Source: Bacillota bacterium (GTDB lineage: Bacteria > Bacillota > Syntrophomonadia > Syntrophomonadales > Syntrophomonadaceae). Taken from it: a DNA stretch of 35,141 nt. How positions within the stretch are numbered: the stretch's first letter is position 1; the number at the start of each line of letters is the position of its first letter. Under the pieces are notes generated by a model. It was not told where the DNA came from and searched no databases. It saw nothing but the letters and a program-made list of their open reading frames with translations. The position numbers and the translations under genes were made by a program. Below, in pieces: positions 1 through 35,141 of the stretch. The DNA is taken from the NCBI GenBank assembly GCA_029550685.1, contig JAKPGY010000220.1:1-35141 (forward strand), read 5' to 3'.

Positions 1-58
1 ATAGGTATATTTAAATATTAAGCAGCCCTCCTCCAGTTTGTCAACCATTAAAGAGAAG

Positions 59-88
59 AAATGGTTTACACCCCTCCCGGCCATACTA
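59..88 (+). promoter_or_regulatory. Candidate sigma-G promoter of the spore photoproduct lyase gene
   Basis: A -10 element CATACTA (82-88) matches the forespore sigma-G consensus CATnHTA exactly. AAATG (59-63), 18 bp upstream, matches four of five positions of the -35 consensus GHATR. The B. subtilis splB gene is read by sigma-G, so the assignment fits the gene behind it. The gene follows about 45 bp later with a GAGGAGG ribosome site. Confidence 0.45.
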
Positions 89-132
89 TGTAAAAAGAAC
101 AAAAGGTTTGCCCGGTTGAGGAGGTATTTTTT

Positions 133-1164
133 ATGGCGGTAGCTGGACAATTGAAGCGAGTATTTTTTGAAAAAGAAGCTTTGGATTATCCTATGGGAAG
201 GCGAATATACCAGCGGATACAGGATGATGGCTATGAGATACAGTTTCTGCGCTCCCATAACCGGGTAACTGGCATCCCCGGCAATACCCCTCGTGAGGCC
301 TTCTTTCAGGGTAAAAGCACTTTAGTAGTCGGAGTCCGCAAGACCCTGGATTTTGCTCCCTGCAAACCATCGGCTCATTACCAGCTGCCCCTGGTAACCG
401 GATGCGAAGGAATCTGTGAATACTGCTATCTCAATACACAGTTGGGTAAAAAACCCTATACCCGTATATATGTAAATGTAGAGGAAATATTGAACCAAGC
501 TGCAGTGCTGATATCTCAACGTCAACCTGAGATTACCGTGTTCGAAGCGGCAGCTACTTCTGACCCGGTATCAGTGGAACCCTACTCTGGGTCCCTGACC
601 CGGGCTATAGCGTTTTTTGCTGAACAGGAATACGGCCGTTTGCGGTTCGTGACCAAGTTTGCTTACGTGGATTCATTCTTAAAGCTGAATCACCGAGGTC
701 ACACCCGGATACGCTACAGCATTAACTCTGATAGAGTAATCCGCAGCTATGAACATCGCACCCCCAGCCTTCAGCAGCGTTTGCAGGCATTAAGCCGCGT
801 TATTGCAGCCGGTTATCCCAGTGGGGTCATCATAGCTCCGGTAATCCTTACCCCAGGCTGGCAGCAGGATTACAGTGATCTTTTACATCAACTGGCTGAT
901 CATTTGGATTACTCACCGAAAATGGACTTCGCTTTTGAAGTCATATCCCATCGCTTTACTACTCGCGCACGCAGTAATATTCTGGACGTTTTCCCCCACA
1001 CTGATTTGCCTATGGACGAAACCACTGACCGGAAATACAAATACGGTCAGTTTGGTTACGGAAAGTATGTTTACACCGGAGAACTGCTGGAGGAAATGAA
1101 GGCATTCTTTAGAGAAGAAATTAATAGACTATTCCCCCAGGCTGCTATCAATTACCTGATTTAG
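133..1164 (+). CDS. splB: Spore photoproduct lyase (radical SAM DNA repair enzyme), relocated-cysteine type
   Basis: Repairs the UV-induced thymine dimer 'spore photoproduct' in DNA during germination, using a 4Fe-4S cluster and S-adenosylmethionine. The 343-aa length equals that of the B. subtilis enzyme. The radical-SAM motif CX3CX2C is at C91, C95, C98. The flanking family blocks KPSAHYQLP and GRLRFVTKF and the C-terminal helix region are all present. The H-atom-donor cysteine, residue 141 in B. subtilis, is alanine here (A141, GCT at 553-555). A cysteine instead stands at position 77 (TGC at 361-363), where B. subtilis has serine as I recall it. The enzyme is therefore probably active through a moved cysteine rather than dead. 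The ATG at 133 follows GAGGAGG by 7-8 nt. The gene is alone, with a probable sigma-G promoter. Confidence 0.95.
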   Translation: MAVAGQLKRVFFEKEALDYPMGRRIYQRIQDDGYEIQFLRSHNRVTGIPGNTPREAFFQGKSTLVVGVRKTLDFAPCKPSAHYQLPLVTGCEGICEYCYLNTQLGKKPYTRIYVNVEEILNQAAVLISQRQPEITVFEAAATSDPVSVEPYSGSLTRAIAFFAEQEYGRLRFVTKFAYVDSFLKLNHRGHTRIRYSINSDRVIRSYEHRTPSLQQRLQALSRVIAAGYPSGVIIAPVILTPGWQQDYSDLLHQLADHLDYSPKMDFAFEVISHRFTTRARSNILDVFPHTDLPMDETTDRKYKYGQFGYGKYVYTGELLEEMKAFFREEINRLFPQAAINYLI

Positions 1165-1344
1165 ATTTAAACATTCAGCTGACTTAAACCCTTTCTTTCA
1201 GCACTCCTGGGCCAACGCCACTCCATCTTCCTAATCATGCCATGCTAGCTAAATCTGGACCTTGAACATGAAAAATAACCGGAAGTAGCAATCTGATGGT
1301 ATACTTGATACTGATAATGCATATTACAGGAGTGAATTTGATAG

Positions 1345-2553
1345 ATGAAGTATCTGGTGATCCTGGCTGATGGTATGGCTGATGAACCGCAGGCCCAATT
1401 AAAAGGATTAACCCCTTTGCAGGCTGCCTCAACTCCTAATTTGGACAAGCTGGCTCGAACCGCTCATATCGGTCAAGTGAACACTATTCCGGCAGATTAT
1501 CCTCCGGGCAGCGATGTTGCTAACCTGAGTGTCCTGGGGTATAACCCGGCAGAGTATTATACCGGGCGCTCTCCTTTGGAAGCGGTCAGTATGGGGGTCG
1601 AGCTGAGTGATAATGATCTGGCTATCCGCTGCAATCTAGTTACCTTATCAGAGGAAGAAAACTACGCTGATAGGACCATGATAGATTACAGCTCCGGTGA
1701 AATCAGCACAGCTGAGAGTCATGAACTGATGAAATCAATAGCTGAGGAACTGGGGAGCGCAACCTTTCAGTTTTATCCGGGTATCAGCTATCGCCACCTT
1801 CTGGTATGGCGAAACGGCCGCGGCAGTGATCTGCAGCTGACTCCTCCCCATGATATCATCGGCCAGCCTGTAACAGCTTATCTACCCAGTGGCAACCAAG
1901 GGGCTCTTCTGCTGGAACTCATGATGAAAAGCCAAGGCATTTTACGTGATCATCCTGTAAACCAGCAACGCAAAAGGGAAGGCCATCCTCCCGCCACTTC
2001 TATCTGGCTGTGGGGAGAAGGTGTGCGGCCTTCTCTGCCCACTTTTCAAGAATTGTATGGGCTGTCCGGATCGGTAGTGGCCGCTGTTGATTTGGTAAAA
2101 GGCTTGGGTATCTGTGCAGGTTTGAAACCGGTAACGGTGGAAGGTGCTACCGGAGCGGTTGTGACTAATTTTGCAGGAAAAATCGATGCGGCCCTGCAGT
2201 GCTTGCATCATGGGGATGACTTTGTTTATGTCCACATCGAATCACCCGATGAAGCAGGACATCAAGGCAATTTGGAGACTAAAATCTGGAGCATCGAGCA
2301 AATTGACCAGCAAGTAATTGGCCCACTTTGTGAAGATCTGGCGAGTTTTGAGCATATTAGAGTACTAGTTATGCCAGATCACCCTACTCCTTTGCGCATT
2401 CGCACTCATAGCAGTGACCCGGTTCCCTACTTGCTGTTTGACAGTAAGCATCCTAGTCAATCTGGTCCTCAAAAATATGATGAGGTAGCCGCTCGCCAGG
2501 GGATATTCATTGCTGAGGGTCACCAGTTGATGAGATATTTTATAAAAGGATAG
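1345..2553 (+). CDS. apgM: Cofactor-independent phosphoglycerate mutase-like protein (ApgM / proposed homoserine kinase family)
   Basis: A 402-aa member of the alkaline phosphatase superfamily. Visible metal and nucleophile signatures are ADGMAD with D9, GSDVANLSVLGY (S56 aligning with the catalytic serine of iPGM), HIESPDEAGH and MPDHPTP near the C-terminus. It may interconvert 2- and 3-phosphoglycerate. However, a close sister family found beside threonine genes in Clostridia and deltaproteobacteria has been proposed to be a non-orthologous homoserine kinase, and this gene lies tail-to-tail with thrC. A GHMP-type thrB is also present at 10.6 kb, so the mutase role remains possible. An AGGAG lies about 12 nt before the ATG. 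The two families cannot be separated by eye. Confidence 0.85.
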   Translation: MKYLVILADGMADEPQAQLKGLTPLQAASTPNLDKLARTAHIGQVNTIPADYPPGSDVANLSVLGYNPAEYYTGRSPLEAVSMGVELSDNDLAIRCNLVTLSEEENYADRTMIDYSSGEISTAESHELMKSIAEELGSATFQFYPGISYRHLLVWRNGRGSDLQLTPPHDIIGQPVTAYLPSGNQGALLLELMMKSQGILRDHPVNQQRKREGHPPATSIWLWGEGVRPSLPTFQELYGLSGSVVAAVDLVKGLGICAGLKPVTVEGATGAVVTNFAGKIDAALQCLHHGDDFVYVHIESPDEAGHQGNLETKIWSIEQIDQQVIGPLCEDLASFEHIRVLVMPDHPTPLRIRTHSSDPVPYLLFDSKHPSQSGPQKYDEVAARQGIFIAEGHQLMRYFIKG

Positions 2554-2567
2554 AGATTAAAAGTTAA

Positions 2568-2594
2568 GGACCGGCTTGATATCCGGTCCTTTTT
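2568..2594. terminator. Intrinsic terminator between convergent apgM-like gene and thrC
   Basis: The stem is GGACCGG with CCGGTCC around an 8-nt loop, followed by five T on the plus strand. It lies between two convergent stop codons and may also stop thrC transcripts, although the T run on the minus side is weaker. Confidence 0.8.
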
Positions 2595-4094
2595 CTATAA
2601 CTGGAGGAAATCCAGTACGGTTTGTTCCATGTCCTCAGCCTTGGTACGAGTTTTATGTCTGATCTCCCGGTTTTCAAGACCCTCAATGCCTTTAGGAATC
2701 TGAATACCGGTGGCCGTGGAAAGCATGTTTAGCAGGGTGAACTCATCCTTACCCTGGATCAATTCAGGGCTGAATAATGCCTGGGCCACGCTGCTGCCAA
2801 ATTTAAAGGGACTGGCAGTGGACATTATCGCCGTGGGTGTACTATCGGCGGTCTCCTTCTGGTAGTTTTGGTAAACCTGAACCGCAACGGCTGTATGAGT
2901 GTCCAGAAGATAGCGCCACTCTTCCCAAACTGCGCGAATGGTCATCAGAGTCTGGTCATCATTGCAATAGTCAGCCCAGAAAATACTCTGTACTTTATTT
3001 TTAGTTTCTGGATCTATTTCATAACGTCCCTGGTTTTTCAACTGCTCCATCCAAACCGAAACTTTCCCTGCGTCGTGTCCGGTGATTTCAAATAAAAGGC
3101 GTTCCAGGTTGGAAGATATCAATATATCCATAGAAGGTGATAAGGTCTTTTCAAACCGCCGGTTGCGATCGTAGATCCCGGTGCGGATAAAGTCAGTCAG
3201 TACATTGTTGGCATTGGAAGCACATATGAGCCTATTTATGGGAACACCCATCATACCAGCATAATAGGCGCCAAGTATGTTGCCAAAGTTGCCGGTGGGC
3301 ACCACGAAGTTCACTGGTTGTCCTGCTTCCACAACTCCCTGACCTAGCAAATCCACATAAGCGGATACATAGTATACTATCTGGGGAACCAGACGGCCCC
3401 AGTTTATGGAGTTGGCCGATGACAGTTTCAAACCGTGATCGGCCAGATGATTATTAAAGGAAGGATTGCCAAAGATACGCTTGACTCCGCTTTGGGCATC
3501 ATCAAAATTGCCGGCTACCGCAGCTACAAAAACATTGCTGCCTTCCTGGGTAACCATCTGCCTTTTTTGCACCTCGCTCACTCCTTCGTCAGGATAAAAG
3601 ACGATGATGCGGGTGCGGTCAACATCCTTAAAACCCTCCAGGGCAGCTTTTCCGGTATCTCCGGAAGTAGCCACCAGAATAACTATATCGCCGGCTTCCT
3701 CTGTTTTGGCCATACTCAGGGTAAGCAAATGAGGCAGCATCTGGAGAGCCATATCTTTGAAGGCACAGGTGGGTCCATGCCACAATTCCTGTATGAAAAC
3801 TTGGTCATGCAGTTTAACCAAAGGAGCAATCTGGGGATCATCAAACCGCTTACTATGATAGGCAGCATTCACACATTTATTCAACTCATCTTGGGTAAAC
3901 TCAGGTAGAAACGGCCGCAGTATGTGCGCGGCTCTTTGCTGGTAATTACTCTTCTGCAGCTGCAGCCAGTCTTCTTCATTAAGGCGGGGCAGTATCTCGG
4001 GAACAAAAAGACCCCCGTCAGCAGCTATGCCCATGGTTATCGCCTGAGCAGCACTCACTGGATCAGTTTTACCCCGGCTGCTGAAGTACAACAT
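2595..4094 (-). CDS. thrC: Threonine synthase
   Basis: Converts O-phosphohomoserine to threonine with pyridoxal phosphate, the last step of the pathway whose earlier genes lie at 9.3-12.8 kb. It is 499 aa, the long form. An N-terminal family segment resembles SSRGK...AADGGLFVPE (6-33). The PLP lysine is K113 in HGPTCAFKDMALQ, and the phosphate loop appears as ATSGDTGKAA and PTGNFGN. The start ATG is preceded by AAGGAGGTT. It is divergent from the DUF2726 gene across about 175 bp. No T-box or other leader structure is evident upstream. Confidence 0.96.
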   Translation of the reverse strand: MLYFSSRGKTDPVSAAQAITMGIAADGGLFVPEILPRLNEEDWLQLQKSNYQQRAAHILRPFLPEFTQDELNKCVNAAYHSKRFDDPQIAPLVKLHDQVFIQELWHGPTCAFKDMALQMLPHLLTLSMAKTEEAGDIVILVATSGDTGKAALEGFKDVDRTRIIVFYPDEGVSEVQKRQMVTQEGSNVFVAAVAGNFDDAQSGVKRIFGNPSFNNHLADHGLKLSSANSINWGRLVPQIVYYVSAYVDLLGQGVVEAGQPVNFVVPTGNFGNILGAYYAGMMGVPINRLICASNANNVLTDFIRTGIYDRNRRFEKTLSPSMDILISSNLERLLFEITGHDAGKVSVWMEQLKNQGRYEIDPETKNKVQSIFWADYCNDDQTLMTIRAVWEEWRYLLDTHTAVAVQVYQNYQKETADSTPTAIMSTASPFKFGSSVAQALFSPELIQGKDEFTLLNMLSTATGIQIPKGIEGLENREIRHKTRTKAEDMEQTVLDFLQL

Positions 4095-4270
4095 CGGGCT
4101 AACCTCCTTAACATTACAACTATTCGTATCAATTAATTCTACCTAAAAGCTGCTGTTTAGGAAAGATCTTATCAGAGTCTGATTTGACCCAACCAAGCTT
4201 TGAAAAGACTGCTTCCTTAGTTTATTATGTATAGGGGAAGGCTTTGAATCGGTCTATGAGGAGGATGCAG

Positions 4271-4825
4271 ATGGCGCAGCTGGTAGTAGCCATAGTATTA
4301 ATATTAGCAGCCAAGTTAGTGTACGATATCATTCGTGAACAAATTAAGGTAAACAAGCAGACCAAACCCAAGGGCGGGGAGATTATTGATTTAAGCGAGA
4401 ACTGGGTTGATATTAACAACCTGCCTTACCGCAAACGTGACCAGCTATTAAACGCCCGCGAGATAATGGTTTACCAGGCGGTTGTGGACAGCATCGGCAA
4501 TGCTCCTTATATTGTACTCCCCAAGGTGCGCCTGGCAGACATTATTCAGCTATCTGCTGATGCTAACAACCGTCAGGAGCATGCCCAGCGAGTTAAGGAA
4601 AAAAGTGTTGACTTGTTAATCTGCCAGACCCCAGACCTGACCCCGGTTCTGGTCCTGCAGGTTGAACCCCCCAGCGTAGACGGAAAGCGCAAATTTCGCG
4701 GGGATAGATTTGTACGGCAATCCCTGCAGGCAGCCGGCATACCCGCTTTGATGATCAACCCCAACCATTTGCCTGATGCCGAAGAAATCATGAGTTTACT
4801 CACCGGTGAGAAAGCTAAGGCCTAA
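4271..4825 (+). CDS. Membrane-anchored DUF2726 protein
   Basis: A 184-aa protein with one N-terminal transmembrane segment (about residues 3-17) and a DUF2726-like domain. That domain has the pattern of Vsr-like nuclease folds: an LLNAREIMVYQ start, then PKVRLADII, then VDLLIC and VLQVEPP, with a closing RFVRQSLQAAGIPALMI. Where the family usually shows an ELDD-type acidic cluster this copy reads QVEPP, so nuclease activity is doubtful. A TTG at 4244 in frame is possible. The ATG at 4271 was chosen because AGGAGG sits six nt before it. The function is unknown. It precedes the EEP hydrolase by 67 bp on the same strand and may share a transcript with it. Confidence 0.75.
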   Translation: MAQLVVAIVLILAAKLVYDIIREQIKVNKQTKPKGGEIIDLSENWVDINNLPYRKRDQLLNAREIMVYQAVVDSIGNAPYIVLPKVRLADIIQLSADANNRQEHAQRVKEKSVDLLICQTPDLTPVLVLQVEPPSVDGKRKFRGDRFVRQSLQAAGIPALMINPNHLPDAEEIMSLLTGEKAKA

Positions 4826-4892
4826 ATCAGGTAATACATTTCACTTTGTGCCGCATAATTATGTTTAAGTATCATTTCCTGAGGTATTAATC

Positions 4893-5591
4893 ATGTCCCA
4901 ATACCTGCGAGTTGTCAGCTACAACATCCATCACGGTACCGATGCATATGATAATCCCAGTATGGATGGAATTGCTGAAGTGCTGGCCCGCTTGGATGCG
5001 GATATAATAGCTTTGCAGGAAGTGGACATGAACCGCCCGCGCAGCGGAGGAAAAAAACAGGCCGCTGAATTAGCCCGGCGGCTGGAAATGGGATATGTAT
5101 TCGGTGCAGCCAAGCACTATCGCGGAGGCGCATATGGCAATGCGGTCTTAAGCCGCTTTCCCATAGCAGCATTTGAAACCATTCCCCTGCCCGACCCCGG
5201 GGAAGATCGCTGCTGCCTGCAAGTTCAGATCAAGGTGGCTAACCATATCCTGGGATTCTTTGCCCTGCATCTGGGATTGAACCAGGAACTGAGACTGCTG
5301 CATCTTCAGCAGCAGGTCCTGCCCAATGTACTTAGCTTCCCTGGCCCAGCCATTCTGGCAGGTGATTTTAATGCCGTCAGTAACCAGCCGGAAATTCGGC
5401 TGGTTACCCAGCATCTCACCGATTGTTTTGACTTTAACTGCGGCGGACCTATCAATACCTTTTCATCCCCACACCCGGTAGCGCGCCTTGACTACATTTT
5501 TGTTAATTCCCAGATACATGTTCGCCAGCACTATATAACGAATACCGATGCCTCCGACCATTTTCCAGTAACCGCTGATCTTATTCTCTAA
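4893..5591 (+). CDS. Endonuclease/exonuclease/phosphatase (EEP) family hydrolase
   Basis: A 232-aa single-domain protein of the DNase I / sphingomyelinase superfamily. Motifs run in order: SYNIHHG (N11), ALQEVD (E43, metal ligand), FALHLGLN, LAGDFNA (D158, N160), ARLDYIF and SDHFPV (D222, H223). All catalytic positions of the fold are present, so a metal-dependent phosphodiesterase or phosphatase is expected. The substrate (nucleic acid, phospholipid or small molecule) cannot be told. No signal peptide is seen, so it is probably cytoplasmic. It converges on the deacetylase gene with only two bases between the stop codons. Confidence 0.85.
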   Translation: MSQYLRVVSYNIHHGTDAYDNPSMDGIAEVLARLDADIIALQEVDMNRPRSGGKKQAAELARRLEMGYVFGAAKHYRGGAYGNAVLSRFPIAAFETIPLPDPGEDRCCLQVQIKVANHILGFFALHLGLNQELRLLHLQQQVLPNVLSFPGPAILAGDFNAVSNQPEIRLVTQHLTDCFDFNCGGPINTFSSPHPVARLDYIFVNSQIHVRQHYITNTDASDHFPVTADLIL

Positions 5592-5593
5592 AA

Positions 5594-6358
5594 TCAGTCC
5601 CCTTGATAAGCCATCAGTTCCTTCAGTGTTACCAGGCGATACCCCTGTTTATGAAGTTCATCGATCAAGACCGGCAGAGCCCGTATGGTCAGACTCCGGT
5701 TCAATGTCCCATCATGGGCCAGAATAATGGCTCCAGGTTTCACCTTTTTCATAACCCGTTTAACCACATCTTTAACCGTGCGGTCGTTTTTGTTTTCCAT
5801 TGCCACCGTCCACAGAACCACCTGGTAGCCATTGAGTTGGGCAGTCTTTACTACTTCATTGTTGTACAGCCGCTTGGGAGGCCGAAAATAGCTGGGACTC
5901 CTTCCTGTCACCCGGTGAATTACCCTTTCGCAGCGAATTAGTTCCTCATAGAAGGAGACCGGCTCCCTCTGATCCAGTTCCGGATGAGAGTAGGTATGAT
6001 TCTCTATCTCGTGGCCTTCCAGTATCGCTTGTTCAACCAATCCGGGAAACCTTTCTGCTGATTCCCCAATAACAAAAAAGGTGGCTTTCACCTCTTTCTT
6101 AGCCAAAATATCTAAAACATCAGGGGTAAAGCGAGGATCAGGCCCATCATCAAAAGTTAAAGCGATTATTCTCTCTCCCCTGGTATCTACCTGGGTTATT
6201 AGATTTCCCCCGCCCATATTCTTGGCCAAAAACACCGTTTTGGCCGCTTCTGTATCATCTATATACCGATACATGTATAGTCCAGCCATTACAAACAAGG
6301 CTGCCAGACCGGCTAACCAAAGCCAGTTTATTCTCCATATCCTTTCCACACCGATCAC
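5594..6358 (-). CDS. Membrane-anchored polysaccharide deacetylase (NodB domain)
   Basis: A 254-aa protein with an N-terminal transmembrane anchor (about 12-31) and an extracellular NodB carbohydrate-esterase-4 domain. Metal and catalytic motifs are TFDDGPD (D70, D71), HEIENHTYSH (H121, H125), FRPP (159-161) and ILAHDG (H215). The usual RPPYG reads RPPKRLYN here, a variation seen in sporulation deacetylases. It probably removes acetyl groups from peptidoglycan or another cell-surface glycan, and a role in spore cortex or envelope is plausible given the sporulation genes in the window. The start ATG lies 30 nt after an in-frame stop. Confidence 0.88.
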   Translation of the reverse strand: MIGVERIWRINWLWLAGLAALFVMAGLYMYRYIDDTEAAKTVFLAKNMGGGNLITQVDTRGERIIALTFDDGPDPRFTPDVLDILAKKEVKATFFVIGESAERFPGLVEQAILEGHEIENHTYSHPELDQREPVSFYEELIRCERVIHRVTGRSPSYFRPPKRLYNNEVVKTAQLNGYQVVLWTVAMENKNDRTVKDVVKRVMKKVKPGAIILAHDGTLNRSLTIRALPVLIDELHKQGYRLVTLKELMAYQGD

Positions 6359-6490
6359 CCTATGAACCTATCGTTGTCCGCTAATAGTGTGCCCGGAAAG
6401 AATGCTTATCTATAAAAGAATCATTTATTGTGTTTTAAGAACCGTTCACTTTACAATTATAGTGACATAATACGATAGGCGGGTTATGCA

Positions 6491-7330
6491 TTGGTGGTAG
6501 ATAAACAGTATTCATCTGATATTGAAGCAATATTGTCCCATAGATACGATAATGGGGCTGACCTGTGGGCTACTCCTGATAAGCGTCTGCAAAAGGGTGC
6601 CCCGTTCTCTACCTTGGAAAGCGTTGGGATGTTGTTGGAATTGGGAATGGAACCCACTGACCCCTTGCTCAAGGAGTGTGCCGAATTGATTCTCAGCACC
6701 TGGAGAGAAGATGGGCGTTTCAAACTGTCACCCCAAGGTGCTATTTACCCGTGCCATACTGTGAGCGCAGCCGAAGTACTTTGCTGCATGGGCTATGCGG
6801 ACGATGCCAGACTGCAGAAAACCTTCGAACATCTTTTGGATATCCAGCATTCCGACGGAGGTTGGCGCTGCAACAAGTTCAGCTTTGGCCGGGGCCCCGA
6901 GACAGAGTTTTCAAATCCCTTACCAACCCTCAAAGCCCTTAATGCCTTTCGCTTTACCGATTATCTTAACCGCGAGCCAGCCCTGGACAAGGCGGTGGAT
7001 TTTTTACTGGAACATTGGACCATCAAGAAGCCTATCGGGCCCTGTCATTATGGAATAGGCACATTGTTCATGCAGGTTGAATATCCCTTCCGTAATTACA
7101 ACCTTTTTTATTACGTCTACGTTTTATCCTTTTATAACCGGGCTAAACAAGATGAACGTTTCTTAGAAGCTTTAACGGCACTGGAATCCAAAATGGCCAA
7201 TGGGCAGATCGTGGTGGAGCGCGTGGTTCCAAAACTGGCCAAGTTGTCCTTTTGTCACAAAGGAAAACCAAGTGAGTTGGCCACCAAGCGCTATCATGAG
7301 ATCATCAACAATATCAGCAACAGTAATTAA
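6491..7330 (+). CDS. Prenyltransferase/squalene-cyclase repeat protein
   Basis: A 279-aa protein with an alpha-alpha barrel repeat pattern of the squalene cyclase / protein prenyltransferase beta-subunit class. A clear QW-like segment is HSDGGWRCNKFSF (about 117-129), and the helix repeats before and after it have the same spacing. The acidic DXDD motif of true cyclases is not seen, so the substrate is unknown. TTG at 6491 is taken as start (GTG at 6494 is equally possible); the ribosome site is weak (AGGCGGG). It is monocistronic. I do not recognise a specific function. Confidence 0.6.
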   Translation: MVVDKQYSSDIEAILSHRYDNGADLWATPDKRLQKGAPFSTLESVGMLLELGMEPTDPLLKECAELILSTWREDGRFKLSPQGAIYPCHTVSAAEVLCCMGYADDARLQKTFEHLLDIQHSDGGWRCNKFSFGRGPETEFSNPLPTLKALNAFRFTDYLNREPALDKAVDFLLEHWTIKKPIGPCHYGIGTLFMQVEYPFRNYNLFYYVYVLSFYNRAKQDERFLEALTALESKMANGQIVVERVVPKLAKLSFCHKGKPSELATKRYHEIINNISNSN

Positions 7331-7377
7331 TCATTTCTTACCTTACTCTTAAATGAGAACTTCTTGCCTTAATGAGG

Positions 7378-7443
7378 TCATATCTCATGACCCAGGTTGG
7401 CGTCCATCTCGGCTTCCAGCATTTCTTGCATGGTTTCAGCAAT
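7378..7443 (-). pseudogene. Fragment of an IS256-family (Mutator) transposase
   Basis: In a gap of about 300 bp, the minus strand reads IAETMQEMLEAEMDANLGHE and then a stop. This matches the highly conserved N-terminal segment of IS256 transposases (…EMLEAEMD.HLGYE…). Only about 20 codons survive, with stops on both sides, and no terminal inverted repeats could be identified. The rest of 7331-7573 shows no coding signal. Confidence 0.55.
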
Positions 7444-7573
7444 TAGTCTTCAGAAGAGAGTTGAGGGGATTCCTTTAATAACTGATTTACTTTGTAAATT
7501 TTATTAAATTGTTCGGTAACATAGGTTAAATTAAGCGTCCCAAAAAGAAATACTCCTAATGTAAGGCATTATC

Positions 7574-7601
7574 TTGTAATTGCACATTATTCATATATAA
7601 T
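7574..7601 (+). promoter_or_regulatory. Sigma-A promoter of the stalk-domain gene
   Basis: TTGTAA (7574-7579) and TATAAT (7596-7601) are 16 bp apart, just upstream of an AAGGAG ribosome site and the TTG start at 7634. Confidence 0.6.
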
Positions 7602-7633
7602 GGTTATATCTAACAATAGAAAGGAGTAACAAA

Positions 7634-8281
7634 TTGGGGAAATTTACTAAAGGGTTACTTTTTGGTCTATGTATTGGATTAATTATTTCTTTTTCTGCGA
7701 TGGCCTTTGCCTCTCAACCAATTAAATTGATCATAAATGGTCAGGAAATAAAATGTGATGTTCCTCCACAAAACATCGGTGGTAGAGTTTTGGTGCCTGC
7801 CAGATATGTGGCTGAACCACTTGGAGCAACAGTTGAGTGGGATGGAGTTAAACAAGAAGTAAGAATTAGTAGTCAAAAAAATGAAAATACCCTTGATACC
7901 CAATTACCAAAAACGGAAACAAAACAGGATTCAGATAAGATAACTTCTGAACAATATCAATCTTTTAAAAATATGTTTTCTGTTGGCCAAAAAATATTTC
8001 ATCAAAGTGGTGGTGATTTATCCTGTAAGGCTACATATAACGGTAACCTGAGCGAAAGTGACTTTTTTAAATATTGGAATAGTATGGATTTAAGTACCAA
8101 AGAAGCATTAGTAAAGAAGTTTGGTGCTGAAATTCAGGCAATTAATCCTAGTATTGATATCGCAATAGATCTTTGGTATAAAGATATGAAGCTTGGATAT
8201 GTACTTGCTTATTCAAATAATACCCAAATTTGCAGTTTGGTCAAAAATCCGCAAATGAAACAAAGTGATATTAAGCAATAA
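7634..8281 (+). CDS. Secreted protein with copper-amine-oxidase-like N-terminal (stalk) domain
   Basis: A 215-aa protein starting with a signal peptide (hydrophobic residues 7-26, AMAFA-SQ as a likely cleavage site). A stalk domain follows at 28-82, with the hallmarks IKLIINGQEI, GGRVLVPARYVAEPLGATVEWD and the closing VRIS. This domain is common on clostridial surface or exported proteins and binds no copper by itself. The C-terminal 130 residues are not recognised. TTG is used as start, 7 nt after AAGGAG. The coding sequence is clearly AT-richer than the flanking housekeeping genes, which suggests accessory origin. Confidence 0.75.
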   Translation: MGKFTKGLLFGLCIGLIISFSAMAFASQPIKLIINGQEIKCDVPPQNIGGRVLVPARYVAEPLGATVEWDGVKQEVRISSQKNENTLDTQLPKTETKQDSDKITSEQYQSFKNMFSVGQKIFHQSGGDLSCKATYNGNLSESDFFKYWNSMDLSTKEALVKKFGAEIQAINPSIDIAIDLWYKDMKLGYVLAYSNNTQICSLVKNPQMKQSDIKQ

Positions 8282-8398
8282 GTTTAAATGTAGAATTAAC
8301 GGTTTTTTCCCGTGTACTTCCGAATACTGCCAGATTGAGCGGTCGACTCACGCATTAAAAAGTTGCTAAAACGGTCCAAAACCTACCTGACCAGAGCC

Positions 8399-8424
8399 AA
8401 AAGCCCAGCAATAGTGCTGGGCTT
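8399..8424 (-). terminator. Intrinsic terminator downstream of tRNA-Pro
   Basis: A perfect 10-bp stem AAGCCCAGCA / TGCTGGGCTT with a 4-nt loop is followed on the minus strand by TTTT. It lies about 30 nt past the 3' end of the tRNA. Confidence 0.7.
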
Positions 8425-8452
8425 AAAACGTGCCTAAAATTGAGTATAAAAA

Positions 8453-8530
8453 TGGTCGGAGTGACTGGATTTGAACCAGCGGCCTCTACGTCCCCAACGT
8501 AGCGCTCATACCAAACTGAGCTACACCCCG
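8453..8530 (-). tRNA. tRNA-Pro (anticodon GGG)
   Basis: Read on the minus strand, an acceptor arm CGGGGTG pairs with CACTCCG, followed by an A discriminator and an encoded CCA. The D arm begins TAGCTCAG. The anticodon stem CTACG/CGTAG encloses the loop TTGGGGA, giving anticodon GGG (codon CCC). The T arm contains GTTCAAATC. It has all arms of a normal cloverleaf and is 78 nt long including CCA. Confidence 0.93.
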
Positions 8531-8640
8531 ACGCAAAGATTATTTTATATCGAAACACTGGTTTCGTCAAGCCTTGGCTTGTGCCAGCCAGGCTTTTCCA
8601 CGTTTCCGTGGGCCCAGCAAAGTACGAATTCTTCTGCCTA

Positions 8641-9087
8641 CTACCGGTCCCAGTGCATAATCTCAATAATATTTCCTTCTGGATCCCGGGTGTATATAGC
8701 GGTAAGCGTGCCTACTCCCGGCACCTGGTTATTAATCAATTCTCCTACCTTCTGGCCTCCATGCTGCAGCAGCTTTTCTAACACCGCCTCCACCGAATCC
8801 ACTTCAAACGCCAGGTGCGAGTAGCCAGGTCGGTTTACCGCAGGTTCATGTTCACCTTCCGCCTTGGGTTCATATTGGAATATTTCCAGGGTAGGGCCAT
8901 CGGTATAACCGGGCAGTCGTAAGTGGGCTCCGCGGATGCGAACATTGTTTATCCCGGTTAACTGGTCAGCCCAGGAGCCATGCAGATCCCTTTCTGGAGG
9001 TGCTACCTGGCAGTCAAAAACATCGATATAGAACTGGGCTAAGCTTCTCCAATCGCGGGCAATAATGTTAGTGTGAACATACTTCAA
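8641..9087 (-). CDS. VOC-fold (glyoxalase/dioxygenase-like) protein
   Basis: A 148-aa protein with two beta-alpha-beta-beta-beta modules. Candidate metal ligands sit at the normal places: H5 (VHTNIIA), E68 (PTLEIFQYEP), H91 (GYSHLAFEVD) and E142 (GNIIEIMHW). This is the layout of the glyoxalase I / fosfomycin-resistance / extradiol dioxygenase superfamily. The exact reaction cannot be assigned. A GAGAGGTGAC-type ribosome site precedes the ATG. Confidence 0.82.
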   Translation of the reverse strand: MKYVHTNIIARDWRSLAQFYIDVFDCQVAPPERDLHGSWADQLTGINNVRIRGAHLRLPGYTDGPTLEIFQYEPKAEGEHEPAVNRPGYSHLAFEVDSVEAVLEKLLQHGGQKVGELINNQVPGVGTLTAIYTRDPEGNIIEIMHWDR

Positions 9088-9147
9088 TTCCTGTCACCTC
9101 TCAAATATATTTTGTTCAATTCTTTACCTGCCCTATGCTGCCTTACT

Positions 9148-9180
9148 GCAATTATCACCTGTTGAACAGGTCATGATGAA
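9148..9180 (+). repeat. Dispersed intergenic repeat, copy 1
   Basis: The first 15 bases (9148-9162) are identical to 34928-34942. The following 18 stay partly similar, and an internal palindrome CCTGTT/GAACAGG is present here. It lies in the non-coding stretch 9088-9333, which holds only repeats and hairpins. Confidence 0.5.
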
Positions 9181-9203
9181 TTAAAACACCCTCTTAGATG
9201 TAG

Positions 9204-9221
9204 GGGAGGCTTTAGCCTCCC
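9204..9221. repeat. Perfect 8-bp inverted repeat
   Basis: GGGAGGCT and AGCCTCCC are separated by TT. A second, looser palindrome of similar core (AAAGCTAAAGCTT) follows at about 9246-9258. There is no T run, so this is more like a small palindromic repeat unit than a terminator. Confidence 0.5.
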
Positions 9222-9289
9222 ATCGGAAGGCTGCTCACATATACGAAAGCTAAAGCTTCCGCTACCGTTTAGGTGAACAGTGTTGTTAC

Positions 9290-9316
9290 AGAATGGCCGT
9301 CAACCCTGCCATTCTG
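9290..9316 (-). terminator. Hairpin downstream of lysC
   Basis: CAGAATGGC and GCCATTCTG form a 9-bp stem with a 9-nt loop, 18 nt past the lysC stop. The T run is poor, so termination is likely but not certain. Confidence 0.5.
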
Positions 9317-9333
9317 CAATAACCAGCAGGTTA

Positions 9334-10554
9334 TTATTCAATATGGTCTAAAGCGAATTTCTTATGCAGGGCTTGAACGGCTTCCTGGATCCGGTCTTCA
9401 TCGATCACACAGGATATTTTGATTTCTGAAGTGCTAATCATATGAATATTGATATTGGCATCAGCTAGGGCTTCAAACATATCGGCTGCAACACCGGGAT
9501 TGCTCTGCATGCCGGCACCTACTATGGACACTTTGCCTACATTATTCCCGTAAAACATGCCGGAAGCTCCGATATCTTTCACCAACTTCTCTACTACTGG
9601 AACTGCCTTATGTAGGTCATTTTCCTCGATGGTAAAAGCAATATCGTTGCGGTTGTCCCGCATGGCACTTTGAATAACCATGTCAACATTTATCCCGGCG
9701 TCGGCCAGACCTCTAAACAGGGTTTTAGCAATACCGGGCTTGTCAGGTACGTCAAAAATAGCAAAACGGGTACAGTTTAAATCATGGGCAACTCCAGTAA
9801 CAATTCTCTGTCTCTCCATATTTCCAACCTCCGTAATAATGGTCCCGGGGTGATCGTCAAAACTACTTAATACTTCCACATCCACTCCATAGAGCATAGC
9901 ATACTCAACGGCCCGCGGCTGCATAACCACTGCTCCCAAACTTGCCAGTTCTAGCATCTCGTCGTAAGAAATAAATGGCAGCTGGCTAGCTTCTGGTACA
10001 ATGCGGGGGTCGGCAGTAAAAACACCCTTTACATCGGTGAAAATCATACAGCGTTCTGCCTCTAAAGCCGCTGCCAATGCTACGGCACTGGTATCAGAGC
10101 CGCCCCGGCCCAGAGTGGTGATATCGCCTTCCGGGGATATACCCTGGAACCCTGCTACTACTACTACATTGCCCTGCTCCAATTCCTGGCGAATGCGCTG
10201 GGGCTCTATATTGGTAATGCGAGACTTGCTGTAGTTGGCATCGCTTCGCACCCCTGCCTGCCAACCAGTCAATGACACCGCCTTGCAATTCATATTGTTT
10301 AAGGTTAAAGCCAGTAGTGCTGCTGATTGCTGTTCACCAGTAGCCAGAAGCATATCCATTTCCCGGCAGCTAAGCTCAGGCCCTGTTTGTTTGGCCAGTT
10401 CTATAAGGTCATCGGTAGTGTCTCCCATGGCGGAAACAACCACGACGATGTCTTTACCGTTGTCTTTCATACGTTTGACCCGTTCTGCCACATTCCTGAT
10501 GCGCTCCATCGACGCAACCGAACTTCCTCCGAACTTTGCCACTATTAACCCCAA
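9334..10554 (-). CDS. lysC: Aspartate kinase, monofunctional, with regulatory ACT domains
   Basis: Phosphorylates aspartate, the first step to lysine, threonine and methionine. It is 406 aa. The N-terminal kinase core starts GLIVAKFGGSSV and carries TLGRGGSDTSA and the FTDVKGVFTADPR block. Two ACT domains fill about residues 260-400 (KPGIAKTLF..., ...MISTSEIKISCVI), so feedback inhibition is expected. A GTG three codons upstream (10563) overlaps the AGGGAG ribosome site, so TTG at 10554, 8 nt from it, is the better start. It is the last gene of the operon ACT-hom-thrB-lysC, 28 bp after thrB. Confidence 0.94.
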   Translation of the reverse strand: MGLIVAKFGGSSVASMERIRNVAERVKRMKDNGKDIVVVVSAMGDTTDDLIELAKQTGPELSCREMDMLLATGEQQSAALLALTLNNMNCKAVSLTGWQAGVRSDANYSKSRITNIEPQRIRQELEQGNVVVVAGFQGISPEGDITTLGRGGSDTSAVALAAALEAERCMIFTDVKGVFTADPRIVPEASQLPFISYDEMLELASLGAVVMQPRAVEYAMLYGVDVEVLSSFDDHPGTIITEVGNMERQRIVTGVAHDLNCTRFAIFDVPDKPGIAKTLFRGLADAGINVDMVIQSAMRDNRNDIAFTIEENDLHKAVPVVEKLVKDIGASGMFYGNNVGKVSIVGAGMQSNPGVAADMFEALADANINIHMISTSEIKISCVIDEDRIQEAVQALHKKFALDHIE

Positions 10555-10582
10555 AATTCTCACTCCCTAGTTAATTTACACT

Positions 10583-11482
10583 TTATATTGTTAGGATCTC
10601 GGCTCCCTTATTATCTACCTGTAGATTATATGCCCGGCTGTTTACTTCCGCATGGCGGAAGGCTTCCTGCATGGCTTGAGCTACTCGCTCCTGCTCACTG
10701 GCTGGACAAAAAGCTAAGATTGAAGGTCCGGCTCCACTCAAAGCAGTTCCCACAGCTCCATGACTTTTGGCAGCATTCATTACCTGATCAAATCCAGGTA
10801 TAAACTGCTTGCGCAGGGGCTGGTAGATCTGATCATCCATAGCTTTATCCAGGTTACTGAAATCTCCATTGTGAAGACTGGCCAGCAGGAAACAAGCTCT
10901 CTGCAGATTGCTGACGGTAGCCTTCTGATCAATTTGCTGAGGAAGTACCGAGCGAGATATCTCAGTTGGCAACTCGAATTCCGGCACTACTATTACAACA
11001 CCAATTTCATCTGGGAAGGGAACCTTCTGGCAGTAGACCTGCTTATTGTCCACCATGGCTACCGTCAATCCACCCATATAAGCGGGAACTACGTTATCAG
11101 GATGGCCTTCCATTTCAACGGCTAAGGCCAGGACTTGCTCTTGGTTCAAAGGTTTTCCCAATAATTCATTGGCTGCAGTCAAACCAGCAACAATAGCAGC
11201 AGCACTGCTTCCCAATCCTCTGCCTATGGGTATTTCATTGTGAATGCTCAGTTTCACTGCCGACCGGTGACCGGTAGCTTGAAATACCCGGCTGGCTGCT
11301 TGCCACACCAAGTTATTCTCAGGAAGGCTTTTTATGCCTTGAGCTCCTTCACCGGTAAACTCAATAATATTCTGGTCTGACCATTCCAAATCAACCTGCA
11401 GGTAAAGTGACAATGCTAAACCCAAGGCATCAAAACCCGGGCCTAGATTAGCACTGGTAGCGGGAACTCTCACCCTTATCAT
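10583..11482 (-). CDS. thrB: Homoserine kinase (GHMP family)
   Basis: Phosphorylates homoserine to give the threonine synthase substrate. It is 299 aa. The N-terminal VRVPATSANLGPGFDALG block and the GHMP ATP loop PIGRGLGSSAAAI (about 85-97) are present, followed by EGHPDNVVPA and the C-terminal GTALSGAGPSILAF. ATG at 11482 was chosen because GGGAGG lies 6 nt upstream. A TTG at 11500 would overlap the hom stop. It lies 14 nt after hom and is clearly co-transcribed with it. Confidence 0.95.
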   Translation of the reverse strand: MIRVRVPATSANLGPGFDALGLALSLYLQVDLEWSDQNIIEFTGEGAQGIKSLPENNLVWQAASRVFQATGHRSAVKLSIHNEIPIGRGLGSSAAAIVAGLTAANELLGKPLNQEQVLALAVEMEGHPDNVVPAYMGGLTVAMVDNKQVYCQKVPFPDEIGVVIVVPEFELPTEISRSVLPQQIDQKATVSNLQRACFLLASLHNGDFSNLDKAMDDQIYQPLRKQFIPGFDQVMNAAKSHGAVGTALSGAGPSILAFCPASEQERVAQAMQEAFRHAEVNSRAYNLQVDNKGAEILTI

Positions 11483-11496
11483 TGCCGACCTCCCGG

Positions 11497-12795
11497 TCAA
11501 ACGGCTTCCCTCTGGGTGCCTTCCAAACGGATAACGCTGTTTATCTCACTAACGATACTCATTCCGCGGAGAACCGTCAAGGAATCGCGTAACCATTGTT
11601 CCCGCACCCGGTGGGTTATCATAATCAGTTCCGCTGTGTCACTATCACTGGATTTCTGCAGAACAGTAGCAATACTCACATTATTATTACCGAATACTCC
11701 GGCAATACCAGCCAGTACTCCAGGACGGTCGGTGACTCTCATACGAATATAGTATTCTGCTTCCAGTTCGTTGATGCTCACTACAGGTTTTTGTTCATAA
11801 CAGGTACAGCCAATGCGTGCATTGGTATGATGTTTCAGGTTGCGGACAATCTCGATGATATCGCCAACCACGGCGCTGGCAGTTGGCATCTGCCCTGCTC
11901 CTCTTCCGAAATGCATTACTTCCCCCACCGCATCTCCCTGAACAAAAACCGCATTGAACACATCATTAACGGCTGCCAAAGGATGATTAGCCGGCAGAAA
12001 TGCCGGGTGTACCCGCACTTGTATTTGTCCAGCTTGATCTTCTTTGGCAATAGCCAGGAGTTTGATGACAAAACCCAGTTCATGGGCATATCGGATATCT
12101 TCAGGGGTAATATCAGTGATACCCTCCACATAGACGTCATCCAAGGTTACCCGGCTGTTAAAGGCTATGGAAGACAAAATGGCAATCTTACGGGCAGCAT
12201 CCAGACCAGATACATCAGAAGTGGGGTCAGCTTCAGCATAGCCAAGGGCTTGTGCCTCAGCCAGCACCTCATGGTAATCACGTCCCTTGCGGCTCATCTG
12301 GGTCAGTATGTAGTTGGTCGTACCGTTAAGGATGCCAATAACCTGCTGGATACGATTGCCGGCCAGAGACTGTTTGAGAGGATATACAATGGGGATTCCC
12401 CCGCCCACACTAGCCTCAAAATAAAAGTCCACCTGGTGTTCATCAGCAGTCTCAAACAGTTCCTTGCCATTAACGGCAATCAAATCCTTGTTAGCTGTAA
12501 CCACATGCTTGCCCTGGCGCATAGCTTGCAGGATAAAACTGGATGCAGGTTCAATACCTCCGATTAATTCCACCACTATATCTATTTCCGGATCATTAAC
12601 TATATCTTCAATGTCATTAGTAATGCGCTCAGGTGCGATACCCAAAGCCAAGCATTTATCCTTATCCCTTTCCAGAACGCGGCGGACAACTATCTGATCC
12701 CCGCTGCGCTGGGCAATGGCATCCGCATTCTTCTCCAACAGTTTTACTACTCCGGAACCTACCGTTCCACATCCCAACAAACCGATTTGTATCAT
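11497..12795 (-). CDS. hom: Homoserine dehydrogenase
   Basis: Reduces aspartate semialdehyde to homoserine. The 432-aa protein has the N-terminal dinucleotide fold GLLGCGTVGSGV (5-16), the catalytic block GGIPIVYPLKQSLAGNRI...GILNGTTNYIL...EAQALGYAEADPTSDVSGLDAARK, and a C-terminal ACT domain (about 350-430) for threonine feedback. AGGAGGGG precedes the ATG by 7 nt. It is 25 bp downstream of the ACT regulator gene. Confidence 0.96.
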   Translation of the reverse strand: MIQIGLLGCGTVGSGVVKLLEKNADAIAQRSGDQIVVRRVLERDKDKCLALGIAPERITNDIEDIVNDPEIDIVVELIGGIEPASSFILQAMRQGKHVVTANKDLIAVNGKELFETADEHQVDFYFEASVGGGIPIVYPLKQSLAGNRIQQVIGILNGTTNYILTQMSRKGRDYHEVLAEAQALGYAEADPTSDVSGLDAARKIAILSSIAFNSRVTLDDVYVEGITDITPEDIRYAHELGFVIKLLAIAKEDQAGQIQVRVHPAFLPANHPLAAVNDVFNAVFVQGDAVGEVMHFGRGAGQMPTASAVVGDIIEIVRNLKHHTNARIGCTCYEQKPVVSINELEAEYYIRMRVTDRPGVLAGIAGVFGNNNVSIATVLQKSSDSDTAELIMITHRVREQWLRDSLTVLRGMSIVSEINSVIRLEGTQREAV

Positions 12796-12820
12796 TTAAC
12801 TGCCCCTCCTGCATTTGATT

Positions 12821-13267
12821 TCAGCTCTTGCCAACTACTTCAACATTCAGTACTCCTTCCAGAGCCTGCAGTTGCTTAAGCATTTCTTCTACCGGCACCG
12901 TCATTTCATCAATATTTAGAGATAAGGTAACATAGGCTACCCCATGCAGAGGAAGATTCTGATTAATAGTCAATACGTTGGCCTGTAGTGATGCAATACA
13001 GTTGAGTACTCCCGATAGGATACCGGAAATGTGGCGAAGAAGCAAGGAAATGTTTATTATGCTCATATTTTCGGCATTGAAGAATGAATATACTCCATCC
13101 TTATACTTGTAAAAGGTGCTCCGGGCCATACCGAGGCGCTCCACCGCTTCAATAATGCCTGCAACTTCACCACTGGCCAGCATCTCCTTGGCCAAAGCGG
13201 TTTTCAATATTGATTCCGGGAGAATATCCTCCCGCACCAGGTAAAACCTTTTCTCAGACTTAACCAT
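12821..13267 (-). CDS. UPF0735-type ACT-domain regulator (PheB-like)
   Basis: A 148-aa protein. The N-terminal half looks like a DNA-binding helix-turn-helix segment (VAGIIEAVERLGMARSTFYKYKDGVY). The C-terminal half (about 60-145) is an ACT amino-acid-sensing domain with the family's IINISLLLRHISGILS and a closing LEGVLNVEVVG. Homologues are found with threonine, homoserine or phenylalanine genes. As first gene of the hom-thrB-lysC operon it probably controls that operon in response to an amino acid. ATG at 13267 is preferred: the GTG at 13306 is only about 10 nt past the promoter -10 box and has no ribosome site. Confidence 0.85.
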   Translation of the reverse strand: MVKSEKRFYLVREDILPESILKTALAKEMLASGEVAGIIEAVERLGMARSTFYKYKDGVYSFFNAENMSIINISLLLRHISGILSGVLNCIASLQANVLTINQNLPLHGVAYVTLSLNIDEMTVPVEEMLKQLQALEGVLNVEVVGKS

Positions 13268-13315
13268 AACTCCCTCTGTCTGCCATAGGCGGAATTTTTT
13301 CTTCACAATACGGAC

Positions 13316-13344
13316 ATTATAGCACGTGGCATAAAGGCTGGCAA
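13316..13344 (-). promoter_or_regulatory. Sigma-A promoter of the ACT-hom-thrB-lysC operon
   Basis: On the minus strand TTGCCA (13344-13339) and TATAAT (13321-13316) are exactly 17 bp apart. The transcript would begin near 13309, giving a leader of about 40 nt before the ATG at 13267. Confidence 0.8.
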
Positions 13345-13423
13345 TGAAAAAGTCGAAAATTTGGTTTTTACTGCTCCACCATCACCTCCCTTTTGCCGTC
13401 CTGGCTATTGCTATATATGATGA

Positions 13424-13452
13424 TTGCCGTTGAACAGTTCGAGCCTTATAAT
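13424..13452 (+). promoter_or_regulatory. Sigma-A promoter of the rhodanese lipoprotein gene
   Basis: TTGCCG (13424-13429) and TATAAT (13447-13452) are 17 bp apart, 55 bp upstream of the ATG at 13508. Confidence 0.72.
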
Positions 13453-13507
13453 TTAGGAAAAACAGAGTACATCTGTTACGAACAGGAATTGCAAAGGAGA
13501 TTTAGCA

Positions 13508-14122
13508 ATGAAGAAAGTTTTTTTAATTCTTTTCATGGCACTTTTCTTAGTGTCTGGCTGCGGCAATAATGACATCGAAAACAATCTGATTTTCAATGCC
13601 ACCGTGGAAAGTGTGCAGGATAACAGCATTTTAGTAACAACCACTGAAGATGTGGGTTTTGATATAGCCAGTGTTGGTTTTGATGAAAATCTTGAAATCC
13701 CATTTGATCTGGCTGAAGGGCAAGTAATCGAAATCGAAGCTCTGCCTGAAATTCGGGAGAGCCATCCGGTGCAGATTACCGCAGTAAAGATAAGCTTATT
13801 AGAAGAACCTAAAAAAAATAACTACATCAAGATAACCCCCCAGGAAGCGCAGGAAATGATGACCCGGGATGCAATCATCCTTGATGTACGCACACAAACC
13901 GAGTTTGATGAGGGTCATATCCCCAATGCCGTTTTGCTACCCGATACTGAGATAAAGCAGAGAGCGGAAGAAGTGCTGCCTGACAAGGAACAGACTATTC
14001 TCGTGTACTGCCGCAGTGGTCGCCGCAGTGCGCTGGCAGCGCAGGAATTAGCCGATATGGGCTACACCAACGTTTATGATTTCGGCGGCATTCTCGACTG
14101 GACCGGAGATGTGGTGAAATAA
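13508..14122 (+). CDS. Rhodanese-domain lipoprotein
   Basis: A 204-aa exported lipoprotein. The signal sequence ends in the lipobox LVSGC (lipidated C18). Residues 27-96 form a small beta-rich domain resembling DUF3221. Residues 105-204 are a rhodanese domain, with ILDVRTQTEFDEGHIPNA and the active loop YCRSGRR (C168). It is expected outside the membrane, carrying sulfur or acting as a persulfide/thiol transferase. AAAGGAG stands 7 nt before the ATG. It has its own promoter and terminator, so it is monocistronic. Confidence 0.88.
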   Translation: MKKVFLILFMALFLVSGCGNNDIENNLIFNATVESVQDNSILVTTTEDVGFDIASVGFDENLEIPFDLAEGQVIEIEALPEIRESHPVQITAVKISLLEEPKKNNYIKITPQEAQEMMTRDAIILDVRTQTEFDEGHIPNAVLLPDTEIKQRAEEVLPDKEQTILVYCRSGRRSALAAQELADMGYTNVYDFGGILDWTGDVVK

Positions 14123-14155
14123 GCGGAAAATAGTATCATAAAGAGTTTATAGGAT

Positions 14156-14205
14156 AAACCTCCAAGTAGATGCAACTAAGAGCATCACATGGAGGTTTTA
14201 TTTTT
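14156..14205 (+). terminator. Terminator after the rhodanese gene, also copy 1 of a duplicated cassette
   Basis: AAACCTCCA pairs with TGGAGGTTT, followed by TATTTTT. The same element, with many shared loop bases, recurs at 16814-16858. In both places a LytTR-type direct repeat follows 45-70 bp later, so terminator and promoter were duplicated as a block. Confidence 0.75.
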
Positions 14206-14270
14206 AGCAAGCTGTATTCAGGTTCATTTTGTAAACAACATCATTAATAATCGGTTTGCAACTAAGCGCA

Positions 14271-14300
14271 TTTCACGTTCAATTTTGAACCTTTCGCGCA
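14271..14300 (+). promoter_or_regulatory. LytTR (AgrA-type) direct-repeat site A
   Basis: TTTCACGTT at 14271 and TTTCGCGCA at 14292 are repeats in the same orientation, 21 bp start to start. This is the geometry of AgrA/ComE-type LytTR regulators. It lies 70 bp upstream of the decayed agrD copy, with the conserved downstream block GTTAAAAAGT and a GAAAGGAGG ribosome site. Confidence 0.7.
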
Positions 14301-14370
14301 AAACCACTCGCTATCGATTTCCCGCAATGTTAAAAAGTGGTATATCGTTGTATGAAAGGAGGTTCGTTTT

Positions 14371-14481
14371 ATGAAGACTTTCCTTGCTAATTTTATCTTT
14401 ATGGCTCCATAGCTAGAAGCTAGTGCTGGTTACAGACAGATTAATGGTTTGCACCGGTCTTAGCTTCAATTGCACGAGTAT
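14371..14481 (+). pseudogene. Decayed AgrD-like prepeptide gene (paralogue of 15980-16090)
   Basis: From ATG at 14371 the sequence aligns without gaps over 37 codons with the intact agrD at 15980. Matching blocks are ATGAAG at the start, ATC-TYT-ATGGCT, GCTAG(C/T)GC(G/T)GGT, then TTGCAC against CTGCAC. TAG at codon 14 and TAG at codon 31 interrupt it, so only the 13-residue MKTFLANFIFMAP can be made. The upstream control region and the ribosome site GAAAGGAGG are still well kept. The rest of 14123-14655 carries no other gene that I can see. Confidence 0.7.
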
Positions 14482-14655
14482 TAGTTTATTTCATTTCATG
14501 TTTAGGAGGCTGAGAAATCAGTTTTTTCGATGTTTAGGGTTGCAGAGCATTTATTTCTAAGCAAGTCACGAAAATGTTAGTTTTTGCTAAGTACTGCTTG
14601 GCTTTGTTACGCTAGTGTAGCATTAAGGAAAACAAAATTTTCGGGAGGCGAATGT

Positions 14656-15327
14656 ATGAATCCAAAATTAAAGAGAGTGATAGCTTTTAGCATAAGTTTT
14701 CTTTTGATTTTGTCGACAACAACTTTGGCTAATGACATTGATGACCTAAGTGATCCAAAGCATGGAATAATTGCTCCGATAAGTCAGGATTTCAATGAAA
14801 TAAATAGCGGCATAGGATACATCTCACCTACCGAAGAGAAAGCAGCTAAGGAAAAATCTGAAATGGCAGACAAAGTGATAGATATTCATGAAAGATTTCT
14901 TGCTAATCCTAACTCAGTAACAGATAAAGATAGAGCTATATTACAAGAATTTATAAATAAGTATTTTAAAGGAACCCCTATGAGCAATTTTCTTCCTACC
15001 GATGATACTACTGATAATTTTAATTTTGTAGTTACAGCAAATCCTGGAGATTATCAAGAGATGAACCTTTGGCTACCGGGTCAGGTCCAACAGAGAGATT
15101 ATTGGTGCGCTCCAGCTTCAGGATATGCTGTTTTAAAAGGCAGAGGAATAAGTGTTACACAGTCCCAATTGGCCAATAAAATGGGAACCACTGAGGATGG
15201 TACACTCCTGGGGAACGTTGCTCCAGCATTAAACCAATATAATGGAATTAATGGCAACTATTTTAGGTACGTTTTACTTCAATGTCCGGGATATACTTCA
15301 TCTGCTAATTGCTTTGTCTGTAAATGA
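14656..15327 (+). pseudogene. Secreted C39-like cysteine peptidase, truncated before the catalytic His
   Basis: A 223-aa reading frame with a signal peptide (8-25, TTLA-ND), a linker, and from about residue 136 the start of a C39-like papain-fold domain. That part shows LPGQVQQRDYWCAPASGYAVLKGRG with Q144/Q145 and catalytic C151, then SQLANKMGTTEDGTLLGNVAPALNQY. The family domain should continue another 60-80 residues with a catalytic His and Asp. Here it ends in an unrelated tail after NYFRY (residue 205), and another frame carries on as a membrane protein. It is probably a deletion fusion and inactive. GGGAGG is 7 nt before the ATG at 14656. It could still be secreted as a defective or binding protein. 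Confidence 0.65.
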
Positions 15328-15766
15328 GATACTCAGAAGAAATCCTTGGTTGGAAGGCTATACGGGGATTAATATATATTTAAAGATTGGTACGATATTT
15401 TTAATTATTATCGGAATGTATTTGCTAATACGGGGTAATAGCATTGCAAAAGCCGCTTGTAGTAACATACCGTTTGATTTTAGTCAGTATTCTCTTGCGT
15501 CAGTGATTGTTTTAATACTAAAAATAACCGGGATGTCACTTGTTGTTTTAACTGGGGTACGGTTGTTAGATGCTGTAAGTTTTACTCTCTATATGCTTGA
15601 AGTCGAAGATTTGTCCAGCTTCTTGTATACACAAGTTGGCACGATGGCAGCTCTAACCCTTACCTTGAATCTATTTTTATTACTCATTGGCTGCTATCTA
15701 TATTTTAGCGGCTCGCTGTTATATAGAATATTCCATATTACGCCTAATAAAATGTTTCCGCAATAA
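15242..15766 (+). pseudogene. Membrane-protein remnant fused out of frame to the truncated C39 gene
   Basis: The open frame encodes up to 174 aa with three to four hydrophobic helices (around INIYLKIGTIFLIIIGMYLLI, LASVIVLILKITGMSLVVLTG and MAALTLTLNLFLLLIGCYLYF). The ATG at 15242 lies inside the C39 gene and has no ribosome site, and no better start is seen. I read it as the 3' part of a membrane-protein gene whose 5' end was lost in the same deletion that cut the C39 gene near 15270-15300. The family is not recognised. Confidence 0.5.
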
Positions 15767-15769
15767 GCA

Positions 15770-15798
15770 TTTCATGTTCGTTTTGCGCCTTTCGCGCG
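15770..15798 (+). promoter_or_regulatory. LytTR direct-repeat site B, decayed
   Basis: TTTCATGTT at 15770 and TTTCGCGCG at 15790 share the TTTTGNGCC linker of the other sites, but the spacing is 20 bp, one base short. It lies 112 bp before the better site C with no gene in between, so it looks like a worn copy. Confidence 0.45.
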
Positions 15799-15881
15799 TA
15801 AGCCTGAGTATTCCCGCCCCCATAAAGCTAACCGCTTTCAATTAAATCGACCTCGTAAAAACCGACTTCCCTTCGAGCGCA

Positions 15882-15911
15882 TTTCACGTTCTATTTTGAG
15901 CCTTTCACGTA
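15882..15911 (+). promoter_or_regulatory. LytTR direct-repeat site C, upstream of agrD
   Basis: TTTCACGT at 15882 and again at 15903 are perfect 8-bp direct repeats 21 bp apart, linked by TCTATTTTGAGCC. AAAATGTCTTG follows, as in sites D and E. The intact agrD begins 69 bp after the repeat pair, preceded by AAAGGGGGT. It most likely mediates autoinduction of agrD by the response regulator. Confidence 0.78.
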
Positions 15912-15979
15912 AAATGTCTTGTAATTAGTTTCCTTGACTGTTAAAAGTAGGTATATCATCCAAGAAAGGGGGTCGTTTT

Positions 15980-16090
15980 ATGAAGAATTCACTATTCAAG
16001 GTTATCTCTATGGCTCTTTTGCTCGTAGCTAGCGCGGGTGTACAGCCGGCCTGCTGGCTGCACTGGTATCAGCCTAAGCTGCCCGAGTAA
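15980..16090 (+). CDS. agrD: AgrD-like autoinducing-peptide precursor
   Basis: A 36-aa prepeptide. A basic amphipathic/hydrophobic leader (MKNSLFKVISMALLLVASAG) is followed by the core QPACWLHW and the tail YQPKLPE. C25 followed by a five-residue ring region and then a (Y/H)QPK.P tail matches clostridial AgrD precursors, where AgrB cuts just before that tail and closes a thiolactone on the Cys. By that pattern the ring would be CWLHW. AAAGGGGGT lies about 7 nt upstream of the ATG, and LytTR site C lies ahead. The cognate processing and sensing genes are on the other strand at 18.9-21.6 kb. A decayed homologue stands at 14371. The exact cleavage points are inference. Confidence 0.85.
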   Translation: MKNSLFKVISMALLLVASAGVQPACWLHWYQPKLPE

Positions 16091-16206
16091 AAAACGTAGC
16101 TCAAGTATTGGTAATCATGAAATTTTCCCCAGAAACCAATAATATGCTAAAGAAACTTATTCCCTCTGCTTAATAAACTTTTGAGAAACAACCGATAATC
16201 CCAATG

Positions 16207-16240
16207 GGACGGAGGTCAAATTCAAAACTCCGTCCTTTTT
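16207..16240 (+). terminator. Terminator downstream of agrD
   Basis: GGACGGAG and CTCCGTCC form an 8-bp stem around a 13-nt loop, followed by five T. The stretch 16091-16206 before it has no recognisable gene, only a possible 18-codon frame (from an ATG near 16117) without a ribosome site. Confidence 0.85.
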
Positions 16241-16274
16241 CTTCCAGCAAAACATCTCCAATTAATATTGAGGG

Positions 16275-16766
16275 GTGACGAACATTTTACAGATTAATAC
16301 AAATGGTTACCCATCCAATGTGTATCCAGCGTCGCAGCCTAGTGTACCGAGTAAAAACTCCTCTATTTTTGCAGTAGATACTGCGGGAACTGCTTCAAAA
16401 GATTTATCTAGAGATATTTGGACAAAGCTGGGCAGTAAATATAATGTTCGCTATGCAACTTTTGATGAATTATGTGAAATAGCTATCACATTATATAAGG
16501 AAGGAGCAATTTCTGCAGGCGACTGTGCCATGATGACTTTTTATGGGAAAAGAGCTGCGGACGATTTAAGGAAAGACTATCCGGATGTTATAGCCGATTT
16601 TAAACTAACCCCTGCCGATTCCGAGGGTCGCAGAGATTGGATAGCTGAGTTTGCTGCCCGAGCAAAACTGGCTTTCAGCCAGGGAAACGATAAAGGTTAT
16701 ATACAATACCAAAGACTGGCGGACATACTTCGGAAGATAGATCAATCAAAACCATATGGGTACTAG
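16275..16766 (+). CDS. Hypothetical soluble protein, 163 aa
   Basis: I do not recognise the family. The N-terminal 45 residues are Ser/Pro/Thr-rich and look disordered. The rest is predicted helical and contains KYNVRYATFDELCEIAITLYKEGAISAGDCAMMTF and a charged C-terminus. There is no signal peptide or membrane segment. The GTG start at 16275 overlaps its only purine-rich block (GAGGGG), so the true start may be a few codons later. It lies between the agrD terminator and the second copy of the terminator/LytTR cassette, so it is its own transcription unit inside the agr region. Confidence 0.6.
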   Translation: MTNILQINTNGYPSNVYPASQPSVPSKNSSIFAVDTAGTASKDLSRDIWTKLGSKYNVRYATFDELCEIAITLYKEGAISAGDCAMMTFYGKRAADDLRKDYPDVIADFKLTPADSEGRRDWIAEFAARAKLAFSQGNDKGYIQYQRLADILRKIDQSKPYGY

Positions 16767-16813
16767 CAATAAATCAAACCAGGGGAATGAAATAAGCACG
16801 TTCAATTATGTGT

Positions 16814-16858
16814 AAACCTCCAAGCGGATGTAGACTAAGATCATCGCTGGGAGGTTTT
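16814..16858 (+). terminator. Terminator, copy 2 of the duplicated cassette
   Basis: AAACCTCC pairs with GGAGGTTT, with an inner AGCG/CGCT extension, then TTATT. It is homologous to 14156-14205, and the loop shares GATG-A-ACTAAGA with it. Confidence 0.72.
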
Positions 16859-16902
16859 ATTCCTGGGAGGACATATACAGAATCGGTTTTTCCCTGAGCA
16901 CA

Positions 16903-16932
16903 TTTCACGTTCGGTTTTGAACCTTTCACGTA
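16903..16932 (+). promoter_or_regulatory. LytTR direct-repeat site D, upstream of the beta-propeller-like gene
   Basis: TTTCACGT at 16903 and 16924 are identical and 21 bp apart, with the linker TCGGTTTTGAACC. AAAATGTCTTG and GATTGTTAAAAG follow as at site C. The gene at 17052 is the next reading frame. A short perfect hairpin GGGGAAA/TTTCCCC (about 17012-17028) lies in its leader. Confidence 0.75.
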
Positions 16933-17051
16933 AAATGTCTTGCTACAAGTTGTTTTGATTGTTAAAAGAATAGGTGTAGTCACAGGATTGAGTAAGTTAT
17001 GAAACTAAAATGGGGAAAGCGTTTCCCCTTCATGTTTGTTTGGGAGGAAGT

Positions 17052-18101
17052 ATGCAGAAAAAATATATAGCAATTCTTGGTTTGCTATTAATAGCTGTGG
17101 CAGCTTTTAGCTTTCATATGCTAAAACCAGAGCCGGCAACAGTCGAGAATAACCGCACAGAAATATATCCGGAAAATGGCGTTTATTGTTATACGGCTTC
17201 AGGAAATATGTATTTTCTATCTAGTGATGACTACCAGGTACTCAATAAAGTTCTTATTTATGGTGGTCTAAACATGGCGGCAGTTGCGGATAAAAAGGTG
17301 TACTTAACCATCAGAGGCGAGGACAGTAAAGCTGGCAAAGAGATCGCAGTATTTAGAAATGGAAATATAATAAAAACCATTGAATTGGAGCGTATCCTGC
17401 CCGAAAAGACTATATATAACGAGCATGACTGCAAAGCTTATGTCGGACATATTGCGATGAATCGTAAAAATTACATAACAGTGATAAATACAAAAAATGA
17501 TACTGTTGAATATATCATACCGTATTTTGATAAGGTTATTGAGGACATGGCTGTCTACGGAAACAAACTCTACGTCAGTTCCTGGTACTCCCGATCTCCC
17601 GGCGAATTATCCCAAATTGATACCATTAATCTGGATGATTATCGCTTGATTAATACCTTCCCACTGGATTATATAGTAACTTCTATGATTGTTTTAGATA
17701 ATACTATTTACGTTATAAGAAGTTTATCTGATGAGCCGGTGGTTTATGCCTTAGATGCCGAAAGTGGCAAGGTTGAAAAGCGTATAGAATTGAAAAAGCG
17801 ATATCCTTGGCAGATATATAAGCATCAGCAAGATGGGAAGATTTATATTTATGTTTCCCATTACAATGCCGAAAACATGACCGGAGACTCTATATCCTGT
17901 ATCGATCCAGAAACTACAGAGGTTATTGATGTTTTGCCCAACGCTTTATGTGCAGAAGTACTAGGTTTTAATGGTAAAGACATACTGATCGGTGAACAAA
18001 AGAATGACCGGTTGAGTATCCTGCGAAACCGTGAACTAATTAAAAAAATTGGCATAGGCAGAGTTATAGCTGTTGCCACAGTATCAGATTCATCTGAATA
18101 A
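17052..18101 (+). CDS. Exported beta-propeller-like protein
   Basis: A 349-aa protein. The N-terminal signal/anchor is MQKKYIAILGLLLIAVAAFSF. The rest consists of beta-rich repeats of about 45 residues ending in strand-turn patterns such as NKLYVSSWY, NTIYVIRSL, GKIYIYVSH and KDILIGEQ, as in YncE/WD-like propellers. The role could be surface binding, but no catalytic residue is seen. A frame start at 17010 is not used: GGGAGGAAG precedes ATG 17052 by a few nt. LytTR site D upstream suggests control by the agr system. Confidence 0.68.
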   Translation: MQKKYIAILGLLLIAVAAFSFHMLKPEPATVENNRTEIYPENGVYCYTASGNMYFLSSDDYQVLNKVLIYGGLNMAAVADKKVYLTIRGEDSKAGKEIAVFRNGNIIKTIELERILPEKTIYNEHDCKAYVGHIAMNRKNYITVINTKNDTVEYIIPYFDKVIEDMAVYGNKLYVSSWYSRSPGELSQIDTINLDDYRLINTFPLDYIVTSMIVLDNTIYVIRSLSDEPVVYALDAESGKVEKRIELKKRYPWQIYKHQQDGKIYIYVSHYNAENMTGDSISCIDPETTEVIDVLPNALCAEVLGFNGKDILIGEQKNDRLSILRNRELIKKIGIGRVIAVATVSDSSE

Positions 18102-18186
18102 GTATACTTGTTACTGCACACTACTGCCCCTTCAAAATCGTTGTTACCCATTTGGGGATGGCGGTAATAAAAAGTGGTGATCGTCA

Positions 18187-18717
18187 TTGAAAACAGGGAA
18201 AAGCATAGGTGCGATCATTCTGATGGTGTTGCTCCTTACACCGATGGCTTGTTCCGATATGCCTATTGAGACTGCGATAAGCCAGCAATCTCTGGATATG
18301 GCAGAAGAAAAAGCCGAGATTGAAGCTATTATACAGAAATCAAATATCAAACGATTCTTATTAGAAAACAAAGATGCATTTAATAGAGAATCATTATCAA
18401 ACATAGAATGACCAGCCGAGTTGAAATATGGTACACCTTATAAAGTTGTAACTCTGAATAACAATATAATGCAGGATTTACTAAATGGTACAAGTCTTAC
18501 CGAGAGTGTAAAAACATCCACTTATCGCTGGATAGTCCCTGTACTTACTAAAAGAGGTTCGGATATGGTACCTGTAGCGTCTTTTACAATTGCGTACCAT
18601 AAAAACAAGTGGCAGATCGTTGAATTTGGCGGCTATCTTTCGCCGGAGCAGAGTTTGTTCAGCAGCGACCCGGCAGAATTAGCGGCCTTCTTCAAGAACA
18701 ATTCGATTGAAGGATGA
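18187..18717 (+). pseudogene. Putative lipoprotein gene interrupted by an in-frame TGA
   Basis: A single frame of 176 codons is broken once, by TGA at 18409-18411. Part 1 has a signal peptide with a possible lipidation Cys (LLLTPMACSD) and a helical segment. Part 2 continues in the same frame (PAELKYGTPYKVVTLNN...) to a normal stop, with a compact alpha/beta ending ASFTIAYHKNKWQIVEFGGYLS. Because both halves stay in phase with good coding character, a recent nonsense mutation (for example TGG to TGA) is most likely. Selenocysteine is less likely, as no convincing SECIS stem-loop was noticed. The family is not recognised. Confidence 0.6.
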
Positions 18718-18876
18718 TTCCAGTTCTTATCCTAAGCGGGTTATTTACTGGCTTCTTGTTCGGTTATAGAAAACTGTTTCTGATAACAGAATAAGCACCC
18801 TAAAATACAATGCGTTTTAAAACGGGTGCCATATTATCCCGAGCATGATCGTAAAGCTACGATAATTATTTACAAA

Positions 18877-18899
18877 GGGGAAACTAAGGTTGTTTCCCC
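18877..18899. terminator. Hairpin between convergent units (agrA end)
   Basis: GGGGAAAC and GTTTCCCC flank a 7-nt loop, between the broken lipoprotein gene and the agrA stop. The flanking T/A content could serve either strand. The stem core matches the hairpin near 17012-17028. Confidence 0.55.
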
Positions 18900-18945
18900 T
18901 TGATGTTATTTAAAGGTGGCAATTACACCATAGAACTAGATATTT

Positions 18946-19665
18946 TCAACTTCTCATGCGCTTCTTTATCTCTCTAAGATGACGGCGGCTCAATGGAATC
19001 CGCTCCCCTGAACGCAATACTATATCGTAGGTTTTTCCGAAGCGGTCAATCATGGTTATATAATCGATATTGACCAAATAGCTGCGGTGGCAGCGAAAAA
19101 AGCCTTTATTGGTCAAGGTTTCCTCCAATGACTCTAAACTTTGGTAGATCACCAGATCATCATAGAATGGAGATTTTATCACTGTTTTATGGTCCAAGCT
19201 CTCAATATAAGAAATTTCTTTGGATTTAAGTATTATTTGTCGCCCTTCTACCTTACACATGACTAAATCATCTTCAAATGAACCAGGCTGGCTAAACCCA
19301 GACTTTATTCTTTGCATGGTCTTTACAATGCGCTCTTCATTAAAGGGCTTCAATATGTAATCAAAAGGATAGACATCAAAGGCTTCCAAAGCATGATCCG
19401 GGTAGGCGGTGGCAAATACCAAGTATAAGTCTTCATCTTTTTCCCGTAGTTGCCGTGCCAAATCCAAGCCATTCAAACCAGGCATATCTATATCCAGAAA
19501 AATTACTTGGGCCCTATGACGGTCAACTTGCTGAGCAACCTCCAGGGAGTTGGTAATTACTTCAGCTACTTCTACTCCCGGCACTCGTTCCAAAATCGAC
19601 TTTAAGAATAGTCCTACCGCCAACTCATCGTCCACAACCAGTACCTTAACGATATCTGTATCCAT
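18946..19665 (-). CDS. agrA: LytTR-family response regulator (AgrA-like)
   Basis: A 239-aa two-domain regulator. The receiver domain (7-122) has acidic residues D12/D13, phospho-acceptor D58 (VIFLDIDMPG) and K106 (YILKPF). The LytTR DNA-binding domain (about 135-235) has the family blocks ISYIES, FFRCHRSYLVNIDYI and IPLSRRHL. It should be phosphorylated by the AgrC-like kinase encoded in the same operon and bind paired direct repeats spaced by two helical turns. Such pairs occur at 14271, 15882, 16903 and 21777. AGGAGG lies 8 nt before the ATG. The gene is 13 nt after agrB. Confidence 0.93.
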   Translation of the reverse strand: MDTDIVKVLVVDDELAVGLFLKSILERVPGVEVAEVITNSLEVAQQVDRHRAQVIFLDIDMPGLNGLDLARQLREKDEDLYLVFATAYPDHALEAFDVYPFDYILKPFNEERIVKTMQRIKSGFSQPGSFEDDLVMCKVEGRQIILKSKEISYIESLDHKTVIKSPFYDDLVIYQSLESLEETLTNKGFFRCHRSYLVNIDYITMIDRFGKTYDIVLRSGERIPLSRRHLREIKKRMRS

Positions 19666-19678
19666 GACTGTACCTCCT

Positions 19679-20302
19679 TTAATCGAAGGCCAGTACCCTA
19701 TCTACCCAGTGCAAAAACCGGTAACCCAGGGGAGTTACTGTAAAAACCTGAGCCAGCATCCCCACTGCTACCGGCAAGCAAATCCACTGAGCAGCCTTTG
19801 TTTGAGTAGTTCCGATCATAATGATCAAGTAGACCACTGCTAAAATTAACGATAGGCGTTTGAATTTGGTGCGTTCAGCATCAGTATTGATGGGTTTGTT
19901 TTCTGTGTCGCCCGGTGCATACAAAGCCAACAAAACAAATGCAGCAGCAAAGGAGATACCTGCTATTACCAGTAAGCTTTCCACGGTTATAGACATATTC
20001 ACATATCGAACTATCCACCCCAGCAATAAAAACCAGATGGTACCCCCGATCATACACCGGTAGTATTCATTGCAGTGCTCACCACCGGAAACCAAACGCA
20101 GCATACTAGCTGATACCGTAATAATAATGACCTCTCGCCAAAGGCCCATGATTTCGGCTAAAGAGAGCAGAACTATCCACTTTACGATTTCTCCTAACAG
20201 CAGTTCCAGACCGTATGCCATCCGATTCTGTTCCCTTTGGTCGCTGCCCAGTTCTTTAGCCAAAGCTGCCGCCCAACGAACCGCAATGTTATGAATACTC
20301 AT
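19679..20302 (-). CDS. agrB: AgrB-like peptide-processing membrane protease
   Basis: A 207-aa polytopic membrane protein. The active-site pair of AgrB cysteine proteases is present in LRLVSGGEHCNEYYRC: H76 and C83, seven residues apart as in S. aureus AgrB (H77, C84). There are five to six hydrophobic helices. It cuts the AgrD precursor and closes the thiolactone ring. ATG at 20302 is preferred because it overlaps the agrC TGA (ATGA). An ATG two codons earlier is too near the AGGAG. Its peptide substrate is not encoded next to it but 3.6 kb away at 15980. Confidence 0.92.
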   Translation of the reverse strand: MSIHNIAVRWAAALAKELGSDQREQNRMAYGLELLLGEIVKWIVLLSLAEIMGLWREVIIITVSASMLRLVSGGEHCNEYYRCMIGGTIWFLLLGWIVRYVNMSITVESLLVIAGISFAAAFVLLALYAPGDTENKPINTDAERTKFKRLSLILAVVYLIIMIGTTQTKAAQWICLPVAVGMLAQVFTVTPLGYRFLHWVDRVLAFD

Positions 20303-21648
20303 GCCCATCTTCTCCTTTCCTTCAGTTTAGGATAGTACACCGTAAAGCAAGTGCCTTCTTCAGGATTGCTGCTCACTGCTATTCTCCCCTTGTACTTTTC
20401 TACCAGGTACTTCACAGAGGCCAAGCCAATCCCCCTTTCGCCGCTATCGCTCTTGGTTGAAAAACCAGGTTCGAACAAACGATCATAAACACCCTCGGAA
20501 ATGATACCGGAATTGTGAACTTGGATAACATAAAATCCAGGTTCGGCAAAAATGTGGAGCTTTACTTCCCGATCGGTTGGTTCCCTATTCTCAACAGCTT
20601 CCATAGCATTATTGATTAAATTTCCTACCACAGCCACTAAATCCAGCGGCGACACCCTTGTGGCAGACAAAGTGGTTTCGATGTCTATACTTAAAGAAAT
20701 ACCCTTTCCGGCAGCAGCACCTGTTTTCACCAGCAACAAAGCGCTGAGTTCAGGAACGCCTAATTGCATAATATCTCCGCTGATTTGCACATCCCTATAT
20801 AGTTTCCTGATATAGTCCAGAGCTTTGTCTATCTCATTGAGGTTCAAGAACCCATATACTACTTGTATGTGATTGATAAAATCATGTCTCTGCCCTTTTA
20901 TCACCTGCATCATTTCCTGTAAGTTTTCGATATGTAGCTGCTGAGCTTGCATTAACCGGTATTGCTTGTGCAGGAAACCTAATTTTTGAACCAGTAATAA
21001 TGATAGAGTTATCAAAGCAAAAACCACAAAATATATGGTATTACTCATAAATAGGGCTGAAGGAGGCTGTAGCTGATTGAAGTTATTCTCATAATAAAAG
21101 CCCAAGGCAATTAGAATAACAGCAAAAAGCAGCAACATCCCTATCTCGCTTTTCCATACCACGGGTGCTAACTGCATGTAATGCTCTTGGGTCCAGGAAA
21201 CTACTGGAGTACGATATCTGTTTATGAGCAGTATCGTCAAAACCAGAATTAAAAACTGGGGCAGCGGAAAGATGATTCTCAACCAGGGATCATTTAAAAC
21301 CTGCCATATAGAAATGCCAGTAACTGCGGTAATCAAGGCATTACAGACTACTTCAATAAAGCTTAGTAATATTAAACCACTTATACTTGCCAGGACAGCT
21401 TTGTAGACTGGTATCTGAGCCAAAGAACTTAACAGCAGGATCAAGATAAGTAATTGAACTATTATATTTATTCCTGCAGGAATAGAAGATGAACGAATAA
21501 TGTAACTGGCTAAAGCAGTTAACAAGGCAACAACCAAAACTCTTTTCCAATCAGCCTTTAACCCGATTAATCCTAAACCCAAATAGATCAAGATTACTGT
21601 TTCGGGAAATGAGTGAATAAGCACAAGGTAAAAGGGCATTGTTTCCAT
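20299..21648 (-). CDS. agrC: AgrC-like sensor histidine kinase
   Basis: A 449-aa protein. The N-terminal half (to about 225) has six to seven transmembrane helices that would bind the cyclic peptide. The cytoplasmic part has the H-box KGQRHDFINHIQ (phospho-acceptor H255), typical of the AgrC/HPK10 class, followed by an HATPase domain with the N-box VGNLINNAMEA (340-350) and G-box GERGIGLASV. It is first gene of the operon agrC-agrB-agrA, an order unlike the usual agrBDCA. GGAAGG stands 9 nt before the ATG. Confidence 0.93.
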   Translation of the reverse strand: METMPFYLVLIHSFPETVILIYLGLGLIGLKADWKRVLVVALLTALASYIIRSSSIPAGINIIVQLLILILLLSSLAQIPVYKAVLASISGLILLSFIEVVCNALITAVTGISIWQVLNDPWLRIIFPLPQFLILVLTILLINRYRTPVVSWTQEHYMQLAPVVWKSEIGMLLLFAVILIALGFYYENNFNQLQPPSALFMSNTIYFVVFALITLSLLLVQKLGFLHKQYRLMQAQQLHIENLQEMMQVIKGQRHDFINHIQVVYGFLNLNEIDKALDYIRKLYRDVQISGDIMQLGVPELSALLLVKTGAAAGKGISLSIDIETTLSATRVSPLDLVAVVGNLINNAMEAVENREPTDREVKLHIFAEPGFYVIQVHNSGIISEGVYDRLFEPGFSTKSDSGERGIGLASVKYLVEKYKGRIAVSSNPEEGTCFTVYYPKLKERRRWA

Positions 21649-21776
21649 TTCTTTCAGCCTTCCAATCGGATCTAGCGGATATTTGTCCGCCTAACTACCT
21701 TTCGCCGTAAATATATAATTACCTGCCAATTTTTACATATAATTTTATTTTGATCCAATAATGGCATAATTGATCC

Positions 21777-21806
21777 ATTCAGGCATCATTTTGAACCTTT
21801 CACGCA
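21777..21806 (+). promoter_or_regulatory. LytTR direct-repeat site E, degenerate left half
   Basis: The right half TTTCACGC at 21798, with the same flanks as sites C and D (ATTTTGAACC before, AAAATGTCTTG after), is well kept. The left half ATTCAGGC at 21777 keeps five of eight bases and the exact 21-bp spacing. It points away from agrC, towards 21840-22097, where only a small frame without a clear start is found. It lies 129 bp upstream of agrC and could also affect that promoter. Confidence 0.55.
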
Positions 21807-21920
21807 AAATGTCTTGTTATAAGTTTCTCCGGTAGTTAAAAAGTAGGAGAGGCTCTTTGAGCATGCTTTAACCCATGAAATTATACAAAGGGGGCATTAG
21901 GCGGAATACGTTTTAGAAAG

Positions 21921-22097
21921 GTAATAACACCCAATCTAATCAAATTCATATTTCTATTGCTTGTTTTTTACATTTTTATTTTTAATGATAATTTTGTATT
22001 AAGCCTGAAATTATCTAGTTCGATGGCATTAGTCTTTATAATCATTGATACATATACATTAAAGATTCGAAAAAGTTTAGGTTGTCTAAGGAAGTGA
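21921..22097 (+). other. Small hydrophobic open frame without a clear start codon
   Basis: The plus strand reads 58 codons from GTA ATA ACA to a TGA at 22095, encoding one or two membrane helices (KFIFLLLVFYIFIF and MALVFIII) and a basic tail (KIRKSLGCLRK). The frame is open up to a TGA near 21880 but lacks ATG/GTG/TTG before the first helix. An ATG frame just upstream (behind site E) ends in TAG at about 21914 and would join it by a one-base shift. It is either a frameshifted remnant of an agr-controlled membrane peptide or chance. It is the only coding-like signal in the 530-bp gap 21649-22179. Confidence 0.3.
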
Positions 22098-22100
22098 AAG

Positions 22101-22159
22101 AGAAAACAAAAGGGGGTGGTCTCCTGTTGGAAAAACAAATCAGGAAAGACAACCACCCC
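22101..22159 (-). terminator. Terminator of the five-gene RuBisCO-like cluster
   Basis: On the minus strand GGGGTGGT pairs with ACCACCCC (inner CCTG/CAGG pairing is possible), followed by TTTTGTTTTCTCTTT. It lies 20 nt past the last gene of the cluster. Confidence 0.8.
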
Positions 22160-22179
22160 TCTTTATACGAAAAAGGTTC

Positions 22180-23019
22180 CTATTTCATATTCACTTTAAT
22201 ATTCTTATATTCTTTAGTAATAGCAATCACGGCCTGTTCGGTGGGCATGCGTTCTCCACTGGAACCGGAAGCATAGCCGTCGGCATCGGAGTGAGCTACT
22301 GAGTACTGGGCAGTGGCTGCATCAGCAAAAGGTCCTCCGTGGGTTAGTACGAAAACCTCTGGATTTACATCGCGGGCTGCCAGACATATTACCTGTACCT
22401 CCTCGGTGGCCTTCTCCAAGGTCATTACCTCTTTTGCTCCCGTTAATCCACCGCTGGTCACACCCACTATGGCACCAATCACATCAGCACCGGCCTCTGC
22501 CATGATTCTGGCTTCTTCAGCATTGAAAGCCCAAGCTACTGTGAAGATATCTTTGTGGTGAGCAGTTCTGATAAGTTCCGCTTCCCGGGAGAAGCCAATT
22601 CCCGCAGCCTCCAATTGTTTGGCAAAGAATTCCCCATACAGTCCGCAAAAGGGCTCATTGGTAATACCGGAAAAACCCAAAACCATCATCTCATCGATGA
22701 TCTGTTCCAGGTCTACCGCAGGGTTATGGGCACCTATTCCAGCAATACAGGGTGCGGTTTTAACTACCGGTATTATTTCCCGGGCCATTTCTTTCACACA
22801 AGTATTGCAGTCTTCATAGGGCATCCAGGCCAAGAGAGTGGGGAGCCCCATCATGCGAAATTTGGCTGTGGAATAAACCGCTACCAGATCAGCGCCGCCC
22901 AAATCAGCACATTTGGCCGTTAAACCGGTTCCAGCACCAAACATTAGTATGGCCCGGTTTTGTTTGACTTGCTCACGCAGTCGGGATAATATTTCCCTGC
23001 GCTTATACTGTATAGCCAT
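22180..23019 (-). CDS. TIM-barrel 'phosphoenolpyruvate hydrolase-like' protein, paralogue 1
   Basis: A 279-aa protein of the TIM-barrel signal-transduction / PEP-hydrolase-like family, homologous to the C-terminal domain of the plant Tm-1 protein. Visible family blocks are MFGAGTGLTAK, AWMPYEDCN, APCIAGIG, LGFSGITNEPFCGLYGEFFAKQLEAAGIGFSREAE, FTVAWAFNAEEA, VGVTSGGLTG, LTHGGPFADA and the end SSGERMPTE. The biochemical function of the bacterial family is unsettled. It is the last gene of a five-gene run, 23 nt after the UPF0261 gene. A second, diverged paralogue lies at 25235. Confidence 0.88.
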   Translation of the reverse strand: MAIQYKRREILSRLREQVKQNRAILMFGAGTGLTAKCADLGGADLVAVYSTAKFRMMGLPTLLAWMPYEDCNTCVKEMAREIIPVVKTAPCIAGIGAHNPAVDLEQIIDEMMVLGFSGITNEPFCGLYGEFFAKQLEAAGIGFSREAELIRTAHHKDIFTVAWAFNAEEARIMAEAGADVIGAIVGVTSGGLTGAKEVMTLEKATEEVQVICLAARDVNPEVFVLTHGGPFADAATAQYSVAHSDADGYASGSSGERMPTEQAVIAITKEYKNIKVNMK

Positions 23020-23042
23020 GGTCTGCCTCCCAACACATTCTC

Positions 23043-24380
23043 TTAAAAAGGTATTACAAAGGGTAGATCAGCCTTGTTGCCTTTCCTCCATTTGCCATCC
23101 AGCATTTCTAACAACAGTTCCGCCATCAATTCAGCAAACTCAGGCTCATTCATGTGTTTGTCTACCAGAATGACTTCCAGGTTATCTTTATTGGGATCAA
23201 TAGTAGCTTTCAGAGCCTTCACATACTCTACCGATCGTTTTGACCAGTTAGGATTTTCTTCATCAGCAGCCCATACCGGTCCTGGTCCAGGTCCAGCCCA
23301 GCCCAGCTCGATATCCGGTGAGGCCAGGTCGCAGGCTCCCCACCCCCGCATAGGCACGCATAATACACTAGGGCCTTTGGCAGCATTGAGTTTCTTGGCC
23401 ATATGTTCGCCTATTCTATAGGCCTCCTCCATGGAAACGCCAATACAGGTAACAGTGGGATTGTGTTCATACAGGCCGCGCCCGGGCTGGTCGGTCTCCT
23501 TTAGCAATCGTTCCGGCACAGTATGTTTAGGGCCGAAATTGATCAAGTCAAGTCCTCCGGGGGCTACCACCTGGGGAATACCCATATCCCCAGCAGCCGT
23601 CATACGGTCAGGACCGGCACTTAGTACGCCTCCCAGCATTTCATCGCCTATTTCATGAGTAGTGATATCAAGAATTCCAGCGATATAGCCATCCCGGATC
23701 AACTCTTCCATGGAACGGCCCCCACTGCCTACCGCGTGGTTAATCATGACATCGTAACCGGCTTTCTCCACGATTGAGGAAGCGTGCAGTACACAGGGTG
23801 TAGTTACTCCAAACATCATGCAGCCAATCAGGGGCTTTTCCTCTATTCCTTCCATGTCCGGAGGGGAAGCCATTCCCACGACCGCTGCAGCAGCATTATT
23901 GAGTATCTGGCGGGTTACTTTGTTTAGTCCGGCTTCGGCGATAGGATATATCATGCAAATATCCCGGGTACCAACATAAGGTGATACATCTCCTGACGCC
24001 ATGGTGGTCAGCATAACTTTAGGAAATCCAATGGGCAGTGACTGCATAATGCGGGTAGCAATACTGGCACCCATGGAGCCGCCATAAGCTATAATGCCAT
24101 CTGCCTCTCCTCTTTCCCGCATCTCATTGACCAGTTTTATGGCTCCCTCGGCAATTAAATCAGAGGCACCCTTTCGGTCTAAAGCAAAAATGTCTTCCGT
24201 TTTCCTGCCAACCATGCTGACAACCTTGCTCAAGCTGATGTCAGCCCATCCTACTTCATGTCCCACACTCAGTTCCAATATGACCGGCTCACCGCCGGCT
24301 GCTTTAACCCTTTGGTTTAGAAACTTGATCTCTTCGCCTTTGGTATCAAGAATTCCCGCAACTATAATCTTTTTTGCCAT
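23043..24380 (-). CDS. UPF0261 / Tm-1 N-terminal-type ATP-binding protein
   Basis: A 445-aa protein. It shows the UPF0261 hallmarks: a start like KIIVAGILDTKGEEIKFL, YGGSMGASIATRIM (nucleotide-binding loop in the Tm-1 structure), TTMASGDVSPYVGTRDI, MMFGVTTPCV, TTHEIGDEMLGGVLSAGPDR, PQVVAPGGLDLINF and a C-terminal VPMRGWGACD...GPVW. In plants this domain is fused in front of the TIM-barrel domain that here is a separate gene 23 nt downstream. No enzyme activity is established for the family. AGGAGGG precedes the ATG by about 6 nt. It is 18 nt downstream of comB. Confidence 0.9.
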   Translation of the reverse strand: MAKKIIVAGILDTKGEEIKFLNQRVKAAGGEPVILELSVGHEVGWADISLSKVVSMVGRKTEDIFALDRKGASDLIAEGAIKLVNEMRERGEADGIIAYGGSMGASIATRIMQSLPIGFPKVMLTTMASGDVSPYVGTRDICMIYPIAEAGLNKVTRQILNNAAAAVVGMASPPDMEGIEEKPLIGCMMFGVTTPCVLHASSIVEKAGYDVMINHAVGSGGRSMEELIRDGYIAGILDITTHEIGDEMLGGVLSAGPDRMTAAGDMGIPQVVAPGGLDLINFGPKHTVPERLLKETDQPGRGLYEHNPTVTCIGVSMEEAYRIGEHMAKKLNAAKGPSVLCVPMRGWGACDLASPDIELGWAGPGPGPVWAADEENPNWSKRSVEYVKALKATIDPNKDNLEVILVDKHMNEPEFAELMAELLLEMLDGKWRKGNKADLPFVIPF

Positions 24381-24398
24381 GCTCTTCCCTCCTGTTGT

Positions 24399-25163
24399 TT
24401 ACTTTCGTTCCTCCCAGGTGACAAACCATATTAAGTCGTCTTCTGCCTGCAGGTAAGGAACTACCTGAGAAGTATTGTATTCAAGGCACACATCAAAATC
24501 CTCATAGCCTCCAGTTCCCAGCAATACTTTGCCGCTGGCCGATTCCATAAAGGCTGTCCGGGCATTCGGGTAAGCTTTAACCACTGCCTTGGCAGCCTGG
24601 CATGCGTCAGACTCTTTTAGTTCGATACCAAGTTGGCCCGCCTGTTTTTCCATCTCTTGCAGCAAATAGCCGGCACAGTAAGCATCATCAAGAACAAATT
24701 TTCCGTACTGGCCTGCACATACAATGGTTATCCCGCAGGAAGCACTTAGTGCTGTTGATAAAGCAGCTTGAACACAAGCCTGGGCATTCATTAGGCTGGC
24801 AATAAACAGCCGTACACAGTTTTTTACCTGGTGGATAACCCGGGTACCGTTACTGGTACATAGCACCACATCTCGGTCCTTAACCGGATAGCTCCTGGCT
24901 TCAGCGGGCGAGTTATCCAAATCAAAACCCGGTAATTTGATGCCCTGCCATTCACCGCTGGTAAGCATCTTTCCTTCAGCCCCCAGCTGCCGCGCCTTTT
25001 CCTCCTCAGCAACGGTATACACACGACGGCAACCGTTATCCAGAAGGGAAACAATGGTGCTGCTGGCTCTGATAACATCAATTACCATACAAACAGTGTT
25101 GTTCGCCTCCGGACTATAGTCCCGCACAGACAAAGCTGTATCCACTTCGATGATTGTTGCCAT
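24399..25163 (-). CDS. comB: ComB-family phosphatase (2-phosphosulfolactate phosphatase-like)
   Basis: A 254-aa protein of the Mg-dependent ComB acid phosphatase family, which in coenzyme M synthesis removes phosphate from 2-phosphosulfolactate. Family blocks are CMVIDVIRASSTIVSLLDNG, LDNSPAEA, VVLCTSNGTRVI, ITIVCAGQYGKFVLDDAYCAGYLL and the C-terminal VVPYLQAEDDLIWFV. Nothing else of coenzyme M synthesis is in the window. Given the neighbouring RuBisCO-like gene, it may act on a different phosphorylated ketose- or enol-type substrate. GTG at 25181 is an alternative start; ATG 25163 was chosen for its spacing from GGTGA. A strong hairpin lies between this gene and the one upstream. Confidence 0.85.
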   Translation of the reverse strand: MATIIEVDTALSVRDYSPEANNTVCMVIDVIRASSTIVSLLDNGCRRVYTVAEEEKARQLGAEGKMLTSGEWQGIKLPGFDLDNSPAEARSYPVKDRDVVLCTSNGTRVIHQVKNCVRLFIASLMNAQACVQAALSTALSASCGITIVCAGQYGKFVLDDAYCAGYLLQEMEKQAGQLGIELKESDACQAAKAVVKAYPNARTAFMESASGKVLLGTGGYEDFDVCLEYNTSQVVPYLQAEDDLIWFVTWEERK

Positions 25164-25191
25164 TTTTTCACCATTTCCCACTGCTTAATTA

Positions 25192-25227
25192 AAGCTCTCC
25201 CGGTTGTTCACACAACAGGGAGAGCTT
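25192..25227 (-). terminator. Intercistronic hairpin before comB
   Basis: AAGCTCTCCC pairs with GGGAGAGCTT, and the loop folds further (GTTGT/ACAAC). On the minus strand only TTTAATT follows, so it may terminate partially or act as an mRNA-stability or processing element inside the operon. Confidence 0.6.
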
Positions 25228-25234
25228 AAAAGTC

Positions 25235-26083
25235 TTATTTCTTCCCCAGAGGAATATTCTTAAATTGCTGACAAGCTTCTTTGAGGGGTACCTCGATAGG
25301 AATGCGTTCAATACTGGAAGCACCTAGGAAGCCAACCGATTCAGTATTTTCGTATATATAACGGGTATCTTCCGGGTAGGCTATGGGGCCACCGTGGGAG
25401 AATATCATAATATCTTTGTAACCTTCACGAGCCGCCTGGGTCATCTCATTAATGAGGACAGCCGATTTTTCCAGGGTGAGCTTTTCTTCTGCAAACTTGG
25501 ACCCAATCGAACCACCGGCAGTTAGACCCATATGACATATTAAAACATCCAGTTGGGCTTTACCAACTAAACGGGCTTCCTCCACATTAAAAGCATACCC
25601 CAGGGTAAAGAACCCTAATTCCTTAGCAATTTTAAGGGTTTCAATTTCCACCGAATATCCCATACCGGTGTCTTCAAGTTCCTGACGGAATCTGCCATCA
25701 ATGAGACCGACGGTGGGGAAATTCATAACAGCTGAAAATCCCAGATGCTGTAGATGCTGGAGATAGGGGCGCATTTCTCTGGTGGGATCAGTGCCGCATA
25801 TACCAGCAATCATGGGAGTTTCTTTGATCACCGGGAACACGCGATGAGCCAAATCGATTACTATTTGGTTGGCATCACCATATGGCATCAGACCTGCCAG
25901 AGAACCTTTTCCATCCATACGGAAAAGCCCTGAATTGTAGACCCCGATCAGGTCTACTCCTCCCTGCTCGGCGAACTTACCAGAGATACCGGTGCCAGCA
26001 CCAGCAATTATGATGGGTTTGCCCGCCTGAATTTGCTGCTGGAGCCTAGCCTTGACTTCTTCACGAGTGTACTGTTTGGCCAT
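25235..26083 (-). CDS. TIM-barrel 'phosphoenolpyruvate hydrolase-like' protein, paralogue 2
   Basis: A 282-aa member of the same family as 22180-23019. Matching blocks are IAGAGTGISGKFAEQGG, GLMPYGDAN, TPMIAGICGTDP, LGFSAVMNFPTVGLIDGRF, GYSVEIE, FTLGYAFNVEEA, MGLTAGGS, FSHGGPIAYPEDT and ASSIERIP. By eye the two copies share these motifs but clearly less than half of all residues, so they are old paralogues with probably different ligands. AAGGAGG lies 9 nt before the ATG at 26083; the longer frame upstream is not used. It follows the RuBisCO-like gene by 19 nt. Confidence 0.9.
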   Translation of the reverse strand: MAKQYTREEVKARLQQQIQAGKPIIIAGAGTGISGKFAEQGGVDLIGVYNSGLFRMDGKGSLAGLMPYGDANQIVIDLAHRVFPVIKETPMIAGICGTDPTREMRPYLQHLQHLGFSAVMNFPTVGLIDGRFRQELEDTGMGYSVEIETLKIAKELGFFTLGYAFNVEEARLVGKAQLDVLICHMGLTAGGSIGSKFAEEKLTLEKSAVLINEMTQAAREGYKDIMIFSHGGPIAYPEDTRYIYENTESVGFLGASSIERIPIEVPLKEACQQFKNIPLGKK

Positions 26084-26102
26084 AAAGCATACCTCCTTAA
26101 AT

Positions 26103-27419
26103 TTATCCCTTAATGTCAAAAAGGCCATTCTCTTCTTCTTCCAGGAGTCCCCAGGCATCTACTGCTGCTTGTAATTCGGGATGTTCTTTAGCGGCTTCCA
26201 GCAAAGGAATCCCTTGGACAGCTGCGTCTATTACTTGCCGCATAGCTCTGGCACCCGCTACCGGTCCCATGGGATGACCATGTATAGCTCCGCCACAGCC
26301 CATAATGCTGTCCGGACCCAAGTCACGATATATGGCATGCACGCAGTTGGGCATTACACCACCGCCGGGCATGGGGAAAACCCGCTTAATGTCACACCAG
26401 GGATTATTAAGGTGGTGTCCTATTTCTAAATAGCGTTCCCGCAAAAGAGGGAACTTCCCATAGGGGCTGGGATAGACCACCATATCTGCACCAGCCATAC
26501 GGGCTAGCTTGCCTAAAATTAAATGAGAACTCATACCGGAAATGGGGGATTCATACATGGTTCCAGCAAAATCCAGATGAGCCATAATAGGAACATTTAT
26601 ATCAGGATGTTCAGCCAGGCCTTGCAATGCTGAAATACCCACGGTAAGGTAATTAATCATGATAGCGTTGGCACCAGCATCAATGGCTCGCCGGGCGTTG
26701 TCCAGTACGTTTAAGGCTCCGTCAGTAATATTAGGGGTATACAAAACCTTATGTCCGGTCTCCTCATAGTGCCGCCGGATTACATCCATATACAGCTTGA
26801 TACGCTGGTCGCGGGGATTAAAAGGGGGGTCGGCTATCAGCTCATCATCCTTAACTATATCTACTCCGCCTTCTACGGCCAGGGAAAACAGGCGACAGCC
26901 TACTTCAGGGGTATATCCGGTGCAAGGCTTAATCATATTGTTCAGTAATGGCCGATCGTATACTCCCAGCAGTTCCCGAACACCTTCTACACCAAATTTG
27001 GGTCCTTTGAATTGGGCTAAAAATTTAGGTGGGAATTTGATATCCAACAGTTTTAGGGGACCTACCATAGAAATGTTACCGATTATGGTAGATAACATCA
27101 TGGGTATTTGGGGCCCGAAATTCACTGCCGGATAGGCTAACTGAAACACCCACTGGCGGGTATCCTGTCCCCCGGGCACTTCATATTCATTGCCAGGTAC
27201 TTCATAGATACTTACAACTTTAGCCACATGTTTTTCCCGTACTTCAGGAGTCTCTTCCGGAACAGGCACCCAAGTGCCGGTGGTCTGCTCAATGGCAATG
27301 GAACTAATCTTTTTCACGATGTCGACGTTACGACCGGTCTGTAGATAATAGGTTGCAATTACGTAATCCCCAGTCGCTTCGGCTTGTTCTGGTATAACTA
27401 ACATATCTATTTCTGCCAA
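26103..27419 (-). CDS. RuBisCO-like protein (form IV)
   Basis: A 438-aa member of the RuBisCO large-subunit superfamily. The Mg/carbamate set is intact: K190, D192, E193 in GGVDIVKDDE (K201, D203, E204 of spinach RuBisCO). K164 in MIKP (K175), H281 in MAHLD (H294), N115 (N123), E44 (E60), K322 (loop 6) and the phosphate loop GCGGAIHGHPMG (374-385) are also kept. Carboxylase residues are changed: K177 is C166, R295 is L282 and S379 is Gly. It should therefore enolise or isomerise a phosphorylated sugar-like compound rather than fix CO2. TTG is used as start after AAGGAG. First gene of the cluster. Confidence 0.93.
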   Translation of the reverse strand: MAEIDMLVIPEQAEATGDYVIATYYLQTGRNVDIVKKISSIAIEQTTGTWVPVPEETPEVREKHVAKVVSIYEVPGNEYEVPGGQDTRQWVFQLAYPAVNFGPQIPMMLSTIIGNISMVGPLKLLDIKFPPKFLAQFKGPKFGVEGVRELLGVYDRPLLNNMIKPCTGYTPEVGCRLFSLAVEGGVDIVKDDELIADPPFNPRDQRIKLYMDVIRRHYEETGHKVLYTPNITDGALNVLDNARRAIDAGANAIMINYLTVGISALQGLAEHPDINVPIMAHLDFAGTMYESPISGMSSHLILGKLARMAGADMVVYPSPYGKFPLLRERYLEIGHHLNNPWCDIKRVFPMPGGGVMPNCVHAIYRDLGPDSIMGCGGAIHGHPMGPVAGARAMRQVIDAAVQGIPLLEAAKEHPELQAAVDAWGLLEEEENGLFDIKG

Positions 27420-27469
27420 GCTCCATTACTCCTTTCCTTTATTTTCTACATGATACCACATTTTGCTAC

Positions 27470-27475
27470 ATTATA
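27470..27475 (-). promoter_or_regulatory. Possible -10 box of the RuBisCO-like cluster
   Basis: A perfect TATAAT on the minus strand lies 51 bp before the TTG start. The 17-bp upstream position has only a weak -35 (AGGTGA/GGTGAC), which suggests an activator-dependent promoter. ACATTTTG occurs twice around it (about 27458 and 27483). The remaining part of 27420-27674 shows nothing else I recognise. Confidence 0.35.
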
Positions 27476-27674
27476 TGACAAAACATTTTGGTCACCTGTT
27501 CACAATATTTCCCTTAAAGGTTTTGCATTATTGTTTGCCCTTATACCATGGAAAAGCTTTTCTGCTTTTCTCAAGTGCTTATTGCAAGGACTGGATAAGA
27601 AATACAAGTAACGAAGGCAGATATTGGCGAGCAAGCTGAGATTAGTAACGCTCATGTAATTCGTAAATACAAAA

Positions 27675-27706
27675 GAACCGTTTTCAGGTCTTCCTGAAAA
27701 CGGTTC
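27675..27706 (-). terminator. Terminator of spoIVA
   Basis: A perfect 14-bp stem GAACCGTTTTCAGG / CCTGAAAACGGTTC with a 4-nt loop, followed on the minus strand by TTTTGT, 20 nt past the spoIVA stop. Confidence 0.9.
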
Positions 27707-27725
27707 GCAAATTATTCATTCTACA

Positions 27726-29204
27726 TTAAATTATGATGCAGATAAGTCCTCCGCTGCCTTCGTTCACAATACGCTGCAAAGTATCTTGAAGTTTGACCTG
27801 GGCGTTTTCCGGCATACGGTGCAGTTTGTTTTGAATGCCTTCCCGGACCAAATCATGCAGTGATTTGCCGAAAATATTAGATTCCCAGATCTTAGCGGGG
27901 TCTTCTTCGAACTCATCCAGCATGTAGCGCACTAATTCTTCACACTGCTTTTCAGTACCAATGATGGGCGTAATCTCGGTGGTAATATCGGCACGGATTA
28001 TATGCAGTGAGGGAGCTTTGGCTTTTAACTTGACCCCAAACCGATGGCCCTGGCGAATGAGTTCCGGTTCTTCCAGGAACATCTCTTCCAGGCGCGGTGT
28101 GACTACCCCATAGCCAGTTTCTTTTACTTCCTCCAGAGCGGAAGATACTTTATCATATTCTCGTTTTGCCACGCTGAAATCTTTCATCAGGCGCATGATA
28201 TCGTGGGTTCCCTGCACTGTAAATCCGCTGACATCGCTGAGGGAACGGTAGAACAATTCTTCGGGGACAGTGACATCTATGACAGCGGTACCAGAACCAA
28301 GATTCATCTGCTCCAGGCTGACATAACTGATATTTTCCACCTCGGAGAGCCGTTCAATAGCTTTGTCTATGTCACGGACCTTGCGGACATCATTGAGTAT
28401 GTCGCGGATGGCATTTTCCAAACCTTCTCGCAGCCAGAAGTCCTCATCCAGCTCATCCACCCAGCGGGGCAGCTTAATATTAACTTCTTGAACCGGAAAT
28501 TCATAAAGAACTTCCTCTAATACCCCATAGATTTGCTCAACTGTCATCTGCGCGGCATCTAAAGGAATTACACTAACACCGTATTTCTCACTTAATTCTT
28601 CAGCCAGCTTGAGTGTTTCGCGATCATAGGGTTTGATAGAGTTGAGCAGTATAACGAATGGTTTGTTCAGTTCTTTCAATTCGGCGATGACCCGTTCTTC
28701 CGGATACTCATAATTCGCTCTGGGAATTTCGCTGATGCTGCCATCGGTGGTGACGACTATGCCTATAGTCGAATGATCGACTATCACTTTCCTGGTTCCT
28801 ATTTCGGCCGCTTCTTCGAAGGGAACCTCATAGTCAAACCAGGGAGTCTTCACCATACGAGGTTCATCATCCTCTTCGTAACCCAGTGCCCCTTCCACAG
28901 TATAGCCCACGCAATCCACCAGTCTGGCTTTAAAGCTCAGTCCGCTGGTCGTGGTAATTTCAATGGCTTCATTGGGAACAAATTTGGGTTCGGTGGTGGT
29001 AATGGTCTTCCCTGCTCCGCTCTGGGGGAGCTCGTCTTTCGCCCTTTCCCGATCGTATATGTCTTTGATATTAGGCAGAATCATAAGTTCCATGAAGCGT
29101 TTGATAAACGTTGATTTTCCGGTGCGAACCGGGCCGACCACCCCCAGGTATATATCGCCGCCGGTACGTTCAGCGATATCCTGTAAGATGTTGTTACCTT
29201 CCAC
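27726..29204 (-). CDS. spoIVA: Stage IV sporulation protein A (spore coat morphogenetic ATPase)
   Basis: Forms the basement layer on which the spore coat assembles around the forespore. It is 492 aa, the usual length. The N-terminal Walker A is GPVRTGKST (24-32), followed by FVPNEAIEI, RLVDCVGY (Walker B region) and VVTTDGSISEIPR. The C-terminal anchoring segment ends LICIII. The start is GTG with GGGAGGG about 10 nt upstream. A GAATATT around 29306-29312 on the minus strand resembles a sigma-E -35 box, but the -10 match is weak. It is monocistronic, with a strong terminator. Confidence 0.97.
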   Translation of the reverse strand: MEGNNILQDIAERTGGDIYLGVVGPVRTGKSTFIKRFMELMILPNIKDIYDRERAKDELPQSGAGKTITTTEPKFVPNEAIEITTTSGLSFKARLVDCVGYTVEGALGYEEDDEPRMVKTPWFDYEVPFEEAAEIGTRKVIVDHSTIGIVVTTDGSISEIPRANYEYPEERVIAELKELNKPFVILLNSIKPYDRETLKLAEELSEKYGVSVIPLDAAQMTVEQIYGVLEEVLYEFPVQEVNIKLPRWVDELDEDFWLREGLENAIRDILNDVRKVRDIDKAIERLSEVENISYVSLEQMNLGSGTAVIDVTVPEELFYRSLSDVSGFTVQGTHDIMRLMKDFSVAKREYDKVSSALEEVKETGYGVVTPRLEEMFLEEPELIRQGHRFGVKLKAKAPSLHIIRADITTEITPIIGTEKQCEELVRYMLDEFEEDPAKIWESNIFGKSLHDLVREGIQNKLHRMPENAQVKLQDTLQRIVNEGSGGLICIII

Positions 29205-29336
29205 TTCGCATTTTCCCTCCCTCGGATTAGACTTACAAAAGGCACCCTCCCTCCGATGCGGATACCCTCAACTCATGGACATTTAACAGTACAAATATAT
29301 TTATCAATATTCGGTAATATAACCAGAAAACAAAAA

Positions 29337-29359
29337 AAGTGTGAACTTCCTTCACACTT
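29337..29359 (-). terminator. Terminator of the der-plsY-gpsA unit
   Basis: On the minus strand AAGTGTGAA pairs with TTCACACTT around a 5-nt loop, followed by a run of T. The first arm contains the last codons and the TGA of gpsA, so the terminator overlaps the coding end. Confidence 0.88.
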
Positions 29360-30392
29360 TATCCGCCACATCATCCGGTTGGACTATATCTTCTATTTCA
29401 TGTTTTTTGCCTCGTTTCATCAAGCTAGAGACCTCTTCTCCGGGACTGGCTTTTTCATATAAGATCCGGTAACAGGCCCGGGTGATGGGCATATCTACCT
29501 GAAGTGACTGGGCAAGCTGGTATGCTATTCTGCAGGTATAGACTCCCTCTACCACCATTCCTATCTGATCCAAAGCCTCCTGCACACTCATACCTTGGCC
29601 AATCATTTCCCCGGCACGCCGGTTGCGGGAATGCCGGCTCCCGCAGGTTACTACCAGATCACCTAATCCACTTAGGCCGGAAAAGGTGCGAAAATCTCCG
29701 CCCATGGCCAGGCCTAAACGGGTTATTTCCGTTAAACCGCGAGTTATCAGAGCGGCCTGAGTATTGTCCCCGTAGCCCAGTCCATGAATTATCCCGGCGG
29801 CAATAGCGATAATGTTCTTCAAGGCTCCCCCCAGTTCCACCCCGGCAACGTCCGGATTGGTATATACCCTGAACCAGGGAGCCATATACAGGTCCTGAAC
29901 CTGGTGGGCTGTTTCCAGGTTAACAGAAGCCGCTGTGACTGCAGTGGGAACCTGCCGCGCCACTTCCTCAGCGTGACTGGGGCCGGAGATTACGGCATAC
30001 CGGGCCAGTATATCCTCACCGAGAACAGCGCTGGCCACTTGGCTCATCCGCTGTCCGGTATCAATTTCTAATCCTTTGGCGGTATTTATAAGCAAAGCAC
30101 CGGCAGGTAACAGGTTCGCAATGTTCTCCAGCACCTGTCGGACTGTCTGGGCGGGTACGGCCAGGATAACTGCCCCGGCCTGGTGAACTGCTTCCCTAAT
30201 ATCAGTAGTTATATGTACATTGTCAGGTATAGCGACGCCTGGTAAGAAGCGCTGGTTCTGACGACTTGTTTTGATCAGGGGCACACCATCCTGTTCACGC
30301 CCCCACAAAATAACCTCATGCCCCACAGATGCCAGCAGAATGGCTTGAGCCGTTCCCCAGCTTCCCGCTCCCAAAATGCATACTGGCTGCAT
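29352..30392 (-). CDS. gpsA: Glycerol-3-phosphate dehydrogenase (NAD(P)+)
   Basis: Makes sn-glycerol 3-phosphate from dihydroxyacetone phosphate for phospholipid synthesis. It is 346 aa. The N-terminal nucleotide loop CILGAGSWGTAQA, then LWGRE, ISGPSHAEE, GVELGGALKNIIAIAAGI (catalytic Lys) and GLSGLGDLVVTC are standard. ATG at 30392 is chosen because GGAGG lies 5-6 nt upstream; the longer frame would overlap plsY. The next enzyme in the pathway, plsY, is immediately upstream. Confidence 0.96.
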   Translation of the reverse strand: MQPVCILGAGSWGTAQAILLASVGHEVILWGREQDGVPLIKTSRQNQRFLPGVAIPDNVHITTDIREAVHQAGAVILAVPAQTVRQVLENIANLLPAGALLINTAKGLEIDTGQRMSQVASAVLGEDILARYAVISGPSHAEEVARQVPTAVTAASVNLETAHQVQDLYMAPWFRVYTNPDVAGVELGGALKNIIAIAAGIIHGLGYGDNTQAALITRGLTEITRLGLAMGGDFRTFSGLSGLGDLVVTCGSRHSRNRRAGEMIGQGMSVQEALDQIGMVVEGVYTCRIAYQLAQSLQVDMPITRACYRILYEKASPGEEVSSLMKRGKKHEIEDIVQPDDVADKV

Positions 30393-30414
30393 AAATACCT
30401 CCATACCAGTTTGA

Positions 30415-30999
30415 TTAGGTACGCGATCCCAGTTTAGGTTCAGTGCCACTGCGCAGCCGCTGTATATTTTCTCGATGACGGTAAATGACCAGGACGGCCA
30501 TCAATAAACTCATTATTTGTAATTCAGCAGGTTCACGCATGATTAACGCCAAGACGGGCAGTAAGGCTGCTACGGTAATTGACCCCAATGAAACATAGCG
30601 CAGCAAGGCTACCAACACCAAGAAAACCACCAGGAGTATGAGAAGTTCCCGGGGGAGAAGGTAGAGAACAATACCAGCCGAAGTTGCTACTCCCTTCCCC
30701 CCACCAAAGCGAAGAAAAACCGAGTAACAGTGGCCTAACACCGCTGCCAGAGCACAGCAAGCAATTATCCATTCTGAGCCGGTCATGGTACCGATCCAGG
30801 CAGCCACCACTCCTTTTAATAGATCGGCTGCTAAAGCGATGGCTGCTGCAACTGGCCCTAGGGTGCGCAAGACATTAGTGGCCCCTACATTTCCACTTCC
30901 CCTGGTTCTGATATCAACACCCTTTACCAGAGAAATCAGATAGGAAAAAGGAATAGCACCAATGATGTAACACAAGAGTATTAAAGCCAAGTTATACAA
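30415..30999 (-). CDS. plsY: Glycerol-3-phosphate acyltransferase (acyl-phosphate dependent)
   Basis: An integral membrane enzyme that acylates glycerol 3-phosphate from acyl-phosphate, the first committed step of phospholipid synthesis. It is 194 aa with five to six helices. The three conserved cytosolic motifs are seen: IPFSYLI...GVDIRTRGSGNVGATNVLR, the glycine-rich FGGGKGVATSAG, and the YRHREN block near the end. It sits between der and gpsA, short gaps on both sides, as commonly found in Clostridia. Confidence 0.95.
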   Translation of the reverse strand: MYNLALILLCYIIGAIPFSYLISLVKGVDIRTRGSGNVGATNVLRTLGPVAAAIALAADLLKGVVAAWIGTMTGSEWIIACCALAAVLGHCYSVFLRFGGGKGVATSAGIVLYLLPRELLILLVVFLVLVALLRYVSLGSITVAALLPVLALIMREPAELQIMSLLMAVLVIYRHRENIQRLRSGTEPKLGSRT

Positions 31000-31016
31000 G
31001 AAAATCCCCCCGATAA

Positions 31017-32342
31017 TTATGTGTCCTTCCCGCTGCGGGCTCTCACAATCAAACGTATGGGTGTGCCTTCAAAGCCAAAGTTCTGGCGAAGGCTGTTTTC
31101 CAGGTAACGAAGATAGGAAAAATGAACCATTTCCGGATTATTGGCAAATAATACAAAAGTGGGCGGTGCAGTACGCACTTGGGCACTGTAGTAGATTTTC
31201 ACCCGTTTACCTCCCCCACCGGGCAGAGGGTTTAACATCATAGCTTCATTCAATACCCGGTTTAATTCAGCGGTGGGCACCCGGCGATTATGCTGCTCCA
31301 CCACAAAATCGGCGATATCCAGCACCTGAAAAATCCGTTTGCGGGTCAGGGCTGAAATATACAGCAGCGGTGAATAAGATAAGAATTTTAGTTCTTCGCG
31401 GATATCCTTATCAAACTGGTTCATGGTACTGCCGGTCTTTTCTATAAGGTCCCATTTATTTACCACAATTATATTGGCTTTGCTCTGCTCATGAACATAA
31501 CCGGCTATACGCTTATCTTGCTCAATAACCCCTTCCGTAGCATCAAGCATGATCAATACCACGTCCGCCCGGTCGATACTGCGCAGGGAACGTATTACAC
31601 TGTATTTTTCCGTGGGCTCCTTAATGCGTGATTTTTTCCGAATACCAGCGGTATCAATGAGAATGTAATCCCTGCCATTGTAACGGAAAGGAGTATCAAT
31701 GGAATCCCTGGTGGTTCCCGGCACGTCACTGACAATTACTCGTTCCTGTCCCAGCAGGGAGTTTACCAGAGAAGATTTACCTACATTGGGACGTCCTACG
31801 ATAGCTATTTTAACAGCGTTGGGATCTTCAGCATATTGAGAAGGAGGGCCGAACTTGCTGACTACCGCATCCAAAAGTTCATCGGTGTTCATTCCATGCA
31901 TGGCAGAAATGGGGATGGGATCCCCCAATCCCATATTGTAAAACTCATAATACTCCAGCTGCTGGTGGAAGTTCTCCACCTTATTGGCGGCTAAAACCAC
32001 CGGGCGTTGAGACTTTCTAAGCAGTTCCGCCACCTGCTCGTCTTCGTGAGTAACACCGTCCCTGGCATCTACCACAAAGATAATGACATCAGCCTCATCA
32101 ATGGCTAATTCCGCCTGCAGCTTGACTTCCCGGGCAAAAAGATCCCCTTCATCGAAGCGAATTCCTCCGGTATCTATTATAATGAACTCCCGCCCGGCCC
32201 AATCGGTTTTGTCATAAATACGATCCCTGGTAACTCCGGGGGTATCCTCCACAATAGCCTTGCGCACCCCGGCCAGCCGGTTGAATAAAGTTGATTTTCC
32301 TACATTGGGACGTCCAACTATGGCGACCACAGGTTTAGCCAT
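31017..32342 (-). CDS. der: Ribosome-assembly GTPase Der (EngA)
   Basis: A double-GTPase needed for 50S subunit maturation. It is 441 aa. G domain 1 starts VAIVGRPNVGKSTLFNRL with DTPGVTRDR and DTGG. G domain 2 has IAIVGRPNVGKSSLVNSL, DVPGTTRDSID, DTAGIRKKS and NKWDL. A C-terminal KH-like domain ends the protein. ATG at 32342 is preferred, with GGAGG 6 nt before it; another ATG two codons earlier abuts the ribosome site. Confidence 0.97.
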   Translation of the reverse strand: MAKPVVAIVGRPNVGKSTLFNRLAGVRKAIVEDTPGVTRDRIYDKTDWAGREFIIIDTGGIRFDEGDLFAREVKLQAELAIDEADVIIFVVDARDGVTHEDEQVAELLRKSQRPVVLAANKVENFHQQLEYYEFYNMGLGDPIPISAMHGMNTDELLDAVVSKFGPPSQYAEDPNAVKIAIVGRPNVGKSSLVNSLLGQERVIVSDVPGTTRDSIDTPFRYNGRDYILIDTAGIRKKSRIKEPTEKYSVIRSLRSIDRADVVLIMLDATEGVIEQDKRIAGYVHEQSKANIIVVNKWDLIEKTGSTMNQFDKDIREELKFLSYSPLLYISALTRKRIFQVLDIADFVVEQHNRRVPTAELNRVLNEAMMLNPLPGGGGKRVKIYYSAQVRTAPPTFVLFANNPEMVHFSYLRYLENSLRQNFGFEGTPIRLIVRARSGKDT

Positions 32343-32360
32343 ATCCATCCTCCAAAAACA

Positions 32361-33686
32361 TCAGTATAAAACTGCTTCCACTAAGGAACGGGCACTGCCA
32401 TCGGTGGTGCGAATGACCACTCCCGTGCGGGAAGCAATCTCTTCCAGGGTAATGTTGTCCAGCAGCATGGTACTGCCTTCTTGCAGCAATACTTCGGGAA
32501 TTACTACTTTTTTACCACGATAATTATCCTGCAGGTAGTTTATAATATCGGTTCCGGTCAACAGTCCGGTTACGGTCACCCCACCCCCGAAGTACTGATT
32601 GGGTACGGTAATAACCTCAACACATAAACCTTTAATCTGGTTGAAATCCTCAGCAACAGTTTGCATTACCGATCTGGCTGATTCGCCGGTGATAAGGAAT
32701 ACCTGAACTGGATCAATCTGATTCGGCAGGTCACGTTTTATCTCCTGCCAGTCATCCATGAACAAACGAATCAAGCCGATACCATTTTCAATCTGGCTGT
32801 AATCATCATAATACTCATCTGGTGGAACTGGAATACCAGCTTTGACGTAAAACTCATCGGCCAGGTAGACAAAGCCTATTCCAAATTGAGCACGGAAAGA
32901 ATTCTGCCACTGGTTCACTTGGTCAATTAATTGCCGGGCTTCTTCGGGAGCAACTAATCTTAGTTGGGGCAATTTCTCTCTATATCCGGTTAGTCCTACC
33001 GGTACTATACCCACTGATTGTACCGAGGGATAAAGATTAGCTAAATCATTTACGGTATTTACCAGTTCCTGGCCATCGTTCAGACCTGGGCAGAGTACGA
33101 TCTGAGTATGTACTTCGATACCAGCTTTTTGCAGGCGCTTCAAATGTTCTTTAATATGAGCTGCCTGGGGGTTACCCATCATCTGCTGCCGCAGTTCACC
33201 TGAAGTAGTATGGACTGACACATAAAGTGGACTAAGCCGCATTCTCTCCAACTTGCTCCAGTCATCTTCCGTTAAGTTGGTGAGAGTAACAAAATTGCCG
33301 AACATAAAGGAATAGCGATAATCATCATCTTTTACATAAAGGGTTTTGCGCATAGCTGGAGGCAGCTGATCTATAAAGCAAAACACACAGAGATTACGGC
33401 ATACTCGTATGCGGTCGAAGACTACTCCCTCAAACAGCAGTCCCAATTCCTCATCATAATCTTTTTCGATATCTATAGACCACAGTTCCCCGTTGGGTTT
33501 TTCGATCTCCAAGATTAATTGATCATCCTGGGAATAGAACTGGTAGTCCAGAATGTCCATAACAGGCAAACCATTAATACTGAGCAGGGTGTCCCCTGGT
33601 TCTATTCCTACTTCAGCTCCAATGCTGTCCTCAATTACATCTATAATGCGGGCTCCCACTAACGTACTTCCTCCAGACAATGGCAT
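32361..33686 (-). CDS. DUF512 radical-SAM/PDZ protein
   Basis: A 441-aa protein. The N-terminal PDZ-like domain is ARIIDVIEDSIGAEVGIEPGDTLLSING (12-39). A radical-SAM-like core has CRNLCVFCF (CX3CX2C) and DDYRYSFMFGNFVTLTNL. A C-terminal DUF512 domain contains the conserved GLTGYREKLPQLR and GIGLIRLFMDDW blocks. It sits upstream of der in many Clostridia, and no function is established. ATG 33686 directly abuts its TAGGAG. A GTG at 33659, 9 nt after GGAGGA, is a reasonable alternative start. Confidence 0.88.
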   Translation of the reverse strand: MPLSGGSTLVGARIIDVIEDSIGAEVGIEPGDTLLSINGLPVMDILDYQFYSQDDQLILEIEKPNGELWSIDIEKDYDEELGLLFEGVVFDRIRVCRNLCVFCFIDQLPPAMRKTLYVKDDDYRYSFMFGNFVTLTNLTEDDWSKLERMRLSPLYVSVHTTSGELRQQMMGNPQAAHIKEHLKRLQKAGIEVHTQIVLCPGLNDGQELVNTVNDLANLYPSVQSVGIVPVGLTGYREKLPQLRLVAPEEARQLIDQVNQWQNSFRAQFGIGFVYLADEFYVKAGIPVPPDEYYDDYSQIENGIGLIRLFMDDWQEIKRDLPNQIDPVQVFLITGESARSVMQTVAEDFNQIKGLCVEVITVPNQYFGGGVTVTGLLTGTDIINYLQDNYRGKKVVIPEVLLQEGSTMLLDNITLEEIASRTGVVIRTTDGSARSLVEAVLY

Positions 33687-33740
33687 CTCCTAACCAATTA
33701 TCCATGAAAAGCCTGAGCCGCGCAAGTTATGGAGAAAATA

Positions 33741-34187
33741 TTAAAGCATTTTATTCAGCCTGACCTGCAAGTCCTCTACAGTTTTTTCTATGGTTTGAAA
33801 CTGCCGGCGCAGCAAATAGGTGGAGACCAGAACATTTAAATGGTCACCTCCCAGTTTTTTCGGCCAGTGACTGATAATATCGATCAGACTTTGCCCGGAT
33901 ATAGAAACTGGCTCTATTACCAGTTCTTTTTCCGTAAAGCCCAGTATATTACGCAGGTCTTCCAAAGTCTTTTTGGCCATGAACACATCCTTGCCCACTC
34001 CCAAAGTATAAACCTTGCGGCCTTTGGAATCCTCTCCGATATAGATGGGGAAACCGCTTTTGTCATGGGCAGAATCACAGAAGCCCTCTGTATATCTAAA
34101 ATCGGGTTTCTGCAGACGACCCAGGAAAATATTAGCTGCTATTAAAGCATGATGGGTTCCGGTATTGGATATAAACATAATGTTCAT
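33741..34187 (-). CDS. DUF3189 family protein (copy 1)
   Basis: A 148-aa soluble protein starting MNIMFISNTGTHHALIAANIFLGRL and containing DSKGRKVYTLGVGKDV, which match the pattern of DUF3189 and of the gene upstream. The motif GTHHALIAA corresponds to GAHSSVTAA in copy 2. The function is unknown; the family is confined mainly to spore-forming Clostridia. Its ATG overlaps the stop of copy 2 (ATGA), so the two are translationally coupled. Confidence 0.78.
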   Translation of the reverse strand: MNIMFISNTGTHHALIAANIFLGRLQKPDFRYTEGFCDSAHDKSGFPIYIGEDSKGRKVYTLGVGKDVFMAKKTLEDLRNILGFTEKELVIEPVSISGQSLIDIISHWPKKLGGDHLNVLVSTYLLRRQFQTIEKTVEDLQVRLNKML

Positions 34188-34657
34188 GAGTTTACCTGCC
34201 GGCAGTCCATTGCCTGCAAACGAGTTATTTCCACCAAATTTACCAGGGCAAAGAAAGCCTTTCTGGTGCCTATTCCCACCAGGGGACGGCCCACCAGAAC
34301 CATTCCAATTCGACGGGAAATATATCCGCCTATTTTCATAATCCAGTTTACATTGGGCATGGTATTTACTGCTAAAACTTGATGGCGAACTCCTAATATT
34401 TCCGCCGTACCATGTATTATGTTGGTGTAGCGATCGCCCAGACTTTTTTTTCCCAGCACATAGACCGCATTCTTATACTCATCCAGCCCCATAAATCGAA
34501 TAGAGCCAAAATCGTTGTTATCGGTATTATCAAAGTAGGGGATGGCCATTAATTCCTCTACGGTGGGCAAGCGATCTTTGGCCAGCAAGCCCAGATGCAG
34601 GGCAGCAGCCGTCACTGATGAATGAGCGCCACCAAAACAGTGGTAGATGATGTTCAT
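34184..34657 (-). CDS. DUF3189 family protein (copy 2)
   Basis: A 157-aa protein starting MNIIYHCFGGAHSSVTAAALHLG, then LPTVEELMAIPYFD and NAVYVLGKKSLGDRYTNIIHG, typical of DUF3189. ATG 34657 was chosen because AGGAGGAC lies 6-8 nt upstream; an in-frame start at 34684 has no such site. It is first of a coupled pair of tandem paralogues. The function is unknown. Confidence 0.82.
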   Translation of the reverse strand: MNIIYHCFGGAHSSVTAAALHLGLLAKDRLPTVEELMAIPYFDNTDNNDFGSIRFMGLDEYKNAVYVLGKKSLGDRYTNIIHGTAEILGVRHQVLAVNTMPNVNWIMKIGGYISRRIGMVLVGRPLVGIGTRKAFFALVNLVEITRLQAMDCRQVNS

Positions 34658-34823
34658 AAAAATGTCCTCCTGGATAGTTATCATAGATAGATTGATGTAA
34701 TTAATTGGGTTAAACAGTGTCGTGATAAAGATTCCTTTTAATTGTCACCAGCAGAACAGACCAAGGTGAATAAAAATATCGTGGCACGGTTCAAGCAGGG
34801 GTATTAGCCGGGCGAGCGACGAA

Positions 34824-34929
34824 CCCCAAAGGGGTGTGGCAATCTCATTCAGCTTGCCCGTGACTCGCGTTCGAGATCGCCACGTCGCTTCGCTCCTCGC
34901 GATGACACAATGACGACTATTTTCACAGC
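34824..34929. repeat. 106-bp direct repeat, left copy
   Basis: Identical base for base to 35036-35141 (offset 212). It contains the palindromic block GAGATCGCCACGTCGC / GCGATGAC, which belongs to a dispersed repeat type found in many bacterial genomes and gives the spurious peptide CVIARSEATW on the minus strand. The stretch 34658-35141 has no gene. Confidence 0.9.
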
Positions 34930-34960
34930 AATTATCACCTGTGGTGCAGATCACGACGGA
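34928..34960 (+). repeat. Dispersed intergenic repeat, copy 2
   Basis: GCAATTATCACCTGT and weaker similarity after it match 9148-9180. Here it begins at the end of the left 106-bp repeat. Confidence 0.45.
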
Positions 34961-35035
34961 CGAAAAGCCATCTTTCATGTCTTTGGCCGTTCCGGCACTT
35001 CTGATGCTCCCTTCGGTTGCTATTAATGTTGCGAG

Positions 35036-35141
35036 CCCCAAAGGGGTGTGGCAATCTCATTCAGCTTGCCCGTGACTCGCGTTCGAGATCGCCACGTCGC
35101 TTCGCTCCTCGCGATGACACAATGACGACTATTTTCACAGC
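35036..35141. repeat. 106-bp direct repeat, right copy (cut by window end)
   Basis: Identical to 34824-34929 up to the last base of the window, so the repeat probably continues beyond and may be tandem with a 212-bp period. Confidence 0.9.

Follow-up and report, generated by a model that had tools for sequence, protein, structure and literature searches.

What does a RuBisCO-like protein (RLP) do in a closely spaced gene set with two TIM-barrel proteins, a ComB-family phosphatase-like protein and a UPF0261 protein? The functions of RLPs are a long-standing question in RuBisCO evolution, and we know of no agreed biochemical role for UPF0261 or for PF09370, the family of both TIM barrels. A sequence-only reading of the locus had proposed that the five genes have no known combined pathway; consistent with this, the literature we searched contains no paper linking the RLP, PF09370, ComB and UPF0261 families. 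The window, meaning the whole stretch of DNA analysed (35,141 nucleotides), is one entire contig; the assembly it comes from totals 2.9 Mb and is related to Syntrophomonas MAGs. The host genome outside the window was searched family by family. The relevant features of the window are as follows.

27675-27706, minus strand: terminator 3' of spoIVA, the upstream boundary
26103-27419, minus strand: RLP, 438 aa, TTG start, from a clade with the signature IKPC(T/S)G
25235-26083, minus strand: TIM1, a PF09370 'PEP hydrolase-like' TIM barrel, 282 aa, ATG at 26083 with AAGGAGG upstream
25192-25227, minus strand: hairpin in the TIM1-ComB gap, -25 kcal/mol, folding z -6.35
24399-25163, minus strand: ComB-family (PF04029) phosphatase-like protein, alternative GTG start at 25181
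23043-24380, minus strand: UPF0261/Tm-1-like protein, 445 aa, probable ATP-dependent kinase
22180-23019, minus strand: TIM2, a second, divergent PF09370 TIM barrel, 279 aa
22113-22159, minus strand: terminator-like hairpin with a T-rich tail, the operon end, folding z -2.3

As originally described, the five genes share one strand and are separated by short gaps, which coordinate arithmetic from RLP to TIM2 gives as 19, 53 (71 from the ComB ATG), 18 and 23 nt. The proposed closing terminator is likewise present: the hairpin with the T-rich tail ends the set, and its larger loop is the probable cause of its omission from the list produced by a simple terminator scan. The ATG at 26083 was taken as the TIM1 start; the start in the ORF list, at 26158, would overlap the RLP gene. 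The TTG start of the RLP is plausible, because the predicted N-terminus, xSELDMLVIPE, is common to its relatives. The hairpin between TIM1 and ComB is very stable and lacks a strong run of T. Most near relatives are likewise predicted to have a hairpin in this gap, with a sequence that varies, and for this reason the structure may be an attenuator or a processing site.

The five genes form an operon-like set that is conserved well beyond this genome; a lack of such conservation would have counted against the sequence-only reading. The order RLP-TIM1-ComB-UPF0261-TIM2 recurs in about 18 loci from Syntrophomonadaceae and other Clostridia. Scanning genome contigs with an RLP alignment produced 80 loci, about 16 of which (L039-L060) contain the five families in the same order, L047 and L057 being without ComB; two more five-gene sets, L208 (assigned to Thermacetogenium phaeum) and L214, were found in the phylum sample. 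Nine further Clostridia loci, including those of Candidatus Formimonas warabiya and a Desulfoscipio MAG, carry RLP-TIM1-UPF0261-TIM2 without ComB, and a Caldisericota MAG has the same families in a third arrangement. Synteny thus extends over two RLP subclades and the Caldisericota arrangement. (In L054, L055, L063, L070, L217 and L130, genes were read from strand-specific ORFs or profiles; an SDR label for one gene cluster was rejected, the cluster being an ABC ATPase.) Since gene order is kept in relatives at 52-95% RLP identity, a chance arrangement is excluded, and the variation of flanking genes between genera indicates that the set stays together at different chromosomal places. Within the order, UPF0261 occurs in all 15 RLP-bearing genomes versus 2 of the 48 others (Fisher p ~1e-12); by coordinate comparison, it adjoins a RuBisCO-family gene in about 18 of 398 genomes of the phylum.

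The partner proteins have diverged together with this association. Both TIM barrels, putative hydrolases, score far over the PF09370 cut-off of 33.8 (361 and 313 bits), and TIM1 and TIM2 each form one clade (support 1.0 and 0.996) apart from the canonical Tm-1-linked PF09370 proteins. The RLP-linked UPF0261 proteins form one clade (support 0.986) plus a second lineage (L217-L219); a single main-clade protein, L192/L215 (G334), is encoded with no RLP nearby. UPF0261, TIM1 and TIM2 are co-diverging subfamilies, almost exclusive to this RLP. It could nonetheless be argued that the set is really two functional pairs, RLP-TIM1 and UPF0261-TIM2, which are neighbours by accident, with ComB as a passenger: a hairpin lies between TIM1 and ComB, several clusters have no ComB, and UPF0261-PF09370 pairs without an RLP do exist. 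Against this, all three subfamilies are RLP-specific and travel together across chromosomal locations, and we consider accidental neighbourhood quite improbable.

The RLP belongs to the RuBisCO superfamily by its Pfam domains and by the presence of Lys175, Lys201, Asp203, Glu204 and His294 (RuBisCO numbering), and it is the only RuBisCO-family gene in the host genome, where no paralogue was found. Both its phylogenetic position and its active site set it apart. FastTree and IQ-TREE analyses both place it in a clade separate from MtnW, DeepYkr and OiaX (each with SH-aLRT 100 in IQ-TREE), the DeepYkr anchor being a plasmid RLP beside mtnK and mtnA and the OiaX anchor annotated plasmid genes. The RLP therefore lies outside every clade of known reaction anchored in the trees, a point on which the idea of an undescribed route had depended. 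The clade, represented by 88 sequences in the FastTree set, spans Bacillota, Thermodesulfobacteriota, Chloroflexota, Spirochaetota, Theionarchaea and Thorarchaeota; with archaea and many anaerobes among its holders, its reaction may be widespread. Basal rows L087, L114 and L117 have no firm placement in the IQ-TREE tree. Clade members keep the five residues listed above together with Asn123, have Cys at position 177 (88/88) and have lost Arg295, His298 and His327. Lys334 is kept in 82 of 83 main-clade RLPs and Glu60 is likewise kept there, both being lost jointly in the L146-157 branch. Position 334 is also Lys in RuBisCO and in the OiaX-like clade, versus Ser/Thr in MtnW and Arg in DeepYkr. 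Several assignments could be rejected on these grounds. RuBisCO forms I-III are ruled out by replacement of Lys177, Arg295, His327 and Ser379 with Cys, Leu, Val and Gly; a DeepYkr MTRu-1-phosphate isomerase is ruled out by clade, and the replacement of Glu204 by His that accompanies Arg334 in DeepYkr is not found; OiaX/OiaT membership is ruled out by the separate clade and by an NF042437 score of 200 bits versus a cut-off of 700.

Is the cluster a form of methionine salvage? The sequence-only reading had drawn an analogy with the MtnW-then-MtnX sequence, in which ComB would take the part of MtnX. The resemblance to the Bacillus system lies in the RLP fold and in a phosphatase within the operon; the differences lie in active-site residues, clade, phosphatase family and the lack of mtn genes in the cluster operon. 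Residues, curated cut-offs and the distribution of mtnA all speak against the analogy. The B. subtilis and G. kaustophilus MtnW group is separate (SH-aLRT 100), and the curated NCBIfam models score below their cut-offs (TIGR03332, 347 of 514 bits; PRK09549.1, 395 of 409). The general base of MtnW is reportedly a Lys at RuBisCO position 123, a finding ascribed to Imker et al. 2007. This Lys occurs in 12/12 MtnW-clade rows, which also have Gly60, versus Asn in 88/88 RLPs of the present clade. The host genome does encode mtnA (C45:5922-6908) beside a class II aldolase (C45:5317-5844), away from the cluster. Across the order, 58 of the 63 genomes have mtnA and 58 have a class II aldolase, with or without an RLP, and the presence of mtnA regardless of RLP argues against methionine salvage. 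A variant methionine or 5'-deoxyadenosine salvage, with the RLP as a DK-MTP-1-P enolase-like enzyme and ComB replacing MtnX, would draw on the facts that the nearest solved structures to the RLP are of MtnW, that the PRK09549.1 score comes close to its cut-off and that mtnA and the aldolase are encoded in the same genome. We give it little likelihood: the RLP has Asn for Lys123 and Lys for Ser334 and falls outside the MtnW clade, mtnA is far more widely distributed than the RLP with no physical linkage to it, ComB is missing from part of the module's range, and UPF0261 and the TIM barrels would be left without a role. ComB itself, which has a PF04029 domain and scores 143 bits against the TIGR00298 equivalog cut-off of 175, is dispensable to the module, given its absence from clusters of the Formimonas/Desulfoscipio type. 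The set is thus very probably a conserved module that does not serve methionine salvage. Of the original suggestion of an undescribed catabolic or salvage route, the conserved unit and the RLP outside the anchored known clades stand, and the methionine-salvage analogy falls.

A further clue comes from UPF0261. The protein contains PF06792 and UPF0261_C domains, and its best structure match is PDB 9MPY, Saro_1862 of Novosphingobium aromaticivorans with acetovanillone bound (~33% identity); Tm-1 homologues were also matched. A 2026 paper refers to MarK as a single-component kinase with which acetovanillone catabolism begins in N. aromaticivorans (PMC13101465). Saro_1862 is probably MarK, and the cluster protein is, by homology, a probable ATP-dependent kinase. 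The sequence-only description of UPF0261 as lacking a settled role can consequently be revised. A Foldseek search with TIM1 matched 2P10, a member of its own family, followed by generic TIM barrels. Beyond its own family, the UPF0261 model gave only weak UDP-GlcNAc 2-epimerase-like Foldseek matches (TM <=0.33), and none of the matches listed connected it to four-carbon acid sugar kinases. The UPF0261 family includes Tm-1, a plant virus-resistance protein. Tm-1-like UPF0261 and PF09370 genes are commonly adjacent in rhizobia, fungi and plants, and fused in plants (PMC5028733); the cluster shares these two families and differs in having RLP-specific subfamilies, two TIM-barrel paralogues and the added RLP and ComB. 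In the Hpe/Acv/MarK acetovanillone route (PMC9618137, PMC13101465), a kinase is followed by C-C chemistry on the phosphorylated ketone and then by a phosphatase. The succession of kinase, C-C chemistry and phosphatase would be common to both systems, and MarK is itself probably a UPF0261 protein, but the acetovanillone route has an aromatic substrate and a biotin-dependent carboxylase in place of the RLP. That the RLP would carboxylate or transcarboxylate a transiently phosphorylated ketone or acid, as the Hpe/Acv carboxylase does, seems to us highly improbable.

We tentatively propose that the cluster serves a catabolic route, not yet described, that runs through a phosphorylated small molecule. 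UPF0261 would transfer phosphate from ATP to a hydroxyl, enolic or acidic in some other way, on a small oxo-acid or ketose. With Mg and a carbamylated Lys201, the RLP would hold the resulting phosphorylated carbonyl substrate, form an enediolate and, with Glu60 and Lys334 closing loop 6, move or remove a carboxyl group, decarboxylating or transcarboxylating much as OiaX/OiaT do. The two PF09370 barrels would then cleave a C-C bond in the RLP product or hydrolyse it, and ComB, where present, would take off the phosphate. Lys334 may mark carboxyl chemistry, judging by the residue pattern and known RLP functions. With this operon, which the cultured, fully sequenced T. phaeum also carries, three families of poorly understood function come together in a single pathway that can be tested.

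The wider clade offers a different view of the RLP step. Most RLPs with the KPC signature (in Deltaproteobacteria, Thorarchaeota and Propionispira) have no UPF0261 or TIM barrels beside them and adjoin FGGY kinases, a glutamate-1-semialdehyde-aminomutase-like enzyme or a galactitol-type PTS, from which it follows that the RLP reaction may be a general one, for example isomerisation. Mapped onto the RLP tree, linkage to UPF0261 must have changed five times or more, and it has thus been gained or lost repeatedly. The RLP might isomerise or epimerise a ketose phosphate and carry out no carboxyl chemistry; the phosphorylated ketose would be supplied here by UPF0261 and in other clusters by a kinase or PTS, with the TIM barrels and ComB acting downstream. 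Many KPC-clade RLPs do lie beside FGGY pentulose kinases and galactitol-type PTS genes, with zinc alcohol dehydrogenase and class II aldolase genes also found, and the related DeepYkr RLP is a 1,3-isomerase (PMC5893883). However, the DeepYkr isomerase and the MtnW enolase have lost Lys334, whereas the clade of the window RLP keeps it together with Glu60, and we judge an isomerase or epimerase rather unlikely.

The carboxyl-chemistry proposal is informed by remote relatives of the cluster. L218 and L219 carry sugar ABC transporter, AHL-lactonase-like, UPF0261, RLP, class II aldolase, RpiB-like and TPI-like genes (families assigned on L218), with UPF0261 between the lactonase-like gene and the RLP, in the slot of an acid-sugar kinase. 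L216 has TPI, TIM, UPF0261, amidohydrolase, RLP and RpiB-, transaldolase- and transketolase-like genes, the last three judged by sequence start. AHL-lactonase-like and erythrulose-phosphate isomerase-like genes are also part of the apionate route, a likeness shared by L218/L219. Neither transporter nor isomerase genes are found in the window cluster. In the L217-L219 branch, which holds the lactonase and isomerase genes, Lys334 and Glu60 are lost, so the same chemistry may not apply there. In the D-apionate pathways, OiaX and OiaT are an RLP decarboxylase and a transcarboxylase-hydrolase (Carter et al. 2018, cited in PMC6302742). The cluster RLP resembles them in keeping Lys175, Lys201, Asp203, Glu204 and Lys334, but it lies in a separate clade and has lost Arg295 and His327; moreover, UPF0261 replaces the four-carbon acid sugar kinase, and PF09370 proteins are added.

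Regulatory elements in closer relatives bear on the size of the compounds handled. The leader of the RLP gene was predicted in nine relatives to be antiterminator-like: in these loci a conserved GGGAC-AGAGANGAGAGTRA-GTCCC element overlaps a terminator hairpin, TCCCACCTT...AAGGGTGGGA-TTTT, and by reading of the alignment its arms vary together between loci. An Rfam search of the L050 leader gave no match, and the window does not contain the motif. In six loci the gene immediately upstream of the RLP is of the PF04309 (GlpP-like) family (L050, L052, L055, L056, L057 and L208; the domain was checked on L050, L057 and L208, the others being assigned by clustering). This GlpP-type gene and the antiterminator-like leader, together with the erythrulose-, triose- and pentose-phosphate isomerase-type genes of the remote relatives, point to pathway products of about three to five carbons. 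In L053, the PF04309 gene lies elsewhere on the contig.

A putative antiterminator/terminator leader is conserved about 150-250 nt 5' of the gene for the RuBisCO-like protein (RLP) at eight loci in other genomes (L050, L051, L052, L054, L055, L056, L208 and L214), and a variant form precedes the RLP gene at L057. Most of these nine loci carry a GlpP-like gene upstream. The L050 copy, when searched, matched no Rfam family.

L050:6376-6393, putative antiterminator/terminator leader

Stop codons interrupt the RLP gene at L058, where TIM1, ComB, UPF0261 and TIM2 are still open; its close relative L045 is intact.

L058:10001-11294 (genome contig G013:C3:297947-299240), RLP gene with stop codons

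The Thorarchaeota RLPs of L079, L080, L086 and L099 are members of the window RLP's clade. Next to them, in divergent orientation, are genes for formate-THF ligase and for methylene-THF dehydrogenase, whose domains were confirmed on L099. In many Syntrophaceae/Deltaproteobacteria (L088-L118), the RLP gene comes after genes for an FGGY kinase and for a protein resembling glutamate-1-semialdehyde aminomutase, and before a gene of family c7, which has no match in Pfam or NCBIfam.

Within the window, ORFs adjoining the five-gene RLP cluster resemble, by eye, an agr quorum-sensing locus, and a tRNA gene is also present.

Window 18946-21648, ORFs that by eye look like a LytTR-type response regulator, an AgrB protein and a sensor kinase
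Window 8456-8530, minus strand, tRNA gene
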